NCBI GenBank assembly: GCA_022775045.1
Contig: JALFLB010000005.1
Location: forward strand, 1-64,000
From: Agathobacter sp.
Lineage (GTDB): Bacteria > Bacillota > Clostridia > Lachnospirales > Lachnospiraceae
DNA: 64,000 nt
Reading direction: 5' to 3'
The notes below the pieces were generated by a model. That model was not told the DNA's origin. It saw only the letters and a list, made by a program, of their open reading frames with translations, and searched no databases. Shown one piece after another: positions 1-64,000 of this stretch. The position numbers were made by a program, and so were the translations under genes. Numbering within the stretch: the stretch's first letter is position 1; every line of letters starts with the position of its first letter.

Positions 1-139
1 TAGCGGTATATTTCTGTTGCACTTTCCTTAGAGTTTCCTCCACCGGCCGTTAACCGGCATCCTGCCCTGTGAAGCCCGGACTTTCCTCACCTGCGGTCTT
101 TCGACACTTGCAGCCGCGATCACCTGTCCTGCATAATGC
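1..139 (-). ncRNA. rnpB: RNase P RNA, 5' part (cut by the window edge)
   Basis: The minus strand carries the conserved 5' core of bacterial RNase P RNA: GAGGAAAGTCCGGGCTTC (reverse complement of 71-88) and, further in, GTGCAACAGAAATATACCGC (reverse complement of 3-22). RNase P RNA is the ribozyme that trims the 5' leader of pre-tRNAs. Only about the first 140 nt are here; the rest lies before position 1. The 5' end near 139 is inferred from the promoter just upstream, not from a mapped end. Confidence 0.9.
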
Positions 140-145
140 ATCGCT

Positions 146-174
146 ACTATAACATATTTCAAAAGGTTTTGCAA
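146..174 (-). promoter_or_regulatory. sigma-A promoter of rnpB
   Basis: On the minus strand TTGCAA (169-174) is followed after 17 bp by TATAGT (146-151), close to the sigma-A consensus. It places the start of transcription near 139, at the expected 5' end of the RNase P RNA. Confidence 0.7.
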
Positions 175-219
175 ATGATAAACAGTTTGTTAAATTTATC
201 TAAAAAGATAATAGTATGC

Positions 220-248
220 TTGACGAGGTATTTGTGTGGGCGTAAGAT
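220..248 (+). promoter_or_regulatory. likely sigma-A promoter of the 281-2211 operon
   Basis: TTGACG (220-225), a 17-bp spacer and TAAGAT (243-248) lie 33 bp before the first start codon of the operon. It is divergent from the rnpB promoter. Confidence 0.55.
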
Positions 249-280
249 TCATAATAGAATTCTAGAAAAGAGGGCAGGAT

Positions 281-676
281 ATGAGAGAAAAATTGTATCG
301 TTTTATGTCGGGGAGAAATGGAGTAGATGATCTTGCAAGAGTACATTCATGGATTGTGCTGATTTTGCTGTTGTTAGCTATCTTTACAAAAATCGGTCTT
401 TTTTCGATTCTGGCTTTTGCACTGCTGATTTATATGTATTTTCGCGTCTTTTCAAAAAACACAGCCAAGCGGTATGAAGAGAATCAGAAGTATCTCAATT
501 TTCGGTACAATCGGACGGTGTCGTGGAACCGTTTTAAGAAGCGTATGGCACAGAGCAGGGATTACCGTTTTTTTAAATGTCCCACATGTAAGCAGCAGGT
601 GCGTGTGCCGAAGGGACATGGAAAGATTGAGATTACCTGCCCGAAGTGCAGGGAAACCTTTATTCGCAGAACGTAA
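281..676 (+). CDS. Small membrane protein with C-terminal zinc ribbon
   Basis: A 131-residue protein. Residues about 23-54 form a hydrophobic hairpin of one or two membrane segments. The middle (55-98) is basic and Tyr/Arg-rich. The C-terminus has a four-cysteine zinc-ribbon pattern, C100-x2-C103 and C120-x2-C123, so the ribbon should face the cytoplasm. I know no assigned function. It is first in a tight operon with a DUF5685-like protein (12 bp downstream) and a J-domain protein, which hints at a membrane-anchored assembly or quality-control role. That role is inference from position only. Confidence 0.8.
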   Translation: MREKLYRFMSGRNGVDDLARVHSWIVLILLLLAIFTKIGLFSILAFALLIYMYFRVFSKNTAKRYEENQKYLNFRYNRTVSWNRFKKRMAQSRDYRFFKCPTCKQQVRVPKGHGKIEITCPKCRETFIRRT

Positions 677-688
677 AGAGGAACTGAT

Positions 689-1531
689 ATGTTTGGATAT
701 ATCAATGTGAATGGAAAAGAATTGTCGGAAGAAAATAAGGCAGTTTACCAATCATATTACTGTGGACTTTGTCACGGATTGAAGAAGTTTTGCGGGGCGA
801 AGGGGCAGGCACTGCTGAATTATGATATGACATTTCTGGTTGTCCTTTTGACAGGTCTTTACGAACCGCAGACTACGTGCAGGGAGTTTACCTGTATGGT
901 TCACCCGATGAAGAAACGAATGGCACGCTCGAACGATATTATAGATTATGCTGCCCAGATGAATGTTTTGCTGGCATACTATAATCTTGTGGATGATTGG
1001 AAGGATGAAAAGGACTATACCAAAAAGACGCTGGCGGCTATGTATGAGAAGGATTATTTGCGGGTGAAGCAGAATTATCCGCGGCAGACACGAGCGGTCG
1101 AGAATTATATGGAAAAGCTTATGCAGTACGAGAAGGCAGAGGAGCATAACATTGACCTTGTTGCGGGGCTGACCGGAGAGATGCTTGGAGAAATATTTGC
1201 ATGGAGACAGGATGAGTGGTATGATGAGTTGAAAACTTTGGGATTCTATTTGGGTAAATTTATTTATCTGATGGATGCTTATGAGGATCGGGAGAAGGAC
1301 GATAAAAAAGACGGCTATAATCCACTGCGCTATCTTGCTACGGAGAGCGAGCAGGAATATGAGACGTTGTGTCGTCTTATGATGACGAGTATGATTTCGG
1401 AATGTGCCAAATCGTTTGAACGGCTTCCGGTTTTGCTCCATGCGGAAATTCTCCGTAATATTTTGTATTCGGGTGTGTGGTCCAAATATGAATATATTCA
1501 GCTCAAGAAAAAGAAGAGGAAAAAATCATGA
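689..1531 (+). CDS. DUF5685-like conserved protein
   Basis: A 280-residue soluble, largely helical protein that I match from memory to the DUF5685 family of Clostridia. The N-terminus has a cysteine cluster, [14 protein letters not shown] (C25, C28, C35), that could bind metal or a cofactor. Later stretches are rich in Asp/Glu/Lys/Tyr, for example [16 protein letters not shown], with the spacing of acidic pairs seen in all-helical metal or diphosphate-binding enzymes. No reaction is assigned. The start ATG at 689 follows an AGAGGA ribosome site. The stop overlaps the J-protein start by 4 bp, so translation is probably coupled. Confidence 0.75.
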
Positions 1532-2211
1532 CAGATCCATATCAGGTGCTGGGTGTGAGCCGGAGTGCCTCGGATGAGGAAATTAAAAAGGCATATCGGA
1601 CATTGAGCCGGAAATACCATCCGGATGCAAATGTGAACAATCCGAATAAGGATCAGGCGGAGGAACGATTTAAGCAGGTCCAGCAGGCCTATGATCAGAT
1701 TATGAAAGAAAAGCAGCAGGGAACTTCCGGGGCATACAGTGGCAGCAGTACAGATTACGAAACCGGAGCAGGCAGTTATCAGCAGGGACCATTTGGCGGT
1801 TTCAGTGGAACTTACTATTATGGGAATAATACGTATCGTTCACAAAGCCGTTCGGAGTCACCAAAGCTGCAGGCAGCAGTAACGTATCTGCGTAACCAAC
1901 GCTTTGCAGAGGCTCTTAATGTATTGAATTCAATACCGTTCTCTGAGAGAACCGGACAGTGGTATTATTATAGTGCTGTTGCCAATGATGGATTAGGCAA
2001 TACGGCCACAGCAATCGAGCATATCCATCGCGCACTGGATTTGGAACCGAGCAATATGGAATACCGCCAGTTCCAGCAACATATGGAATATGGCGGTATG
2101 TGGTACAGTAATATGGGACAGGATTATGAACGTCCGTACAGTAACTACAGTAATTTCTGCATGAGCCTTTTGTGTGCGCAGGCACTGTGCGCCTGCTGCA
2201 GACCTTGTTGA
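1528..2211 (+). CDS. J-domain (DnaJ-like) protein with TPR-like region
   Basis: A 227-residue protein. Residues 3-70 are a J domain with HPD at 31-33, the motif that stimulates DnaK ATPase. A Gly/Ser/Tyr/Gln-rich linker follows (about 70-115), then a helical TPR-like segment (about 118-180: [25 protein letters not shown]). The G/F-zinc-finger-substrate architecture of true DnaJ is absent, so this is a specialised co-chaperone. The last 17 residues hold six cysteines (211, 216, 221, 223, 224, 227). It overlaps the DUF5685-like gene by 4 bp (ATGA), which suggests that protein may be its client. Confidence 0.88.
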
Positions 2212-2246
2212 TAAATACCTGGTTTATAGCGGACATGTGCACCCGG

Positions 2247-2675
2247 TTAGTCCGGTATTCCATCATGATCAAGGTCAAGCTCGCCATGTGCACCGATATC
2301 CATAGTATTCAGCGTGCGTCGTTTGATGCGTGCGGTCTCGGATGCCTTGAGCAGATAGGACTTGATCTCTTTGGCGTGCCTGATATGGGTAAGTTTTAGT
2401 TCCGGGTGTGTGACATCTCCGGTATAGCAGGTGATTGTTGCAACACCTACGATACGTTCGAGCAATGTCGTGTTTAATTTAACATCCTGAATCTTGTACA
2501 TATAGCAGTCATCCTCGGTTGTGTTTAGCAGGCCGCTGTCAACAGTCAGAAGGCTCGGGGTGATCGTATATTTGGTAAATGTCCAGGGAAGTCCGAAGAA
2601 AAGAATTCTTTTACGTTCGGTATATATTACGGTATCATCATCAGCTGCATTCTGCAAATTTTTTGTATCTGTCAT
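2247..2675 (-). CDS. PH-domain-like protein
   Basis: A 142-residue soluble protein. The segment from TERKRILFFGLPWTFTKYTI through the ITCYTGDVTHPELKL region resembles the bacterial PH-like (bPH2/YdbT) fold: alternating strands that begin with a promoter-like aromatic motif and end in a helix (HAKEIKSYLLKASE). No transmembrane segment is seen, unlike most bPH2 proteins. The C-terminal tail LDLDHDGIPD resembles a Ca-binding DxDxDG loop. Function is unknown. It is convergent with the J-protein operon and divergent from pyrB. Confidence 0.7.
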   Translation of the reverse strand: MTDTKNLQNAADDDTVIYTERKRILFFGLPWTFTKYTITPSLLTVDSGLLNTTEDDCYMYKIQDVKLNTTLLERIVGVATITCYTGDVTHPELKLTHIRHAKEIKSYLLKASETARIKRRTLNTMDIGAHGELDLDHDGIPD

Positions 2676-2718
2676 AGCACTTCTCCTTTATCGGTTTCAT
2701 AAAAATAATTCCAATTTT

Positions 2719-2747
2719 ATTGTAACGGAAAAACTTAAAAATGCAAA
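2719..2747 (-). promoter_or_regulatory. possible promoter of the PH-domain gene
   Basis: Minus strand: TTTGCA (2742-2747), 17 bp, TACAAT (2719-2724). Both boxes are close to sigma-A consensus, and the start codon is at 2675. Confidence 0.45.
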
Positions 2748-2757
2748 GGATTTTATC

Positions 2758-2786
2758 TTGAAATCTGTTTCTTGATATTATATGAT
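2758..2786 (+). promoter_or_regulatory. sigma-A promoter of pyrBI
   Basis: TTGAAA (2758-2763), 17 bp, TATGAT (2781-2786). Transcription would begin near 2793, leaving only about 25 nt before the pyrB ATG. That is too short for a PyrR-type attenuator, so control is probably at initiation or by CTP acting on PyrI. Confidence 0.65.
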
Positions 2787-2816
2787 AGATAAAATGTGTA
2801 AAAGAGGAGGATTAAA

Positions 2817-3734
2817 ATGCGACATTTAATGAGTCCTTTGGACTTCTCGGTCGGGGAATTGGATCAGTTGCTGGATCTGGCACAGGACATCGAGAAGAAT
2901 CCACAAAAATATGCCCATGCCTGTGATGGTAAGAAGCTTGCAACTTGTTTCTATGAGCCAAGTACAAGAACGAGATTAAGCTTTGAGGCCGCAATGTTAA
3001 ATCTTGGCGGTTCTGTGTTAGGCTTTTCCAGTGCAGATTCATCTTCAGCAGCCAAGGGCGAAAGCATCTCTGATACAATTCGTGTTATTTCCTGCTATGC
3101 AGATATATGTGCAATGCGCCACCCAAAGGAAGGCGCTGCTCTGGTAGCATCCCAGAAGTCCCTGATTCCAGTGATCAATGCCGGGGACGGTGGACATCAG
3201 CATCCAACCCAGACATTAACAGATTTAATGACAATTCGTTCTCTGAAAGGAAGACTTGGCAATATCACCATCGGTTTGTGCGGGGATTTGAAGTTTGGGC
3301 GGACGGTACACTCGTTGATCAATGCACTGATCCGGTATGAGAATGTAAAGTTTGTGTTGATCTCCCCGGAGGAGCTTCGGATTCCGGATTATATCCGTGA
3401 GGATGTGTTGGTGGCAAATCATATTGAATTTGAAGAAGTGGAGCGCCTCGAGGATGCAATGAGCCAGCTTGATGTGCTTTATATGACAAGAGTTCAGAGG
3501 GAGCGCTTTTTTAATGAGGAGGATTATATCCGTCTGAAAGACTATTATATTCTGACCAAAGATAAGATGAAACTTGCCAAAGAGGATATGCTGGTGCTAC
3601 ATCCGCTGCCTCGTGTCAATGAGATTTCGGTGGAGGTGGATGACGATCCGCGTGCTGCTTATTTCAAACAGGCACAATATGGGGTTTATGTCCGTATGGC
3701 ACTGATTCTGACGCTTTTAAATATCACAGTATAA
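2817..3734 (+). CDS. pyrB: Aspartate carbamoyltransferase catalytic subunit
   Basis: Joins carbamoyl phosphate and aspartate to carbamoyl aspartate, the committed step of pyrimidine synthesis. At 305 residues it has family-typical length. The carbamoyl-phosphate loop STRTR is at 49-53, catalytic K80 sits in the mobile 80s loop (SSSAAKGES), HQHPTQ lies around 127-132, and HPLPR sits in the C-terminal aspartate domain. AGAGGAGG sits just before the ATG. pyrI begins 11 bp downstream, so the enzyme should assemble as the catalytic/regulatory type known from enteric bacteria and Clostridia. Confidence 0.98.
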
Positions 3735-3744
3735 GGAGCTTACG

Positions 3745-4197
3745 ATGTTAAATATTAGTGGAATTCATGAAGGTTTTGTTCTCGATCACATTCAGGCGGG
3801 AATGAGTCTGCAGATCTATCATGACCTGAAGCTGGACAAGCTGGATTGTTCGGTTGCCATTATTAAGAATGCGAAGAGCAATAAGATGGGAAAGAAGGAT
3901 ATCATCAAGGTGGAGTGCCCGATTGAGGCACTGGATCTGGATATTTTAGGTTTTATCGACCATAATATTACAGTCAATGTAATAAAGGGTGACAAGATTG
4001 TAGAGAAAAAGATTTTGTCACTTCCAAAGCAGGTTAAGAATGTGATTAAGTGTAAGAATCCACGCTGCGTCACTTCGATAGAGCAGGAATTGGATCAGAT
4101 TTTTCTGTTGACGGATGGAGAGAAGGAAGTGTACCGTTGCAAGTATTGTGAGGAAAAATATACAAATCCGAACAGACGCAAGATTAAGGTCGGATAG
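3745..4197 (+). CDS. pyrI: Aspartate carbamoyltransferase regulatory subunit
   Basis: A 150-residue allosteric subunit that binds nucleotides at its N-terminal domain and docks to PyrB through a zinc domain. The four zinc ligands are C103, C108, C132 and C135 (CKNPRC and CKYC). The N-terminal part (SGIHEGFVLDHIQAG) matches the effector-binding domain. A rho-independent terminator starts 5 bp after the stop, closing a two-gene pyrBI transcript. Confidence 0.97.
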   Translation: MLNISGIHEGFVLDHIQAGMSLQIYHDLKLDKLDCSVAIIKNAKSNKMGKKDIIKVECPIEALDLDILGFIDHNITVNVIKGDKIVEKKILSLPKQVKNVIKCKNPRCVTSIEQELDQIFLLTDGEKEVYRCKYCEEKYTNPNRRKIKVG

Positions 4198-4201
4198 AAG
4201 C

Positions 4202-4229
4202 GAGACGGCTTATGCCGTCTCCTTTTTTT
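4202..4229 (+). terminator. rho-independent terminator of pyrBI
   Basis: GAGACGGC (4202-4209), TTAT loop, GCCGTCTC (4214-4221), then a run of seven T (4223-4229). The hairpin overlaps the last codons and the stop of the convergent gene at 4210-4617. Confidence 0.92.
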
Positions 4230-4617
4230 GAGGCTGCCGGCAGAGCAGCTGTTCAAATAGAAGTCCTGCGATGACCCACAGAGGAAAATAGTCAAGGCGT
4301 ACCAGACCCGCAATGTTGTAGGGGGTTCCACTGTAGTCCCAGGGACATATGCCAAAAAAACGCAGGATGCTGCCGCTGAAAAATTCGCCTGCCATGATTG
4401 CCACGGCATAAAAGAAACCACGCAAAAGCATGGGCCAGTGTTTGATTTTTTTATAAATTGGACTGATCAGCGCAGCCATGCCGTAGATGGGAAACATCCA
4501 GACGGATGTATAGCCCATCAAATGGGCATCTCCATGCAGCAGTGCTCCAAAAGAGGTAAACAGAATTTCCATGCACCATCCGGTCAGTCCGCAGATCGCA
4601 AAGTTCTTCCAGTTCAT
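4210..4617 (-). CDS. Small multi-pass membrane protein (putative ABC-transporter type IV / CmpB-like)
   Basis: A 135-residue protein with about four hydrophobic segments. Pattern motifs such as GWCMEILFTS, GYTSVWMFPIYG and CPWDYSG match the PF06541-type family, often annotated 'putative ABC transporter permease' although no ATPase partner is usual. Role unknown. AAGGAG precedes the ATG on the minus strand. Its 3' end is buried in the pyrBI terminator. It is divergent from the tetrapyrrole operon. Confidence 0.75.
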   Translation of the reverse strand: MNWKNFAICGLTGWCMEILFTSFGALLHGDAHLMGYTSVWMFPIYGMAALISPIYKKIKHWPMLLRGFFYAVAIMAGEFFSGSILRFFGICPWDYSGTPYNIAGLVRLDYFPLWVIAGLLFEQLLCRQPQKKETA

Positions 4618-4720
4618 TTGTTTTGCTCCTTACGTGCTGTGTTTCATAGTTATTATTCCCCGCGGTCAAAGACAGATATACTTGCAAAATGATGGAAGGA
4701 ACTATATTATAATAGGTATT

Positions 4721-5359
4721 ATGGCGTATTTTCCAATGTTTATAAATCTTAAAAAAAAGAATTGCCTGGTCGTGGGCGGCGGACAGGTGGCACTTCGTAA
4801 AGTCCGGGTACTTTTGGATTTTGGGGCAGATATCATGGTGGTGGCTCCTGAGATTCTGCCACAAATACAGGAACTGGAAGCACAGGGGGTAAGAATCGTG
4901 AAGCGTTCCTTTTGTGAAGAGGATCTGGTCGGTTGTGTGCTTGTGGTGGCCGCCACAGATGATAATGTGCAAAATCATAAGGTGGCCCAGCTGGCTAAGG
5001 CACAAAAGATTCCGGTTAATGCGGTGGACCAGAAGGAGGACTGCACGTTTATTTTTCCTTCTTATGTGCGGCAGGACAATCTGGTTGGCGCCTTTTCAAG
5101 CGGTGGAAGCAGTCCGGTACTGACACAGTATTTGAAACAGGAACTTAAGACGGTACTGACACCGGAACTTGGACAGATGAACGAGTATATGGGGAGTATT
5201 CGGGATAAAGTAAAGGATTGCGTAGATACGGAGAGGCTTCGCAAAACAGTATACCGAAAGGTGCTTTCGATATTGTTGGAAGACGAGAAGCTGAAATTAT
5301 CAGAGGAACAATTGAATGAGATTATTGCTGAGGTTGTGCAGAATCGGGTGGATACATAG
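4721..5359 (+). CDS. Precorrin-2 dehydrogenase / sirohydrochlorin ferrochelatase-type (CysG N-terminal/Met8p family)
   Basis: NAD-dependent oxidation of precorrin-2 to sirohydrochlorin, on the way to siroheme or cobalamin. A 212-residue protein with a Rossmann GGGxxA nucleotide loop (CLVVGGGQVALRKV, about 15-28), the acidic strand end DFGADIMVVAPE, and the conserved FPSYVRQDNLVGAFSSGGSSP segment split here as FPSYVRQDNL and SSGGSSP. I chose ATG 4721 (MAYFPMF) because homologues begin this way; an upstream in-frame extension to 4571 looks non-coding. A TATAAT at 4708-4713 lies very close to this ATG. It heads the operon and is followed by hemB 12 bp later. Confidence 0.9.
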   Translation: MAYFPMFINLKKKNCLVVGGGQVALRKVRVLLDFGADIMVVAPEILPQIQELEAQGVRIVKRSFCEEDLVGCVLVVAATDDNVQNHKVAQLAKAQKIPVNAVDQKEDCTFIFPSYVRQDNLVGAFSSGGSSPVLTQYLKQELKTVLTPELGQMNEYMGSIRDKVKDCVDTERLRKTVYRKVLSILLEDEKLKLSEEQLNEIIAEVVQNRVDT

Positions 5360-5371
5360 GAGGACAGAAAA

Positions 5372-6355
5372 ATGGATCGAACCAGAAGATTGAGACAGAG
5401 CGCAGTTATGCGGAATATGGTAAGGGAAAATCATGTGCGGGTAGATGATCTAATCTACCCGATGTTTGTGATAGAAGGAGAGAATATCGTGCAGCCGGTG
5501 GAGTCAATGCCGGGAATTTGCCAGTATTCACTTGACCGGATGGCGGAGGAACTGGAACGGATTGAAAAAGCACGGATTTCGGCAATTCTTCTTTTTGGAA
5601 TTCCGCAACATAAGGATGAGGTCGGAAGCGGAGCCTACGATGAGCATGGAATTGTGCAGGAGGCAATCCGGCGAATTAAGAAGGATTATCCGAACCTGCT
5701 TGTGATTGCAGATGTATGTCTCTGTGAGTATACTTCGCACGGACACTGCGGGCTGGTTAGGGACGGCGTGATCTTAAACGATGAGACGCTTCCGCTTCTT
5801 GCGGCATCCGCGGTCAGTTACGCAAAAGCAGGGGCAGATATTGTTGCACCCAGCGATATGATGGACAAGCGTGTGCAGGTAATAAGGGAGGCCCTTGATC
5901 AGGCGGGGTTTGTGTATACGCCGATTATGTCTTACTCTGCAAAGTTCGCATCGGGGTACTATGGTCCGTTTCGGGACGCTGCGCACTCTGCACCAGGATT
6001 TGGAGATCGCAGAACCTATCAGATGGATCCGGCAAACGGGCGGGAGGCAATGCGTGAGGTGGAAGAAGATATCGCGGAGGGCGCGGATTTGATCATAGCA
6101 AAACCGGCGATGGCATATATGGATATCATTAAGGATATTCGTATGAACTGCAATATTCCGATTGTGGCCTACAATGTCAGCGGGGAGTATGCGATGGTGA
6201 AAGCAGCGTCTGCCAATGGCTGGATTGATGAGAAGAAGATCGTGATGGAGAATCTTGTTGGAATGAAGCGTGCAGGGGCAGATATGATCATTACCTATCA
6301 TGCGCTTGAGGCCGCAAAGTGGATTCGGGAGGAGGAGAACGAAGGTGGCAGATAA
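5372..6355 (+). CDS. hemB: Delta-aminolevulinic acid dehydratase (porphobilinogen synthase)
   Basis: Condenses two 5-aminolevulinate molecules into porphobilinogen. A 327-residue protein of usual length. It has the zinc-type cysteine site DVCLCEYTSHGHCG (about residues 117-130), the two Schiff-base lysines in SYSAKFASGYYGPFRDAA and LIIAKPAMAY, and the family pattern NENG replaced by the expected DDE-type loops. AGGAGGAC precedes the ATG. The last 11 bp overlap the GTG start of hemL. Confidence 0.97.
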   Translation: MDRTRRLRQSAVMRNMVRENHVRVDDLIYPMFVIEGENIVQPVESMPGICQYSLDRMAEELERIEKARISAILLFGIPQHKDEVGSGAYDEHGIVQEAIRRIKKDYPNLLVIADVCLCEYTSHGHCGLVRDGVILNDETLPLLAASAVSYAKAGADIVAPSDMMDKRVQVIREALDQAGFVYTPIMSYSAKFASGYYGPFRDAAHSAPGFGDRRTYQMDPANGREAMREVEEDIAEGADLIIAKPAMAYMDIIKDIRMNCNIPIVAYNVSGEYAMVKAASANGWIDEKKIVMENLVGMKRAGADMIITYHALEAAKWIREEENEGGR

Positions 6356-7613
6356 GAAGTCAGAAGAACTGTATGAGAGAGCAAAAAAGCGTCTGCCGGG
6401 AGGGGTGAACAGTCCGGTGCGTGCCTATCAGGCAGTGGGACGTACCCCGCGTTTTATCCGGACGGCAAAGGGATCTCATATCATTGATGTGGATGGCAAT
6501 GATATGATTGATTATGTCTGTTCCTGGGGACCAGGAATTTTAGGACATGCCGATTCCCGTGTGGTGGAAAAAGTGAAAGCCGCCTGTGATGACGGATTAA
6601 CTTACGGTGCGCCGACGGAGCGGGAAGTGGAGATGGCCGAATTACTGGAAAAGCTGGTGCCATCCATGGAAGTCAGCCGACTGGTAAGTTCCGGAACAGA
6701 GGCGACAATGAGCGCAATCCGTGTGGCACGAGGATTTACACACCGTGATAAGATTATTAAATTCCGCGGCTGTTATCACGGGCATTCGGACGGACTTCTG
6801 GTGAAGGCAGGCTCTGCAGCGCTGACGACATCAGTACCTGACAGTGCAGGGGTACCGGCTGATTTTACCAGACATACGCTGGTGGCAGAGTATAACAATC
6901 CAGAGAGTGTGGAGGCACTTTTTGCGGCGAATCCGAAGGACATTGCCGCTGTCATCGTGGAGCCGGTTGCAGCAAATATGGGAGTAGTCCTGCCAAAGAC
7001 CGGTTTTTTAGAGTTCCTCAGGGAGATTACGGAGCGCTATGGTGCCCTGTTGATTTTCGACGAGGTGATTACCGGATTTCGACTTGCACTCGGCGGGGCA
7101 CAGGAATACTTTCACATTAAGCCGGATCTGTCCACGTTTGGAAAAATTATTGGTGGAGGAATGCCGGTGGGCGCATATGGTGGCAGAGAGGAAATTATGC
7201 GCTATGTCTCTCCGGATGGACCGGTTTATCAGGCGGGAACCCTTTCCGGTAATCCGATTGCAACTGCTGCAGGACTTGCAACCCTTCGGATTCTGGAAGC
7301 GGATCCCGGCATTTATAACAGGCTGGAACAACGCGCTGGAACACTTGCGGATGCAGTGCGGGAGGCTGCCGGAGAGCGAGTGACCGTCAATCAGATAGGT
7401 TCGTTGATGAGCATTTTCTTCACAGATCAGGTAGTGGAAGATTATGCGTCAGCAACGAGTGCAGATACGAAAGCCTATGCAGATTATTTCGGTTTCTTGT
7501 TGGATCATGGAATTTATGTAGCACCTTCGCAGTTTGAGGCGATGTTTATCTCAGATGCACATACACAGGAGGATCTGGATCGGACGATCCAGGTGATGAA
7601 GGATTACTTTTAA
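6345..7613 (+). CDS. hemL: Glutamate-1-semialdehyde 2,1-aminomutase
   Basis: PLP enzyme converting glutamate-1-semialdehyde to 5-aminolevulinate. A 422-residue protein from a GTG start at 6345, chosen because GGAGGAG (6330-6336) sits 8 bp before it and the protein then begins ADKKSEELYERAKK as in the family; the longer reading from 6300 has no homologous N-terminus. The PLP lysine lies in STFGKIIGGGMPVGAYGG, near residue 265. It overlaps hemB by 11 bp and is followed 2 bp later by hemA, its substrate-channelling partner. Confidence 0.97.
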   Translation: MADKKSEELYERAKKRLPGGVNSPVRAYQAVGRTPRFIRTAKGSHIIDVDGNDMIDYVCSWGPGILGHADSRVVEKVKAACDDGLTYGAPTEREVEMAELLEKLVPSMEVSRLVSSGTEATMSAIRVARGFTHRDKIIKFRGCYHGHSDGLLVKAGSAALTTSVPDSAGVPADFTRHTLVAEYNNPESVEALFAANPKDIAAVIVEPVAANMGVVLPKTGFLEFLREITERYGALLIFDEVITGFRLALGGAQEYFHIKPDLSTFGKIIGGGMPVGAYGGREEIMRYVSPDGPVYQAGTLSGNPIATAAGLATLRILEADPGIYNRLEQRAGTLADAVREAAGERVTVNQIGSLMSIFFTDQVVEDYASATSADTKAYADYFGFLLDHGIYVAPSQFEAMFISDAHTQEDLDRTIQVMKDYF

Positions 7614-7615
7614 AG

Positions 7616-8845
7616 ATGGAATTTGCATATATTGGAATTAACTATAAAGATGCCAATCAGGATATTCGCGACAGGGTGTCATTCACGGACAATCAGAAAA
7701 TCGATTTTATGAATGAGGCTGCAGAAAGGGGAATCGATCAGTGCATGGTTGTTTCGACCTGTAATCGCAGTGAAGTCTTTTTCCTTGTGCCGGATGGAAG
7801 TGAGAATGTCAGGGAAACCATGCACATTCTGTATGAGGAGACCTTTGCGGATGTAAATTTGTCTTCCTGTATCCGGGAAAAAGGAGGCAGGGAGGCACTT
7901 TCCTACCTGTTTAGGGTGACTGCGGGGCTGGAATCGATGGTACTCGGGGAGGATCAGATTCTCGGACAGGTACGGGATGCGTATGAATTATCAAGAACAA
8001 TCGGCTGTACCGGTAAGGAACTAAATAAGGTGGTGCGTGATGCCGTCACCTGCGCCAAGAAAATGAAGACGATGCTCCATATCAGTGAGACACCATTGTC
8101 TGTCAGTTATATTGGAATCCAACAGCTCCGGGAGCAGGTTGGAATCGAAGGCAGGAGGGTTCTTGTGGTTGGCAGTGGGAAGACGGCCGTGCTTGCGTTG
8201 CGTTATCTATATGAATATGGAGCGAAGCAGGTAACGGTCTGCAGCCGGACATTTGCCCATGCCAGAGAACTTCTTTCGGAATTTCCAAAGCTTTTGATTG
8301 TTCCATTCGAGAAACGGTATGATGCGATGCAGGATTGTGAGATTGTGGTGTCGGCAACGTCTTCTCCGCATCATGTAATCCGAAAAAAGCAGCTTCAGGG
8401 ACAGCTGCCACTGGCCTTTCTGGATCTGGCGTCTCCTCGTGATATCGAGACTGCAATTGGGGAGGATGCCTTGCTTTTCAACCTAGACAGTCTGGAAAAA
8501 ATCGTGGATGGAAATCGACAAAAGAGAGAAAAATTAGTGGGACAGGGACAGCTCATGATTGATGAGGCTCTGGAAGAAACCGAAGAGTGGCTTGGCAGTA
8601 TTCGTGTAGATGCTACAATTGAATCCCTGCAGCAACGCTGTGAGGAGATTGTCGGGGACAGTTATGAGTATCTGAACCGGAAGCTGGACTTAAGTCCGCG
8701 GGAACAGAAGATATTGAAAAAAATATTGAAGGCATCACTCCATCGGCTTTTGCGGGAGCCAATTCTGGAGTTGAAGCAGATACAGTCAAAGGAGCAGCAG
8801 GAGGAGTATGAGAGAGTCCTTCGGGAACTGTTTCAAATACAGTAA
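7616..8845 (+). CDS. hemA: Glutamyl-tRNA reductase
   Basis: NADPH-dependent reduction of glutamyl-tRNA(Glu) to glutamate-1-semialdehyde, first step of the C5 tetrapyrrole pathway. A 409-residue protein. The catalytic cysteine is C49 in VVSTCNRSE. The substrate motif GLESMVLGEDQILGQV follows, then the NADPH domain (RVLVVGSGKTAVLAL) and a helical dimerisation tail. There is essentially no gap to hemL, so expression should be coupled. Proteins of the family are often heme-feedback regulated, but nothing in this sequence shows that. Confidence 0.97.
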   Translation: MEFAYIGINYKDANQDIRDRVSFTDNQKIDFMNEAAERGIDQCMVVSTCNRSEVFFLVPDGSENVRETMHILYEETFADVNLSSCIREKGGREALSYLFRVTAGLESMVLGEDQILGQVRDAYELSRTIGCTGKELNKVVRDAVTCAKKMKTMLHISETPLSVSYIGIQQLREQVGIEGRRVLVVGSGKTAVLALRYLYEYGAKQVTVCSRTFAHARELLSEFPKLLIVPFEKRYDAMQDCEIVVSATSSPHHVIRKKQLQGQLPLAFLDLASPRDIETAIGEDALLFNLDSLEKIVDGNRQKREKLVGQGQLMIDEALEETEEWLGSIRVDATIESLQQRCEEIVGDSYEYLNRKLDLSPREQKILKKILKASLHRLLREPILELKQIQSKEQQEEYERVLRELFQIQ

Positions 8846-8857
8846 TGGAGAGGTTTT

Positions 8858-9769
8858 ATGCAGGTTGTAATCGGAACGAGAGGTTCAAAGCTGGCAATGG
8901 TACAGGCGGAGTATGTCAGAGACCGTCTGCAGGAGAAATATCCGGAGGATGTATTTCTCCTTAAGACAATTAAGACGAAGGGGGATCGGGTACAGGATCG
9001 TTCACTCAGTCAGATTGGAGGCAAGGGGGTTTTTGTCCGGGAAATTGAAAAGCAGCTTCTGGAGGGAGAGATCCAGCTTGCCGTACATAGTATGAAGGAT
9101 ATGCCGGCAGAGATGCCTGAGGGATTGTGTTTTGCAAAATCATGGTCCCGTGAGGATGCGAGAGATGTTCTGGTGCTGAGAGAGGCGGCAAGTCTGGAAG
9201 ATTTGCCGCACAATGCCGTGATCGGGACCGGCAGCAAACGAAGAGCATTGCAGCTGTTGCAGTTGCGGGAGGATTTGCGGATTGTGGATATCCGCGGAAA
9301 TGTGGATACACGTCTTGCGCGGATGGAGCGCGAAAAGCTGGATGGAATTGTTCTTGCGGCAGCAGGATTGAACCGGCTTGGCAGAGCCGAAGTAATCACT
9401 CAGTATCTCGAACCGGAGCAGATGATTCCGGCACCGGCACAGGGCGTGCTGGCAATACAGCTGTGTGCCGGAAGGAAGGATTTGCTGGAGAAAGTGAATG
9501 CTTTTGCAGATGAGGAGGCAGACCGGATTACCCGGGCGGAGAGGACATTTGTGCAGGAGATGGGAGGAGACTGTACGTTGCCGGTGGGGGCCTATGCAAG
9601 TGTGCTTATGGATGGAAGCGTGCAGCTTCTGGCAGCTTTTGGCAGTGAAGACGGCTCAAAACTAGTGCGTGTCAGGTCGGTTGGAAAGACGGCCAGTGAA
9701 GCAGCAAAGACAGCGGCTTCAGGGATTCGGGAAGCACTTGTTGCAAGTACTGTAGGCACGGTGGTATAA
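8858..9769 (+). CDS. hemC: Hydroxymethylbilane synthase (porphobilinogen deaminase)
   Basis: Polymerises four porphobilinogens into hydroxymethylbilane. A 303-residue protein. C239 (GGDCTLPVGAY) carries the dipyrromethane cofactor, D81 (HSMKDMPAEMP) is the catalytic aspartate, and the arginines of GTGSKRRALQ and DIRGNVDTRL bind substrate. It sits 12 bp after hemA. The next gene in the pathway, cobA-hemD, is separated from it by an EAL-domain gene. Confidence 0.97.
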   Translation: MQVVIGTRGSKLAMVQAEYVRDRLQEKYPEDVFLLKTIKTKGDRVQDRSLSQIGGKGVFVREIEKQLLEGEIQLAVHSMKDMPAEMPEGLCFAKSWSREDARDVLVLREAASLEDLPHNAVIGTGSKRRALQLLQLREDLRIVDIRGNVDTRLARMEREKLDGIVLAAAGLNRLGRAEVITQYLEPEQMIPAPAQGVLAIQLCAGRKDLLEKVNAFADEEADRITRAERTFVQEMGGDCTLPVGAYASVLMDGSVQLLAAFGSEDGSKLVRVRSVGKTASEAAKTAASGIREALVASTVGTVV

Positions 9770-9825
9770 TTGGGATATAGTTTGGAAATTTGTTACAAAA
9801 GACATGTCACGCAGGAGGAAACTGT

Positions 9826-11724
9826 ATGAATATTCAAATGCAGGTTTGTGGGTTACTCATTATGCTGTTGCTGTTGTATTTTTGCATCAGGCAGAAATCT
9901 CTTTGGATGACAACTGAGCGGATGTTTCTGCGGACTCTCATTATTTCCATGATCTGCGTCAGCTTCGATATCCTCTCCATTGCAGCGATTGTCAACCGGG
10001 AGCATATCTCTGCTTTTGTACTTGCGTTTATATGTAAGAGTTACCTGGTATCTCTGGTTGCGGTAGGGTATTCCGGTCTTGTTTATACAAATATGGATCT
10101 TAGCAATGGGAAAATGGCACATACGCTAATGCTGGTGAGCCGTGTGGTTGGAATTGGAGCTGTTGCTTTGATCTATATTCTGCCAATTGATTACTATAAT
10201 GAGGGCAGAAGAGTTTATACACTTGGTGCCAGTGTGCAGGCAACCTATGTGTTTGCCCTGATATGTGTTCTTGCAACGATGTACCGGGTTCTGCGCTACG
10301 GAAACAGGATGAACCCGAAGCGTGCACATGCCATTCGGTCGTGGATGTGTCTGTGGATCCTTGCAACCGTGATTCAGGCGTGTAACAATTCAGTTCTGCT
10401 GGTTGGTTTTGCAACCTCTTTGGGAATGGTCATTTTGTTTTTTGAACTGGAAAATCCGGAAGCAAATATGGACAGGGAAACCGGAGCATTTAATTCTCAT
10501 GCCCTGAGGGAATTTATGAAGCAAAAATACCAGAATGGGGAACCATTTTCTTTGCTGTTAATCTCTTTGGAAAAATATCAGAGTGATGAGTTTGAAATGC
10601 GCAGAATTGAGGGCATTTTTCCAGATATAATCAGATATTTTGAGACGGTTCCGGATGCAAAGCTGTTTAAGAGAGTGGAACATGAACTGGTTCTGATGTT
10701 TCGGACACCGTATCAGCTGCAGAAGGTCTTTGCTCAGATTCAGGAACGTTTCAGGGAAAAGTGGGAGGAAAAGGAAAGGGGTTATTCTCTTGTAATCGAT
10801 CCTGTTTATGTGATTCTGCAGGACAGTTCTCTGGTGAACAGTGCGGAGGAGATATTCCGGATACTTGGAGCAGGCAAAGAAGAGAGAGAAGACGATTCGG
10901 TTATCTATATCGATAAGGAATTGTTGGTGCGAATGAAAGAAAAGGAGAATATTGCCAGAACAATCCGCAATGCGATCAGAGATGATCGTGTGGAAGTGTT
11001 TTACCAGCCGATTTACTCGGTGGCTAAAAAACAGTTTGTCTCAGCGGAGGCATTGGTGCGGATTCGAAATCAGGATGGAAGTATTTTACCGCCGGGAGTG
11101 TTTATTCCGGTTGCGGAGGAGAATGGAAGCATTCTTCGTCTGGGAGAGATCGTGTTTGAGAAAACCTGTGAGTTTATCAAAAAGAATGATATTCGAAAGC
11201 TTGGAATAGAGTATATCGAGGTGAATCTCTCTGTGGAGCAATGTGAGAATGAGAACCTTGCGGACAGTTATATCCGGGTTATGGAAAAATACCAGGTGGA
11301 TCCATCCCTGATCAATCTGGAGATTACGGAGACCGGATCAATTAAGGCGAGAAAGATTCTGTTGCGCAATATGGAAAAACTGATCGCGGTCGGTGTTAAG
11401 TTTTCGTTGGATGATTTTGGAAATGGCGAGAGTAATCTGAATTATATTGTGGATATGCCGGTTCAAATCGTCAAGTTTGACCGGGATATGACACAGGCAT
11501 ATTTTGCAAAAGAGAAGGCAAAATTTGTCATGCATGCAGCGAAAAATATGATTCAGGAGATGGGACTTGAGATTGTGGCGGAGGGAGTAGAAACCGAAGC
11601 ACAGCTTCAGTCTCTGGCAGAAATCAGCATTGATTTTATTCAGGGTTTCTATTTTTCAAAGCCGCTGCCTCAGGAGGAGTTTTTGAGATTTATTGAAGAG
11701 AGAAGGCAAAGCAAAACCTATTGA
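9826..11724 (+). CDS. Membrane sensor with degenerate GGDEF and intact EAL domain (c-di-GMP phosphodiesterase)
   Basis: A 632-residue protein from ATG 9826, which follows AGGAGG; an in-frame ATG at 9790 lacks a ribosome site. The first about 210 residues hold roughly seven hydrophobic segments. A GGDEF-like domain (about 220-350, starting DRETGAFNSHALREF) lacks the GGDEF signature and is probably inactive. The EAL domain (about 380-620) keeps the catalytic set: E408 in AEALVR, VNLS, EITETGS, DDFGNG, the following KFD lysine, AEGVE and QGFYFSKP. It should hydrolyse c-di-GMP. It lies inside the tetrapyrrole operon, 56 bp after hemC, an odd place for a signalling enzyme. Confidence 0.9.
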   Translation: MNIQMQVCGLLIMLLLLYFCIRQKSLWMTTERMFLRTLIISMICVSFDILSIAAIVNREHISAFVLAFICKSYLVSLVAVGYSGLVYTNMDLSNGKMAHTLMLVSRVVGIGAVALIYILPIDYYNEGRRVYTLGASVQATYVFALICVLATMYRVLRYGNRMNPKRAHAIRSWMCLWILATVIQACNNSVLLVGFATSLGMVILFFELENPEANMDRETGAFNSHALREFMKQKYQNGEPFSLLLISLEKYQSDEFEMRRIEGIFPDIIRYFETVPDAKLFKRVEHELVLMFRTPYQLQKVFAQIQERFREKWEEKERGYSLVIDPVYVILQDSSLVNSAEEIFRILGAGKEEREDDSVIYIDKELLVRMKEKENIARTIRNAIRDDRVEVFYQPIYSVAKKQFVSAEALVRIRNQDGSILPPGVFIPVAEENGSILRLGEIVFEKTCEFIKKNDIRKLGIEYIEVNLSVEQCENENLADSYIRVMEKYQVDPSLINLEITETGSIKARKILLRNMEKLIAVGVKFSLDDFGNGESNLNYIVDMPVQIVKFDRDMTQAYFAKEKAKFVMHAAKNMIQEMGLEIVAEGVETEAQLQSLAEISIDFIQGFYFSKPLPQEEFLRFIEERRQSKTY

Positions 11725-11752
11725 TGAAAGATGGTTGAAGAAAGGAAACAAA

Positions 11753-13270
11753 ATGTCCGGTATGGTATATTTAGTAGGAGCAGGACCCGGGGATCCTGGA
11801 CTTGTGACCGCAAGAGGTTTGGAACTGATTAAAAAGGCAGACTGCATCATATACGACCGGCTTAGTGCGCCGGAACTTTTAGATTATGCACGTGCAGACT
11901 GCGAGCAAATCTATGTCGGAAAAGCAGATCAGCATCACACACTGCCTCAGGAAGAAATCAATGCGCTTCTGGTGGAGAAGGCAAGGTTACTTTCCAATGT
12001 GGTGAGACTGAAGGGTGGGGATGTTTATGTGTTCGGAAGAGGTGGAGAGGAAGGAATCTATCTTGCAGAACATGGAATTGCATTTACGGTTGTTCCGGGA
12101 GTAAGCTCTGCCATCGCTGGAGCAGCTTATGCGGGAATTCCGGTTACTCATCGTGGCATAGCGACAGCATTTCGCGTCATTACCGCGCACAATCGCAAGG
12201 ATCAGACAACAGAGATGGATTTTGCATCCATGAGGGATGATCAGGAAACACTGATTTTTCTCATGGGACTTAGCAAAGTGGGAGAAATTGCAGACGGACT
12301 GATGGAAGCAGGCCGTACCGGAAATACTCCGGTGGCGGTAATTTCACATGCGACGACACCGGCGCAGAAAGTCTGTGTGGGGTCACTTGATACCATTGCG
12401 CAAAAGGTAAGCGTACAGCAGCTGACATCACCGGCAATGATCGTAGTTGGGGAAGTTGTCCGGCTACGGGAGACACTGAATGTTTTTGAAAAAATGCCGC
12501 TTTTTGGAAAAAAATATCTGGTGCCGAAGATCGGAAGCGAGCCATCCCGTCTTGCGGAGCGCCTTCGTGCAAAGGGGGCAGCAGTGACAGAATGTATGGT
12601 GGGAGAAATTGTGGGTATTCCGGCAAGATATACCCGTCAGGAATTGTCACAGGTGGATATTCTTTTGTTTACCAGTCAGAACGGAGTCGAATACTTTATG
12701 AGAAATCTGTTTGCTTCCGGGCTGGATGTGCGCATATTGAGCCATGCGCGGCTTGTGGTAATCGGACAGAAGACAGCGCAGAAATTGCGTGAGTATGGAC
12801 TGTGTGCTGATTTCATTCCGGAGAAGTTTGACAGTGATGCGCTTCTGTCAGAACTGAAGCAGTACATGAAGCAGCTTCATGCGGACGATCCATTTCGCAG
12901 ACTGGTCACATGGTATCCGACGGCGAAGAATGCAAAGGATGAACTGGTGGATGGACTGCTGGAGGTGTGTGACTGTGGCCGGCTGAATGTGTATGACAAT
13001 GTGGTGTGTGAACCAAAGATCAATGGGACTCCTGCTTCAATTAACGATGAAGAACTTATTTCCTATGATGGAATTTTCTTTACCTGCGCATCTTCTGCGG
13101 AGCGTCTGCTGGGCGGAAAGAATCTGGAATTTCTGCAGCAGCTTGGGGTACACACCTCAATTTATTCAATCGGACCGAAGTGCAGCCGTGCGTTAGGCAG
13201 TCTGGGAATCACCCCGGTTATCGAGGCCGGGGTCCATACCTACGAGGGCCTTCTGCGCCTCATTCTTTAA
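11753..13270 (+). CDS. cobA-hemD: Fused uroporphyrinogen-III C-methyltransferase / uroporphyrinogen-III synthase
   Basis: A 505-residue two-domain enzyme. Residues 1-245 are a SAM-dependent uroporphyrinogen-III methyltransferase (VYLVGAGPGDPGLVT, LKGGDVYVFGRGGEE, GIPVTHRG) that makes precorrin-2. Residues about 250-505 are HemD, which cyclises hydroxymethylbilane (GKKYLVPKIGS, FTSQNGVEYF, FFTCASSAERLL). The fusion is common in Clostridia and commits flux to siroheme/cobalamin. ATG 11753 is used since MSGMVYLVGAGPG matches the family start. Foldback copy A begins 3 bp after the stop. Confidence 0.96.
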   Translation: MSGMVYLVGAGPGDPGLVTARGLELIKKADCIIYDRLSAPELLDYARADCEQIYVGKADQHHTLPQEEINALLVEKARLLSNVVRLKGGDVYVFGRGGEEGIYLAEHGIAFTVVPGVSSAIAGAAYAGIPVTHRGIATAFRVITAHNRKDQTTEMDFASMRDDQETLIFLMGLSKVGEIADGLMEAGRTGNTPVAVISHATTPAQKVCVGSLDTIAQKVSVQQLTSPAMIVVGEVVRLRETLNVFEKMPLFGKKYLVPKIGSEPSRLAERLRAKGAAVTECMVGEIVGIPARYTRQELSQVDILLFTSQNGVEYFMRNLFASGLDVRILSHARLVVIGQKTAQKLREYGLCADFIPEKFDSDALLSELKQYMKQLHADDPFRRLVTWYPTAKNAKDELVDGLLEVCDCGRLNVYDNVVCEPKINGTPASINDEELISYDGIFFTCASSAERLLGGKNLEFLQQLGVHTSIYSIGPKCSRALGSLGITPVIEAGVHTYEGLLRLIL

Positions 13271-13272
13271 AA

Positions 13273-13925
13273 CAGGCATTGGCCATTGCAAAATGATTAT
13301 GCACTTTGAATTGTTCACCTGCAGCAGAAGATGATTCTATGCGAGTCATATCAAGTGACTTTCCCGTGTATTTCTCTATACGATTCATGCCACAACTCGC
13401 ATTCCAGGCTACCAATTGCACCCAACGGAATTTTTATCCTTATGGATGTTTCTTTGTTTGCATTTTTCCGCGCCGATATTTCTAGCGCCCTTCGGATATC
13501 TGCACCGCCGTTGGTGCGCCTTTTAGTAAATCGTGCAGATGTTAGGCATCCGGGCAATAAATGAACGGCGGGGAAGCGCACACGATGTGCGCTTAGGCAT
13601 GCCAAAGCCATGGATGGCGGTTCATGCCGTCCCCGCCGTGAAACCTCGAAGAGTGCCCGGATGCTTACAACTGCTAGATTTACGGTTTGCGCGCACCAAC
13701 GGCGGTGCAGATAACGAAGAGGCGAGAAATATCGCACTCACCAAATGCAAAGACGAAACATCTTTGATAAAAATTCCTACCTTGGGGCAATTTGTGCATG
13801 GATGCGAATGATTGTGTCATAAATGGTATAGAAATATGCACGGGGATAAGCCACCAGAAATCATTCGCATAGAATCGTATTCTGGAGCAGGCAGACAACA
13901 AAAAATAGAATTTTGCAATTGCCTG
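13273..13925. repeat. Foldback element copy A (about 650-bp imperfect palindrome)
   Basis: The whole interval reads as one long imperfect inverted repeat. The outer arms are CAGGCATTGGCCATTGC (13273 on) and, reverse complemented from 13925, CAGGCAATTGC. Inner arms GATTCTATGCGA (13333-13344) and TCGCATAGAATC (near 13865-13876) match exactly. They continue inward as GTAAATC/GATTTAC, GCATCCGGGCA/TGCCCGGATGC and CGGCGGGGA (13566-13574)/TCCCCGCCG (13630-13638). Small hairpins stand in the arms (GCACC-6-GGTGC at 13502-13517) and at the tip (GCGCACA-3-TGTGCGC). No transposase or clear target duplication is seen. Open frames across it are by-products of the palindrome. An inverted relative lies at 62285-62933. 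Confidence 0.9.
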
Positions 13926-13955
13926 TAGGAAATGTAGAATGGAGGAGGTGAGTGT

Positions 13956-16187
13956 GTGACTTATGCAAATGTGATAGTGGATATTTCGGTAGAAAAGCTG
14001 GATAAATCCTTTCAGTATCGGATTCCAGAAGAACTGAAGGAGAACATAGAGGTCGGAGTTCAGGTGGATATACCCTTTGGGAGTCGCACACTGACCGGAT
14101 ATGTGATAGAATTGACCGATGAGGCAGAGTTTGATGTTGAAAAGATTCGGCCTTTGATTGGAATTCATAAAGGCAGTGTTCCGATGGAATCCCAATTGAT
14201 TGCATTGGCGGGCTGGATGCGAAAACATTATGGATCAACCATGAATCAGGCGTTGAAGGCAGTGCTTCCTATCCGGAGACAGACAAAGCATGTTGAGCAT
14301 CGAAAAATCTGCCTGTTGCTTTCTGTGGAGGAGGCAAGGCAGAAGCTGGCTCTTTTTGAGGCGAAGCATTACACGGCGAAGGCACGGCTTCTTCGGGAAT
14401 TGATCGCACAGCCGGAACTGGACTATACACTGGTAACGAATAAATTAAATATTTCAGTGGCAACAATCCGGGGGATGCAGCAACAGGAAATCCTTTCGGT
14501 GGAAACCATCCGCCAGTACCGCAATCCGGTTGCACACCTGAATCAGCAAGGGTATCATCTGATGCTGAATGAGGATCAACAGAGAGTCGCGGATATGGTG
14601 ATCGCGGATATGGATGCCGGACGGATGGAAACATATCTGCTCAAAGGCGTGACAGGAAGCGGTAAGACGGAAGTATATATGGAACTGATTGCCCATGTAC
14701 TGGAGAAAGGGAGACAGGCAATCATGCTGATTCCGGAGATTGCGCTGACTTATCAGACTGTCATGCGGTTTTATAACCGGTTTGGAGACCGGGTGTCCAT
14801 TATGAATTCCAGGCTTTCCATGGGGGAACGTTATGATCAGTTTGAGCGCGCAAAGGCGGGGGATATCGATATTATGATCGGACCTCGTTCGGCACTTTTT
14901 GCCCCGTTTCCGAATCTTGGACTGATTATTATAGACGAGGAACATGAGACATCCTACAAAAGTGAGACAGCGCCGCGTTATCATGCCAGAGAGGTGGCAA
15001 TCGAGCGGGCGCGGATGAGTCATGCCAGTGTCGTGCTGGGTTCAGCAACTCCGTCTATTGACAGCTATTATCAGGCGAAGCTGGGAAATTACCGTTTGCT
15101 GGAATTGAACCAGCGGGTGAAGGAACAGGCGCTTCCTTCCTGCGAGATTGTGGATATGAGAAAGGAATTACGTGAGGGAAACCGTTCCATTTTGAGTGAA
15201 CGGCTGCAGGAACTGATGGAGGAGCGACTGGAAAAACAGGAGCAGATCATGCTTTTTCTCAATCGGAGAGGGGTATCGGGATTTATTTCATGCAGAGCGT
15301 GCGGATATGTGTTAAAATGTCCTCATTGCGATGTATCCTTAAGTCAGCATGCTGGTGGCAGAATGATTTGTCATTACTGTGGTTATGAGGAACCTGTGCC
15401 GGAGGTATGTCCTTCCTGCGGCAGCAAATATCTGGGAGGATTTAAGGCTGGAACCCAGAAGATTGAGATGCTGGTACAGAAGAGGTTTCCGAAGGCGAAG
15501 GTACTGCGGATGGATTTTGATACAACGAGGACAAAGGATTCCTATGAGAAAATTTTGCAGACTTTTGCCAATCATGAGGCAGATATCCTGATTGGAACCC
15601 AGATGATTGTCAAAGGGCACGACTTCGCAAATGTGACGCTGGTGGGGGTGCTCGCGGCAGATATGTCTTTACATGTACCGGATTTTCATGCCTCAGAGCG
15701 CACGTTCCAGCTTTTGACACAGGCTGTGGGACGTGCCGGAAGGGGAGAAAAGGCCGGGCAGGCGATTATTCAGACTTACGATCCCGATCATTTTGCGATT
15801 CAGACTGCACAGGAACAAAATTATGAATCATTTTATGCACAGGAGATTGCCTATCGCAACATGCTACTGTATCCGCCGGTCTGGAATCTTCTGGTGGTAC
15901 ACTGTGCAGGAGAAGATTATGAGATTGTTGCGGAAGCATCGGAGAAACTTGCACTGCGGCTACAGCAGGAAATTGCCACGCAGGGCGGTCGTACGTTGCT
16001 TGTGGGACCGGCAGATGCAGCAATTTCCAGAATCAATGATGTATTTCGTAAGGTCATTTATATGAAAAGCGCCGGGTATGAGATGCTGGTCGGCCTGAAG
16101 GATGACCTTGAGCTGTATCTCAAGGAGGAGAGCATATTTGACAAAGTGACAGTTCAATTTGATTTTAACCCGACAAGTGGTTTTTAG
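13956..16187 (+). CDS. priA: Primosomal replication restart helicase PriA
   Basis: Superfamily-2 helicase that reloads the replisome at stalled forks. A 743-residue protein. The N-terminal DNA-binding domain starts TYANVIVDISVEKLD. Walker A GVTGSGKTE is near 231, Walker B DEEH near 327, and there are paired cysteines binding zinc at about 447-490 (CRACGY, CPHC, CHYCGY, CPSCG). GTG 13956 is chosen because GGAGGAGG lies 7 bp upstream. It opens the long translation/cell-wall signalling operon; the only upstream non-coding DNA is foldback copy A, so its promoter must lie in or before that element. Confidence 0.97.
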   Translation: MTYANVIVDISVEKLDKSFQYRIPEELKENIEVGVQVDIPFGSRTLTGYVIELTDEAEFDVEKIRPLIGIHKGSVPMESQLIALAGWMRKHYGSTMNQALKAVLPIRRQTKHVEHRKICLLLSVEEARQKLALFEAKHYTAKARLLRELIAQPELDYTLVTNKLNISVATIRGMQQQEILSVETIRQYRNPVAHLNQQGYHLMLNEDQQRVADMVIADMDAGRMETYLLKGVTGSGKTEVYMELIAHVLEKGRQAIMLIPEIALTYQTVMRFYNRFGDRVSIMNSRLSMGERYDQFERAKAGDIDIMIGPRSALFAPFPNLGLIIIDEEHETSYKSETAPRYHAREVAIERARMSHASVVLGSATPSIDSYYQAKLGNYRLLELNQRVKEQALPSCEIVDMRKELREGNRSILSERLQELMEERLEKQEQIMLFLNRRGVSGFISCRACGYVLKCPHCDVSLSQHAGGRMICHYCGYEEPVPEVCPSCGSKYLGGFKAGTQKIEMLVQKRFPKAKVLRMDFDTTRTKDSYEKILQTFANHEADILIGTQMIVKGHDFANVTLVGVLAADMSLHVPDFHASERTFQLLTQAVGRAGRGEKAGQAIIQTYDPDHFAIQTAQEQNYESFYAQEIAYRNMLLYPPVWNLLVVHCAGEDYEIVAEASEKLALRLQQEIATQGGRTLLVGPADAAISRINDVFRKVIYMKSAGYEMLVGLKDDLELYLKEESIFDKVTVQFDFNPTSGF

Positions 16188-16200
16188 GAGGTAAAAGATT

Positions 16201-16689
16201 ATGGCACTTAGAACAATTCGTATACAGGGAGATCCTGTATTGAACAAAGAATGCAGACCGATTGCGGAGGTGACACCGAGAATCCGCACATTGGCCGAGG
16301 ATATGGTTGAGACAATGTACGAGGCAAATGGAGTAGGGCTTGCAGCCCCACAGGTGGGAATTTTAAAACGGCTGGTTGTGATTGATGTAGGGGATGGTCA
16401 GGGACCATTTATCATGATCAATCCACAGATTGTGGAATCTTCCGGTGAACAGACGGGTGATGAGGGATGCCTGAGTGTCCCGGGAAAGGCGGGCTGTGTG
16501 ACCCGACCGAATCATGTCAGGGCAAAATATTTTGATCTGGATATGAAGGAATGTGAGATTGTAGGCGATGAACTTCTGGCGCGTGCCATTTGTCATGAAC
16601 TGGATCACCTTGATGGGCATCTGTATGTGGAAAAAGTGACAGGTGGACTCCATGATGTAACGTATGACAAAGAGGATGAAGAGGAATAA
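16201..16689 (+). CDS. def: Peptide deformylase
   Basis: Removes the N-formyl group from new proteins. A 162-residue metalloenzyme with the three signatures GVGLAAPQVG (44-53), EGCLSVPG (C90) and HELDHLDG (H132, H136, with E133 catalytic). AGGAGG precedes the ATG, and fmt follows at once: one enzyme adds the formyl group, the other removes it. Confidence 0.98.
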   Translation: MALRTIRIQGDPVLNKECRPIAEVTPRIRTLAEDMVETMYEANGVGLAAPQVGILKRLVVIDVGDGQGPFIMINPQIVESSGEQTGDEGCLSVPGKAGCVTRPNHVRAKYFDLDMKECEIVGDELLARAICHELDHLDGHLYVEKVTGGLHDVTYDKEDEEE

Positions 16690-16690
16690 T

Positions 16691-17623
16691 ATGAGAGTTG
16701 TATTTATGGGAACACCGGATTTCGCGGTGGGGATATTAGAGGAGATCATTCGCGCAGGACACGAGGTTGTTCTCGTGGTAACGCAGCCGGATAAGCCGAA
16801 GGGAAGAGGCAACACAATGCAGTTTCCACCGGTCAAGGAATGTGCACTCGAACATGGAATCGAAGTGTTCCAGCCAAAGAAGATCAGAGAAGATGCAAAT
16901 GTGGAATATTTAAAAAAGTATGCGCCTGACATTATGATTGTGGCAGCGTTCGGACAGATTCTTTCAAAAAATATTCTGGATCTTCCGAAATATGGATGTG
17001 TAAATGTTCATGCATCTCTGCTCCCGAAGTACCGGGGGGCGGCGCCGATTCAGTGGGCAATCATCAATGGAGATGAAATTACCGGTGTGACGACCATGCG
17101 TATGGATGTAGGAATCGATACAGGAGACATGATAGCCAAACGACAGGTGCGCATCGCTTGTGATGAGACAGGAGGAAGTCTGTTTGACAAGCTGACGGAA
17201 GCAGGTGCAAAGCTTTGTGTTGAGACAATGGAGATGTTGGAACAGGGTACGGCGGAATTTACCCCACAGGATAATGAAGCCAGCACCCATACAAGTATGA
17301 TTACCAAGGAACTTGGCAATATTGACTGGACGAAATCTGCCGTAGAAATTGAGCGCCTGATCCGTGGCTTGAATCCGTGGCCGAGTGCCTATACGCATTT
17401 GAATAATAAAACCTTTAAGATCTGGAAGGCCAGGGTGGCAGACCAGAAAGGTGATTATCAGCCGGGATGCATTGCCCGTGTGAGCAAAAATGAGCTGCTC
17501 GTGCAGACCGGAGATGGGATGCTTTCCCTTCTCGAGGTTCAGCTTGAGGGAAAGAAGAGGATGGATGCAGGATCTTTCCTGCGCGGTTATCCGGTAGAGG
17601 AAGGAATCTTTTTAATGCAGTAA
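16691..17623 (+). CDS. fmt: Methionyl-tRNA formyltransferase
   Basis: Formylates initiator Met-tRNA using 10-formyl-tetrahydrofolate. A 310-residue protein. It starts MRVVFMGTPDFAV, has the formyl-transfer signature HASLLPKYRGAAPIQWAI with its catalytic Asn/His/Asp set (NVHASLLP, later MDVGIDTGDM), and a C-terminal OB-like tRNA domain. ATG 16691 begins right after the def stop; the 27-bp upstream extension in frame lies within def. Confidence 0.97.
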   Translation: MRVVFMGTPDFAVGILEEIIRAGHEVVLVVTQPDKPKGRGNTMQFPPVKECALEHGIEVFQPKKIREDANVEYLKKYAPDIMIVAAFGQILSKNILDLPKYGCVNVHASLLPKYRGAAPIQWAIINGDEITGVTTMRMDVGIDTGDMIAKRQVRIACDETGGSLFDKLTEAGAKLCVETMEMLEQGTAEFTPQDNEASTHTSMITKELGNIDWTKSAVEIERLIRGLNPWPSAYTHLNNKTFKIWKARVADQKGDYQPGCIARVSKNELLVQTGDGMLSLLEVQLEGKKRMDAGSFLRGYPVEEGIFLMQ

Positions 17624-17644
17624 GGCAGAAAGGAGACAGTAATT

Positions 17645-18349
17645 ATGCCATATATTTATTGGGACAGCACATATTTTCTGGTACTGATCGGTGCAGTGAT
17701 CTGTATGATTGCATCGGCGAGAGTAAAGACGACTTTTAATAAATATTCACGCTATCGCAGTATGTCCGGAATGACCGGAGCACAGGCAGCAGAGAGAATT
17801 CTTCATGCGGCTGGAATTTATGATGTGACGATCCACCGTGTATCAGGAAGTTTAACGGATCATTACAATCCGGCAAACAAGACACTGAATCTTTCAGAGA
17901 CAGTTTGCAATCAGACGTCGGTTGCGGCAGTGGGGGTTGCAGCACATGAGTGTGGACATGCAATCCAGCACGCCAGAGGGTATGTGCCGCTTCGTCTGCG
18001 CAGCGCGTTTGTACCGATTGCCAATTTCGGATCTGCGCTGGCGTGGCCGGTAATTCTTGTGGGGGTATTAATCAATAGCCGTTCTTCCATGATGATTATC
18101 AATATCGGAATCTTTCTGTTTTCTTTTTCGGTTCTGTTTCAGCTGATCACACTGCCTGTTGAATTTGATGCATCGAGAAGGGCAATGGCACAGCTTCGGG
18201 AACAGGGGATTTTGGGAGAACAGGAGCTGGGGCAGACGAGAAAGGTGCTTACAGCAGCGGCACTTACCTATGTGGCAAGTGCGGCGGCGGCAATTCTGCA
18301 GCTGCTTCGTGTGATACTGCTTTTTGGAGGAAGGAACCGTGACGACTAG
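17645..18349 (+). CDS. Membrane zinc metallopeptidase (YugP family)
   Basis: A 234-residue integral membrane protein. An N-terminal membrane segment (about 9-26) precedes a cytoplasmic region, then the zinc motif AAHECGHAIQHARGY (HExxH variant HECGH, near 98-103), followed by two or three more hydrophobic segments. Known members (B. subtilis YugP) are uncharacterised proteases. It sits between fmt and rsmB in an operon for translation factors, and its last 11 bp overlap rsmB. Confidence 0.9.
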   Translation: MPYIYWDSTYFLVLIGAVICMIASARVKTTFNKYSRYRSMSGMTGAQAAERILHAAGIYDVTIHRVSGSLTDHYNPANKTLNLSETVCNQTSVAAVGVAAHECGHAIQHARGYVPLRLRSAFVPIANFGSALAWPVILVGVLINSRSSMMIINIGIFLFSFSVLFQLITLPVEFDASRRAMAQLREQGILGEQELGQTRKVLTAAALTYVASAAAAILQLLRVILLFGGRNRDD

Positions 18350-19628
18350 CATCAATACCCGGGCACTTGCCCTCGAAATGCTTATGGCCATTAATGAAGA
18401 GGGGCAGTACAGTCATCTTGTACTGCGGGACGTGCTCGATAAATATCAGTATTTAAGCAAGCAGGAGAGAGCGTTTTTAACGAGACTGACGGAGGGTACC
18501 GTTGAAAGACGGATAACATTGGACTATGTCATTGATCAGTTTTCCAAGACGAAAGTGCGTAAGATGAAACCACTTATCCGCAATCTGCTTCGCATGAGTG
18601 TGTACCAGATGATGTATATGGATGCAGTGCCGGACGCAGCTGTGTGCAATGAAGCAGTAAAGCTGGCAAAAAAACGCGGATTTTCAGGACTTTCCGGGTT
18701 TGTAAACGGTGTTCTTCGAAGTGTATCAAGAGGATGGTCTGAAGTATCTTTTCCGAATGAACAGGTTCGTTATTCCATTCCGGAGTGGATGATAAGCGAG
18801 TGGATGGATGATTACGGTAAGGAAAAAACAAACGAAATTCTGGAAGCATTTTCAAAGGAGACAAAACTTACAGTGCGCACTAATTGCAAAAGGTGTACTC
18901 CGGAGGAACTGTGTAAAATGCTTGCAAAGGAAGGCGTGAAGACAGAACCAATTCCGGGATTGTCTTATGCGTTTGCACTCTCCGGTGTCGATTATCTGGC
19001 AGGACTGTCCGCTTTTGAACAGGGGTTGTTCTATGTACAGGATGTAAGTTCCATGATGGTTGCCGAGACAGCTGCACCGAAGCAGGGGGATTATGTGATT
19101 GATGTCTGTGCGGCACCCGGCGGCAAGAGCACACATATGGCGGAGCTTTTGAATGGAACCGGGATGGTGGAAGCAAGGGATTTGACGGAATATAAGGTGG
19201 AACTGATTGAGGAGAACCGAATCCGGCATGGACTTGACAATATGCGTTCTGTGCAGATGGATGCAACTGTAGAGGATCCAAAATCTCACAGGAAAGCGGA
19301 TGTTTTGGTTTGTGATCTGCCATGTTCAGGACTTGGTGTGATTGGGCGAAAGACAGACATCCGTTATAAGATGACAGAGGAAAAGGCGCATGATCTTGCA
19401 ACGCTGCAGAGGCAGATTTTGTCTGTGGTCTATGATTATGTGAAGCCGGGCGGAACACTTCTCTACAGTACCTGTACCATCCGGCGTGAGGAGAATGAGG
19501 AGAATGTGGACTGGTTTTTAAGGAGACATCCGGATTTTTCATTGGAAACACAAAGACAGATGTTTCCTGGGGAAGTCGGAAATGATGGGTTTTTCCTTGC
19601 CAAGCTGATAAGGAGCCGTGATGAGTAA
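18339..19628 (+). CDS. rsmB: 16S rRNA (cytosine-967-C5)-methyltransferase
   Basis: Methylates C967 of 16S rRNA with SAM. A 429-residue protein with an N-terminal NusB-like helical RNA-binding domain (about 1-130) and a C-terminal Rossmann methyltransferase: VCAAPGGKSTHMAELL, catalytic cysteine in LPCSGLGVIGRK, and the second cysteine in LLYSTCTI. I chose GTG 18339, preceded by GGAGGAAGG, over the TTG at 18324. It overlaps both neighbours (11 bp with the protease, 8 bp with rlmN). Confidence 0.96.
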   Translation: MTTSINTRALALEMLMAINEEGQYSHLVLRDVLDKYQYLSKQERAFLTRLTEGTVERRITLDYVIDQFSKTKVRKMKPLIRNLLRMSVYQMMYMDAVPDAAVCNEAVKLAKKRGFSGLSGFVNGVLRSVSRGWSEVSFPNEQVRYSIPEWMISEWMDDYGKEKTNEILEAFSKETKLTVRTNCKRCTPEELCKMLAKEGVKTEPIPGLSYAFALSGVDYLAGLSAFEQGLFYVQDVSSMMVAETAAPKQGDYVIDVCAAPGGKSTHMAELLNGTGMVEARDLTEYKVELIEENRIRHGLDNMRSVQMDATVEDPKSHRKADVLVCDLPCSGLGVIGRKTDIRYKMTEEKAHDLATLQRQILSVVYDYVKPGGTLLYSTCTIRREENEENVDWFLRRHPDFSLETQRQMFPGEVGNDGFFLAKLIRSRDE

Positions 19629-20685
19629 TAAAATCGATATCAAGTCATTGAATTTGGAAGAAATGATACAACTGGTTGCAGAAATGGGAGAAAAGGCATT
19701 TCGCGCAAAGCAGGTTTACCAGTGGCTTCATCAGAAGCAGGTGGATACGTTTGCACAGATGACGAATCTTTCCAAGGCATTTCGTGAGCAGATGCAGAAT
19801 CGTTGTTACATAACTTCATTGAAGCAGGAGCAGGTTCAGATTTCAAAGATTGACGGAACCAGAAAATATCTTTTTGCCCTTGCTGATGGTAACGTGATTG
19901 AGAGTGTTCTGATGCGCTATAAGCATGGAAATTCGGTATGTATTTCCTCACAGGTCGGATGCCGGATGGGATGCCGTTTTTGTGCCTCTACGATAGATGG
20001 TCTGGTGCGTGGGCTGACACCGGCAGAGATGCTTGACCAGATCTATAAAATAGGACAGGATATCGGGGAGCGGATATCCAATGTCGTAGTAATGGGTACG
20101 GGGGAGCCGATGGATAATTTTGATCATCTGCTGCGGTTTATTGAAATGCTTACGGATGAGAACGGACTTCATATCAGCCAGCGAAATCTGACGGTCTCGA
20201 CCTGTGGAATTGTGCCGAGAATACGGGAGTTGGCAGAGCACAAACTATCAATTACGCTCGCACTCTCTTTGCATGCGTCAAATCAGAAAAAAAGACTTGA
20301 ACTGATGCCGGTTGCAAATAAGTATGAGATCCACGAGGTGATTGATGCCTGCCGTTATTATTTTGAGAAAACTGGGCGCAGAGTTACATTTGAATACAGT
20401 CTGGTTGGCGGTGTAAATGATACGGATGAGGATGCAAGGGAACTTTCCCATCTGATTGCCGGAATGAACTGTCATGTGAATCTGATTCCGGTCAATCCGA
20501 TTGAAGAACGCAATTATGTTCAGTCCAACGGAAAGGTGATTGAGGCATTTAAGAGTAAGCTGGAAAGCAATGGAATTAATGTTACGATCCGCCGTGAGAT
20601 GGGACGGGATATTGATGGAGCCTGCGGGCAGCTGCGGCGAAAATACAGCCGAAAGCAAACGATAACATCAACTTGCATATCATGA
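19621..20685 (+). CDS. rlmN: 23S rRNA (adenine-2503-C2)/tRNA methyltransferase, radical SAM
   Basis: Radical-SAM enzyme that methylates A2503 of 23S rRNA and A37 of some tRNAs. A 354-residue protein with the cluster motif CxxxCxxC in VGCRMGCRFCAST and the second catalytic cysteine in DIDGACGQLR near the end; the first catalytic cysteine pair fits family spacing. ATG 19621 with AAGGAG 6 bp upstream is preferred over GTG 19618. It overlaps rsmB by 8 bp. Confidence 0.97.
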   Translation: MSNKIDIKSLNLEEMIQLVAEMGEKAFRAKQVYQWLHQKQVDTFAQMTNLSKAFREQMQNRCYITSLKQEQVQISKIDGTRKYLFALADGNVIESVLMRYKHGNSVCISSQVGCRMGCRFCASTIDGLVRGLTPAEMLDQIYKIGQDIGERISNVVVMGTGEPMDNFDHLLRFIEMLTDENGLHISQRNLTVSTCGIVPRIRELAEHKLSITLALSLHASNQKKRLELMPVANKYEIHEVIDACRYYFEKTGRRVTFEYSLVGGVNDTDEDARELSHLIAGMNCHVNLIPVNPIEERNYVQSNGKVIEAFKSKLESNGINVTIRREMGRDIDGACGQLRRKYSRKQTITSTCIS

Positions 20686-20755
20686 TGTCTTGTGCTAATA
20701 TGAACAAATGATGGGGCAGTAGGTTTTTTGTTTAGTAAGAGAAAGGATAAAACGG

Positions 20756-21472
20756 ATGAAGACGTATTCCATAACGGATACAGGCATCCTGCGGGAGATG
20801 AATCAGGATTATTTCTTCGCGTCGGATGAACCCGTTGGGAATCTCCCAAATCTATATATTGTAGCGGATGGAATGGGCGGCCATAAAGCAGGCGATTATG
20901 CATCCCGCTATACAACGCAGCGGGTGGTAGCATCGGTGTCCAGAAGTCTGGGAGAGGAACCGGTTACAATTTTAAAAGAGGCGATTGCTACTGCAAATAA
21001 GCTCTTGATTCAGGAGGCTGCAGAGGATGAGACCAAAAGGGGGATGGGCACCACATTGGTGGTTGCAACAATCCTTGAAGGAAAACTGTATGTGGCCAAT
21101 GTCGGAGACAGCAGACTTTATCTCGTGGATGATGACATTCATCAGATTACGCGGGATCATTCGCTTGTAGCAGAGATGGTACGAATGGGAGAGGTGGATA
21201 TCTCTGAGGCAAGAGAACATCCGGATAAGAATATTATCACGCGGGCAATCGGAGCGGGGGAGAATGTAGAGGCAGATTTTTTTGAAGTAGAGCTTAAGTC
21301 GGGAATCCATATTGTGATGTGTACAGATGGACTGACAAATATGGTAGAAGATTCTGTGATCCGGGATATTGTATTAGAGGATGTTCCAATAGAACAGAGA
21401 GTAGAACAATTGGTGGATACTGCCAACCGTCAGGGAGGCAAGGACAATATTACCGTAATGATTATTGAATAA
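20756..21472 (+). CDS. stp: PP2C-type Ser/Thr protein phosphatase (Stp/PrpC)
   Basis: Metal-dependent phosphatase that reverses PrkC phosphorylation. A 238-residue protein. The metal-binding residues appear in RxxNQD (REMNQDYF), VADGMGGHKAGDYAS, VGDSRLYL, MCTDGLTNMV and GGKDNITVM. There are 70 bp between rlmN and its start. It pairs directly with the kinase gene 24 bp downstream, the normal phosphatase-kinase order in Firmicutes. Confidence 0.96.
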   Translation: MKTYSITDTGILREMNQDYFFASDEPVGNLPNLYIVADGMGGHKAGDYASRYTTQRVVASVSRSLGEEPVTILKEAIATANKLLIQEAAEDETKRGMGTTLVVATILEGKLYVANVGDSRLYLVDDDIHQITRDHSLVAEMVRMGEVDISEAREHPDKNIITRAIGAGENVEADFFEVELKSGIHIVMCTDGLTNMVEDSVIRDIVLEDVPIEQRVEQLVDTANRQGGKDNITVMIIE

Positions 21473-21496
21473 TCAATTTCTTGATGAGGTGAAAGA

Positions 21497-23584
21497 ATGT
21501 TAACAGTTGGTACGTATTTAGCGGATCGCTATGAGATTGTGAGTAAAATCGGTGCAGGCGGAATGTCTGACGTATACAAGGCAAAGGATCATATACTTGG
21601 TCGTTTTGTTGCAATTAAGGTATTGAAGCAGGAGTTCTCGGAGGATCGGGGCTTTGTAGCAAAATTTCGAACGGAGGCACAGTCCGCAGCAGGGCTTGAA
21701 CATCCGAATATTGTCAATATCTATGACGTAGGAAGTGAAGAGGGTCTCCACTATATTGTAATGGAATATGTGGAGGGGATAACCCTTAAGACATATATTG
21801 AAAAAAAAGGACAGCTGTCTTTTAAGGAGGCAGTCAGTATTGCCATTCAGGTGGCCCGTGGAATTGAGGCGGCTCATAATAAGCAGATTACCCACCGGGA
21901 TATCAAGCCGCAGAATATTATTATTTCAACTGAGGGAAAAGTCAAGGTGACCGATTTTGGTATTGCAAGGGCGGCATCTTCCAATACAATCAGTTCAGAT
22001 GTGATGGGGTCGGTACATTATTCTTCTCCGGAGCAGGCAAGAAATGGTTTTGTAGATGGAAGAAGCGATATTTATTCCCTCGGAATCGTTATGTATGAGA
22101 TGGTGACCGGGCGTGTACCTTTTGATGGGGACACAACTGTGGCAGTGGCAATCCAGCATTTGCAGGAGGAGATGACACCGCCGAGTACCTATGCAAAGGA
22201 TCTTCCTGTCAGCATGGAGAAAATTATTTTAAAATGCACACAGAAGAATTCGGATCGCCGCTATCAGACCATTGGCGAATTATTAAATGATTTAAGGAGG
22301 GTGCTAGCACATCCTGATGAAGATTTTGTGGTAATTGCGCCGTTGGTTGACAATGGTAAGACCAAGGTGATCAGTGAAGATGAATTAAAACAGATCAAGG
22401 AACGTGGGATTGACAGTTCTGCGGATAGTGTGGTCAAAGAGACACCGCGGTATGAGGAACCGGAAGAAGAGGATGATGAGGAGGATGATGAGGAAGGTCT
22501 GAATCCAAAGATGGATAAGGTTGTTACCATTATGGGAATTGTTGTGGCGGCAATCATTTTGATCGTAATCATTTATCTGATTGGGAGCTTTTTTGGACTG
22601 TTTCGTTTTTCCAAGAAGCCGGCAGATACCCAGGAGACCCAGACGCAGACAGAAAGTCAGACAGAGACAGGGCAGGAGATTCCGATTGCGGTAGAGAATA
22701 TCTGTGGCAAGACACAGGAAGAAGCACAGCGCATTCTGGAAGGTCAGGGATTATATATGTTTGTCATCGCGGAGCAGAAGTCGGATCAGCCGGCAGGCAC
22801 GATCTTGGAGCAGGATCCGGCCGGTGGAACAACTGTTTCGAAGGGAACAACGATTAATGTTATTATTGCCGGTACAGAGAATGTGGATTTTACCAATTCT
22901 GAGAATAATAACGGAGAAACTGTGATAGTTCCGGAGGTGAAGGGATATATAGAGAAAGATGCGGTAAGTAAGCTGCAGGCATCTGGTCTTAAGGTATCCA
23001 AGAGTTATGAGTATAATGAAAATGTAGAGGCGGGGAAAGTTATTTCCCAGAATCCGTCCGGTGGCAGCAGTGTGCCGAAGGACAGCATGGTGACGATTGT
23101 TATCAGTCAGGGAAAACAGTCGGTAAAAGTTCCTTCTGTAACAGGAAAGTCAAAGGAGAGTGCAATGGATCTGCTGGCATCTGCAGGTCTGAGGGGTGCG
23201 GTAAAAGAAGCTTACAGTGATACGGTAGAAGCTGGAACCGTTATTTCACAGAGTGTAGCTGCCGATAAGCTGGTTCCGGCAGATACGACAGTTACCATTA
23301 CTGTCAGTCTGGGACCGGAGGAGAGCAGTTATTGCTTTAACAAGACCTATAAAGCACCGGAAAATGCGGTCAGTGCAGAGTATTCGGTGGTCGGAAGTGA
23401 TGGAGTTCCTTACGATGGCGGAGTGGTTGATGTGAGTGGTTCTCTGACAATCTCTGTTACGGATATGGAGTGTTCCTCCGGAAAGGTTACGATTGTCTGG
23501 ACCATTCAGACGATTGACGAGGAAGGACTTTCTGATACATCTACGAAGAAGGAAAGTTTTTCCGTGGATTTTCAAAAGCAATAG
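21497..23584 (+). CDS. prkC: PASTA-domain Ser/Thr kinase PrkC
   Basis: Membrane kinase that senses muropeptides or lipid II and phosphorylates division, wall and translation proteins. A 695-residue protein. The kinase domain (about 1-270) has glycine loop GAGGMSDV, AIKVLK lysine, THRDIKPQN and DFGIAR. A highly acidic linker (EEPEEEDDEEDDEEG) leads to one membrane segment (about 342-365). Outside are three PASTA repeats (about 398-460, 474-538, 539-605) with the usual GTxxxQxPxxG turns, then an extra beta-rich domain to the C-terminus that I cannot name. Confidence 0.96.
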   Translation: MLTVGTYLADRYEIVSKIGAGGMSDVYKAKDHILGRFVAIKVLKQEFSEDRGFVAKFRTEAQSAAGLEHPNIVNIYDVGSEEGLHYIVMEYVEGITLKTYIEKKGQLSFKEAVSIAIQVARGIEAAHNKQITHRDIKPQNIIISTEGKVKVTDFGIARAASSNTISSDVMGSVHYSSPEQARNGFVDGRSDIYSLGIVMYEMVTGRVPFDGDTTVAVAIQHLQEEMTPPSTYAKDLPVSMEKIILKCTQKNSDRRYQTIGELLNDLRRVLAHPDEDFVVIAPLVDNGKTKVISEDELKQIKERGIDSSADSVVKETPRYEEPEEEDDEEDDEEGLNPKMDKVVTIMGIVVAAIILIVIIYLIGSFFGLFRFSKKPADTQETQTQTESQTETGQEIPIAVENICGKTQEEAQRILEGQGLYMFVIAEQKSDQPAGTILEQDPAGGTTVSKGTTINVIIAGTENVDFTNSENNNGETVIVPEVKGYIEKDAVSKLQASGLKVSKSYEYNENVEAGKVISQNPSGGSSVPKDSMVTIVISQGKQSVKVPSVTGKSKESAMDLLASAGLRGAVKEAYSDTVEAGTVISQSVAADKLVPADTTVTITVSLGPEESSYCFNKTYKAPENAVSAEYSVVGSDGVPYDGGVVDVSGSLTISVTDMECSSGKVTIVWTIQTIDEEGLSDTSTKKESFSVDFQKQ

Positions 23585-23591
23585 GTAATAT

Positions 23592-24497
23592 ATGCAGGGA
23601 AAGATTGTGAAAGGAATTTCCGGTTTTTATTATGTCCAGTGTGCCTGTGATGCATCGGGTACAGGAATGTTGCAATCCGGAATATATGAGTGTAAAGCAA
23701 AAGGAATTTTCCGGAAGCAGAAAGTGAAGCCGCTGGTTGGGGACAATGTGGAGATTGTGGTTCTCGATGAAGAGAACCGCATTGGTAACGTGGAACAGAT
23801 ACTTCCGCGAAAAAATGCATTGATCCGTCCGGCGGTATCTAATGTGGATATGGCACTGGTGATTTTTGCTGCGGCGAAGCCGGAGCCGAATTTTAATTTG
23901 CTGGATCGGTTTTTATGCATGATGGAATATCAGAAAGTGCCGGTTACAATCTGCTTTAATAAAGCAGATCTTGTCACGGATGAAGAGAGGGAAAAGCTTT
24001 GGAAGATTTATGAGCCGGCAGGGTATGATCTGATTTTTACCAGTGTGATAACAGGGGAGAATGTTTCCTTACTCCACGAGCTGCTCCGTGGAAAGACTAC
24101 AACGGTAGCAGGACCTTCTGGTGTGGGAAAGTCATCTTTGATTAATCAGCTGCAGGATTCCGTGCAGATGCAGACGGGGCAGATCAGCGATAAAATTGGT
24201 CGTGGAAAACATACTACCCGGCATTCTGAACTGATTACCATCGGTGTAGATACGTACATTATGGATACACCTGGATTCAGTTCGATGGACATGCCGGGGT
24301 TTGAAAAGGAAGAGTTATGGAGCTGTTATCCGGAATTTGTTACCCACGAGCCGAAGTGCCGGTTTATCGGCTGCAGTCATATCACAGAGCCGGATTGCGG
24401 AGTCAAGGAGGCTCTTACTGAGGGGAAGATTAGTCAGATTCGTTATGATAACTATGTTCTTCTCTACGAAGAAATGAAAAATACACGAAAGTATTAG
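23592..24497 (+). CDS. rsgA: Ribosome small-subunit GTPase RsgA
   Basis: Circularly permuted GTPase that checks maturation of the 30S subunit. A 301-residue protein. An N-terminal OB fold (about 1-65) precedes the permuted G motifs: NKADL (G4) comes before the P-loop GPSGVGKSSL (G1) and DTPGF (G3). A C-terminal zinc site follows (CYPEF, CRFIGCSH, CGVKEAL). Only 7 bp separate it from prkC; RsgA is a known substrate of PrkC-type kinases in some Firmicutes. Confidence 0.96.
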   Translation: MQGKIVKGISGFYYVQCACDASGTGMLQSGIYECKAKGIFRKQKVKPLVGDNVEIVVLDEENRIGNVEQILPRKNALIRPAVSNVDMALVIFAAAKPEPNFNLLDRFLCMMEYQKVPVTICFNKADLVTDEEREKLWKIYEPAGYDLIFTSVITGENVSLLHELLRGKTTTVAGPSGVGKSSLINQLQDSVQMQTGQISDKIGRGKHTTRHSELITIGVDTYIMDTPGFSSMDMPGFEKEELWSCYPEFVTHEPKCRFIGCSHITEPDCGVKEALTEGKISQIRYDNYVLLYEEMKNTRKY

Positions 24498-24506
24498 GAG
24501 GATACC

Positions 24507-25160
24507 ATGAATTGTTTATCACCATCAATCCTGTCAGCTGATTTTTCCTGCCTGGGAGAACAAGTCCGGCAGTTGGATGAGGCAGGAGCCGGATATGTGC
24601 ATATTGATGTCATGGATGGAAGCTTTGTGCCGAGTATTTCATTTGGATTTCCAATCATTGAATCTATTCGTCCCTGTACTGAGCGTTTGTTTGATGTACA
24701 TCTGATGATTGATGAACCAATTCGGTATATTGCAGATTTTGCACGTGCGGGAGCGGATCTTATTACGGTACATGCAGAGGCATGCCGGCATCTGGATCGG
24801 ACAATCGAAGCGATTCGGGAGCAGGGGATTCTCGCAGGGGTTGCACTGAATCCGGCAACACCAATCGAGACAATCCGTCATATTCTGCCCAAAGTAGATA
24901 TGGTATTGATCATGACGGTAAATCCTGGATTTGGAGGGCAAAAGCTGATTCCCTATACGATTAATAAGGTCAGGGAACTGAAAGCTTTGACGGATGAATT
25001 GGAACTTAAGGTAGATATTGAGGTGGATGGAGGAATCAATCTTGATAATGTGGAGACCGTGATGGAGGCGGGGGCCAATATTATTGTAGCTGGCTCGGCG
25101 GTGTTTCATGGGGATATTTGCGAGAATGTCACACGTTTTCTGGAATTGATGAAGGAGTAA
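24507..25160 (+). CDS. rpe: Ribulose-phosphate 3-epimerase
   Basis: Interconverts ribulose-5-P and xylulose-5-P in the pentose phosphate pathway. A 217-residue TIM barrel with SILSADFSCLGEQV, HIDVMDGSFVPSISFG, VHLMI, VNPGFGGQKLI and EVDGGINLDNV, which together carry the metal-binding His/Asp and catalytic Asp residues. AGGAGG precedes the ATG. The order rsgA-rpe-thiN is conserved in Firmicutes. Confidence 0.98.
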   Translation: MNCLSPSILSADFSCLGEQVRQLDEAGAGYVHIDVMDGSFVPSISFGFPIIESIRPCTERLFDVHLMIDEPIRYIADFARAGADLITVHAEACRHLDRTIEAIREQGILAGVALNPATPIETIRHILPKVDMVLIMTVNPGFGGQKLIPYTINKVRELKALTDELELKVDIEVDGGINLDNVETVMEAGANIIVAGSAVFHGDICENVTRFLELMKE

Positions 25161-25191
25161 AACGCGTGTTTAGGATAGGGGGACACAAAGT

Positions 25192-25839
25192 ATGAAGTAT
25201 TTGATTGTTTCGGGTGGTTATGCTTCCGATGAGTTTGTATCGGAGACAATCCGCAGGGGTGGATTTGAGGTTGTGATGGCAGCGGATTCCGGATTGGATT
25301 TTTTGTATCGTACAGGAATTATGCCGGATGTGATCGTGGGTGATTTTGATTCGGTCAAATCGGATGCATTGGATTATTTCCGTGAGTTTGAACATATCGA
25401 GATGTGTATGCTCAATCCTGAGAAGGACGATACCGATACGGAGTTTGCAATCCGTGAGGCAATCCGCAGAGGAGCGAGCAAGATAACAATTGTCGGAGGT
25501 ACCGGCACGAGAATTGACCATGTGCTGGGCAATATCTGTCTGCTTGGCATTGGACTTGAGGAGAACGTAAAGATTGTACTGTTGGATGAACATAATCGAA
25601 TCCGCATGATTGACAAGCCGTTGGTTCTGAAGAAAGAGGAACAATATGGAAAATATATTTCCCTTGTGCCATATTCGGACCGGGTGACAGGTGTGACACT
25701 GACCGGACTGAAGTATCCGCTTACGGATTATACGATGGGGGGATTTAATTCTCTTGGAATCAGTAATGAGATAGTAGATGAGGAGGCAACCATCAGTCTG
25801 ACATCAGGACAGCTGTTGGTCATTGAGTCGCGGGATTGA
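25192..25839 (+). CDS. thiN: Thiamine pyrophosphokinase
   Basis: Transfers pyrophosphate from ATP to thiamine. A 215-residue protein. The N-terminal catalytic half has AADSGLDFLYRTGIMPDVIVGDFDS split as AADSGLDFL and PDVIVGDFDSV, plus the acidic PEKDDTDTEFA and GGTGTRIDH motifs. The C-terminal thiamine-binding beta domain ends GFNSLGISNE. Last gene of the priA-thiN operon; no clear terminator hairpin with a T-run follows. Confidence 0.95.
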   Translation: MKYLIVSGGYASDEFVSETIRRGGFEVVMAADSGLDFLYRTGIMPDVIVGDFDSVKSDALDYFREFEHIEMCMLNPEKDDTDTEFAIREAIRRGASKITIVGGTGTRIDHVLGNICLLGIGLEENVKIVLLDEHNRIRMIDKPLVLKKEEQYGKYISLVPYSDRVTGVTLTGLKYPLTDYTMGGFNSLGISNEIVDEEATISLTSGQLLVIESRD

Positions 25840-26174
25840 TCTGTTTTTGAAAGGTTAATGATATACCCAATCATAGGGTAAAGCCTGTTGACAATTATCT
25901 GGTATTTTATAATCTGAATAAAGATACAGGAATTGTAACTTTATTCGCCTTGGAGAAATGAGGAAGGATTCGTGTTCATGGGCATGAAATAATTTCTGCT
26001 CAATGCAGAAGATACTGAAAGATTGTTTATCAAACCAGAATTGTTCAAAAGAAAGAAATGTACATTTGGGCGCTGATGTGGTACACTATATTGTGCACGC
26101 CTGGTCGATAGATTCGGCAAGAGACAGCAGGAAATACAGTAAAATCAATACTTTCAGAAGGAGAATAATAAATT
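25840..26174. other. 335-bp non-coding gap upstream of ychF
   Basis: No convincing gene. It contains a weak stem TACCC-AATCATA-GGGTA just after thiN, TTGACA at 25888-25893 followed by TATAAT at 25908-25913 (14 bp apart, too short; TAATCT at 16 bp is an alternative), an inverted repeat GAATAAAG (25916-25923) / CTTTATTC (25939-25946), a small hairpin TTCTGC-TCAAT-GCAGAA, and a better promoter at 26059-26087. If the first promoter is used, the ychF leader would be about 250 nt. Confidence 0.5.
26059..26087 (+). promoter_or_regulatory. likely extended -10 promoter of ychF
   Basis: TGTACA (26059-26064), 17 bp, TACACT (26082-26087) with a TG one base upstream of the -10 (TGGTACACT). The ychF ATG is at 26175. 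Confidence 0.5.
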
Positions 26175-27275
26175 ATGAAACTAGGAATCGTAGGACTTCC
26201 GAATGTTGGGAAAAGCACACTGTTTAATTCACTGACAAAGGCGGGGGCGGAATCTGCCAATTATCCGTTCTGTACCATTGATCCAAACGTTGGAATCGTT
26301 CCGGTGCCGGACGAGAGAATTGTAAAGCTCGGCGAATTATATCATACAAAGAAGGTGACACCGGCCACAATTGAGTTTGTAGATATTGCAGGTCTGGTAA
26401 AAGGCGCCAGCAAGGGAGAGGGTCTTGGAAACCAGTTCCTTGCCAACATCAGGGAGGTTGATGCAATCGTTCATGTTGTGCGCTGTTTCGAGGATTCTAA
26501 TATTATTCATGTGGATGGTTCGGTAGATCCGGCGAGAGATATAGAGACTATCAATCTTGAACTGATTTTTTCTGATCTTGAGATTCTTGAGCGAAGGATT
26601 GCAAAAGTTGCAAAGCAGGCGCGTATGGACAAGACCCTTGCCAAAGAGATGGAGCTTCTGGAAGCTTTAAAAGCACACTTGGAGAATAACCAGATGGCAA
26701 GAACCTTCGAAGTGCCGGAGGATGAAGATAAGCAGGCATGGTTTGCATCATATAACCTGCTTACGGCAAAGCCAACCATCTATGCTGCCAATGTCACAGA
26801 GGATGATCTTGCAGATGATGGAGCCGCCAATCCGCATGTAGCGAAGGTGCGTGAAATGGCAAGTGCAGAGGGTGCAGAGGTGTTTGTGATCTGTGCACAG
26901 ATTGAGCAGGAACTTGCAGATCTTGATGAGGAGGAAAAGCAGGAGTATCTGGATGATCTGGGCGTGAAATCCAGTGGTCTTGACAAGCTTGTGGCAGCAA
27001 GCTATTCACTGCTTGGACTCATTTCTTTCCTTACTGCCGGAGAAGATGAGTGTCGTGCATGGACCATTAAAAAAGGAACCAAGGCGCCTCAGGCTGCCGG
27101 AAAGATCCACACGGATTTTGAGAGAGGATTTATTAAGGCAGAGGTCGTTAATTATCAGGATCTGCTGGATTGCGGAAGTCTTTCTGCGGCAAAAGAGAAA
27201 GGCATTGTCGGACTCGAGGGAAAAGATTACATAGTTAAAGATGGAGATGTGATTTTGTTCCGGTTCAATGTATAA
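26175..27275 (+). CDS. ychF: Redox-regulated ATPase/GTPase YchF (OLA1 family)
   Basis: P-loop NTPase of the Obg superfamily that prefers ATP and binds ribosomes. A 366-residue protein, complete. P-loop [11 protein letters not shown] (about 6-16), switch region, [10 protein letters not shown] (G3), a coiled-coil insert (about 130-200), NVTE-type G4 (YAANVTEDD), and the C-terminal TGS domain (about 280-366, with the [17 protein letters not shown] segment, here cited as [16 protein letters not shown]). AGAAGGAG precedes the ATG. Stands alone between two promoters. Confidence 0.97.
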
Positions 27276-27340
27276 GAAAATTATTATTCATACATAGAAG
27301 TTTGTGTATGCGCATAGAATCAACTGTGGGGGTTGGTTTT

Positions 27341-27595
27341 ATGCGCTTTTCTGATTTGTGTGAAAAAGAAGTGATCAGTGTTAATGACTGCAGATGTCTG
27401 GGGAATGTAAGAGATCTGGAATTTGACAAGGAGTGCGGGGATATAAAAGCATTAATCGTTCCGGGACCGGGCAAATATCTGGGATTTTTTGGAAGGGATT
27501 GCGAATTTTTTATTCCATGGTCTAAAGTTATTCGGATTGGACCCGATATAATACTTGTAGATTTTGATGAAAAAGAAATGAAACATAAAATCTAA
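27341..27595 (+). CDS. YlmC/YmxH-family PRC-barrel sporulation protein
   Basis: An 84-residue PRC-barrel protein. It begins MRFSDLCEKEVISVNDCRCLG, cited in part as FSDLCEKEVISV, and contains DLEFDKECGDIKALIVPG and WSKVIRIGPDIILVD, the hallmarks of the YlmC/YmxH family found in spore-forming Firmicutes. ATG 27341 preceded by GGGGGT is chosen over the in-frame start at 27302, whose extra residues have no family match. Exact function is not known. Confidence 0.88.
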   Translation: MRFSDLCEKEVISVNDCRCLGNVRDLEFDKECGDIKALIVPGPGKYLGFFGRDCEFFIPWSKVIRIGPDIILVDFDEKEMKHKI

Positions 27596-27607
27596 AGGCT
27601 GCAAATG

Positions 27608-27636
27608 TTGACAATAATTTCGAGGAAAGTTATACT
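27608..27636 (+). promoter_or_regulatory. sigma-A promoter of nrdR
   Basis: TTGACA (27608-27613), 17 bp, TATACT (27631-27636): near-consensus. The nrdR ATG is at 27670. Confidence 0.8.
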
Positions 27637-27669
27637 GAATCTGATAGAAGATAATGGAGGTAGCCTTCA

Positions 27670-28119
27670 ATGAAATGCCCGTTTTGCAGCAGTGAGAATA
27701 CACGAGTGATTGACTCGAGACCGGCGGATGACAATAATTCCATTCGAAGAAGAAGATTATGTGATGATTGTGGTAAGCGTTTTACTACATATGAGAAGGT
27801 TGAGACAATCCCTCTGATTATTATTAAGAAGGACAATAATCGTGAGCAGTATGACCGCTCCAAGATTGAGAAGGGAGTATTGCTTGCCTGCCATAAGCGT
27901 CCGATTTCTGCGGAACAGATCACGAAGCTTGTGGATGATGTAGAGATAGAGATTTTTAATCGTGAGGAGAAGGAGATATCCAGTTCCTTGATTGGAGAGA
28001 TTCTCATGGATCGGTTAAAGGATTTAGATGCGGTAGCTTATGTTCGTTTTGCATCAGTGTACCGTGAATTTAAGGATGTGAACACATTCATGAATGAGTT
28101 GAAGAAGATGCTTGTTTGA
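27670..28119 (+). CDS. nrdR: Transcriptional repressor NrdR
   Basis: Represses ribonucleotide reductase genes in response to ATP/dATP. A 149-residue protein. An N-terminal zinc ribbon (C3, C6, C31, C34) with the basic RRRRL stretch leads into an ATP-cone (about 49-139: IIIKKDNNREQYDRSKIEKG, cited at the 20-residue limit). Length and motifs are textbook for the family. It has its own promoter. I see no clear NrdR box nearby, and no nrd genes are in the window. Confidence 0.97.
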   Translation: MKCPFCSSENTRVIDSRPADDNNSIRRRRLCDDCGKRFTTYEKVETIPLIIIKKDNNREQYDRSKIEKGVLLACHKRPISAEQITKLVDDVEIEIFNREEKEISSSLIGEILMDRLKDLDAVAYVRFASVYREFKDVNTFMNELKKMLV

Positions 28120-28148
28120 TGCTTGTGTTCGTCAGGTGAGAGGTGCTT

Positions 28149-28556
28149 ATGAATATTTCAGGGATTCGCCCGTATGCGGGATTTTATGAGTACAACTCCA
28201 TAAAGATGGCTGAGATTCGTAATCAGCAGATTACCGCTTCGCAGGAAGATTTGGCGAATGGGCCGGATCAGAGGGAAACAGAGAATGAGATCGGAGCAAT
28301 GGCACCGATGATGGAGCAGAGTTTTACCTCTTACGATTTTGCTCAGAATTATGATCCGAATGCAAGCTATGAGCTGAAGGGAATTGACAGTGATATCAAT
28401 GATCTGGATACGATGAAGGCAATTTCTGATCTGGATAAGGATCAGGTGCTTCGGCAGTATCAGTATTTCGTTGGGGACAGGAAGAATGTGGTGGCGCAGA
28501 CTCCGTTGGAGCCGGCAGACAGAATCCTTCGTTCCGGAGAGAATTTTTCACTGTAG
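28149..28556 (+). CDS. Conserved hypothetical protein
   Basis: A 135-residue soluble protein, acidic, with Asp/Asn-rich middle (GIDSDINDLDTMKAISDLDK) and the phrase LRQYQYFVGD near the end. The first residues (MNISGIRPYAGFYEYN) recall short proteins I associate with motile Lachnospiraceae, but I cannot name a function. No signal peptide or membrane segment. ATG 28149 is preferred to the GTG at 28143. It lies between nrdR and yqeG, probably in the same transcript. Confidence 0.7.
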   Translation: MNISGIRPYAGFYEYNSIKMAEIRNQQITASQEDLANGPDQRETENEIGAMAPMMEQSFTSYDFAQNYDPNASYELKGIDSDINDLDTMKAISDLDKDQVLRQYQYFVGDRKNVVAQTPLEPADRILRSGENFSL

Positions 28557-28583
28557 TACATAAGGATGGAAGGAGAGACAACA

Positions 28584-29126
28584 ATGTGCTCATTCCTTTA
28601 TCCGGGGGAGTATTTGGACTCCACATACCGGATTGATTTTGACAGATTATATAATGAGGGATATCGTGGAATCATATTTGATATTGACAACACCTTAGTC
28701 CCGCATGGAGCGCCTGCTGATGAGCGGGCGATTCTTTTGTTTGCGCACCTGAAGGAATTGGGATTTCAGTGTATGCTTTTATCCAATAATAAGGAACCAC
28801 GGGTTAAGATGTTTAACGATGCGGTTGGAGTTCAATATATTTATAAAGCAGGAAAGCCAAAGCCTTCCGGTTATCGCAGGGCAATGGAGAAAATGGGGAC
28901 AGATGTATCCAATACGATTTTTGTGGGAGATCAGATTTTTACAGATGTGTGTGGAGCAAATCTGGCGGGAATTCGTACTATTCTGGTGAAGCCGATTCAT
29001 CCCAAGGAGGAAATCCAGATTGTATTGAAGAGGTATCTGGAAGCCGTTGTCCTGTTTTTTTATCGGATTCATAGAAAATTGTTCGGAGAAAAATATGCGT
29101 CTTCTGCGAAGTCAGAAAATGATTGA
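28584..29126 (+). CDS. yqeG: YqeG-family HAD (subclass IIIA) phosphatase
   Basis: A 180-residue HAD-superfamily phosphatase, probably acting on phosphatidylglycerophosphate or another small phosphate ester; the family includes YqeG/GEP4-type enzymes. Motif I is FDIDNTLVPH (about 33-42), motif II LLSNN, motif III lysine in KAGKPKPSG, motif IV VGDQIFTDV. The C-terminus has a hydrophobic patch AVVLFFYRI that may touch the membrane. ATG 28584 with GGAGA 7 bp upstream is chosen over 28566. A terminator follows at once. Confidence 0.92.
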   Translation: MCSFLYPGEYLDSTYRIDFDRLYNEGYRGIIFDIDNTLVPHGAPADERAILLFAHLKELGFQCMLLSNNKEPRVKMFNDAVGVQYIYKAGKPKPSGYRRAMEKMGTDVSNTIFVGDQIFTDVCGANLAGIRTILVKPIHPKEEIQIVLKRYLEAVVLFFYRIHRKLFGEKYASSAKSEND

Positions 29127-29160
29127 GGGACTGCCGTAAGCAGCCCCTCAATTTATTTTA
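29123..29160 (+). terminator. rho-independent terminator between yqeG and the exporter genes
   Basis: TTGAGGG-A-CTGC (29123-29134), CGTAA loop, GCAG-C-CCCTCAA (to about 29151), then ATTTATTTTATT. It ends the yqeG transcript and may also serve the convergent exporter genes on the minus strand. Confidence 0.75.
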
Positions 29161-30330
29161 TTATGCCAGAGAATTTTTATCGCGCTGCCGGTTCACCGCA
29201 AGATATACAGCGAAGATCGCGGCAAAGAACAGGAGCTGCACACCGATGCACATCCGATAGGTGTCCATAGAGAGGGCTTCGTCGGAAAAACCCGCCAGCA
29301 TATTTGTGATGCGGATATACCAGTAGGCCGGAAGAAACCGGGAGGCATTGATGACTGCATCGCCTAAGAACTGCTGGGGAACAAAGATGCCGCACAAAAA
29401 GCTCATACCAAGGCCGATGACATTGGATACCATATTGATGGTATTGCCATTCAGCGGGAAGGAACTGACCAGAAGGGTCAATGCCGTAGCAATCAGGATA
29501 AACACCAGACTGTTTAACAGACACAGAAGACCGTTTCGGCTGAATACCTGTTCAGGTTTGTAGAGAACTACGCTGGTAATTGTAAAAAGCAGCCAGATTC
29601 CGAGACTGTAGGTGATGCAGCCCAGACCAATCTGCGTGTTTTTGGTGTGCATATGCAAGGCGGAGCAGTTGATCCTCGCAGACAGATCCTTTTGACGGAA
29701 GGCAATCAGTACCGGAGAAAGTCCCTCCAAAAGCATCATGATCAGCACATAAGGAAGATACTGGAAAAAGTAGTACATTCCGTCCCCCGCATTGTTTGAT
29801 TTCTTGTCAAACTGCAGGGAGGTAATTTCCGGGGAGGAGGAAAAGGCATCGTCGGTCTGCTTTATAGCTTCGTTGATATCAGCCCCGCCCGTGATGGAAA
29901 GGGAAAGCGCCCGGATGTAGCTGTCAATCTGCTGGTCCAAAAAGTAACCACTGGCGCTGTCTGCCCGCTTGGAGGTGTCCACTTGTGGGTTCTCTCCGGC
30001 AAGAAGCTGCTTTTCAAAGCCCTCCGGAATGGTCAGCACATAGCTGATAGTCTGGTAAAACAGATTGTCCTGCAGAGTCTCATTGTCATACGAGTCAAAG
30101 GTCACGGGTGTATGTACAGAGGTCAGGTAATCATAGAGTGCAGCGCTTGCTGCGCTCTGATCCTTATCGATGATGCAGATATCTACAGAGGAAACCTCAA
30201 ATTTTTGTTTGTTGTCATTGGCTGCCGTTGCGCTCATGATGATCGTCAGTACAAGAAAGATAATGAAATATACGATAGATGAGGGCAGCTTTGCTTTTGC
30301 AATTTTAAAAAAGGTCTTATATACTTGCAT
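29161..30330 (-). CDS. ABC-2 type exporter permease, second (LnrN-like)
   Basis: A 389-residue permease. One N-terminal membrane segment (about 17-36) is followed by a large external domain (about 40-205) and a C-terminal block of five or six segments, the classic ABC-2 layout. It contains the conserved CGIFVPQQFLGDAVINASRFLP turn, here in part as FVPQQFLGDAVINASRFLP, typical of drug and lipopeptide exporters. Its start overlaps the first permease by 14 bp. With the ATPase at 31584 it should make a heteromeric exporter; B. subtilis LnrLMN (linearmycin resistance) has the same gene content and sizes. Confidence 0.88.
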   Translation of the reverse strand: MQVYKTFFKIAKAKLPSSIVYFIIFLVLTIIMSATAANDNKQKFEVSSVDICIIDKDQSAASAALYDYLTSVHTPVTFDSYDNETLQDNLFYQTISYVLTIPEGFEKQLLAGENPQVDTSKRADSASGYFLDQQIDSYIRALSLSITGGADINEAIKQTDDAFSSSPEITSLQFDKKSNNAGDGMYYFFQYLPYVLIMMLLEGLSPVLIAFRQKDLSARINCSALHMHTKNTQIGLGCITYSLGIWLLFTITSVVLYKPEQVFSRNGLLCLLNSLVFILIATALTLLVSSFPLNGNTINMVSNVIGLGMSFLCGIFVPQQFLGDAVINASRFLPAYWYIRITNMLAGFSDEALSMDTYRMCIGVQLLFFAAIFAVYLAVNRQRDKNSLA

Positions 30331-31462
30331 ATTTTTTCCTCCTTGTGAACAGGAATCCCCCGAGACAAAAGATGAAGGACAACATCAGCAGTGTCAGAAC
30401 ATTTCGGGTATAGCGTTCCATAGAATCGTAATTTGCCAGACTGTAAAAGCAGTCAGAGATCAGTGCCGCCGGATTGATGCGGTTGAAAAATGGCACGTAT
30501 TGTTCCACGATGATCCGCATATTTCCCATCATAAGTCCGCTGAAGAAGCAGCAGGGCATGATAACAGCAAACATCATTCCGGTTTTGGCACCCTCAGATT
30601 TCGGACCGATGGTGCCAAGGAAAAATCCGAGACAAATGCCGGTCATGGTGCTTACAAAAATGGCCAGAAGGGCATATGGAAGCCGGGCGGTCATGTCAAC
30701 ACGGAGAACGAAAATAATGAATAGAAAAGCCAGCAGGTTGAGAATAAATTCAAATAGGATATTTGCTGCCAGTTCTCCGATGATGACAAATTGTTTTTGG
30801 GCAGGTGCGATATTTTTTCTCGCAGCCAGTGTGGACAGACTGGCCTGGTTTTCCACTGCTACATATAGACCTCCCATTGCAGTGTACAGACAAGCCATGG
30901 CAATCAGGTTGTAAAAATACTGGGTGTAGGTGTCTGTGTTGGAGCGGGAGAGGGAAACCTCCTTGCAGTACTCCGTATGCCGGGTGATGCTGTCCAGAAC
31001 AGCCGGCAGCTTTTCCGGATGAGTGGCAAGGGTCTGGGCAATGAGCGATGCACTGACATTGTATTCCTCCACAAAGCTTTTTAAAATGCTCTGGTTCATC
31101 TGGGCACTGCTCATATTGGCAGAGATGGTAAGTTCTACTGTATCACCTGCATAGAGAATGCCATCGATTTCCTTTTTCTCCAGAAGTTTTAAGGCTTCCT
31201 TTTCTTTACAGAAGGTGACGATAAGCATCTGGTCGTCACCGTCCTTTCCCAGTTCATCCACCGTCGTGCGGAAAGTGTCTGCATTATGTGTGTCTTCTAA
31301 GACCACTGCGACCGGAATAGGCGCAAAGCTTTCCGTTTTTCCTATATTGGAGAATGCTACCTTAAACATACAACCTAAGAGAATCGGAAACAAAAGAATC
31401 CAGAAGAGGTTGCTTTTATTTCGTAAGAGACGAAGCATGGAATATTTGAAGATGTTTGGCAT
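30317..31462 (-). CDS. ABC-2 type exporter permease, first (LnrM-like)
   Basis: A 381-residue permease with the same layout as its neighbour: an N-terminal membrane segment (about 17-35), an external domain (about 40-170, SVAVVLEDTHN-like strands), then about five membrane segments that include GICLGFFLGTIGPKSEGAK. It ends in a basic tail (RRKKYA). GGAGGA sits just before its ATG on the minus strand. A hairpin-rich spacer separates it from the ATPase gene upstream. Confidence 0.88.
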   Translation of the reverse strand: MPNIFKYSMLRLLRNKSNLFWILLFPILLGCMFKVAFSNIGKTESFAPIPVAVVLEDTHNADTFRTTVDELGKDGDDQMLIVTFCKEKEALKLLEKKEIDGILYAGDTVELTISANMSSAQMNQSILKSFVEEYNVSASLIAQTLATHPEKLPAVLDSITRHTEYCKEVSLSRSNTDTYTQYFYNLIAMACLYTAMGGLYVAVENQASLSTLAARKNIAPAQKQFVIIGELAANILFEFILNLLAFLFIIFVLRVDMTARLPYALLAIFVSTMTGICLGFFLGTIGPKSEGAKTGMMFAVIMPCCFFSGLMMGNMRIIVEQYVPFFNRINPAALISDCFYSLANYDSMERYTRNVLTLLMLSFIFCLGGFLFTRRKKYASI

Positions 31463-31499
31463 AATTGTTCCTCCTTAATTGAACATCGGTCCATGCGAG

Positions 31500-31586
31500 A
31501 TTTGCCTTTGGCAAATAGACCGACCTTTGTGATACATCGAAGATGTACCACATTCTGCATGATAAGTTTTCACAGAAAACTTATCA
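31500..31586 (-). other. Three consecutive hairpins between ATPase and permease genes
   Basis: On the transcript (minus strand) the order is a perfect 12-bp stem TGATAAGTTTTC-ACA-GAAAACTTATCA (31560-31586), which includes the ATPase stop codon, then GTGGTACATC-TTC-GATGTATCAC (31529-31551, one bulged pair), then ATTTGCC-AAA-GGCAAAT (31500-31516). No T-run follows any of them, so they are not ordinary terminators. They may stabilise or separate the ATPase and permease messages. Confidence 0.8.
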
Positions 31587-32528
31587 CATGTCTCGTAATT
31601 CCTTGCCGGTGATTTCCAAAAATACATCATTTAAAGTTGGAAGCTCGGAATAAACATGACCTGCTGATAATTCCTGTTCCTGCAGGTAATTCAGTACCCG
31701 GACAAGATTATGTTTTCCGCCACTGCAGAGAATCACCAGTTTATGGTCGGTAAAATTGGCCTCATACACATGGGGCAGAGCCCGGATGGCTGCCAGATCC
31801 TTTTCCGGAAGCTCCACAAGATCGATGGTGATGATTTCACTTTTTTTGATCATCTTTTTTAATTCTTCCTTGGTACCGACAGCGATGCTTCTGCCCTTAT
31901 CCATGATAGCAATGCGGGAACAGATCTGCTCCACCTCCTCCATGTAGTGGGAGGTGTAAATGATGGTGGCTCCCTCCTCATTGAGTTTCACAATGCCTTC
32001 CAGAATTTTGTTGCGGCTCTGAGGATCTACGGCTACCGTAGGCTCATCCATGATAATGAGCTTTGGCTTATGGGCGATGCCGCAGGCAATGTTCAGCCGG
32101 CGCAGAAGACCGCCGGATAGTTTTTTTGGATGAAATTTTTTAAAGTCATTCAGACCGACAAAGTCGATCGCTTCCTGCACATACTGTTTGCGCATGGTAC
32201 GGTCTTTGATGTACAGTCCGCAGAAATAGTCAATGTTTTCATAGACTGTCAGTTCATCAAAGACAGCTACATTTTGCATGACCACGCCAATCTGGCGCTT
32301 TAATTCATAGCTGTCCGGTTTCATTTCCTGACCAAAAATCTCAATGGTTCCTTTGTCATAGGATAAGAGGGACAAAAGGCAGTTGATGGTGGTGGTTTTA
32401 CCTGAGCCGTTGGGACCAAGCAGACCGAAGATCTCGCCCTCGTTGATGGTAAGATTAAAATGGTCCAGAGCCAATAACTCCTTATAGCGTTTTACCAGGT
32501 TTTCGATTTTGACTACAGGGGTACTCAT
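31584..32528 (-). CDS. ABC exporter ATP-binding protein (LnrL-like)
   Basis: A 314-residue ATPase. Walker A GLLGPNGSGKTT (36-47), Q-loop VMQNVAVFDE, signature LSGGLLRRL in place of LSGGQ, Walker B LIIMDEPT with the following VDPQSR D-loop, and the switch His in YTSHYME. A C-terminal extension of about 90 residues (beta-rich) is typical of drug-exporter ATPases of the NatA/LnrL group. First gene of the minus-strand exporter operon, divergent from the two-component genes that presumably control it. Confidence 0.95.
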   Translation of the reverse strand: MSTPVVKIENLVKRYKELLALDHFNLTINEGEIFGLLGPNGSGKTTTINCLLSLLSYDKGTIEIFGQEMKPDSYELKRQIGVVMQNVAVFDELTVYENIDYFCGLYIKDRTMRKQYVQEAIDFVGLNDFKKFHPKKLSGGLLRRLNIACGIAHKPKLIIMDEPTVAVDPQSRNKILEGIVKLNEEGATIIYTSHYMEEVEQICSRIAIMDKGRSIAVGTKEELKKMIKKSEIITIDLVELPEKDLAAIRALPHVYEANFTDHKLVILCSGGKHNLVRVLNYLQEQELSAGHVYSELPTLNDVFLEITGKELRDM

Positions 32529-32615
32529 ACGGTGTTCTCCTTTCGATTATGTTTATCTGTCCTTATCTTACAGGATGACCGGAAAGAAAAACAGTGTCGG
32601 ATGTCAGAAACAAGG

Positions 32616-32629
32616 ATGACAAATGTCAT
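32616..32629. promoter_or_regulatory. palindromic operator candidate ATGACA-AA-TGTCAT
   Basis: A perfect 6+6 inverted repeat lies between the divergent ATPase and kinase genes, with further half-site-like ATGTCA at 32601 on. The size and symmetry suit a dimeric NarL/LuxR-type regulator, so the response regulator at 33796 is the natural candidate binder. This is inference from position and symmetry. Confidence 0.55.
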
Positions 32630-32681
32630 ATCTTCTGTTATTCTATGTTCATGGAGTAACGATTTTCTGGAGGAAAGCCAT

Positions 32682-33776
32682 ATGGACAAAATAATCGATA
32701 AGGGACTGATGTTCGCGCTGGGCTGCCTTCTCCTCTGGGGAACGGACAGCTTTGTGGAACCGGTTCTTGCGATTCTGATCGCGCTGGTTTATTTCGCACT
32801 TTCCTGTTATTTGACGGATAAGCGGGGTATCAGTTTTCTGATGATCCTAATGGCGGGAATCAGCTTTTATTGGAAGGAGCTTTCAGCTTTTCTTCCACTT
32901 TTGTGTTATGACAGCATTGCCTGTTCCATCTGGTGGGGCATGGGGGTCGCACTGGTGGGAATCGTTCCCCTGATGGAGTGCTTCCCGGTGGAAAAGTCTG
33001 GCGGATGGAAGCTGGTACTTTGGTTATTTTTATACCTGATGACAGTGGTTTCAGCCTTTCGGACAAAGCAGCTGGAAAGAAAAAAGCAGGAATATATTCA
33101 TCTGCGCGATGAGACGACGGAGCGAAAGCTATTGATGCAGAAGCGTCAGAGAGAACTTCTGGAAAAGCAGGATTATGAGATCCGCCTGGCAACCTTACAG
33201 GAAAGAAATCGGATTGCCCGAGAAATCCATGACAATGTAGGCCATATGCTGACCCGTTCTATTTTACAGATGGGAGCTTTGCTAACAATCTATAAGGAAG
33301 AACCGGTTCATGGACAGCTTGCGGCGGTGAATGATACCTTAAATTCTGCCATGAACAGTATCCGTGAGAGTGTTCACGACCTTCACAACGAGTCTGTAGA
33401 CTTGAAGCAGATGGTGCTGGATGTGACAGAGGAACTGAAAAGCCGTTGTGAGGTTCTGGTGGATTATGATATGTCTGCGGAGATTCCCCGCAATGTCAAA
33501 TATTGCCTGATTGCTATTGTGAAGGAGGCTGTGGCCAATATTGTAAAGCATAGTAACGCCAACAGGGTATGCATCTTTTTGCGGGAACACCCGGGGTTTT
33601 ATCAGATGTCTGTGGAGGACAATGGGACAGACATATACATGAGTGAGAATCCGGGGATCGGTCTTTCCAATATTGAGGATCGGGTGAAGGCATTAGATGG
33701 AAGTGTACATTTTTTTACCGAGCAGGGATTTCGTATTCTTGTTTCCGTGCCGAAGCAGGCGGCCGGGGAGGATTGA
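32682..33776 (+). CDS. Sensor histidine kinase, HisKA_3 type (LnrJ-like)
   Basis: A 364-residue kinase. The N-terminal 125 residues hold four to five membrane segments with almost no external loop, as in intramembrane-sensing kinases tied to ABC exporters. A coiled segment (about 128-175) leads to the phospho-acceptor H183 in AREIHDNVGHML. The ATPase domain has KEAVANIVKHSNA (N box), VEDNGTD and GIGLSNIEDRV. ATG 32682 with GGAGG upstream is preferred over a longer frame from 32532. Confidence 0.93.
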   Translation: MDKIIDKGLMFALGCLLLWGTDSFVEPVLAILIALVYFALSCYLTDKRGISFLMILMAGISFYWKELSAFLPLLCYDSIACSIWWGMGVALVGIVPLMECFPVEKSGGWKLVLWLFLYLMTVVSAFRTKQLERKKQEYIHLRDETTERKLLMQKRQRELLEKQDYEIRLATLQERNRIAREIHDNVGHMLTRSILQMGALLTIYKEEPVHGQLAAVNDTLNSAMNSIRESVHDLHNESVDLKQMVLDVTEELKSRCEVLVDYDMSAEIPRNVKYCLIAIVKEAVANIVKHSNANRVCIFLREHPGFYQMSVEDNGTDIYMSENPGIGLSNIEDRVKALDGSVHFFTEQGFRILVSVPKQAAGED

Positions 33777-33795
33777 ATCATAAGGAGAAAACAGG

Positions 33796-34419
33796 ATGAA
33801 TGTAATCATTATAGATGATGACCAGTTGGTTTCTATGTCGTTGCAGACCATTCTGGAATCAGACGAAAATATCTGTGTCGCTGCCTGCGGACAGGACGGG
33901 GAGGAAGCTGTGGCTCTGTATGAGAAGCATCGGCCGGATGTGCTTCTGATGGATATTCAGATGAAGAGGATGAGTGGACTTGCAGCGGCAGAAATGATTC
34001 TGAAATCATTTCCTGATGCAAAAATTTTGTTCCTGACAACCTTTTCAGATGACGAATATATCATAAAAGCACTTGACATTGGCGCAAAAGGGTATATTCT
34101 AAAACAGGACTTTGCAGGAATTATTCCGGCTCTTTTGGCAGTGGAACAGGGGCAGAGTGTGTTCGGAGGAGAGATTGTGAGCAAGATTCCCGTGTTTGTG
34201 CAGCAGAAGAATAGCTTTGATTACAGTATGTATGATATTGGTGAGAAGGAGCAGGAAATCATCGCGCTGGTGGGACATGGAAAGAGCAATCGGGAGATAT
34301 CGGAAGAGTTATTTTTGAGTGAGGGGACCGTTCGCAATTATATTAGTACAATATTGGAAAAGCTATCCCTGAGGGATCGTACCCAGCTGGCAGTTTTTTA
34401 TCTGACAAAGGTGCGCTAA
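33796..34419 (+). CDS. NarL/LuxR-family response regulator (LnrK-like)
   Basis: A 207-residue regulator. Receiver domain (1-120): acidic pocket IIIDDD (D7-D9), phospho-acceptor D53 (LLMDIQM), switch Thr and K in LKQDF. The DNA-binding domain (about 145-205) is a LuxR helix-turn-helix: EKEQEIIALVGHGKSNREIS and LSEGTVRNYISTILEKL. It starts 20 bp after the kinase. Likely target is the palindrome at 32616 and the exporter operon. Confidence 0.95.
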   Translation: MNVIIIDDDQLVSMSLQTILESDENICVAACGQDGEEAVALYEKHRPDVLLMDIQMKRMSGLAAAEMILKSFPDAKILFLTTFSDDEYIIKALDIGAKGYILKQDFAGIIPALLAVEQGQSVFGGEIVSKIPVFVQQKNSFDYSMYDIGEKEQEIIALVGHGKSNREISEELFLSEGTVRNYISTILEKLSLRDRTQLAVFYLTKVR

Positions 34420-34474
34420 AGATGGGGAATTGCTTTACAAATAATGAGATGAATATTCAAAAAAGGAGAAAGAA

Positions 34475-34921
34475 ATGAGAATCGGAATAGGTAATGATCA
34501 TGCAGCGGTTGAGATGAAGATGCAGATTAAGGAATATCTGGAGCAGCTTGGATATGAGGTGGTCAATTATGGTGTGGATACGACGGCAAGCTGCAATTAT
34601 CCGGAGATTGGCGAGAAAGTAGGACGGGCTGTTGCGGCAGGAGAAGTTGATTGTGCGGTATTGATCTGTGGTACCGGAGTGGGAATTTCGATGGCAGCCA
34701 ATAAAGTGAATGGTGTGCGGGCGGCAGTATGTTCGGAAGCAACGACGGCACGTTTGGTAAAGCAGCACAACAATGCCAACATTATTGCATTTGGCGCCAG
34801 AATTGTCGGAGTTGAGACCGCAAAGGATATTGTGAAGGCATATCTGGATGCTGAATTTGAAGGTGGACGACATGCGACAAGGGTGGCAATGTTTGAAGAG
34901 ATTGAGAATCGGAACAAATAA
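34475..34921 (+). CDS. rpiB: Ribose-5-phosphate isomerase B
   Basis: Interconverts ribose-5-P and ribulose-5-P. A 148-residue RpiB/LacAB fold: GNDHAA (catalytic-pocket D8, H9), C65 in the base-catalyst motif LICGTGVGIS, the NKVNGVRAA loop and the HNNANIIAFG anion hole. AAAGGAG precedes the ATG. It is the second pentose-phosphate enzyme in the window, alongside rpe. Confidence 0.96.
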   Translation: MRIGIGNDHAAVEMKMQIKEYLEQLGYEVVNYGVDTTASCNYPEIGEKVGRAVAAGEVDCAVLICGTGVGISMAANKVNGVRAAVCSEATTARLVKQHNNANIIAFGARIVGVETAKDIVKAYLDAEFEGGRHATRVAMFEEIENRNK

Positions 34922-34924
34922 GTC

Positions 34925-34953
34925 TTGAAAAGTATTCCAATTTATAGTAAAAT
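34925..34953 (+). promoter_or_regulatory. sigma-A promoter of efp
   Basis: TTGAAA (34925-34930), 17 bp, TAAAAT (34948-34953). The efp ATG is at 34999, with AAGGAGG in the leader. Confidence 0.7.
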
Positions 34954-34998
34954 TGTTAACCGAGAGAGTTTTACTCGTAATTTAAGGAGGAAGATCGA

Positions 34999-35556
34999 AT
35001 GATTTCAGCAGGAGATTTCAGAAACGGTGTTACCATTGAGCTTGAAGGTAACATTTATCAGATTATTGAATTTCAGCATGTTAAGCCAGGTAAGGGTGCG
35101 GCATTCGTTAGAACAAAGTTAAAGAATATTGTAAGTGGTGGTGTTGTCGAGAAAACATTCCGTCCGACAGAGAAGTGCCCGACCGCTCACATTGACCGCA
35201 AGGATATGCAGTATCTGTATGCAGATGATGATTTCTATCATTTTATGGATGTAGAGACCTATGATCAGATCGACCTGACCAAGGACAGTGTTGGCGATGC
35301 ACTTAAGTTTGTAAAGGAGAACGAGATGGTTAAGATCTGTTCTCATAAGGGTAACGTATTTGCAGTTGAGCCACCTCTGTTTGTGGAACTTCAGATTACT
35401 GAGACTGAGCCGGGCTTCAAGGGCGATACTGCAACAGGTGCAACCAAGCCGGCGACTGTAGAGACAGGTGCTGTTGTATATGTGCCGTTATTTGTAGAGC
35501 AGGATGATGTGATTAAGATTGATACCAGAACTGGTGAGTATCTTTCCCGCGTATAA
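34999..35556 (+). CDS. efp: Translation elongation factor P
   Basis: Relieves ribosome stalling at polyproline stretches. A 185-residue three-OB-fold protein of normal length. Domain I holds the tip loop [10 protein letters not shown] with its central lysine (about residue 32-34), the residue that is modified in other bacteria; which modification applies here cannot be read from the sequence. Domain III has the family signature [11 protein letters not shown] at the C-terminus. Monocistronic: own promoter and own terminator. Confidence 0.98.
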
Positions 35557-35578
35557 TTTAAGATCGCATAAAAGCAAT

Positions 35579-35607
35579 GCCGGAAAACGTTGGTTTTCCG
35601 GCTTTTT
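35579..35607 (+). terminator. rho-independent terminator of efp
   Basis: GCCGGAAAAC (35579-35588), GTTG loop, GTTTTCCGGC (35593-35602), TTTTT. The symmetric A/T-rich ends may let it serve the convergent gene too. Confidence 0.93.
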
Positions 35608-35625
35608 GTATGTCATAGGAGTTTG

Positions 35626-36972
35626 TTAACGGGAGTAAGAGCGAAGCAGGAACATGCAGGACAGCGTGGTGAATACATAGGAGAGCAGCATTCCCCACAG
35701 GTAGGCCCCTATGCCATAGCGGGGAACAAGGAACCAGATCATGCTGATCCGAATCAGGCAGGAGAGAAGATTTACATAAAGTACCTGTGCAGCATTGCCC
35801 AGACCGTGCAGAATACTGCTTAAGAGGCTGGTAATATACATCAGTGGGCACAGCCAGGACAGACGCCGGATGAAGACGCCGGCGAGTGCATTGTGAAAAA
35901 GTTTGTTGCCGAGCAGATTTCCGCTAAGTAAAAATAATACTGTAAAGACGAGTCCGAGAAGTGATCCGTAAAGGATTGCTTTTTTTATTGCCAATACAAT
36001 CTGCTCTCTGCGGTTTTGCCCTTTTGCTTCAGAAATGGCCGGCAGCAAAAGGACGGAGAAGGAGTTGGTCAGTACATTCGGGAAGAGGATGATGGATAAG
36101 GTCATTCCCGTCAGAACACCGTAGATACTCAGAGCATCTGCGTTGGAGTAACCAAATTCCTGAAGCTTTTGCGGAATCAACAGGTTTTCAAGACTTGAGC
36201 TGAGGGCAACGGTTACCCGGTTTAGTGTCAGAGGAAAGACCATGGCACAAAACATCTGTATCATCTGGGAATAGCTTTTCTGCAGGCTGCGGAAGGCGCC
36301 TTTTTCAAGATGTTTCTCTGCGGAAAATGCGCACAGACAGGTGAGGAGCCCTGCAAATTCACCGATGACGAGTCCGGCTACAGCATGAAACGCCGTAAGG
36401 GGAATTCCTTTTTCAACGGTGACCTGATAAATGATGAAAACACTGCTCACCCGCGCAATCTGTTCCATCAGCTGGCAGACCGAAGGAACGAAAGCCCTCT
36501 TTTTTCCGTAATAATATCCATTGATGCAGGCGTGGATACAGGCCGGGAGGAGGGAATAGGTAAGCAGGATTAAAAGAGGCGAACAGCGCTTTTCTCCAAG
36601 CAGGTGGACTGCAATCCAGTCCGCGTTTGTATAGACGAGTGCACCTGTGACGAGAGAGAAAAAAACAGACAGAGTGAGACCGATCACAAGATAGAAGCGG
36701 GCTCTTTTTTCTCCGCAAGAACTATGTTCACATTCGCCAATGACATCCCCGACAAATTTTGAGATGGAAGTCTGGACGGAGGATGCTGTCAGAGCAAAAC
36801 AGATGGAAAAAACCGGAGCAATCAGCTGATAGATTCCAAGTGCTTCCGCACCAATGGTACGTGAAAGGAATATTCTATAGAAGAAACCTATGATGCGGCT
36901 TAAAACACCTGCAGTCGTCATCAGGAGAGTGCCGGAAATAAGAGGGTTTTTTGTAAAGCGGGAAAATGTCAA
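35626..36972 (-). CDS. MOP-family flippase, SpoVB/Wzx-like
   Basis: A 448-residue protein with 12 or more hydrophobic segments. The N-terminal pattern ISGTLLMTTAGVLSRIIGFF and RTIGAEALGIYQ match the polysaccharide-exporter/SpoVB branch of the MOP superfamily (lipid-linked saccharide flippases). In spore formers such proteins (SpoVB, YtgP/Amj group) support cortex or wall synthesis. It is somewhat shorter than the 510-residue SpoVB of Bacillus, so its exact role is uncertain. Convergent with efp, divergent from the cysteine desulfurase. Confidence 0.88.
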   Translation of the reverse strand: MTFSRFTKNPLISGTLLMTTAGVLSRIIGFFYRIFLSRTIGAEALGIYQLIAPVFSICFALTASSVQTSISKFVGDVIGECEHSSCGEKRARFYLVIGLTLSVFFSLVTGALVYTNADWIAVHLLGEKRCSPLLILLTYSLLPACIHACINGYYYGKKRAFVPSVCQLMEQIARVSSVFIIYQVTVEKGIPLTAFHAVAGLVIGEFAGLLTCLCAFSAEKHLEKGAFRSLQKSYSQMIQMFCAMVFPLTLNRVTVALSSSLENLLIPQKLQEFGYSNADALSIYGVLTGMTLSIILFPNVLTNSFSVLLLPAISEAKGQNRREQIVLAIKKAILYGSLLGLVFTVLFLLSGNLLGNKLFHNALAGVFIRRLSWLCPLMYITSLLSSILHGLGNAAQVLYVNLLSCLIRISMIWFLVPRYGIGAYLWGMLLSYVFTTLSCMFLLRSYSR

Positions 36973-37028
36973 GGGGAGACTCCAAATCAGTAACTTGATA
37001 ATTATTGTATGAAGAGAGGGTACAGAAT

Positions 37029-38177
37029 ATGAGTTGTAAAATTTATATGGATCATGCAGCTACCACGGAGATGCTGCCTGAGGTGCGGGAGGCAATGGAA
37101 CCCTATCTCATGGAGGAATATGGTAATGCATCGACCGCATATGAGATGGGGCAGAGAGCAAAAGATAGTATTGAGAAGGCAAGGAGGACAATTGCGGAGG
37201 CAATTGATGCGAATCCGGAGGAGATTTTTTTCACTTCCGGTGGAAGTGAGTCAGACAACTGGGTGATTAAGAATGTAGCAGGAGAAAAAAAGCATGTTGG
37301 CAGACATATCATAACCAGCAAAATCGAGCACCATGCCATATTGCGCTCATGTCAGTATCTGGAAGAACTTGGGTACGATCTGACTTATCTGGATGTAGAT
37401 TCTTATGGAATTGTAGATGTGGAGTCAGTTCTTGCTGCTTTGCGGAAAGATACAACCCTGGTCAGTATCATGACTGGAAATAATGAGATTGGAACGATTG
37501 AACCGGTTGCTGAAATCGGTGCAGCACTTAAGAACAGGGGGATTGCTTTTCATACGGATGCAGTGCAGGCGGTAGGGCAGATTCCATTGTCCATGAGGCA
37601 TCTGCCGGTGGACTATCTGAGTGCAAGCGCGCACAAATTTCATGGACCGAAGGGGGTGGGATTTCTCTTTGTGAGAAAAGATCGGGATCTTCCGTCTTTT
37701 ATTCATGGGGGAAGTCAGGAGCGGGGAAAGCGTGCAGGGACCGAAAATGTGGCTGGAATTGTCGGGATGGCAACGGCACTTTCCATTGCAACCAGTGAGA
37801 TGTACTATGTGAGACCCCGGCTGGTTCGGCTGCGAAATTATTTCGTGGAGCGGTTGCGGCATGAAATCCCGGACATACGGCTCAATGGACATCCGTATAA
37901 GCGGCTTCCGGGCAATGTCAACATCAGTATTCGTGGAATAGATGCTACCTCACTTCTGGTTTTACTGGAGGAGGATGGAATCTGTGCATCGGCAGGCTCT
38001 GCATGTAACACCGGGCAGACCCGGGTATCCCATGTCATTGAAGCAATCGGTGTACCGGAAGATTATGCCCCGGGAAGCGTGCGATTCACCATGGGAAGGC
38101 AGACCAATCGTCGACAGATTGACGAGACGGTCGATAGTCTGAAGCGCTGCGTTAAGATTTTAAGACAGCAGGAATAA
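37029..38177 (+). CDS. Cysteine desulfurase (NifS/IscS family)
   Basis: PLP enzyme that strips sulfur from cysteine for Fe-S clusters or tRNA thiolation. A 382-residue protein. MDHAATTEMLPEV opens the fold; PLP lysine is K203 in SASAHKFHGPKGVGF. The mobile catalytic cysteine is in SAGSACNTGQTRVS, the group-I type pattern. ATG 37029 (MSCKIYMDH) is used rather than 37005. No iscU or thiI follows, so its acceptor is not evident. Its 3' end overlaps the convergent Cof gene by 26 bp. Confidence 0.95.
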   Translation: MSCKIYMDHAATTEMLPEVREAMEPYLMEEYGNASTAYEMGQRAKDSIEKARRTIAEAIDANPEEIFFTSGGSESDNWVIKNVAGEKKHVGRHIITSKIEHHAILRSCQYLEELGYDLTYLDVDSYGIVDVESVLAALRKDTTLVSIMTGNNEIGTIEPVAEIGAALKNRGIAFHTDAVQAVGQIPLSMRHLPVDYLSASAHKFHGPKGVGFLFVRKDRDLPSFIHGGSQERGKRAGTENVAGIVGMATALSIATSEMYYVRPRLVRLRNYFVERLRHEIPDIRLNGHPYKRLPGNVNISIRGIDATSLLVLLEEDGICASAGSACNTGQTRVSHVIEAIGVPEDYAPGSVRFTMGRQTNRRQIDETVDSLKRCVKILRQQE

Positions 38178-39006
38178 AGTGTTCAATTGCAGCGGCAACG
38201 CCATCTGCTGTGTTGGAGGCGGTAATATAGTCGGCATGTTTCCTGACAACAGGTGCTGCGTTATCCATTGCGACACCGATACCGGCTGCTTCGAGGATTG
38301 CGAGGTCATTTTCGCTGTCTCCGATTGCCATGGTGGCACTCGGCTCGATGTCAAGAAGTGCTGCAAGCCGGTGTAGGGCAGTTCCTTTGCTGACACCGGC
38401 ACGTGTGAACTCTAAATTGTTGTAGCCTCCGCAGACACAGGTGATAGAAGCATTGGACTCTAAGAATTCCCGAACACTGTCTCGGTCCTTGAGCACGCCT
38501 TTTTCGTCCTGAAAGAAATTTAAGGTCATTTTCTGAACTTTGAGCTGATTGTCGTGAATGAACTGTGGAAGATTGTCGACCCGTGTGCGGGTATTCGTAA
38601 TATAGTGTTTGATGGAAGCCGGAACGGTAAGCTTTTGACCGGCTTGTATGCACTGAATCGGGGAATAGCCTTTTCCGCCGATGAAGGCATCCATGTGAAT
38701 ATCTTTTTTGAGGAGAAAGTCCAGAATGGGAAATAGGGTGTCTTCGTCCATTGATTCCTCAAAAAGACATTTTTCGGATGCAATTTCATAGATTGCACTG
38801 CCATTGGCAGTGATGGCATATTCAATTCCGGTTCCGTGCAGCTGCTCAAATGGCAGTCCACCGAAAGGGCGACCGGTAGAGATAACAACATGGACACCCA
38901 TGTTGGAGATTTTTTTTATGGTAGCAAGGTTGCGAGGGCTTATGCGGCTGTTATTGTCAAAAAGAGTGCCGTCTAAGTCCAGTGCAACTAAGAGAATGTC
39001 GTGCAT
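38152..39006 (-). CDS. Cof-type HAD hydrolase
   Basis: A 284-residue HAD phosphatase with a C2B cap, probably hydrolysing sugar phosphates or related metabolites. Motif I ALDLDGTLFD (D9, D11), motif II STGRPFGGLP, motif III lysine in VSKGTALHRLA, motif IV GDSENDLAILEAAG. AGGAGG precedes the ATG at 39006 on the minus strand; 18 further codons upstream in frame lack a ribosome site. Substrate unknown. Confidence 0.93.
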   Translation of the reverse strand: MHDILLVALDLDGTLFDNNSRISPRNLATIKKISNMGVHVVISTGRPFGGLPFEQLHGTGIEYAITANGSAIYEIASEKCLFEESMDEDTLFPILDFLLKKDIHMDAFIGGKGYSPIQCIQAGQKLTVPASIKHYITNTRTRVDNLPQFIHDNQLKVQKMTLNFFQDEKGVLKDRDSVREFLESNASITCVCGGYNNLEFTRAGVSKGTALHRLAALLDIEPSATMAIGDSENDLAILEAAGIGVAMDNAAPVVRKHADYITASNTADGVAAAIEHFIPAVLKS

Positions 39007-39110
39007 AATATTGCCTCCTGTCATTGATTCGATAAAAGGACTAGGAAATTTTGATAACATGAGTTATTATAAAAGGACTGAGGAAAAAGTTCAAGATGTG
39101 AGGATATGAA

Positions 39111-41570
39111 ATGACAAAGAAAGAATTTTCCAACTATATAATAGAGAAAGGACCGGTGATCCTGGATGGTGCCACCGGTACGAATCTGATGGAGGCGGGG
39201 ATGCCGATCGGTGTCTGCCCGGAGAAGTGGATTATGGAGAATCCACAGGTCCTGATTGATTTGCAGAAAAGTTACGTCGAGGCGGGAACACAGATTGTCT
39301 ATGCACCGACATTTACCGGTAACCGCATTAAGCTGGAGGAGTATGGTCTCGCAGAAGAGCTTGAGGAAATCAATACGGGACTGGTTGCACTGTCAAAGCA
39401 GGCAGTGGAGGGAAAAGCATTTGTTGCGGGAGATATGACGATGACGGGGCAGCAGTTGTTCCCGATGGGGGATCTGCTTTTTGAGGAACTGGTAGAGGTC
39501 TACAAGGAGCAGGCACGCGTGCTCTATGAAGCAGGTGTAGATTTGTTTGTGGTGGAGACCATGATGAGCCTGCAGGAGTGCCGCGCGGCAGTACTTGCCA
39601 TCCGTGAGACCTGTGATCTTCCGATCATGGTAACTTTAACCTATAATGAGGACGGACGCACACTTTTCGGCACACCACCGGAGACTGCCGTGGTCGTATT
39701 ACAGTCACTGGGAGTGGATGCCATCGGAATCAATTGCTCTACCGGTCCGATGGAGATGGTGGAGCCGGTAAAAAAGATGACGGAATACGCGACGATTCCT
39801 ATCATTGCGAAGCCAAATGCCGGTCTCCCAGAGCTTGAGGGGAAAAAGACGGTGTACCGCATGACACCGGAGGAGTTTGCAAGAGCCGGGGTTGCGCTTG
39901 TGGAAGCGGGAGCTGCAATCGTGGGAGGATGCTGCGGGACAACGGCAGCACATATCCGTGCCCTTGCAGAACATGTAAAAGGAATGGAGCTTCATAAGCC
40001 GTTGGCTTCGCACCGCAGAGTCCTGGCTTCGGAGCGCAAAAACGTGGAGATCCATTTAGACGGTAATTTTATCGTTGTCGGGGAACGTATCAATCCTACC
40101 GGAAAGAAAAAGCTGCAGGCGGAGCTTCGTGAGGGACGCCTGGATCTGGTTCGCAACATGGCCATGGAGCAGGAGGAGAACGGTGCGCGCATTCTGGATA
40201 TCAATATGGGAATGAACGGAATCGATGAGAAAGAGATGATGAAGCAGGTCATCTATGAAGTCTCCGCAACGGTGGATTGTCCACTATGTATCGATACCAG
40301 CCACATTGATGTGATGGAGGAGGCTTTGCGCATCTATCCGGGACGAGCGCTCATCAATTCGATTTCTCTTGAGACAGAGAAGATTGAGAAAATGCTTCCG
40401 ATTGCCCAAAAATATGGGGCAATGTTTGTACTTTTGCCTCTGTCAGATGCGGGACTGCCGAAGGATGCAGAGGAAAAGAGAAGGATCATTGACACGGTTT
40501 ACGACCGGGCAATGGAGCTTGGAATGGCCCATGAAGATATTGTTGTGGATGGTCTGGTGGCAACAATCGGGGCAAATCCGGATGCGGCGAAGGAATGTTT
40601 CGAGACCATTTCCTATTGTCGGAATGAGCGAAAGCTTCCGACCATCTGCGGGTTGTCTAACATTTCCTTCGGACTTCCGGAGAGAAGCTTTGTGAATACG
40701 GCATTTCTCACGATGGCAATCGGAGCGGGTCTTACTATGGCAATTGCTAATCCATCCCAGGAGCTGCTGATGAACGCTGCCTTTGCTTCAGATATGCTTT
40801 TGCACCGTCCGGATAGTGATATCCGTTATATTGAGCGTATGAATAAGCTTGCGGAACAGAAGGCTGAGTATGAGACCGTAGTGGTGAAAAAGACTCCGGC
40901 AGCAGGCGCAGATCATTCCGTGACAGGGCAGGGTGGTGCTGCAGAGCATCCGGTATTTACCGCAGTCCTAAAGGGTAATAAGGACAGTGTGATTGCTGAA
41001 GTAAAGAAAACGTTGGATTCTGGGGAAAAGCCGGATGCCATTATCAATGAATATCTGATTCCGGCAATCAATGAGGTTGGAGTATTGTTTGAAAAGAAAA
41101 AGTATTTCCTTCCACAGCTGATTGCAAGCGCCAATACCATGAAGCTTGCGATTGATTATCTTGAGCCGATGCTGGAGCGAAAGAATGACGGCAAGGAACT
41201 TCCAACACTTGTAGTGGCAACTGTGGAGGGAGATATTCACGATATCGGCAAGAATCTGGTCGTGCTCATGCTTAAAAACTACGGTTATAATGTGATTGAT
41301 ATGGGAAAGGATGTACCATGTGAAGAAATTGTGGATACTGCCATGAGGGAAAATGCAGCTGTCATCGGATTGTCTGCGCTGATGACCACAACCATGATGC
41401 GGATGCAGGATGTGGTTGAAATCTGCAGGCAGAAGGGATGCAAAAGCAAGGTGATTATAGGCGGAGCCTGCATTACCCAAAGCTTTGCGGATGAGATCGG
41501 AGCAGATGGATATTCGAAGGATGCGGCGGAGTGTGTCAGGCTGGTAGAGCGACTATTAGAGGAAGCATAA
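39111..41570 (+). CDS. metH: Cobalamin-dependent methionine synthase, short form
   Basis: Transfers a methyl group from methyl-tetrahydrofolate to homocysteine through cobalamin. An 819-residue protein with a homocysteine domain (about 1-300; zinc cysteines in GINCSTG and GGCCGT), a folate domain (about 320-580; VGERINPTGKKKL), a B12 cap (about 610-700) and a B12 Rossmann domain (about 700-819; EGDIHDIGKNLV). The C-terminal SAM-binding reactivation domain of E. coli MetH is absent, as in many Clostridia, so reactivation must come from another protein. The tetrapyrrole operon in this window may supply its cofactor. Confidence 0.96.
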   Translation: MTKKEFSNYIIEKGPVILDGATGTNLMEAGMPIGVCPEKWIMENPQVLIDLQKSYVEAGTQIVYAPTFTGNRIKLEEYGLAEELEEINTGLVALSKQAVEGKAFVAGDMTMTGQQLFPMGDLLFEELVEVYKEQARVLYEAGVDLFVVETMMSLQECRAAVLAIRETCDLPIMVTLTYNEDGRTLFGTPPETAVVVLQSLGVDAIGINCSTGPMEMVEPVKKMTEYATIPIIAKPNAGLPELEGKKTVYRMTPEEFARAGVALVEAGAAIVGGCCGTTAAHIRALAEHVKGMELHKPLASHRRVLASERKNVEIHLDGNFIVVGERINPTGKKKLQAELREGRLDLVRNMAMEQEENGARILDINMGMNGIDEKEMMKQVIYEVSATVDCPLCIDTSHIDVMEEALRIYPGRALINSISLETEKIEKMLPIAQKYGAMFVLLPLSDAGLPKDAEEKRRIIDTVYDRAMELGMAHEDIVVDGLVATIGANPDAAKECFETISYCRNERKLPTICGLSNISFGLPERSFVNTAFLTMAIGAGLTMAIANPSQELLMNAAFASDMLLHRPDSDIRYIERMNKLAEQKAEYETVVVKKTPAAGADHSVTGQGGAAEHPVFTAVLKGNKDSVIAEVKKTLDSGEKPDAIINEYLIPAINEVGVLFEKKKYFLPQLIASANTMKLAIDYLEPMLERKNDGKELPTLVVATVEGDIHDIGKNLVVLMLKNYGYNVIDMGKDVPCEEIVDTAMRENAAVIGLSALMTTTMMRMQDVVEICRQKGCKSKVIIGGACITQSFADEIGADGYSKDAAECVRLVERLLEEA

Positions 41571-41598
41571 AATCATTAAAAATAATTTGAAAAATGTG

Positions 41599-41627
41599 TT
41601 GACATTTACTATGTGACAAGCTATAAT
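41599..41627 (+). promoter_or_regulatory. consensus sigma-A promoter of the tRNA operon
   Basis: TTGACA (41599-41604), 17 bp, TATAAT (41622-41627): a perfect consensus, as expected for stable RNA. Start of transcription would be near 41634. A GTCGGTCGGTC repeat lies in the short leader. Confidence 0.95.
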
Positions 41628-41662
41628 AAACAAGTCGGTCGGTCAAACGATCGACAACAAAT

Positions 41663-41735
41663 GGGATCTTAGCTCAGCTGGGAGAGCATCTGCCTTACAA
41701 GCAGAGGGTCATAGGTTCGAGCCCTATAGGTCCCA
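41663..41735 (+). tRNA. tRNA-Val (TAC)
   Basis: Full cloverleaf of 73 nt: acceptor GGGATCT pairs with the 3' AGGTCCC with one wobble, D arm GCTC/GAGC, anticodon loop CTTACAA giving anticodon TAC, and T arm with GGTTCGAGCC. CCA is not encoded. Confidence 0.95.
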
Positions 41736-41780
41736 TTTATATAAAGAGTATCAGAGAAACATCAAAGATACATATCATAT

Positions 41781-41854
41781 GGCGAGATGGCTCAACTGGC
41801 TAGAGCGTCCGGTTCATACCCGGGAGGTTGAGAGTTCAAGTCTCTCTCTCGCTA
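41781..41854 (+). tRNA. tRNA-Met (CAT), elongator type
   Basis: A 74-nt cloverleaf: acceptor GGCGAGA with TCTCGCT, anticodon stem TCCGG/CCGGG, loop TTCATAC with anticodon CAT, T loop TTCAAGT. It lacks the three G-C pairs and the unpaired 1-72 position of initiator tRNA. A lysidine-modified tRNA-Ile (CAT) is the alternative. Confidence 0.88.
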
Positions 41855-41858
41855 CTGA

Positions 41859-41890
41859 AATCCTCGGTTTATCAACCGGGGATTTTCTTG
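41859..41890 (+). terminator. terminator of the tRNA operon
   Basis: AATCCTCGGTT (41859-41869), TATC loop, AACCGGGGATT (41874-41884) with one G-T pair, then TTCTTGT. It ends 37 bp before the next start codon. Confidence 0.85.
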
Positions 41891-41926
41891 TATCTATTAA
41901 CTTCAACATTTGAAAAAGAGGAAAAT

Positions 41927-42976
41927 ATGCTTAGACCTAAAATAGGCCTGGACTGGGATGATGTGACAGCGCCTTTTAACAGCCTTGCCATAGCGATGGC
42001 AAATGAAAAATATCAATTTGAACCTCCCCTTACCATTGAGGAGATTGATTCATGGGAGAACCGTGGCCGCGCAGGCGTTATCAGGGAATTCTATGAGAGT
42101 GAAGAACTGTATGCCAGACAGACGGTGTCAGAGCGCAACAAGAAAGCTGTGCGGCGTCTGATGGAAATCGCGGATGTGTATTTTATCACGGCGGTCTATC
42201 CGAAGTTTATGGGAATTCGTGCCAGACAGATTTTAGAGGCGTTTCCGGAATTTCCACCGGAAAATATTATTCTGGGAAATGCGAAGAATCTTGTGCAGTT
42301 CGATATTATATTGGATGATGCTATTCATAATGTATTGGAGACGCCGGCAACCTATCCGGTTTTGATGCGTAAACCGTGGAATTGGAAGATGACAGGACTG
42401 CTCTCAGTGAATAATCTGACAGAGTTTGTCTCTCTGGTTAAGCAGATCATTCATGCGTCACAGTCGAGAAGTGTAAAGATCAAAGGACCGGCAGTGCTGG
42501 CGCTGGTGGGACCATCCGGTTCCGGAAAAAGCCGGATAACGAGAGAACTGTGTGAGAGCGAGCGCTTTGTAAGTCCGAAAACTTATTGCACAAAACAGAG
42601 TGTCAAACATCATTATCTGACAGAGCAGGAATTTGAGCAACAGCATTTTTTTGAACGCACAATGTATGCAGGAATCAAGTACGGAACCAAAAAGGAAGAC
42701 ATTGAGGCCGTCCTTGCAGACGGAAGATATGCGGTTATGCCCCTTGACATGTGTGGTGCCATTGCTATGAAGCGCCATTTTCCAACAGCGATTATCTATA
42801 TTGCGAAAGATAAGGAGTGGCTGATCAAGGATATTCTTCAGGAGAATTTTGAATTGGAGGAGAAAACTCTTCGGATCCTTTCCATTGATGCAGAGAAGAG
42901 AAATCGGGAAATCTGTGATTTTATCATCGATAACAGTGATGATCGGGGGGCGGAGCAGATATTACGTCTGCTATAA
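41927..42976 (+). CDS. Fusion of HAD 5'-nucleotidase-like and guanylate-kinase-like domains
   Basis: A 349-residue protein. Residues 1-175 look like a 5'(3')-deoxyribonucleotidase-type HAD domain: GLDWDDVTAPF (D9, D11) as motif I, VYFITAVYP as motif II, and DIILDDAIHNV as the acidic motif IV. Residues about 185-349 are a P-loop kinase-like domain: VLALVGPSGSGKSRITREL (K201), then SPKTYCTKQ and a TEQEFEQQHFFERTMYAG segment resembling the guanylate kinase GMP site. A single protein that could both remove and add phosphate on nucleotides is unusual. GAGGAAAAT precedes ATG 41927. It stands between the tRNA operon and metY. Confidence 0.8.
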   Translation: MLRPKIGLDWDDVTAPFNSLAIAMANEKYQFEPPLTIEEIDSWENRGRAGVIREFYESEELYARQTVSERNKKAVRRLMEIADVYFITAVYPKFMGIRARQILEAFPEFPPENIILGNAKNLVQFDIILDDAIHNVLETPATYPVLMRKPWNWKMTGLLSVNNLTEFVSLVKQIIHASQSRSVKIKGPAVLALVGPSGSGKSRITRELCESERFVSPKTYCTKQSVKHHYLTEQEFEQQHFFERTMYAGIKYGTKKEDIEAVLADGRYAVMPLDMCGAIAMKRHFPTAIIYIAKDKEWLIKDILQENFELEEKTLRILSIDAEKRNREICDFIIDNSDDRGAEQILRLL

Positions 42977-43033
42977 GTAAAATTTATAACCGGCTATAAA
43001 AATAAAGAACTAACACTTTTCCTATAGAAATGG

Positions 43034-43039
43034 TATGAT
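43034..43039 (+). promoter_or_regulatory. possible extended -10 box of metY
   Basis: TATGAT with TG one base upstream (TGGTATGAT), 63 bp before the ATG. No good -35 box is seen. No SAM riboswitch or T-box fold is apparent in the 126-bp leader region. Confidence 0.35.
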
Positions 43040-43102
43040 ATTTTCAAGTTAAGAGAAACACATACAAATATTTAAATAAAACAGGAAAAGGAGATTAAGG
43101 TT

Positions 43103-44410
43103 ATGAGTAAAAAACATTATGCAGACAGAAATTTAAAATTTGAGACATTACAGTTACATGTAGGACAGGAGAGCGCAGACCCAGCGACGGATGCAAGAGC
43201 GGTTCCGATTTACCAGACTTCTTCCTACGTATTTCACAATTCACAGCATGCAGCTGACCGTTTCGGACTGAAGGATGCAGGAAATATTTACGGCAGACTT
43301 ACAAATCCAACCGAAGATGTATTTGAAAAGCGTATTGCGGCACTTGAGGGCGGCGTTGCAGCATTGGCAGTTGCATCCGGAGCAGCAGCGATATCCTATA
43401 CAATTCAAAACCTTGCATTGGCAGGAGATCACATTGTGGCAGCAAAGAATATCTATGGCGGTACCTACAATCTGTTGGCACATACTTTCGTTGATTTCGG
43501 AATCAAGACAACTTTCGTTGATCCGTTGGATTTAAACGCTTTCGAGAACGCAATTCAGGACAACACTAAGGCCATCTATATTGAGACCCTTGGCAATCCG
43601 AATTCAGAGGTCGCAGATATTGAAGGAATTGCAGCAATCGCACATGCTCACAAGATTCCGCTTGTAATTGACAGCACATTCGCAACTCCTTATCTGGTTC
43701 GTCCGATTGAGTATGGCGCAGATATTGTCATCCACTCCGCTACAAAGTTTATCGGTGGACATGGAACTACCATCGGTGGTGTCATCATTGACAGTGGTAA
43801 ATTTGACTGGAAGGCATCCGGCAAGTTCCCGCAGCTGACAGAGCCAAATGAGAGCTATCACGGCATCAGCTTTGTGGATGCAGCAGGTCCGGCAGCTTTT
43901 GTAACCAGAATCCGTGCAATTCTTTTGAGAGATACCGGCGCTACGATCTCACCGTTCCACAGCTGGATTTTTATTCAGGGACTTGAGACACTTTCTCTCA
44001 GAGTGGAGCGCCATGTGGAGAATGCACTGAAGGTAGTAGAGTATCTGTCCAAGCATCCGCAGGTGGAGGCAGTTCATCATCCATCTGTCACGACGGATCC
44101 GGAGCAGCAGAGATTATATAAGAAGTATTTCCCGAATGGAGGTGGATCCATTTTCACATTCGAAATCAAGGGAGATGCGAAGAAAGCACAGGAGTTTATT
44201 GACAATCTGGAGCTGTTCTCCCTTCTTGCCAACGTTGCAGATGTGAAGTCTCTGGCTATTCATCCGGCTTCCACCACGCATTCAGAGCTGAATGAAGCAG
44301 AACTGATCGATCAGGGAATCAAGGCAAACACCATTCGTCTGTCCATTGGAACTGAGAATATTGATGATATTATCGAGGACCTGGATGAAGCATTTAAGGC
44401 AGTACAGTAA
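43103..44410 (+). CDS. metY: O-acetylhomoserine sulfhydrylase (aminocarboxypropyltransferase)
   Basis: PLP enzyme of the Cys/Met family that makes homocysteine from O-acetylhomoserine and sulfide. A 435-residue protein, the length typical of MetY rather than MetB/MetC (about 380-400). YGRLTNPTEDVFEKRIAALE contains the PLP-phosphate residues; PLP lysine is K215 in HSATKFIGGHGTTIGG. Long inserts (GISFVDAAGPAAF) are MetY-typical. Its product feeds the MetH gene 1.5 kb upstream. Confidence 0.96.
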   Translation: MSKKHYADRNLKFETLQLHVGQESADPATDARAVPIYQTSSYVFHNSQHAADRFGLKDAGNIYGRLTNPTEDVFEKRIAALEGGVAALAVASGAAAISYTIQNLALAGDHIVAAKNIYGGTYNLLAHTFVDFGIKTTFVDPLDLNAFENAIQDNTKAIYIETLGNPNSEVADIEGIAAIAHAHKIPLVIDSTFATPYLVRPIEYGADIVIHSATKFIGGHGTTIGGVIIDSGKFDWKASGKFPQLTEPNESYHGISFVDAAGPAAFVTRIRAILLRDTGATISPFHSWIFIQGLETLSLRVERHVENALKVVEYLSKHPQVEAVHHPSVTTDPEQQRLYKKYFPNGGGSIFTFEIKGDAKKAQEFIDNLELFSLLANVADVKSLAIHPASTTHSELNEAELIDQGIKANTIRLSIGTENIDDIIEDLDEAFKAVQ

Positions 44411-44465
44411 GACTTGCGTGTTGATAAAATGACCAAATGTACTTGATAAAAAACAGCCAAACACA

Positions 44466-44494
44466 TTGAATTTGACACGGTGGAAGTATACAAT
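44466..44494 (+). promoter_or_regulatory. sigma-A promoter of pta
   Basis: TTGAAT (44466-44471), 17 bp, TACAAT (44489-44494). The pta ATG is at 44554, with TAAGGAG in front. Confidence 0.6.
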
Positions 44495-44553
44495 AGCATT
44501 TGGATAAAACAAATAACTATTTCGTAGTGTAAAATAGAGTAAGGAGACAGATT

Positions 44554-45537
44554 ATGTTTGGTTTTGGTCAGTTAATCGATGTTTTAAAGAAGAATCCAAA
44601 GAAGATTGTGTTCACAGAGGGCAGTGATCCTCGTATCCTGGAGGCAGCATCCCGCCTGCTTGCAAGTAACTTTTTACATCCGATTCTGGTTGGAAACGAA
44701 GACGAAATTTATGCTTCCGCAGAGGAGAGCGGATTTAACATCCGTGGAGCACAGATTATCGATCCGAAGAGTTTCGATCGTATGGATGAAATGATTGACA
44801 TGTTCTGCGAACTTAGAAAGAGCAAGGGTGTAACACCGGAGCAGGCGAGAGGAATGCTTTCACAGGCAAACTATTTTGGAACCATGCTTGTTAAGATGGG
44901 AATTGCAGATGCACTGTTAGGTGGTGCTACATATTCTACGGCTGACACGGTTCGTCCGGCGCTTCAGCTGATCAAGACAAAGCCGGGTAACTCCATTGTA
45001 TCTTCCTGCTTCATTCTGGTTCGTCCATCTGCGACAGGCGAGAATGAGGTGCTGGCGATGGCAGACTGTGCCATCAACATCCATCCGACAGAGGACGAAC
45101 TGGTGGAGATCGCAGGAGAATCTGCAGAGTGTGCCAAGATTTTCGGTGTTGACCCGAAGGTTGCATTTTTAAGCTATTCAACATTCGGTTCCGGAAAGGG
45201 TGAGGATGTGGATAAGATGCGCAATGCTGCCCACAAAGCGGCAGAGAAGTATCCGGATCTTCCGATTGCCGGAGAACTTCAGTTTGATGCTGCCGTATCT
45301 CCAAGAGTAGCACGTACCAAGTGTCCGGACAATGCAATCGCAGGTCATGCGAACACCTTTATTTTCCCGGATATCAATGCCGGAAATATCGGTTATAAGA
45401 TTGCGCAGCGTCTTGGTAATTTTGAGGCTTATGGACCAATTCTTCTCGGTCTGAATGCGCCAATCAATGATCTTTCCCGTGGATGCAATGCCTCTGAGGT
45501 ATACTCCATGGCAATTATTACAGCCGCATTGGCATAA
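44554..45537 (+). CDS. pta: Phosphate acetyltransferase
   Basis: Converts acetyl-CoA and phosphate to acetyl phosphate in acetate fermentation. A 327-residue short-form Pta (no N-terminal regulatory domain). Motifs: KIVFTEGSDPRILEAA, GGATYSTADTVRPALQ, SYSTFGSGKGED, AGELQFDAAVSPRVA and NAPINDLSRGC. The usual partner ackA is not directly downstream; a terminator hairpin and ispF follow. A butyryltransferase of the same family is less likely given the sequence pattern. Confidence 0.95.
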   Translation: MFGFGQLIDVLKKNPKKIVFTEGSDPRILEAASRLLASNFLHPILVGNEDEIYASAEESGFNIRGAQIIDPKSFDRMDEMIDMFCELRKSKGVTPEQARGMLSQANYFGTMLVKMGIADALLGGATYSTADTVRPALQLIKTKPGNSIVSSCFILVRPSATGENEVLAMADCAINIHPTEDELVEIAGESAECAKIFGVDPKVAFLSYSTFGSGKGEDVDKMRNAAHKAAEKYPDLPIAGELQFDAAVSPRVARTKCPDNAIAGHANTFIFPDINAGNIGYKIAQRLGNFEAYGPILLGLNAPINDLSRGCNASEVYSMAIITAALA

Positions 45538-45570
45538 TTGGAAGGAATAATCGAATAATAATTTATGAGA

Positions 45571-45613
45571 GCCGTCGCACGATCAGGTAGTTACGTGCGG
45601 CGGTCCTTTGTTC
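45571..45613 (+). terminator. likely terminator of pta
   Basis: CCGTCGCACG (45572-45581), 12-nt loop, CGTGCGGCGG (45594-45603) with one G-T pair, then TCCTTTGTTCTT. The T-run is interrupted, so efficiency is uncertain. Confidence 0.6.
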
Positions 45614-45645
45614 TTAACATAATTTTAATGGACAGGAGAGGTAAT

Positions 45646-46188
45646 ATGCGTGTAGGAATGGGATATGATGTACACAAACTGGTTGAGGGAAGAGATTTGA
45701 TTCTTGGTGGTGTGAAGGTGCCACACTCCCTGGGTCTTCTGGGACATTCAGATGCGGATGTATTGGTGCATGCAATTATGGATGCACTGCTGGGAGCCGC
45801 AGCACTTGGCGATATCGGTCGGCATTTTCCGGATAGTGACTCCCGGTATAAAGGAATTTCCAGTATGAAGCTTTTGGAACATGTGAGAGGTCTGATTGAG
45901 GAGCAGGGCTATGTCGTTGGGAATATTGATGCCACGTTGATCGCACAGAAGCCAAAGTTGGCACCGTACATTGAGCAGATGAGGCAGAACATTGCGGATA
46001 CACTCCAGATTGCTGCAGATCAGGTCAGCATCAAAGCAACCACCGAGGAAGGGCTTGGATTCACGGGATCACAGGAGGGAATATCCGCACAGGCAGTATG
46101 TCTGCTGACCAGCTTTTATGAGGGCAGCATGGTGGTTGGCGGAGGAGATCGCTGCGCCGGATGCAGTGGATGCAGCAAAAATTCCTGA
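45646..46188 (+). CDS. ispF: 2-C-methyl-D-erythritol 2,4-cyclodiphosphate synthase
   Basis: MEP-pathway enzyme of isoprenoid synthesis. A 180-residue protein. [17 protein letters not shown] (zinc D, H), [30 protein letters not shown] and [10 protein letters not shown] are all present. It is about 20 residues longer than usual: the C-terminus carries a tail with [15 protein letters not shown], three cysteines in six residues. ATG 45646 with AGGAGAGG upstream is used; the longer frame from 45565 runs through the pta terminator. Confidence 0.95.
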
Positions 46189-46267
46189 ATCTGTAAAAAA
46201 TAGCGATTAGATATAGGATTTTTACGAGAAATATTGTAAAATGACAGGTAACAGGAGGAAGCTGATC

Positions 46268-47695
46268 ATGGAAAACAATTTTCGTTTTTATAATACACTG
46301 ACAAGGGAGATCGAGACAGTCATCCCGCACAAAGATGGAAAGATTGCTATGTACACTTGCGGGCCGACGGTTTATCACTTCGCGCATATCGGTAATCTGC
46401 GAAGCTACATTATGGAGGACGTTCTGGAAAAGAGCCTTCGTTATGTGGGGTATGATGTAAAGCGTGTGATGAATATCACGGATGTGGGACATCTGTCTTC
46501 CGATGCGGATACCGGTGAAGATAAGATGTTAAAGGGGGCAAAGCGCGAGCATAAGACCGTAATGGAGATCGCTGGATTTTATACCGACGCTTTTTTTGAG
46601 GATTGCCGGAAGTTAAACATTAAGCGCCCGGATGTTGTGGAGCCTGCGACTAATTGTATTTCGGAATTTATTCATATGATAGAGGTTCTGCTGGAAAAAG
46701 GGTATGCTTATCAGGCGGGAGGCAATGTTTATTTTGATACCAGCAGGCTGGAGGATTATTTTGTATTCTCCTCCGCAGTGGAGAAGGAGCAGCTGCAGGT
46801 TGGTGTGCGCGAGGATGTTGAGGAAGATGAAAACAAGCGCAACAAGAACGATTTTGTTCTCTGGTTCACCAAATCCAAATTTGAAGATCAGGCACTCAAG
46901 TGGGAAAGTCCGTGGGGTACCGGATATCCGGGATGGCATATTGAATGTTCCTGCATTGGAATCAAACATCTCGGAGAATATATGGATATTCACTGCGGTG
47001 GTGTGGACAATATTTTTCCGCATCATACCAATGAGATCGCACAGTCGGAGTCTTATCTGGGGCATCCGTGGTGCAAATACTGGTTCCATGTCAATCACCT
47101 GAATGACCAGTCAGGCAAGATGAGTAAGTCAAAGGGGGACTTCCTTACAGTATCCCTGCTTGAGGAGAAAGGCTATGATCCGGTTGCGTATCGTATGTTC
47201 TGTCTGCAGTCGCATTATCGCAAGCCGCTTGTTTTTTCCTATGAGAATCTGGATAATGTGGCCAGTGCCTATGAGAAGCTGGTGAAGAAGATTGCAACAT
47301 TTCAGGATGAGGGTGAGGTTGATGCGGAGGCGTTTGCAACCTATCGTGAGAGATTTGTGGATGCAATCAGCAACGATTTGAATACTTCCATGGCCATTAC
47401 TGTTGTCTATGATGTGGTAAAAGCCGATATGAATGATAAAACGAAGCTTGCATTGCTGGAGGATTTTGACAAGGTACTCTCTTTGAATCTGACGACGGCC
47501 GGAAAGGCATTGCTGGATGTCGGAAGCAGTGTGGACACGGATTTGGAGCAGTTTATCAATAGTAAGATTGCAGAGCGCGCAGCAGCAAAGAAAGCGAAGG
47601 ATTTTGCAAAGGCAGATGCGATCCGTGAGGAGCTTCTGGCAAAAGGGATTGCAATTAAGGATACCCGTGAAGGTGTTGTCTGGGAGCGTGTCTGA
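46268..47695 (+). CDS. cysS: Cysteinyl-tRNA synthetase
   Basis: Charges tRNA-Cys. A 475-residue class-I synthetase. Zinc and nucleotide site in MYTCGPTVYHFAHIGNLRS (HIGH as HIGN), SCIG, HTNEIAQ with zinc ligands, and KMSKSKG. ATG 46268 with AGGAGG 9 bp upstream is chosen over 46241. Its stop overlaps the mrnC start (TGATG). First gene of the cysS-mrnC-rlmB-sigH string also found in Bacillus. Confidence 0.98.
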   Translation: MENNFRFYNTLTREIETVIPHKDGKIAMYTCGPTVYHFAHIGNLRSYIMEDVLEKSLRYVGYDVKRVMNITDVGHLSSDADTGEDKMLKGAKREHKTVMEIAGFYTDAFFEDCRKLNIKRPDVVEPATNCISEFIHMIEVLLEKGYAYQAGGNVYFDTSRLEDYFVFSSAVEKEQLQVGVREDVEEDENKRNKNDFVLWFTKSKFEDQALKWESPWGTGYPGWHIECSCIGIKHLGEYMDIHCGGVDNIFPHHTNEIAQSESYLGHPWCKYWFHVNHLNDQSGKMSKSKGDFLTVSLLEEKGYDPVAYRMFCLQSHYRKPLVFSYENLDNVASAYEKLVKKIATFQDEGEVDAEAFATYRERFVDAISNDLNTSMAITVVYDVVKADMNDKTKLALLEDFDKVLSLNLTTAGKALLDVGSSVDTDLEQFINSKIAERAAAKKAKDFAKADAIREELLAKGIAIKDTREGVVWERV

Positions 47696-48129
47696 TGAGC
47701 AGAGGAATTGATTCTTATATCCGGGAGCAGTTCGAAGTGCCGGATGTCGATATTCGTACTTATTCCCCATTGGCACTCGCCTATATCGGGGATGGTGTTT
47801 TTGATCTGGTGATTCGCTCGGTAGTTGTCGGTAAGGGAAATACGAGAGCAAACCAGCTGCATCAGAGAACCAGTCAGATCGTCAAGGCTCATACGCAGGC
47901 GCTGATGATTGAATACCTGCAGGATCAGCTGACGGAGGAGGAGACAGAAATATACCGAAGAGGACGCAATGCCAAGTCTCCGACCATGGCGAAAAATGCA
48001 ACCATGGCGGATTATCGCAAGGCAACAGGTCTTGAAGCGCTGGTGGGATATCTGTATCTGACAGACCGCTTTGAACGCGTGGTAGAATTGGTCAGGATCG
48101 GGGCTGAGGGACTAAAGCTTCGTTTATAG
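47695..48129 (+). CDS. mrnC: Mini-ribonuclease III
   Basis: Dimeric RNase III-like enzyme, without a dsRNA-binding domain, that matures 23S rRNA. A 144-residue protein. The catalytic helix is SPLALAYIGDGVFDLVIRS, with the metal-binding Asp in GDGVFD; the second acidic site is near EEETEIYRRGRNAKS. Translation is coupled to cysS by a one-base stop/start overlap. Confidence 0.95.
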   Translation: MSRGIDSYIREQFEVPDVDIRTYSPLALAYIGDGVFDLVIRSVVVGKGNTRANQLHQRTSQIVKAHTQALMIEYLQDQLTEEETEIYRRGRNAKSPTMAKNATMADYRKATGLEALVGYLYLTDRFERVVELVRIGAEGLKLRL

Positions 48130-48144
48130 AAAAGGATGATAGAG

Positions 48145-48903
48145 ATGGAATACGAGGATAACAGAACAGAGAGCCGGATCGAGGGACGCAATGCAGTGCT
48201 GGAAGCATTTCGTTCCGGCAAGACAATCGATAAATTGTATGTGCTTGACGGCTGTCAGGATGGACCGGTCAAGTCCATTACCAGAGAGGCAAGAAAGCAC
48301 GATACCATTATTAATTATGTGTCAAAGGAACGGCTGGACCAGCTTTCCGACACAGGAAAGCATCAGGGTGTAGTTGCAGTCAGTGCGGCCTATACCTACG
48401 CAGAGGTGGAAGACATTCTGGAGGCTGCAAAGGAAAAAGGAGAACCGCCTTTTATCATCCTGCTGGATGGCATTGAGGATCCACATAATCTGGGTGCTAT
48501 TATTCGTACTGCCAATCAGGTGGGGGCGCATGGTGTGATTATTCCCAAGCGCAGAGCGGTTGGTCTGACGCCGACGGTGGCACGGACTTCTGCGGGTGCG
48601 TTAAACTATACGCCGGTAGCAAAGGTTACCAATCTTTCCAATACAATGAAGGAACTAAAGGAGCAGGGAATGTGGTTCGTCTGTGCAGATATGGACGGAA
48701 CCGTTATGTACGATATGGATCTGACAGGACCAATCGGGCTTGTCATTGGCAATGAGGGGGATGGCGTAAGCACCCTTGTGAAGAAAAATTGTGATATGGT
48801 TGCATCAATTCCGATGAAGGGGGATATTGATTCTTTGAATGCATCGGTGGCAACGGGCGTGTTGGCATATGAAATTTTGCGGCAGCGAATGATAAAGGGG
48901 TAG
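48145..48903 (+). CDS. rlmB: 23S rRNA (guanosine-2251-2'-O)-methyltransferase (TrmH family)
   Basis: SPOUT methyltransferase. A 252-residue protein with an N-terminal L30e-like substrate-binding domain (RIEGRNAVLEAFRSGKTI) and the knotted catalytic domain: DGIEDPHNLGAIIRTANQVG, SAGALNYTPVAKV, LVIGNEGDGV and SLNASVATGVLAYEI. ATG 48145 (AAAGG 9 bp upstream) is preferred over the ATG at 48136, which overlaps that ribosome site. Confidence 0.96.
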   Translation: MEYEDNRTESRIEGRNAVLEAFRSGKTIDKLYVLDGCQDGPVKSITREARKHDTIINYVSKERLDQLSDTGKHQGVVAVSAAYTYAEVEDILEAAKEKGEPPFIILLDGIEDPHNLGAIIRTANQVGAHGVIIPKRRAVGLTPTVARTSAGALNYTPVAKVTNLSNTMKELKEQGMWFVCADMDGTVMYDMDLTGPIGLVIGNEGDGVSTLVKKNCDMVASIPMKGDIDSLNASVATGVLAYEILRQRMIKG

Positions 48904-48906
48904 ATC

Positions 48907-49512
48907 ATGCAATATGATACATGTTCCGACGAAGAGTTGATAGAGAAGCTCCGTCAGGGAGAGGATGATATCACGGACTATATTTTGGAAAAATACAAAC
49001 CACTGGTAAGAAAGCGTACGAATGCGATGTATCTGATTGGAGGGGAGAATGAAGATCTGATTCAGGAAGGTATGATCGGCTTGTTTAAGGCAATCCGCGA
49101 TTACAGGAGTGACCGCGATACGAGCTTTTACCATTTTGCGGAGATTTGTATTAACAGGCAGCTGTACACAGCGTTGGAGACATCTAACCGCAAGAAACAT
49201 ATGCCGCTCAATTCTTATATTTCCTTATCGGCACAGGAGTCGGAAGGGGGGCTGCGCATGGAGGATGTATTACTGGGACAAAGTCAGAGCCCGGAGCAGA
49301 TGGTGATTGAGCAGGAGGTATTACAGGATTTTCGAAAGAAGCTGATCGGAAATTTAAGTAAGATGGAAAATCGGGTGCTTGCTCTTTATCTGGATGGCAA
49401 TAATTATATTCAGATTGCAGGGATTATGGATAAAAGTCCGAAGTCCATTGATAATGCGTTGCAGAGAATCCGGCAGAAAATCAAACAAATGAAACTAGAA
49501 GGCAGTTCTTAA
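48907..49512 (+). CDS. sigH: RNA polymerase sigma-70 family factor SigH
   Basis: A 201-residue sigma factor with region 2 (DLIQEGMIGLFKAIRDY core-binding and -10 recognition) and region 4 (LSKMENRVLALYLDGNNYIQ then the helix-turn-helix KSPKSIDNALQRIRQKIK). The order mrnC-rlmB-sigH matches the Bacillus sigH locus (which also has yacP between), supporting the sporulation/stationary-phase SigH call over a generic ECF factor. 3 bp separate it from rlmB. Confidence 0.93.
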   Translation: MQYDTCSDEELIEKLRQGEDDITDYILEKYKPLVRKRTNAMYLIGGENEDLIQEGMIGLFKAIRDYRSDRDTSFYHFAEICINRQLYTALETSNRKKHMPLNSYISLSAQESEGGLRMEDVLLGQSQSPEQMVIEQEVLQDFRKKLIGNLSKMENRVLALYLDGNNYIQIAGIMDKSPKSIDNALQRIRQKIKQMKLEGSS

Positions 49513-49528
49513 GAAAGAGGGTGAGGGA

Positions 49529-50185
49529 ATGAAGTTTTCTCGAATCGGAAAGCACACGATCCGATGTGTGATATCGGAGCAGGAGATTATTGATCTTGGG
49601 TACACGTTAGAGGAAATCATGAGCAATGGGGAACGAACCCAGGAGTTTATGAATGAGATATTTGATCTGGCGGAGCAGCGTTTTGAAACAAAGTTTGAAC
49701 TGGGTATCAAGACGGTACGTGCAGATTTTATGTCCGATCATACACTTTCGCTGACCTTTTCAGAACATCCGGGGTCGGATGAGATGATGGAACACCTTAA
49801 GGATATCGTAAATGGATTGATGAACTCGATTCCCCAGCAGAAGTGGGCGGAAATTAGTGAGGCAAAGAAAGCAGGGGAAGACACGGAGGAAATCGTACGT
49901 GTGATCGTCACGGTTGTATTCCCGGAACTGGATGTGCTGATTCGCTTTGCAAAGCAGGTTACCCTGGGGCAGGTTCCACCGAGCGCACTGTATAAGTATA
50001 AGGATGACTATATGCTGATCTTTGATCTCTCGGATGTCTCGGAAGGGGATGTGAAGGTGCTGTCTGCTTTGACTGACGAGTATGCATCGGATATTCAGGT
50101 AGGAGCGGAACGCCGGGCGTTTATAGAAGAGCACGGAAAAGTACTTCTTCGGGAGCGGGCAGTGGAAAGCCTGCGGGAATTATAG
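49529..50185 (+). CDS. mecA: Adaptor protein MecA-like
   Basis: A 218-residue protein of the MecA/YpbH family, adaptors that feed substrates to ClpCP. N-terminal substrate-binding domain FSRIGKHTIRCVISEQEIID and LGYTLEEIMSNGERTQEFM; acidic, low-complexity linker; C-terminal ClpC-binding domain (about 125-218: FPELDVLIRFAKQV, SALYKYKDDYMLIFD, LSALTDEYASD). It lies right after sigH, so it may share regulation with it. Confidence 0.88.
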   Translation: MKFSRIGKHTIRCVISEQEIIDLGYTLEEIMSNGERTQEFMNEIFDLAEQRFETKFELGIKTVRADFMSDHTLSLTFSEHPGSDEMMEHLKDIVNGLMNSIPQQKWAEISEAKKAGEDTEEIVRVIVTVVFPELDVLIRFAKQVTLGQVPPSALYKYKDDYMLIFDLSDVSEGDVKVLSALTDEYASDIQVGAERRAFIEEHGKVLLRERAVESLREL

Positions 50186-50201
50186 GCTGATTGGACATGA
50201 A

Positions 50202-50234
50202 AAAAGGGGCGTATTCCCAATTGGGAATACGCCC
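50202..50234 (-). terminator. terminator of cheC-cheY, possibly bidirectional
   Basis: A perfect palindromic stem, GGGCGTATTCCCAA (50207-50220) with TTGGGAATACGCCC (50221-50234). On the minus strand it is followed by CCTTTTTT, a good T-run; on the plus side only TTATGT follows. Confidence 0.88.
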
Positions 50235-50249
50235 TTATGTAATTGCAAA

Positions 50250-50609
50250 TTAACCCAATACTTTACGAATGGATTCAAGTACACGGTCAGCCTGAAATGG
50301 CTTAACAATAAAATCCTTGGCACCAGACTGGATTGCTTCGATAACCATGGACTGTTGTCCCATGGCAGAGCACATAACACAGGTGGCATTTGGATCTGCT
50401 GCTTTAATGTCTTTGAGTGCCTGAATACCATCCTTGTTTGGCATAGTAATATCGAGCGTTACAAGATCCGGCTGAAGTTCAGTATATTTTGCAACAGCCT
50501 CTACACCATCGGCAGCTTCACCGGCGATCTCATATCCACCCTTAGTAAGGATGTCCTTAAGCATCATTCTCATAAATGCTGCATCATCTACTATTAATAT
50601 CTTTGCCAT
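50250..50609 (-). CDS. cheY: CheY-like single-domain response regulator
   Basis: A 119-residue receiver domain with nothing else. Acidic pocket VDDAAFMR (D8, D9), phospho-acceptor D53 (LDITMPNKDG), Thr/Ser in CSAMG and lysine in IVKPF. As a lone receiver next to a CheC homologue it should be the chemotaxis output regulator or a related signalling protein. Its ribosome site AGGAGG lies inside the end of cheC; the two genes abut. Confidence 0.93.
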   Translation of the reverse strand: MAKILIVDDAAFMRMMLKDILTKGGYEIAGEAADGVEAVAKYTELQPDLVTLDITMPNKDGIQALKDIKAADPNATCVMCSAMGQQSMVIEAIQSGAKDFIVKPFQADRVLESIRKVLG

Positions 50610-51191
50610 TTATATATCCTCCTGTTTTAAAATCTGTTTTACGATGCTGATTGGGTATAACTGAATCAGCGCGCTGTCAATGAGGTCTTCGACAGTTAGT
50701 CGGAGCGTTACCTTGACAATATCTGTACCATTGCACAACTCCTCCGGAATCTCAAAAGATTTATGCCCTTTGGAATTGATGAGTGGAAACCCAATATCCG
50801 TAGGCTGACTGAGAATAGAAGCCATCGAGGTCGCAATAGATCCACACATCTGGTTCATTGCTTCTGAAACAGCAGATAACGTCAAATCATCAAGCTGCAT
50901 ATTTGAAATATCGGTTCCGTCACCGCCCATCATCAGATTGGCAATGATCAGAGCATCTCGGATATCCAGCACCATTAGATTTGTTCCCTCAAGCCCCCTG
51001 GTATATGGGACTTTGACGAGGACACGGTCATCTCGTTCCAGGGACTTTTCCTCGGCGAGTACTTCTACTATCGGAGTCGTAATGTTGGTCGTTCGGTTGA
51101 TAATCATGCTGAGGGCTGTCGCTGCAGTACCGGTACAGATATTCGCAACCTCACCAATGATATCGGCCTGTTCCTTGGTAATACTTTCCAT
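50610..51191 (-). CDS. cheC: CheC-family CheY-P phosphatase
   Basis: A 193-residue CYX-family phosphatase. It carries two copies of the active-site pattern D/S-x3-E-x2-N: DIIGEVANICTG (E14, N17) and SAVSEAMNQMCGS in the second half. The two-site arrangement and length fit CheC; an N-terminal FliY-like domain is the alternative, but no SpoA motor domain follows. It sits directly upstream of cheY, its expected substrate. A TATAAT on the minus strand (51227-51232) is a likely -10 box. Confidence 0.85.
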   Translation of the reverse strand: MESITKEQADIIGEVANICTGTAATALSMIINRTTNITTPIVEVLAEEKSLERDDRVLVKVPYTRGLEGTNLMVLDIRDALIIANLMMGGDGTDISNMQLDDLTLSAVSEAMNQMCGSIATSMASILSQPTDIGFPLINSKGHKSFEIPEELCNGTDIVKVTLRLTVEDLIDSALIQLYPISIVKQILKQEDI

Positions 51192-51283
51192 AGATTATCC
51201 TCCACAGTACCTATTTCCTGATTAATATTATAGCAAAATAATGGAAATAAGGAAAGAAAATCTTTTAAATATTTTATTTTTCA

Positions 51284-51312
51284 TTGGTATCATAACACAG
51301 ATGTGGTAAAAT
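51284..51312 (+). promoter_or_regulatory. extended -10 promoter of the 51366 operon
   Basis: TTGGTA (51284-51289), 17 bp, TAAAAT (51307-51312) with TG one base before (TGGTAAAAT). AAGGAGA precedes the ATG at 51366. Confidence 0.6.
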
Positions 51313-51365
51313 TGGAATAATGAAAGTGATATTATATGCAGATAAAAGTAAAATAAGGAGAAATA

Positions 51366-53270
51366 ATGGGAGATTTAGAGTATCAGGAAGCATTAAAGCT
51401 TGGGAAAAAGGAGTACAAAGCGTGTGTATCGCGAGGAAGATTTCCATATTTACCGGTTCTTGATGATATTCTTTCAAGGGAGGAAATCCGCACCGAACAG
51501 AATATGGGGTTGATTCAGGTGCCGCTTGACTTTGTTGTCGGGACATCTACGATGGGGAGAACTTATTCCTTTGCTGCTAATTTCATGCCGATTCTGGCAG
51601 AAAAGACGGAATTTGCAATCAAATGGATGAATCTGTCCGATGCGCAGATTAATGAGGGAATCCGTGATCCGATTATCGCCTATGAGTATATGAACCGCTA
51701 TTATGTGGTGGAGGGAAATAAGAGGGTCAGTGTTTTGAAATATTTCAAAGCAGATTCCATTCTTGCCAATGTTACCCGTAAGATTCCGAAATACTCGGAT
51801 GATGAGGATGTAAAGCTTTATTATGAGTATATGAAGTTCAACGAAATCACCGGAGTCAATAATGTTGAATTCTCGAAGCTTGGTCTGGCGGAGGAACTGA
51901 TAAAGCTGATAGGGGAAGAGACAAAATGGGATGAGGATATGCGTATCGAATTTAACAGTCTTCTCCTGCATTTTACAAAAGCTTACGAATTTCGTGGAGG
52001 ACGAAAGCTCCCGATTACGGTGGGGGATGCCTTGACGGCTTTTCTCAATGTGTATGGTTACAGGGAAACCCTTGCCATGTCGGATGCGGAGCTGAGCAAC
52101 AATGTTGTCAAATGTTGGAATGAGTTTGTGGTGCTGACTGAGAAACAGAGCATCGGACTGGTAATGGATCCGGGGGCATTGGAGGAAAAGAAGACACTTT
52201 TCAGTTATCTGATGCCAACGATGAACAAAAAATTTAAGGTCGCGTTTCTTTATCCAAAGTCAGCGGAGACCTCGGACTGGATTTATGCCCATGAGCTGGG
52301 GCGCAATTATCTGGAGGAGACGTTTTCCGATCAGATGCAGACCATCTGTGTCAATGACGTAACCGAGGACCGGGTGGAAGAAGTACTTAATGATGTGATC
52401 TCTCAGGGAGCGGACATTGTTTTTGAGGTAGCTCCGCAGATGATGAAGCCGAGTCTTAAGATTGCAGTGGAACACCCGGAGGTGAAAATCTTAAACTGTA
52501 GTCTGAATACACCGCACAAATATATAAGGACCTACTATGCGAGAATGTATGAGGCTAAATTTTTGTCAGGCGTGATTGCCGGTGCGCTTGCAGAAAATGA
52601 CCGGATTGCTTATATAGCAGATTATCCGATTTACGGAATGATCGCCAATATCAACGCCTTTGCTCTCGGAGCAACATTTACGAATCCACGTGCGAAGATT
52701 TATCTGGAATGGTCGACCCGCAAGGGATATGATAGGGATGCATTCCTGAAGGAAAACGATATTCATATTGTTTCGGACCAGGATATGATTACACCGAGGG
52801 ATGCCAGCCGTCAGTTCGGTCTGTACCGTTTTGAAAATGGAGAGACCCTGAATCTGGTTATGCCATTGTGGAATTGGGGCATTTTCTATGAGAAGATGAT
52901 TCAGAGCATGCTGGCTGGTTCTTACCAGTCACAGGGGAATGCCCAGGGTCGTGCGCTCAATTACTGGTGGGGCATGTCTGCCGGTGTTATCGATCTGATC
53001 TGCTCGAAGAATGTGCCGGTCGGGGTAAAACGCCTTGCAGATCATCTGAAGGGCGATATCCGGAAAGGGGATATTGTGCCTTTCTACGGTCAGATCTGGT
53101 CACAGGACGGACAGCTGCGGAACGATAAAAACAAGAAGATGAAACCGGAAACCATTATGGAGATGGACTGGCTGGTGGACAGTGTAATCGGCAATATTCC
53201 GTCGATGGAGACACTGATCGATGCAGCGCAGCCTGTGGTTCAGGTAAAAGGGGTAGAGGAAACCAAGTAA
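51366..53270 (+). CDS. Cytosolic BMP/PnrA-like ligand-binding protein with ParB-like N-terminal domain
   Basis: A 634-residue protein with no signal peptide or lipobox, so it should stay in the cytoplasm. Residues about 48-140 resemble a ParB/sulfiredoxin-type fold: VPLDFVVGTSTMG then YYVVEGNKRVSVLKYFKA, where EGNKR matches the ParB G-x-x-R nucleotide motif. A helical linker follows. Residues about 286-580 match the basic-membrane-protein (nucleoside-binding PnrA) family: KVAFLYP, GADIVFEVAPQM, SGVIAGALAE. Databases would call it an ABC substrate-binding protein, but it has no transporter genes beside it. It is probably an intracellular sensor. A metallophosphoesterase follows after 1 bp. Confidence 0.8.
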   Translation: MGDLEYQEALKLGKKEYKACVSRGRFPYLPVLDDILSREEIRTEQNMGLIQVPLDFVVGTSTMGRTYSFAANFMPILAEKTEFAIKWMNLSDAQINEGIRDPIIAYEYMNRYYVVEGNKRVSVLKYFKADSILANVTRKIPKYSDDEDVKLYYEYMKFNEITGVNNVEFSKLGLAEELIKLIGEETKWDEDMRIEFNSLLLHFTKAYEFRGGRKLPITVGDALTAFLNVYGYRETLAMSDAELSNNVVKCWNEFVVLTEKQSIGLVMDPGALEEKKTLFSYLMPTMNKKFKVAFLYPKSAETSDWIYAHELGRNYLEETFSDQMQTICVNDVTEDRVEEVLNDVISQGADIVFEVAPQMMKPSLKIAVEHPEVKILNCSLNTPHKYIRTYYARMYEAKFLSGVIAGALAENDRIAYIADYPIYGMIANINAFALGATFTNPRAKIYLEWSTRKGYDRDAFLKENDIHIVSDQDMITPRDASRQFGLYRFENGETLNLVMPLWNWGIFYEKMIQSMLAGSYQSQGNAQGRALNYWWGMSAGVIDLICSKNVPVGVKRLADHLKGDIRKGDIVPFYGQIWSQDGQLRNDKNKKMKPETIMEMDWLVDSVIGNIPSMETLIDAAQPVVQVKGVEETK

Positions 53271-53271
53271 C

Positions 53272-53862
53272 ATGAAGATACTATTTTTAGCAGATGAGGA
53301 ATCGAAAAAACTCTGGGATTTTTTTCGAAAGGAAGATTTTGAAGGAGTGGATCTGATTATTTCCTGTGGGGATCTAAGACCGGAGTACCTATCGTTTCTT
53401 GCAACGATGGTTGCTGTGCCGGTGTTGTATATCCGGGGAAATCATGATGATAAGTATGACAGGTGTCCGCCGGAGGGGTGTATCTGCATTGAAGATCAGA
53501 TTTACAACTTCGAGGGGGTACGCATTCTGGGACTTGGCGGGTCATACCGCTATAAGCCGGGAAAGAACCAATATACGGAAAACGAGATGAAAAAGCGAGT
53601 GTCCAAGTTGTTTTGGAAATTAAAAAGGCACAAAGGCTTTGACATTCTGGTGACGCATTCACCAGCCTTTGGAGTTCATGACGGAGAGGATCAGTGCCAT
53701 CGGGGATTTGATGTGTTTAATCGGCTGATTGAAACCTATCATCCACGCTTTTTTGTCCATGGACATGTACATATGAATTATGGGCGTCAGTTTCCGAGAG
53801 AGGATCAGATTGGTCAGACCCGGGTGATCAATGCATATGAAAAATATATGATCGAAATATGA
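53272..53862 (+). CDS. Calcineurin-like metallophosphoesterase
   Basis: A 196-residue metal-dependent phosphoesterase. Metal motifs: ISCGDLRPEY (D of GD), IRGNHDDKYD (GNHD), THSPAFGVHD, and HGHVHMNYG. It lacks the starting DxH of the family: the N-terminus reads LFLADEESKKL, where A-D-E replaces D-x-H, so one metal site may be altered. Substrate unknown; with the BMP-like gene 1 bp upstream it is probably co-translated, and a nucleotide substrate is plausible. Confidence 0.88.
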   Translation: MKILFLADEESKKLWDFFRKEDFEGVDLIISCGDLRPEYLSFLATMVAVPVLYIRGNHDDKYDRCPPEGCICIEDQIYNFEGVRILGLGGSYRYKPGKNQYTENEMKKRVSKLFWKLKRHKGFDILVTHSPAFGVHDGEDQCHRGFDVFNRLIETYHPRFFVHGHVHMNYGRQFPREDQIGQTRVINAYEKYMIEI

Positions 53863-53863
53863 G

Positions 53864-53897
53864 AAAAAGGTGTAAAGTTTGACTTTACACCTTTTTT
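53864..53897 (+). terminator. rho-independent terminator
   Basis: AAAAGGTGTAAAG (to 53877), TTTGA loop, CTTTACACCTTTTTT (53883-53897). It closes the BMP-like/phosphoesterase transcript. Symmetric A and T runs could make it act on the tRNA-Thr transcript as well. Confidence 0.92.
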
Positions 53898-53911
53898 AGC
53901 AATAAAAAAAG

Positions 53912-53983
53912 AGCTGATGACGGGAATTGAACCCGTGACCCCTTCCTTACCAAGGAAGTGCTCTACCTCTGAGCCACATCAGC
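53912..53983 (-). tRNA. tRNA-Thr (GGT)
   Basis: A 72-nt cloverleaf on the minus strand: acceptor GCTGATG/CATCAGC with T as discriminator, D arm GCTC/GAGC, anticodon loop TTGGTAA giving GGT, T loop GGTTCAATTCC. CCA is not encoded. Confidence 0.95.
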
Positions 53984-54033
53984 ATCTGTTGACCGCGTCA
54001 ACTGTTACATCATACTATGGATATGTTGAATTG

Positions 54034-54777
54034 TCAAGAGTATTTTTGGTAATAGTTTAATACTTTCTTTACATAATTCTGGGTCTCTTCAAAGGGTGGA
54101 ATTCCACCGTATTTATCAACGTTGCCGCTTCCTGCATTGTAGGCAGCGAGAGCGAGCGAGAGATCTCCGTCATACTTTTCCAGATTCTGGGAAATGATTT
54201 TGGCACCGCCCATAATGTTGTCATATGCACGATAGGCATCTTTGATGCCAAGACCACTTGCCGTAGATGGCATCAGCTGCATGATGCCCATTGCGCCGGC
54301 AGAGCTGGTGGCGGAAGGATTGAAACCGGATTCGGCTTTGGCAATCGCTTTCAAAAGATTGACATCGACATTGTATGTTTTGGCGGCCTCTTCAAAATAA
54401 TCCTCCAGATTGTCCGGACATCCGAGAATATCTGAGCTGGAAGAGGAGGAAGTACTGGAAGAGGATCCGGTGCTTCCATTTGAAGCAGCAGTGCCGGCAG
54501 ATGCCTTTCCGGTGGTGCTTGAGGAAGAAACAGCTGTACATGGCTGAGGGTTGAAACCGAGAAGCTTCTGTACCGTCTCGGCAGAAATCTGTCCCGACTG
54601 GCTTGCAGAGATCAGGGTATCCACGGCCATAGCCTGCTGCGCGCGGTCGGCGTTCTCTAAAAGTTCCTGAAAACTGCAGCCGGTATCATCGGAAGCAGGT
54701 ACAGATGCCGCCTTGACAGCAGTCTGAATTGCATTGGTTGTCTTGTCATCAATGTATGGTAAAATCGTCACACTCAT
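54034..54777 (-). CDS. Lytic transglycosylase (SLT domain) without a signal peptide
   Basis: A 247-residue protein. The first 80 residues are helical and soluble-looking (MSVTILPYIDD), followed by a Ser/Thr/Gly/Ala linker (about 82-115) and a C-terminal SLT domain (about 124-245): catalytic E149 in AKAESGFNP, GAMGIMQLMPSTA and ALAAYNAGSGNV. No N-terminal signal peptide is seen, so it is either exported by a dedicated route such as the flagellar apparatus or released otherwise. Similar leaderless SLT proteins occur in motile Clostridia. Stands alone. Confidence 0.9.
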   Translation of the reverse strand: MSVTILPYIDDKTTNAIQTAVKAASVPASDDTGCSFQELLENADRAQQAMAVDTLISASQSGQISAETVQKLLGFNPQPCTAVSSSSTTGKASAGTAASNGSTGSSSSTSSSSSSDILGCPDNLEDYFEEAAKTYNVDVNLLKAIAKAESGFNPSATSSAGAMGIMQLMPSTASGLGIKDAYRAYDNIMGGAKIISQNLEKYDGDLSLALAAYNAGSGNVDKYGGIPPFEETQNYVKKVLNYYQKYS

Positions 54778-54857
54778 ATCTTATGTTTTCCTTTTCTGAA
54801 AGCTGTTTTCATTTTAGCACAGGAAGGAATAAAATGAAAGGAAAACACGAAAATTGC

Positions 54858-54886
54858 TTGAATTTGTATTTTAATTGTTGTAGCAT
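54858..54886 (+). promoter_or_regulatory. likely sigma-A promoter of lysA
   Basis: TTGAAT (54858-54863), 17 bp, TAGCAT (54881-54886). The lysA ATG is at 54936. Confidence 0.5.
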
Positions 54887-54935
54887 AGAGTCCAAAGTGT
54901 GAAAAGATTAGACTGATGATAGAGGAGAGACAATT

Positions 54936-56204
54936 ATGGAAAAGAAGCCATTTGTAACTAAGAGCCAGGTGGAAGAGATTGTTAAGACCTATCCGACACC
55001 ATTTCATTTGTATGATGAGAAGGGGATTCGGGAGAATGCGCGCAAAGTCAAGGAGGCATTTGCATGGAATCCGAACTTTCGTGAGTATTTTGCTGTGAAG
55101 GCAACTCCAAATCCTTATATTTTAAAGATTTTGCAGGAATATGATATGGGATGTGACTGCTCTTCCTATACGGAGTTGATGCTTGCAAAATCCTGTGGAT
55201 TTGATGGAAAGCATATCATGTTTTCTTCCAATGATACCCCGGCAGAGGAGTTTGCTTATGCCGATGAACTGGGTGCAATCATCAATCTGGATGATTTCAC
55301 CCATATTGATTTCCTGGAGAAGACGATCGGACATATCCCGGAGACGATCAGCTGCCGCTATAATCCGGGCGGAGTGTTTGAACTTAGTAATGGAATCATG
55401 GACAACCCCGGAGATTCCAAGTATGGAATGACCAAGGATCAGCTGATTGAAGCTTATAAGATTTTAAAGAGCAAGGGTGCAAAGCATTTTGGTATCCATG
55501 CATTTCTTGCAAGCAACACGGTGACGAATGAGTATTATCCGAAGCTGGCAAGACAGCTGTTTGAGCTGGTTGTAGAACTGAAGGAGAAGACAGGTTGTGA
55601 CATTGCGTTCGTAAATCTTTCCGGAGGTGTAGGAATTCCTTATACGCCGGACAAGGAGCCGAATGATATTGCCGTAATCGGAGAGGGCGTACATAAGGCA
55701 TTCGATGAGGTGCTGGTTCCGGCAGGTCTTGCAGATGTGGCAATCTATTGTGAGATGGGACGTTTTATGCTTGGACCTTATGGTTGTCTTGTAACCAAAG
55801 CAATCCATGAAAAGCATATTTATAAAGAGTATATTGGTGTCGATGCCTGTGCTGCCAATCTGATGCGCCCGGCAATCTATGGGGCTTATCATCATATTAC
55901 AGTTCTCGGGAAGGAGGATGCTCCATGTGATCACACATATGATGTGACAGGAAGCCTCTGTGAGAATTGCGATAAGTTTGCAGTGGACAGACAGCTGCCG
56001 AAGATTGATATGGGCGATTATCTGGTAATTCACGATACGGGTGCCCATGGATTCTCAATGGGATACAATTATAATGGACGTCTGCGTTCGGCAGAATTGC
56101 TGTTACAGGAAGATGGAAGCGTGAAGATGATCCGCCGTGCGGAGACACCGGAGGATTATTTTGCAACCTTTGACTGCTTTGATGATCTTAAGATTACAAG
56201 ATAA
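54936..56204 (+). CDS. lysA: Diaminopimelate decarboxylase
   Basis: PLP enzyme for the last step of lysine synthesis. A 422-residue alanine-racemase-fold protein. PLP lysine in YFAVKATPNPYILKIL, HAFLASNT near the His that stacks on PLP, NLSGGVGIPYTP glycine loop, CEMGRFMLGPYG, and the C-terminal CENCDKFAVDR with the active-site cysteine, as in decarboxylases of this group. A carboxynorspermidine decarboxylase is a less likely alternative. Single gene with its own terminator. Confidence 0.93.
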   Translation: MEKKPFVTKSQVEEIVKTYPTPFHLYDEKGIRENARKVKEAFAWNPNFREYFAVKATPNPYILKILQEYDMGCDCSSYTELMLAKSCGFDGKHIMFSSNDTPAEEFAYADELGAIINLDDFTHIDFLEKTIGHIPETISCRYNPGGVFELSNGIMDNPGDSKYGMTKDQLIEAYKILKSKGAKHFGIHAFLASNTVTNEYYPKLARQLFELVVELKEKTGCDIAFVNLSGGVGIPYTPDKEPNDIAVIGEGVHKAFDEVLVPAGLADVAIYCEMGRFMLGPYGCLVTKAIHEKHIYKEYIGVDACAANLMRPAIYGAYHHITVLGKEDAPCDHTYDVTGSLCENCDKFAVDRQLPKIDMGDYLVIHDTGAHGFSMGYNYNGRLRSAELLLQEDGSVKMIRRAETPEDYFATFDCFDDLKITR

Positions 56205-56215
56205 CAGACATTAAC

Positions 56216-56251
56216 AAAACCCCTGTGGATGAAAATCCACAGGGGTTTTTA
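56216..56251 (+). terminator. rho-independent terminator of lysA
   Basis: AACCCCTGTGGAT (56218-56230), GAAA tetraloop, ATCCACAGGGGTT (56235-56247), TTT. Very stable 13-bp stem. It ends 7 bp before tRNA-Leu, which is convergent. Confidence 0.93.
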
Positions 56252-56257
56252 AGTGAG

Positions 56258-56341
56258 TGCCGGCAGTGGGACTTGAACCCACACGATGTTGCCATCAACA
56301 GATTTTGAGTCTGCCTCGTCTGCCAATTCCGACATGCCGGC
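56258..56341 (-). tRNA. tRNA-Leu (CAA)
   Basis: An 84-nt class-II tRNA on the minus strand: acceptor GCCGGCA/TGCCGGC, long variable arm (GATGGCAACATC region), anticodon loop CTCAAAA giving CAA, T loop GGTTCAAGTCC. CCA is not encoded. Confidence 0.94.
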
Positions 56342-56412
56342 GCGAACAAATATTATACTAACACAAGAATTACCGGATTGCAAGCTTTTTTATTTCCAAT
56401 CCGGTGTATTTC

Positions 56413-56441
56413 TTGACAAAAGTTATCATATATGATAACCT
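56413..56441 (+). promoter_or_regulatory. promoter with embedded 18-bp palindromic operator
   Basis: TTGACA (56413-56418) is followed after 17 bp by TAACCT (56436-56441). The spacer and -10 are filled by a perfect palindrome, GTTATCATATATGATAAC (56422-56439). A repressor bound there would block RNA polymerase. The XRE gene 36 bp downstream is the obvious candidate repressor. Confidence 0.8.
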
Positions 56442-56477
56442 AGACGCAGTGATTGTTGAAATGGAGAGGTACAGAGG

Positions 56478-56693
56478 ATGAAGGAAAACAATTCCGCCAG
56501 GCAGGAGGTTGCGCTGCAGCTTCGGCAGGTGCGCAAGTCCCAGGGGATGACACAGGAATCGCTGGCGGAACTTGTGGGGACCAAGAAGTCGAACATTTCC
56601 CGTCTGGAGAGCGGACGGTATAATCCAAGCCTTGACTTTCTGGTGAAAGTAGCAGGGGGACTTGGTAAGAAGATACAGGTGAAGATTAAGTAG
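56478..56693 (+). CDS. XRE/Cro-type HTH regulator (antitoxin-like)
   Basis: A 71-residue protein that is almost entirely one HTH_3 domain: LRQVRKSQGMTQESLAELVG then KKSNISRLESGRYNPSLDFL, ending KKIQVKIK. This size and ending resemble HigA-type antitoxins. Its promoter carries an 18-bp palindrome, so autorepression is likely. A 92-residue gene follows 16 bp downstream. Confidence 0.92.
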   Translation: MKENNSARQEVALQLRQVRKSQGMTQESLAELVGTKKSNISRLESGRYNPSLDFLVKVAGGLGKKIQVKIK

Positions 56694-56709
56694 GAGGACA
56701 GACGACAGG

Positions 56710-56988
56710 ATGACAAAGAAGCTGGGAAATTATAAGGATAATGATGTGGAGCTGTGCCGGACGACCAACAGCAGAGTAGGGAATCAGACAGCGGAGGCGC
56801 TTTTGGAGCAGCATATTCCGTTTACGAAGAACAGTAAGAGGATTCCGTTTTTTAAGAGGGAGTCCTACAAGGGAGCGGATACGATGTGGGTGATCATGAT
56901 CAATCCGCGCAGATACGGTCAGGCACGGCGTGTGATTGACCGGATGGACCGGGTATACAGAGACCGCCTTGTATTATCAAATTATTGA
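56710..56988 (+). CDS. Small basic protein of unknown function, partner of the XRE gene
   Basis: A 92-residue basic protein without membrane segments. Notable motifs are ELCRTTNSRVGNQTAEALLE, IPFTKNSKRIPFFKRES and the Arg-rich RRYGQARRVIDRMDRVYRDR. I recall similar short proteins in other Lachnospiraceae but no function. Together with the XRE gene it has the layout of a toxin-antitoxin or regulator-effector pair, but it does not resemble HigB or another toxin I know. AGGAGG precedes the ATG. Confidence 0.75.
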   Translation: MTKKLGNYKDNDVELCRTTNSRVGNQTAEALLEQHIPFTKNSKRIPFFKRESYKGADTMWVIMINPRRYGQARRVIDRMDRVYRDRLVLSNY

Positions 56989-57005
56989 AAAAAGTGTGAA
57001 TTTCG

Positions 57006-57034
57006 TTCAAAAAAAGTGACAGGTGTGGTACAAT
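57006..57034 (+). promoter_or_regulatory. likely promoter of the LTA-synthase operon (extended -10)
   Basis: TTCAAA (57006-57011), 17 bp, TACAAT (57029-57034) with TG one base before (TGGTACAAT). Transcription would start near 57041. The -10 region overlaps the 5' arm of the terminator at 57021. Confidence 0.55.
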
Positions 57035-57076
57035 TTGTCTCGGACATTGTCTGGAGGGAGGAACCACACCTTTTTT
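57021..57076 (+). terminator. terminator of the XRE operon overlapping the next promoter
   Basis: AGGTGTGGT (57021-57029) pairs with ACCACACCT (57063-57071), followed by six T (57071-57076). The 33-nt loop contains its own stem, ACAATTTGTC-TCG-GACATTGT. A later GGTGTGG (57092-57098) can also pair with CCACACC (57064-57070), which would mask the ribosome site of the next gene. Confidence 0.7.
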
Positions 57077-57109
57077 ATGCCTGTACGGCTGGGTGTGGGG
57101 ACGGAATAT

Positions 57110-58822
57110 ATGGAATTGAAACCAAAGCAGCAAGTAATTATCTTTGCGTTGATGCCGGTTGTGGCGTTTTATCTGATGGAAGCTTATGAACATAATGCGT
57201 TTGCAGAGGTACGGGTGAAAGCGGCAATTTTTAATATTCTGCTGTTTGAGATGATTGCCTGGATACTTTATCTTCTGATCGGGAAGATGCATATTGCGAT
57301 TCGCATAGAGCTTGGACTTGCAATCACGTTTGGACTTATCAATCACTATGTTATGGCGTTTCGCTCAACACCGTTTGTGCCGTGGGATATCTTCTCCATC
57401 GGTACGGCTGCATCAGTGGCCGGCAATTATGATTTTACGCCGACCCTGCGTGTGGTAATAGTAACACTGTGTTTTGCAGGCTTGATGGTTTTGGCACGCT
57501 TTTTGAAAAAAGGGGTGGACATTCAGTGGAAAATCCGTCTGCCAGGTGCAGTACTGGTGATTCTTGCACTTTGCCTTTTCGTCAATGCACTTCAGCAGGA
57601 AGAGTTTCAGAGGAAAAATTATCTTTATCCGTTTTTGTTTACACCGGTCTATATGACCAAGGTGAACGGGATGGCAGTGACTTTTGCAATGAATCTGGCA
57701 TATGTTGTGGTGGATAAGCCACAGGGATACAGTGCGAAAGAGGCGGAAGAGATTCTGGAGGACTATAAGGCGAAGGAAAAGCCGGATGAAATGCAAGAGC
57801 TTCCGAATATTGTTGTGATTATGGACGAAGCCTTCTCGGATCTGGCTGTAGTCGGAGAACTGGAGACGAATGAGGACTATATGCCTTTTATGCACCGGAT
57901 GCAGCAGGGGGCTGACAATACGATTACCGGTTATGCTCAGGTATCTGTATGTGGCGGTAACACAGCCAACTCGGAATTTGAGTTCCTGACAGGAAATACT
58001 ATGGCATTTTTGCCGGGGGGCAGCATTCCGTATCAGCAGTATATTAAGAAAAACACGCCGTCTCTTGCCAGCTATCTGAAGGAACTGGGGTATGCAACTT
58101 ATGCTCAGCATCCATATATGGAAAGCGGATGGAACAGAAATCAGGTATATCCGCTGCTGGGATTTGATGATCTGGATTTTTTGCCGGATTATACGGGTAA
58201 AACCTACGTAAGAAAATATGTCAGTGATGCTTCGGATATGCAGCACATCATTGATACCTATGAGCAGAAGGAACCGGGGAAGCCGGCATTCATTTTCAAT
58301 GTGACGATGCAGAATCACGGTGGTTATACGGAGCCCTATGCAGATCTTGAAAACAGGATCCATACTCCTTATCAGAGCACACAGCTGGATCAGTATTTAT
58401 CTCTGGTAAGGCTATCGGATGAGGCGCTGGAGGAATTGATAGATTATTTTTCGCAGGTGGATGAGAAGACGGTCGTTGTATTTTTCGGGGATCATCAGCC
58501 CTCCGATGCGGTGACAGCACCAATCGTGGCGTATGATGAGGATTCAGCGGCCCGCTATCAGGTTCCCTATCTGATTTGGGCAAACTATGATATTGAGAGT
58601 GCAACGAATCAAAATACAAGCTTAAATTATCTGGCAGCGCAGGTGCTTACTGTCGCAGGAGTGCCGACAAATGCCTATCAGAATTACCTGCTTGCACTGA
58701 GCGAGGCGTATCCGGTGCTTTCCGCTGCCGGAAAGATCAGTGAACCTGGTGCCGGCGAGGATGCGCTTCTGACCTATCAGAAGCTGCAGTATTACAATTT
58801 ATTTGAAGGGGATAAGGAATGA
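57110..58822 (+). CDS. LTA-synthase-like membrane sulfatase/phosphotransferase
   Basis: A 570-residue protein of the LtaS family. About five membrane segments (1-160) anchor an external sulfatase-fold domain (about 230-570): NIVVIMDEAFSDL (metal-binding E240), GGNTANSEFEFLTG with the likely nucleophile T285, and VVFFGDHQPSDA plus MQNHGGYTEP metal/substrate residues. LtaS enzymes polymerise glycerol phosphate from phosphatidylglycerol into lipoteichoic acid; related enzymes move other phospholipid head groups. I chose ATG 57110 (GGGGACGG upstream) over in-frame 57077 and 57023. It overlaps yfhO by 4 bp. Confidence 0.9.
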   Translation: MELKPKQQVIIFALMPVVAFYLMEAYEHNAFAEVRVKAAIFNILLFEMIAWILYLLIGKMHIAIRIELGLAITFGLINHYVMAFRSTPFVPWDIFSIGTAASVAGNYDFTPTLRVVIVTLCFAGLMVLARFLKKGVDIQWKIRLPGAVLVILALCLFVNALQQEEFQRKNYLYPFLFTPVYMTKVNGMAVTFAMNLAYVVVDKPQGYSAKEAEEILEDYKAKEKPDEMQELPNIVVIMDEAFSDLAVVGELETNEDYMPFMHRMQQGADNTITGYAQVSVCGGNTANSEFEFLTGNTMAFLPGGSIPYQQYIKKNTPSLASYLKELGYATYAQHPYMESGWNRNQVYPLLGFDDLDFLPDYTGKTYVRKYVSDASDMQHIIDTYEQKEPGKPAFIFNVTMQNHGGYTEPYADLENRIHTPYQSTQLDQYLSLVRLSDEALEELIDYFSQVDEKTVVVFFGDHQPSDAVTAPIVAYDEDSAARYQVPYLIWANYDIESATNQNTSLNYLAAQVLTVAGVPTNAYQNYLLALSEAYPVLSAAGKISEPGAGEDALLTYQKLQYYNLFEGDKE

Positions 58823-61347
58823 AACGTTCAAGGCTTCCATATGCGATGGCATTTGCCCTGCCTTTTATCATATGTGTGGTGATCTGCATCGCGAATGGGG
58901 TTTATCCGTTTGGAAACAACTGTATCTTGCATATGGATATGTATCACCAGTACTGTCCGTTTTTTACAGAGTTTCTGGAAAAATTACAAAATGGCGGAAG
59001 TATGCAGTACTCCTGGAATCTGGGACTTGGATCGGACTTCGTTTCGCTTTATGCTTATTATCTGGCGAGTCCGCTTAATTTATTGCTGCTTCTTTGCCCG
59101 AAAAGCTATGTCATTGAGCTGATGACACTTTTGATACTGGGGAAGATTGCAGCCTCCGGCCTTGCGTTCTTTATTTTTCTGGAATATCATTACCGGATGA
59201 TCGGAAAAGATAACAATCTGCACTGGAATCAGGTGGCTCCGGCGCTGGTTTTTTCCACGGCGTATGCCCTGTCCGGATTTGTGGCTGCTTATAGCTGGGA
59301 TATTATGTGGATGGACTGCATTGCGCTGTTCCCGCTGATTATGGTGGGACTTGAGCGGCTGGTGCAGGAAAAAAAGCCGGGACTTTATTTCGTGACGCTT
59401 GCGCTGTCTATCTTCTCCAATTATTATATTTCCATCATGATCTGCATTTTTCTGCTATTTTATTTTGCACTTCTGTTTGTACAGAATAAAGGAAAGAGGA
59501 TGGGGGCATTTCTTCGTTTTTCCTGGTATTCTCTGCTTGCAGGGGCGAGCTCGGCGGTTTTGCTGCTGCCGGAGATCGCAATCCTTGGAAGCTCCGGCTC
59601 GGCGGAGGACAGTTTTCCGGAAAAGATGGAGTGGTATTTCAATATATTGGCGGAATTGGGACGCGGAGCAACCACAGCGAGTGCCTATACAGGCAATGAT
59701 CACTGGCCGAATCTGTATGCGGGAGCCTTTTCGCTGGTACTGGTGTGGATTTATGTGCTGAACCGGAGAATTTCCTGGAAGGAAAAGGTTCCGCGGATGC
59801 TGATGCTGGCATTTTTCCTGGTGAGCTTTGCCAACAACCAGCTGGATTACATCTGGCATGGATTTCATTTTCCGCAGGCATTGCCGGGAAGACAGTCGTT
59901 TCTTTATATTTTCGTAATCTTATCAATGGGATTTGCCACGGTGAGAAAATGGAAAGGGACCAGACTGTGGCATATTCTGACGGCAACTGTGGTGGCGCTG
60001 CTGCTGCTTCTGGCTGGGGGAATGTATGGTCCTAAAGAGGTGACGGAGCCTTTCTCTTTGATTATTACTGCGCTTTTTCTCTGTGTTTACGGAATTATCA
60101 TGCTGCTGCTCAAATTGACGGAGGAGAAAAAGCTGCGCCGTATGCTGCAGACTTTTGTATTCGGCATTGTGATTGCGGAGCTGGCAATCAACATGGCAGT
60201 GACCGGACTGGGTGTGACGAGCCGGGTGGCGTATATGGATAAGCAGGAGGCATACCGGCAGCTGCTGGCGATGGCCCAAGAGGACAATGACAAAACCGGC
60301 AATACCTTTTACCGGGTGGAGGATACCGGACGCAAGACAAAAAATGATGATTCGCTGTATGGGTATCCGTCGGCAACGATTTTTTCTTCTCTGATGAATC
60401 TGGATGTCAGTCATCTGTTTCAGTGCATGTATATGGAGGGGGGGAAGAATTTTTATTGTTATAACGGGGCGACACCGCTTCCGTCGGCAATGTTGTCCGT
60501 GCGCTACATGCTTTCAGCAAATCAGATGGAAGAGGGACCGCTTCGAACTTTGGTGGGCAGCAGTAACGGAAATTATCTGTACCGGAATAATTACTGGCTT
60601 CCGATGGGAATTATGATGGATGAGGAAGCGATTGCTTCCTGGAAAGCGGAGGATGTCGACAGGATCCGCTCCCTCAATTCTTTCGCCACCGCTTTGGGAG
60701 CAGAGGGGGAGATGCTTTATCCGGCAACCGTCGCGATGGAGGAACAGGCAGGGAATACGACCATTGATATTGCGGAGGATGGCTATTATTATGCGGACTA
60801 TGTGACCTGTGATTCAGATACTCTGACGGTCAGCAGAAGTGATGGCTGGACAAAGCAGTATTCCAAGACGACGCATCGCTATCTGATTGAATTGGGAGAG
60901 TGTAAAGCCGGAACGGAAATTCATATTACGAATATGAATGCGGAGAACATCAGCTTTCGAGTATATCAGATGAATTTTAACGCCCTTGATGAGGCCTATG
61001 CGACGATGGGGAGACAGACTATGGAACTGACCGACATGACAGATCGACGGATCGAAGGGGAGATTCAGGTGTCTGAGGCAGGCCGGCTGATTCTGCCGGT
61101 TCCGGCAGATCAGGGATGGGAACTCTACGTCGATGGCAGAAAAACACAGATCAATCCTTTCTTTGATGCCCTGATTGCCGTGCATCTGGAAGAAGGAAAT
61201 CATACAATCCGGCTGCAGTACACTACGCCCGGATTAAAAATAGGGGCAGCAGTTAGTGCAGGAGCGCTAGGACTTTTTGCCCTCAGCATGCTGCTCTGTG
61301 GCATTTGGAAGAAAAAAGGGGGAAGAGATGGCAAAAAAACGGATTAG
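58819..61347 (+). CDS. yfhO: YfhO-family membrane glycosyltransferase
   Basis: An 842-residue protein with about a dozen membrane segments in the first 470 residues and two near the C-terminus, with a large external domain between. Early conserved acidic residues lie in ILHMDMYHQYCPFF and SWNLGLGSDF, as in GT-C fold transferases. In Bacillus and Listeria, YfhO-type proteins use an undecaprenyl-phosphate sugar made by a CsbB/GtlB-type enzyme to glycosylate lipoteichoic acid outside the cell. Both neighbours here fit that scheme. ATGA overlap with the LtaS-like gene; the end overlaps the glycosyltransferase by 20 bp. Confidence 0.9.
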   Translation: MKRSRLPYAMAFALPFIICVVICIANGVYPFGNNCILHMDMYHQYCPFFTEFLEKLQNGGSMQYSWNLGLGSDFVSLYAYYLASPLNLLLLLCPKSYVIELMTLLILGKIAASGLAFFIFLEYHYRMIGKDNNLHWNQVAPALVFSTAYALSGFVAAYSWDIMWMDCIALFPLIMVGLERLVQEKKPGLYFVTLALSIFSNYYISIMICIFLLFYFALLFVQNKGKRMGAFLRFSWYSLLAGASSAVLLLPEIAILGSSGSAEDSFPEKMEWYFNILAELGRGATTASAYTGNDHWPNLYAGAFSLVLVWIYVLNRRISWKEKVPRMLMLAFFLVSFANNQLDYIWHGFHFPQALPGRQSFLYIFVILSMGFATVRKWKGTRLWHILTATVVALLLLLAGGMYGPKEVTEPFSLIITALFLCVYGIIMLLLKLTEEKKLRRMLQTFVFGIVIAELAINMAVTGLGVTSRVAYMDKQEAYRQLLAMAQEDNDKTGNTFYRVEDTGRKTKNDDSLYGYPSATIFSSLMNLDVSHLFQCMYMEGGKNFYCYNGATPLPSAMLSVRYMLSANQMEEGPLRTLVGSSNGNYLYRNNYWLPMGIMMDEEAIASWKAEDVDRIRSLNSFATALGAEGEMLYPATVAMEEQAGNTTIDIAEDGYYYADYVTCDSDTLTVSRSDGWTKQYSKTTHRYLIELGECKAGTEIHITNMNAENISFRVYQMNFNALDEAYATMGRQTMELTDMTDRRIEGEIQVSEAGRLILPVPADQGWELYVDGRKTQINPFFDALIAVHLEEGNHTIRLQYTTPGLKIGAAVSAGALGLFALSMLLCGIWKKKGGRDGKKTD

Positions 61348-62284
61348 TATTGTAGTACCCATGTACAATGAACAAGATTCCCTGACCATTCTGTATCAGG
61401 AACTGAATCGTGTGACTGAAAAATTAGACGGATATGAATTTGAGTATCTTTTTGTGAATGATGGTTCCTCCGATGGAACACTTGCCAAGATCAAAAGCCT
61501 GGCAGAGCGCGATACGAGAGTCCGCTATGTTTCCTTCTCCAGAAATTTTGGAAAAGAAGCGGCACTGTATGCTGGATTGGGCACTGCAACCGGGGACTAT
61601 GTTGCAACGATGGACGCGGATTTACAGGATCCTCCCGCACTTCTCCCGAAAATGATCGAGATGCTGGAGGAGGGTTGCTGCGACAATGTCGCAACAAGGC
61701 GGGTGAACCGTAGGGGGGAGCCGCCGATCAGGTCCTTTTTTGCGAGATGCTTTTATAAGCTGATGAGACATCTTACACAGATTGATATCGCGGATGGGGC
61801 GAGGGACTTTCGTCTGATGCGCCGGGAAATGGTTGATTCTATCCTTGCGGTGGAGGAATATAATCGTTTTTCCAAGGGCATTTTTGCGTGGGTTGGTTAC
61901 GAGACCCGATGGCTGGAATTTGAAAATGTAGAGAGGGCGGCAGGAGAGACGAAGTGGAGCTTTTGGAAGCTGGTCCGGTATTCGATGGATGGGATTATCA
62001 ATTTTTCAGATATGCCAATTCGGATTTCTTCCTATCTCGGACTGCTGCTGACGGTGCTGTCATTTGTGGCGATTGTTGTAGAAGTGATCCGTGCACTGGT
62101 ATTCGGCGATCCGGTTGCAGGCTGGCCATCCCTGGTATGCATTATCACGTTTATCGGCGGAATCCAACTGTTTTGTATGGGAATCATGGGGCAGTATATA
62201 GCCAAGACCTATATGGAAGTCAAACATCGGCCTCACTACATTATAAAAGAAAGCAATTGCGAAAACATTAAGCGCAACCATTGA
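61328..62284 (+). CDS. CsbB/GtrB-like polyprenyl-phosphate glycosyltransferase
   Basis: A 318-residue GT2 enzyme that should load a sugar onto undecaprenyl phosphate. ISIVVPMYNEQ opens the GT-A fold, FVNDGSSDGT binds nucleotide, DADLQDP (D96, D98) binds metal, GARDFRLM and GETKWSFWKL are family motifs, and two C-terminal membrane segments lie at about 238-260 and 273-300. It ends ESNCENIKRNH; the DNA for these last residues contains GCAATTGCGAA, the same motif that forms the edge of foldback copy B just downstream. ATG 61328 (GGAAGAG upstream) is used. Confidence 0.92.
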   Translation: MAKKRISIVVPMYNEQDSLTILYQELNRVTEKLDGYEFEYLFVNDGSSDGTLAKIKSLAERDTRVRYVSFSRNFGKEAALYAGLGTATGDYVATMDADLQDPPALLPKMIEMLEEGCCDNVATRRVNRRGEPPIRSFFARCFYKLMRHLTQIDIADGARDFRLMRREMVDSILAVEEYNRFSKGIFAWVGYETRWLEFENVERAAGETKWSFWKLVRYSMDGIINFSDMPIRISSYLGLLLTVLSFVAIVVEVIRALVFGDPVAGWPSLVCIITFIGGIQLFCMGIMGQYIAKTYMEVKHRPHYIIKESNCENIKRNH

Positions 62285-62933
62285 CAGGCAATTGCGAACT
62301 TAATCCGTTTTGTACTATCCGCCAGCATCAGTGTGTGATTCTATGTGGATCGTTTTCGGTGGTTTACCCTGTGTGTATCTCTATACCATTTATGACACAA
62401 TCATTCGCATCCATGCACAAATTGCCCCAAGGTAGGAATTTTTATCAAAGATGTTTCGTCTTTGCATTTGGTGAGTGCGATATTTCTCGTCTCTTCGTTA
62501 TCTGCACCGCCGTTGGTGCGCACAAACCGTAAATCTAGCAGTTGTAAGCATCCGGGCACTCTTCGAGGTTTCACGGCGGGGGCGGCATGAACCGCCATCC
62601 ATGGCTTTGACATGCCTAAACGCACATCGTGTGCGTTCCCCCGCCGTTCATTTATTGCCCGGATGCCTAACATCTGCACGATTTACTAAAAGGCGCACTA
62701 ACAGCGGTGCAGATATCCGAAGGACGTTAGAAATATCGGCGCGGAAAAATGCAAACAAAGAAACATCCATAAGGATAAAAATTCCGTTGGGTGCAATTTG
62801 TAGCCTGGAATGCGAGTTGTGGCATAAATCGTATAGAGATATACACGGGAAAGCCACTTGGTATGACTCACATAGAATCACACACTGATGCAGGCGGCTA
62901 ATTCAAAACAGGAAGTCGTTTGGCACTTGCTTA
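62285..62933. repeat. Foldback element copy B (inverted relative of copy A)
   Basis: A 649-bp imperfect palindrome, in the opposite orientation to copy A. Edges CAGGCAATTGCGAAC (62285 on) and GTTTGGCACTTGCTTA (to 62933). A 23-bp inverted repeat is perfect within the copy, 62324-62346 against 62869-62891 (GCATCAGTGTGTGATTCTAT and its complement plus GTG). Central stems are CGGCGGGGG (62574-62582)/CCCCCGCCG (62638-62646) and AACGCACA-TCG-TGTGCGTT. The inner about 400 bp is nearly identical to copy A reversed; the outer about 90 bp on each side differs between copies but still pairs within the copy. No transposase. Confidence 0.9.
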
Positions 62934-62963
62934 GCAATAATTAATAGAAGAGGAGAAAATGCA

Positions 62964-63236
62964 ATGAACAAGGAAAACAGAAAAAAGGCACAGGAGGCAC
63001 GTGCACAGAAGAAAGCCAGGGAGGAAAAGAAAAATAAGATTGGGAAAGTGATGAAATTCTGGGTGCCGATTATCGGAATTGTTGTGATTACGATTGTACT
63101 GATTGTGGCGATTGCAACATCAGGGGCAGATAACTCAGGAGAAAATGTTTCCGATGATTCCCAGATTGAAATGAATTTTACAGATGATGACGGCAATGTA
63201 TATGAGGTTACAGACATGTCCGAAATCGAGGAATAA
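62964..63236 (+). CDS. Small single-pass membrane protein
   Basis: A 90-residue protein. The N-terminus is highly basic (KENRKKAQEARAQKKAREEK), then one membrane segment (about 32-50: FWVPIIGIVVITIVLIVAIA), then a short acidic, Asp/Asn/Glu-rich external tail. No known family. AGAGGAG precedes the ATG. It follows foldback copy B directly, so its promoter is either in that element or upstream of it. Confidence 0.75.
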   Translation: MNKENRKKAQEARAQKKAREEKKNKIGKVMKFWVPIIGIVVITIVLIVAIATSGADNSGENVSDDSQIEMNFTDDDGNVYEVTDMSEIEE

Positions 63237-63332
63237 AAGGATCGAAAAACGAAGGAACCGTCCATTGGTCCCATTTATTACCCATAGAAAAGATTATTCT
63301 TTTTCCAGAAAAGGACAAAGGAGGAAAAAGAA

Positions 63333-63557
63333 ATGCGTATATGGTTGGGTGATGGACATATGGATAAGGAGGCGCTGCTGCTTCTGGCGGTTGCTGCATT
63401 TATGGCAGCCATCGGGCTTCTGGCATTGTGGGGAGGATGTGCAGGAATAAAACTGGAAAATCTTGGAGTATGGAACGTGGCGGGAATCCTTGCCGGTCTG
63501 ACAGGCGGTATCTTTGGCGTTTTTTTGCTGATTGGACTTCTTGGAAAAGGAGAGTGA
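63333..63557 (+). CDS. Small membrane protein, two helices
   Basis: A 74-residue protein with two hydrophobic segments (about 13-33 and 46-70) separated by a short loop with LENLGVWN. Gly/Ala/Leu-rich; no known family. AAAGGAGG sits before the ATG at 63333. It may be cotranscribed with the preceding small gene. Confidence 0.65.
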   Translation: MRIWLGDGHMDKEALLLLAVAAFMAAIGLLALWGGCAGIKLENLGVWNVAGILAGLTGGIFGVFLLIGLLGKGE

Positions 63558-63571
63558 AGCTGCAATTTTGA

Positions 63572-63600
63572 TTGACGGGGTATTCAATGTTTTATATAAT
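63572..63600 (+). promoter_or_regulatory. sigma-A promoter of the 63636 gene
   Basis: TTGACG (63572-63577), 17 bp, TATAAT (63595-63600). Start of transcription near 63607; AAAGGGG and ATG 63636 follow. Confidence 0.85.
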
Positions 63601-63635
63601 GAAAACAGCGTATTAAGACTTTGAAAGGGGTATAC

Positions 63636-64000
63636 ATGATAAAGTTTTCAAAAACAAAGAAAGTTGTAAGCATTGTCTTAAGCTGCGCAATTTTCATTAC
63701 GGGAAGCATTCATGCTGTAAATGTCAGGGCAGCGTCTGCAGATGCTGCTTTTTCGACACAGATGAAACAGGCAGGATTCCCGGATAGTTATATTGATTCG
63801 CTGGCTTCGTTACATAATGCCTATCCGCAGTGGCAGTTTGAGGCCGTACAGACAGGACTCGACTGGAACACTGTGATTGAGAAGGAAAGTAAAAACGGCG
63901 TCAATCTCGTGCCGAAGAGTGGGGATGATGCGAGAAAATCAACTGCGTCAGGTGCGTATGACTGGTTTACCAATACATGGACAATCTATGACGGATCCTC
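63636..64000 (+). CDS. Secreted protein, N-terminal part (possible cell-wall glucosaminidase)
   Basis: The first 121 codons of a gene that runs past the window. The N-terminus is a signal peptide: basic start IKFSKTKK, hydrophobic core VVSIVLSCAIFITGS, then an alanine-rich cleavage region (VRAASADAA). The mature part reads FSTQMKQAGFPDSYIDSLAS and LHNAYPQWQFEAVQTGLDW, a segment I associate with large Lachnospiraceae wall enzymes (N-acetylglucosaminidase type), often followed by GH73 or SH3 domains. The catalytic domain is outside the window, so function is provisional. Confidence 0.7.
   Translation, partial: MIKFSKTKKVVSIVLSCAIFITGSIHAVNVRAASADAAFSTQMKQAGFPDSYIDSLASLHNAYPQWQFEAVQTGLDWNTVIEKESKNGVNLVPKSGDDARKSTASGAYDWFTNTWTIYDGS

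Follow-up and report, generated by a model that had tools for sequence, protein, structure and literature searches.

The TwoAYGGAY motif is held in Rfam as RF01731, a 168-nt model filed under type Cis-reg; the accessible part of Weinberg et al. 2010 (PMC2864571) tabulates it as an RNA ('y') with an 'n' under both cis-regulation and switch, and gives human gut, gamma-Proteobacteria, and Clostridiales as its sources. Among the matches listed in a literature search, no title or abstract names TwoAYGGAY, and in the accessible literature searched, mostly outside subscription journals, we found no report of the foldback element described here as a transposon. Bacterial MITEs, by their usual definition, resemble this element in having no recognizable gene and many intergenic copies and, as far as its relatives in other genomes are concerned, in their terminal inverted repeats and 8-9 bp target duplications; the present element differs in being palindromic almost throughout, in a single-unit length of as much as 776 bp, and in its conserved double-hairpin tip. 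The FB foldback elements of Drosophila share with it the long inverted repeats that fill almost the whole element, but the element considered here is bacterial, possesses a conserved hairpin tip, and has no tandem-repeat arms in the aligned copies. The REP/BIME sequences associated with RAYT, a system with the hallmarks of a RAYT gene and a GTAG/GGAG-footed hairpin, are likewise intergenic imperfect palindromes near gene ends with strand-specific hairpin features, whereas the present element is far longer and comes with target duplications. TwoAYGGAY itself is matched above threshold by both copies analyzed here, with two hairpins and AYGGAY-type loops (the first one G short); the difference is that the motif here forms the tip of a longer palindrome that, in relatives, shows terminal repeats, target duplications, and random orientation with respect to genes.

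The two copies lie within 64,000 nucleotides of Agathobacter sp. (contig JALFLB010000005.1), the whole stretch of DNA that was analyzed, hereafter the window. The features on which the following account draws are:

11693..13270, + strand, fused uroporphyrinogen-III methyltransferase / HemD gene, the 5' neighbour of copy 1
13273..13925, + strand (orientation from the RF01731 tip), foldback copy 1, delimited by self-alignment, fold, and copy comparison
13372..13832, + strand, inner unit of copy 1, with 447 of 461 bases the same as in copy 2
13522..13682, + strand, tip of copy 1, RF01731 TwoAYGGAY, 58.6 bits (gathering 43)
13574..13594, + strand, first tip hairpin, loop ACGAT (AYGGAY minus one G), from the sequence and the model alignment
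13607..13618, + strand, second tip hairpin, loop ATGGAT, from the sequence and the model alignment
13910..13925, - strand, outermost repeat CAGGCAATTGCAAAAT at the right end of copy 1, the left end being degenerate
13956..16187, + strand, priA, neighbour of copy 1 and anchor for the empty-site search in relatives
61277..62284, + strand, family 2 glycosyltransferase gene, the 5' neighbour of copy 2 (best NCBIfam model PgfS, below cut-off)
62285..62300, + strand, outermost repeat CAGGCAATTGCGAACT of copy 2, the same element end as 13910-13925
62285..62933, - strand, foldback copy 2, inverted, delimited by own-genome DNA search and copy comparison
62530..62690, - strand, tip of copy 2, RF01731 TwoAYGGAY, 57.7 bits

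The initial annotation had described two imperfect palindromes of about 650 bp, inverted to each other, and this description holds. Copy 1 (653 bp) is self-complementary, by gapped alignment, over 643 bp at 72%, and copy 2 (649 bp) over 610 bp at 73%. Folded as RNA, copy 1 reaches a minimum free energy of -330.9 kcal/mol against a mean of -185.5 (sd 5.6, z -26.2) for 20 dinucleotide shuffles, and copy 2 reaches -344.0 kcal/mol in a single fold. Compared in inverted orientation, the copies are identical at 580 of 646 aligned bases (90%); the near-identity claimed for the inner 400 bp is borne out as well (388 of 400 at 13399-13798), and the outer parts match at 93 of 120 and 99 of 126 bases (78-79%). 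Identity between the two copies steps from 97% in the inner 461 bp to these outer values, and a similar step is present among the copies of Agathobacter ruminis JK623 (genome G009, NZ_PDYG01000100.1); gene conversion between copies, or nesting, could be the cause of the unequal divergence. The setting between co-directional genes and next to stop codons is also as originally described: copy 1 starts 2 nt past the HemD-type stop codon and ends 30 bp before priA, copy 2 starts immediately past the stop codon of the glycosyltransferase gene and has a short reading frame at 62964 on the + strand as its other neighbour, and the genes flanking both copies are all on the + strand.

Searched at the DNA level, the genome itself (G000, 90% complete) yields exactly two copies, both in the window. 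Each has retained CAGGCAATTGC at one element end, the opposite end being degenerate; in their flanking sequence no target duplication is seen, and there is no T-run beside either copy. Elsewhere in the same genome (L196 1481-1516, contig C50 near 81603), upstream of a start codon, lies a 36-bp inverted repeat whose ends resemble the ends of the window copies; it may be a remnant that has lost its tip completely. The longest frames inside the copies, of 128 and 137 aa, are antisense to the tip motif; Pfam gives no match for them, and PHROG gives one only at E 0.25-0.43; the two frames differ by 5 synonymous and 11 other codon changes, and a frame as long as these arises in 55 of 500 simulated sequences. 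A protein encoded in the copies finds no support here, and the earlier statement that they carry no transposase holds.

The initial annotation had recognized no named family, and for the tip this is not so: a scan against Rfam 15, with a covariance-model gathering score of 43 bits, places RF01731 there, spanning 161 of the 653 bp of copy 1; this double hairpin makes up the non-palindromic tip of an element that is otherwise an imperfect inverted repeat over almost all its length. The tip hairpins covary, with double changes in 20 of 20 predicted pairs across 42 sequences (window copies included), and 406 of 433 pairs are Watson-Crick, with 4 G-U and 2 A-C. A wider set of 68 tip hairpins has 10 G-U, no A-C, and 37 other mismatches; a terminator control with little power has 32, 20, and 63, respectively (tip wobble test p 0.05 and 0.44).

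RF01731 is widespread beyond this genome. It was found in 25 of 62 genomes of the genus, in 1 to at least 37 copies per genome, in at least 65 of 397 genomes of the family, and in at least 36 of 391 genomes of the class (27 above the cut-off), against 0 of 14 controls in each case; the genome counts are lower bounds, drawn from the best 37, 6, and 7 candidates per genome, respectively, and each sample includes the genome of the window. As DNA, the window subfamily is found outside its own genome just once, as a 33-bp match, among the best two candidates per genome in the 397 family genomes, and nothing beyond one 41-bp match was found among the subset of the relatives' loci that was searched. 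An annotated Rfam family, or absence from every other genome, had been named as grounds against an unnamed mobile or structured element. The former exists, at the tip only; the latter nearly holds for the window subfamily at the DNA level in the 397 family genomes and does not hold for RF01731. A window copy has no match in the phage and plasmid collections, nor do one relative locus searched against plasmids (L083) and another searched against phages (L054). A further locus (L305) and a typed end query each match one Roseburia plasmid, the end query's four other matches being at chance level, and three exact patterns found 0 matches each in viral contigs.

Self-alignment of the relatives' loci places RF01731 centrally within palindromes, with no palindrome detected by this approach at loci L019, L090, L095, L102, L105, and L106. 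We retained 88 distinct palindromes with a bit score >80 and away from locus ends, a set that takes in both window copies and 9 loci chosen by end pattern; 5 are shorter than 250 bp, 52 measure 250-430 bp, 26 measure 431-780 bp, and 5 are longer. The 431-780 bp class comes mostly from A. ruminis, where the range is 305 to 776 bp. One genome (G005) has, at loci L045, L047, L048, and L053, double foldbacks of ~970-1080 bp with two inverted RF01731 cores each; these are 79-92% alike over almost their full length and are repeated as one unit. A frame of at least 120 aa overlaps 3 of the 88 palindromes; where such a frame is present on each side (n=73), the flanking frames are co-directional in 40 cases, convergent in 23, and divergent in 10.

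Eight main-type copies of A. ruminis are 79-89% alike, 30-bp flanks included, with the best pairs at 90-92% over ~600 bp, whereas the arms within single copies of this genome are 69-76% complementary; the copies resemble each other more than their own arms pair and, therefore, were copied as units. Copies within one genome have diverged, the best pairs listed being 70-97% identical. Double changes in the arms of the A. ruminis and G013 copies number 12 and 43 against 4.7 and 31 expected, and co-change in the window pair is not significant (p 0.59 and 0.10); these paired counts do not establish arm-to-arm correction. Derivation of copy-specific arms from insertion into older hairpins fits loci L081 and L099 by eye.

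The A. ruminis copies terminate in GTTACCATTCACAG. Allowing at most 2 mismatches, the pattern GTTACCATTCACAGNNTG has 46 matches in this genome and 22 in G013, against 2 and 3 for reversed controls, and pairs of it enclose foldbacks of 595-597 bp as well as shorter forms of 463, 427, 423, 399, 364, 353, 273, 233 (twice), and 109 bp. An exact 8-bp duplication, TTTCTAAC, flanks a 596-bp copy of this type that carries RF01731, and further exact 8-bp duplications flank the 463-bp form (AATAAAAG), the 353-bp form (AAAACTCT), and the 109-bp form (GTAAAGAG); 7 of 8 bases match at a 597-bp and at a 233-bp copy, and fewer or none at the remaining GTTACCATTCACAGNNTG-bounded copies. In G005, copies L050 and L054 have the ends GATGTTGG and the duplications ATGATAAT and AAAATAAT, and the pattern GATGTTGGGG occurs in 5 places. 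A second end repeat, ATTCGGGTGTCAAAAGG (the ATTCGGG type), is present in 11 of 61 genomes (G054, G005, G010, G032, and others; reversed control 0) and is accompanied by 9-bp duplications of the form CCTATAAGG: 15 of 30 insertions of this type have 7-9 of 9 duplication bases matching, against 7.2% of shuffled pairs, after a de-duplication that also removed real sites, including three with a 9/9 match; a smaller set passes the same criterion at 11 of 20, three of these at 9/9. There are, then, at least three end types (GTTACC, GATGTTGG, and ATTCGGG) around the same kind of tip. When, instead, the ends are taken from self-alignment, a flanking direct repeat scoring at least 8 accompanies 14 of the 88 palindromes, against 2.4% with flanks shuffled, and one scoring at least 10 accompanies 3 of 88, against 0.06%; two of the 14 come from loci chosen by end pattern and one (TTTTTTTG) is of low complexity, and a clear duplication is absent at the other 74. 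On two A. ruminis contigs, C47 (L160 1501-1636) and C99 (L166 1-357), GTTACCATTCACAG borders an array of 54-bp units that has its own inverted repeat; in L166 the array comprises 5.2 copies with 93% matches. This is a different cargo with GTTACCATTCACAG ends, truncated by the contig ends.

The site of copy 1 can be compared with its unoccupied counterparts. The hemD-priA order is found in 4 of 29 relatives' priA loci, namely Roseburia faecis M72 (G002, NZ_CVRR01000060.1), G036, G029, and G053, and the element is absent in 4 of 4, the hemD stop being separated from the priA start by 2 bp, 27 bp, 7 bp (to the first aligned priA codon), and 8 bp, respectively. The empty-site comparison covers this site, and the four relatives, with PriA 73-76% identical, are too distantly related for a duplication in the window to be delimited. 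The ATTCGGG-type insertions favor particular surroundings: in 19 of 30, the element is preceded by T5 or followed by A5 within 24 bp, compared with 328 of 1611 random intergenic points (20.4%; p 4e-7) sampled in the priA regions of other genomes; in the smaller set this applies to 15 of 20. Half of the 30 measure 301-318 bp and the other 15 measure 37-199 bp. The short forms inspected, of both the ATTCGGG and the A. ruminis types, look like the element minus its tip, and long palindromes in bacteria are, indeed, expected to shrink via hairpin cleavage and slippage. A 313-bp copy with a 4/9 duplication resides on a complete plasmid of Roseburia sp. 831b (L319, NZ_CP135163.1). There (3668-4397) the foldback sits between a cobalamin riboswitch (RF00174) with a T-run hairpin and a cobaltochelatase gene, the RF01731 strand being opposite to the riboswitch transcript; it may alter read-through of the riboswitch.

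Mobility of the element is supported by what is shown in relatives: the terminal repeats, the 8-9 bp duplications at some sites, the different flanks, the empty hemD-priA sites, the excess near T-runs for one end type, and the shorter forms without a tip. The window foldbacks themselves are, in all likelihood, old copies of this non-autonomous, MITE-like palindromic transposable element, because they have the RF01731 tip and the foldback anatomy, occur as two inverted copies with different flanks, and one of them occupies a site that is empty in relatives. The initial annotation had proposed searching Lachnospiraceae genomes for empty sites and for a full-length relative with a transposase; the former were found, and the latter was not. 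The 25 proteins scanned beside end repeats include no transposase, and four of them have no Pfam family; many end repeats of A. ruminis and G054 sit at contig ends, beyond which they could not be followed. Among the A. ruminis end repeats there is no pair 1-3 kb apart other than one in L205, which was rejected as an autonomous element, one of its repeats having three mismatches and the pair enclosing thiC. Single ATTCGGG repeats and a 1.65-kb pair in L299 were likewise set aside after six proteins included no transposase. At twenty further places, the end repeats form pairs 45-313 bp apart in 14 cases and 1.8 kb apart in one, and are unpaired in five, and the proteins scanned beside the unpaired repeats include no transposase. 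In the 1.8-kb pair (L345 751-2558, G020 contig C707), ATTCGGG-type ends surround a gene with an HXXEE domain and a second, TetR-like gene whose Pfam score falls below the cut-off, without a transposase; this is, perhaps, an element that acquired genes.

The other possibility raised by the initial annotation was a structured RNA, cis-regulatory or trans-acting, with a stem that is kept since the transcript must fold. The Rfam type of RF01731, its marking as an RNA in the accessible table of Weinberg et al. 2010 (PMC2864571), and the covariation and G-U over A-C balance of the tip hairpins all point that way, but the stem does not, and we regard this explanation as improbable. A stem retained for the sake of its transcript should accept G-U on the sense strand much more readily than A-C. 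Instead, the outer arms of the 48 orientable elements among the 88 contain 4585 Watson-Crick pairs, 131 G-U, 130 A-C, and 568 other; a looser pass over 38 elements gives 166 G-U, 240 A-C, and 804 other; the pair-breaking changes in eight A. ruminis and two G013 copies number 32, 38, and 84; and the fringe of the window pair (copy 1 pairing) has 7, 14, and 13. The stems of 19 tRNAs in the same loci, a control in crude register, do favor G-U (26, against 7 A-C and 52 other). Furthermore, the RF01731 strand is that of the co-directional neighbours in just 15 of 28 cases and the opposite in 13, and 15 of the 30 ATTCGGG-type copies are too short for the tip. With no wobble preference and a random placement relative to gene direction, the long stem has the behaviour of strand-symmetric DNA, and these counts and orientations speak against a maintained RNA stem or cis-regulator. 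Hence, of the two initial alternatives, the non-autonomous transposable element stands, on the strength of the terminal repeats, duplications, empty sites, and copy number in relatives, and the maintained RNA fold does not. An RNA role for the tip itself, a matter less clear than for the stem, would fit the covariation and the 10 G-U against no A-C.

Movement as single-stranded DNA by a Y1/HUH enzyme, akin to REP/RAYT or IS200/IS605, with the tip hairpins as recognition sites, would account for the strand-specific conserved loops, the near-exclusive Watson-Crick pairing of these hairpins, and the occurrence of palindromic elements in mostly intergenic positions near T-runs. Y1 enzymes, however, are not known to leave target duplications, and the 8- and 9-bp duplications together with terminal inverted repeats seen in relatives are typical of DDE transposases, so that such an enzyme is improbable here. 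The same exact duplications, along with the empty sites, make it very unlikely that these are large non-mobile intergenic repeats (BIME-, ERIC-, or NEMIS-like) spread by recombination alone, even if the divergence of copies within genomes and the mere two copies of the window subfamily would suit such repeats. Finally, palindromes can be artefacts of metagenome assembly, but the two copies lie at distinct sites and have imperfect arms, and the same type occurs in the single-contig genomes G005 and G008 and on the complete plasmid NZ_CP135163.1, which leaves an assembly or chimera artefact a negligible prospect.

With a non-autonomous transposable element as the preferred reading, the following scenario can be outlined. 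A DDE-type transposase, supplied in trans, would cut at the terminal repeats and make 8-9 bp staggered joins; insertions would survive because they land behind genes; the long palindrome would later lose sequence from its tip through hairpin cleavage or replication slippage; and the conserved tip hairpins would function at the DNA level within the cycle of the element itself, conceivably, at a guess, as protein-bound DNA. The presence of at least three end types around the same tip implies that the tip may be the inherited part. A more far-reaching proposal, which we offer tentatively and consider somewhat doubtful, is that RF01731 is not a regulatory RNA but the DNA core, serving recognition or protection, of a superfamily of giant palindromic transposons found across the Clostridia, in which the tip, rather than the ends, is inherited, and a protein that recognizes both AYGGAY loops in extruded single-stranded DNA keeps the palindromes alive or mobile.

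Taken together, the genome comparisons suggest that the catalogued TwoAYGGAY motif could belong to a mobile DNA element instead of being an RNA that controls genes. If so, an Rfam 'cis-regulatory RNA' without a known role would turn out to be the core of such an element, and the annotation of RF01731 in gut Clostridia should change. The natural series of long palindromes of many sizes, with tip deletions frozen among them, would, moreover, provide material on how giant hairpins are tolerated and dismantled in bacteria.
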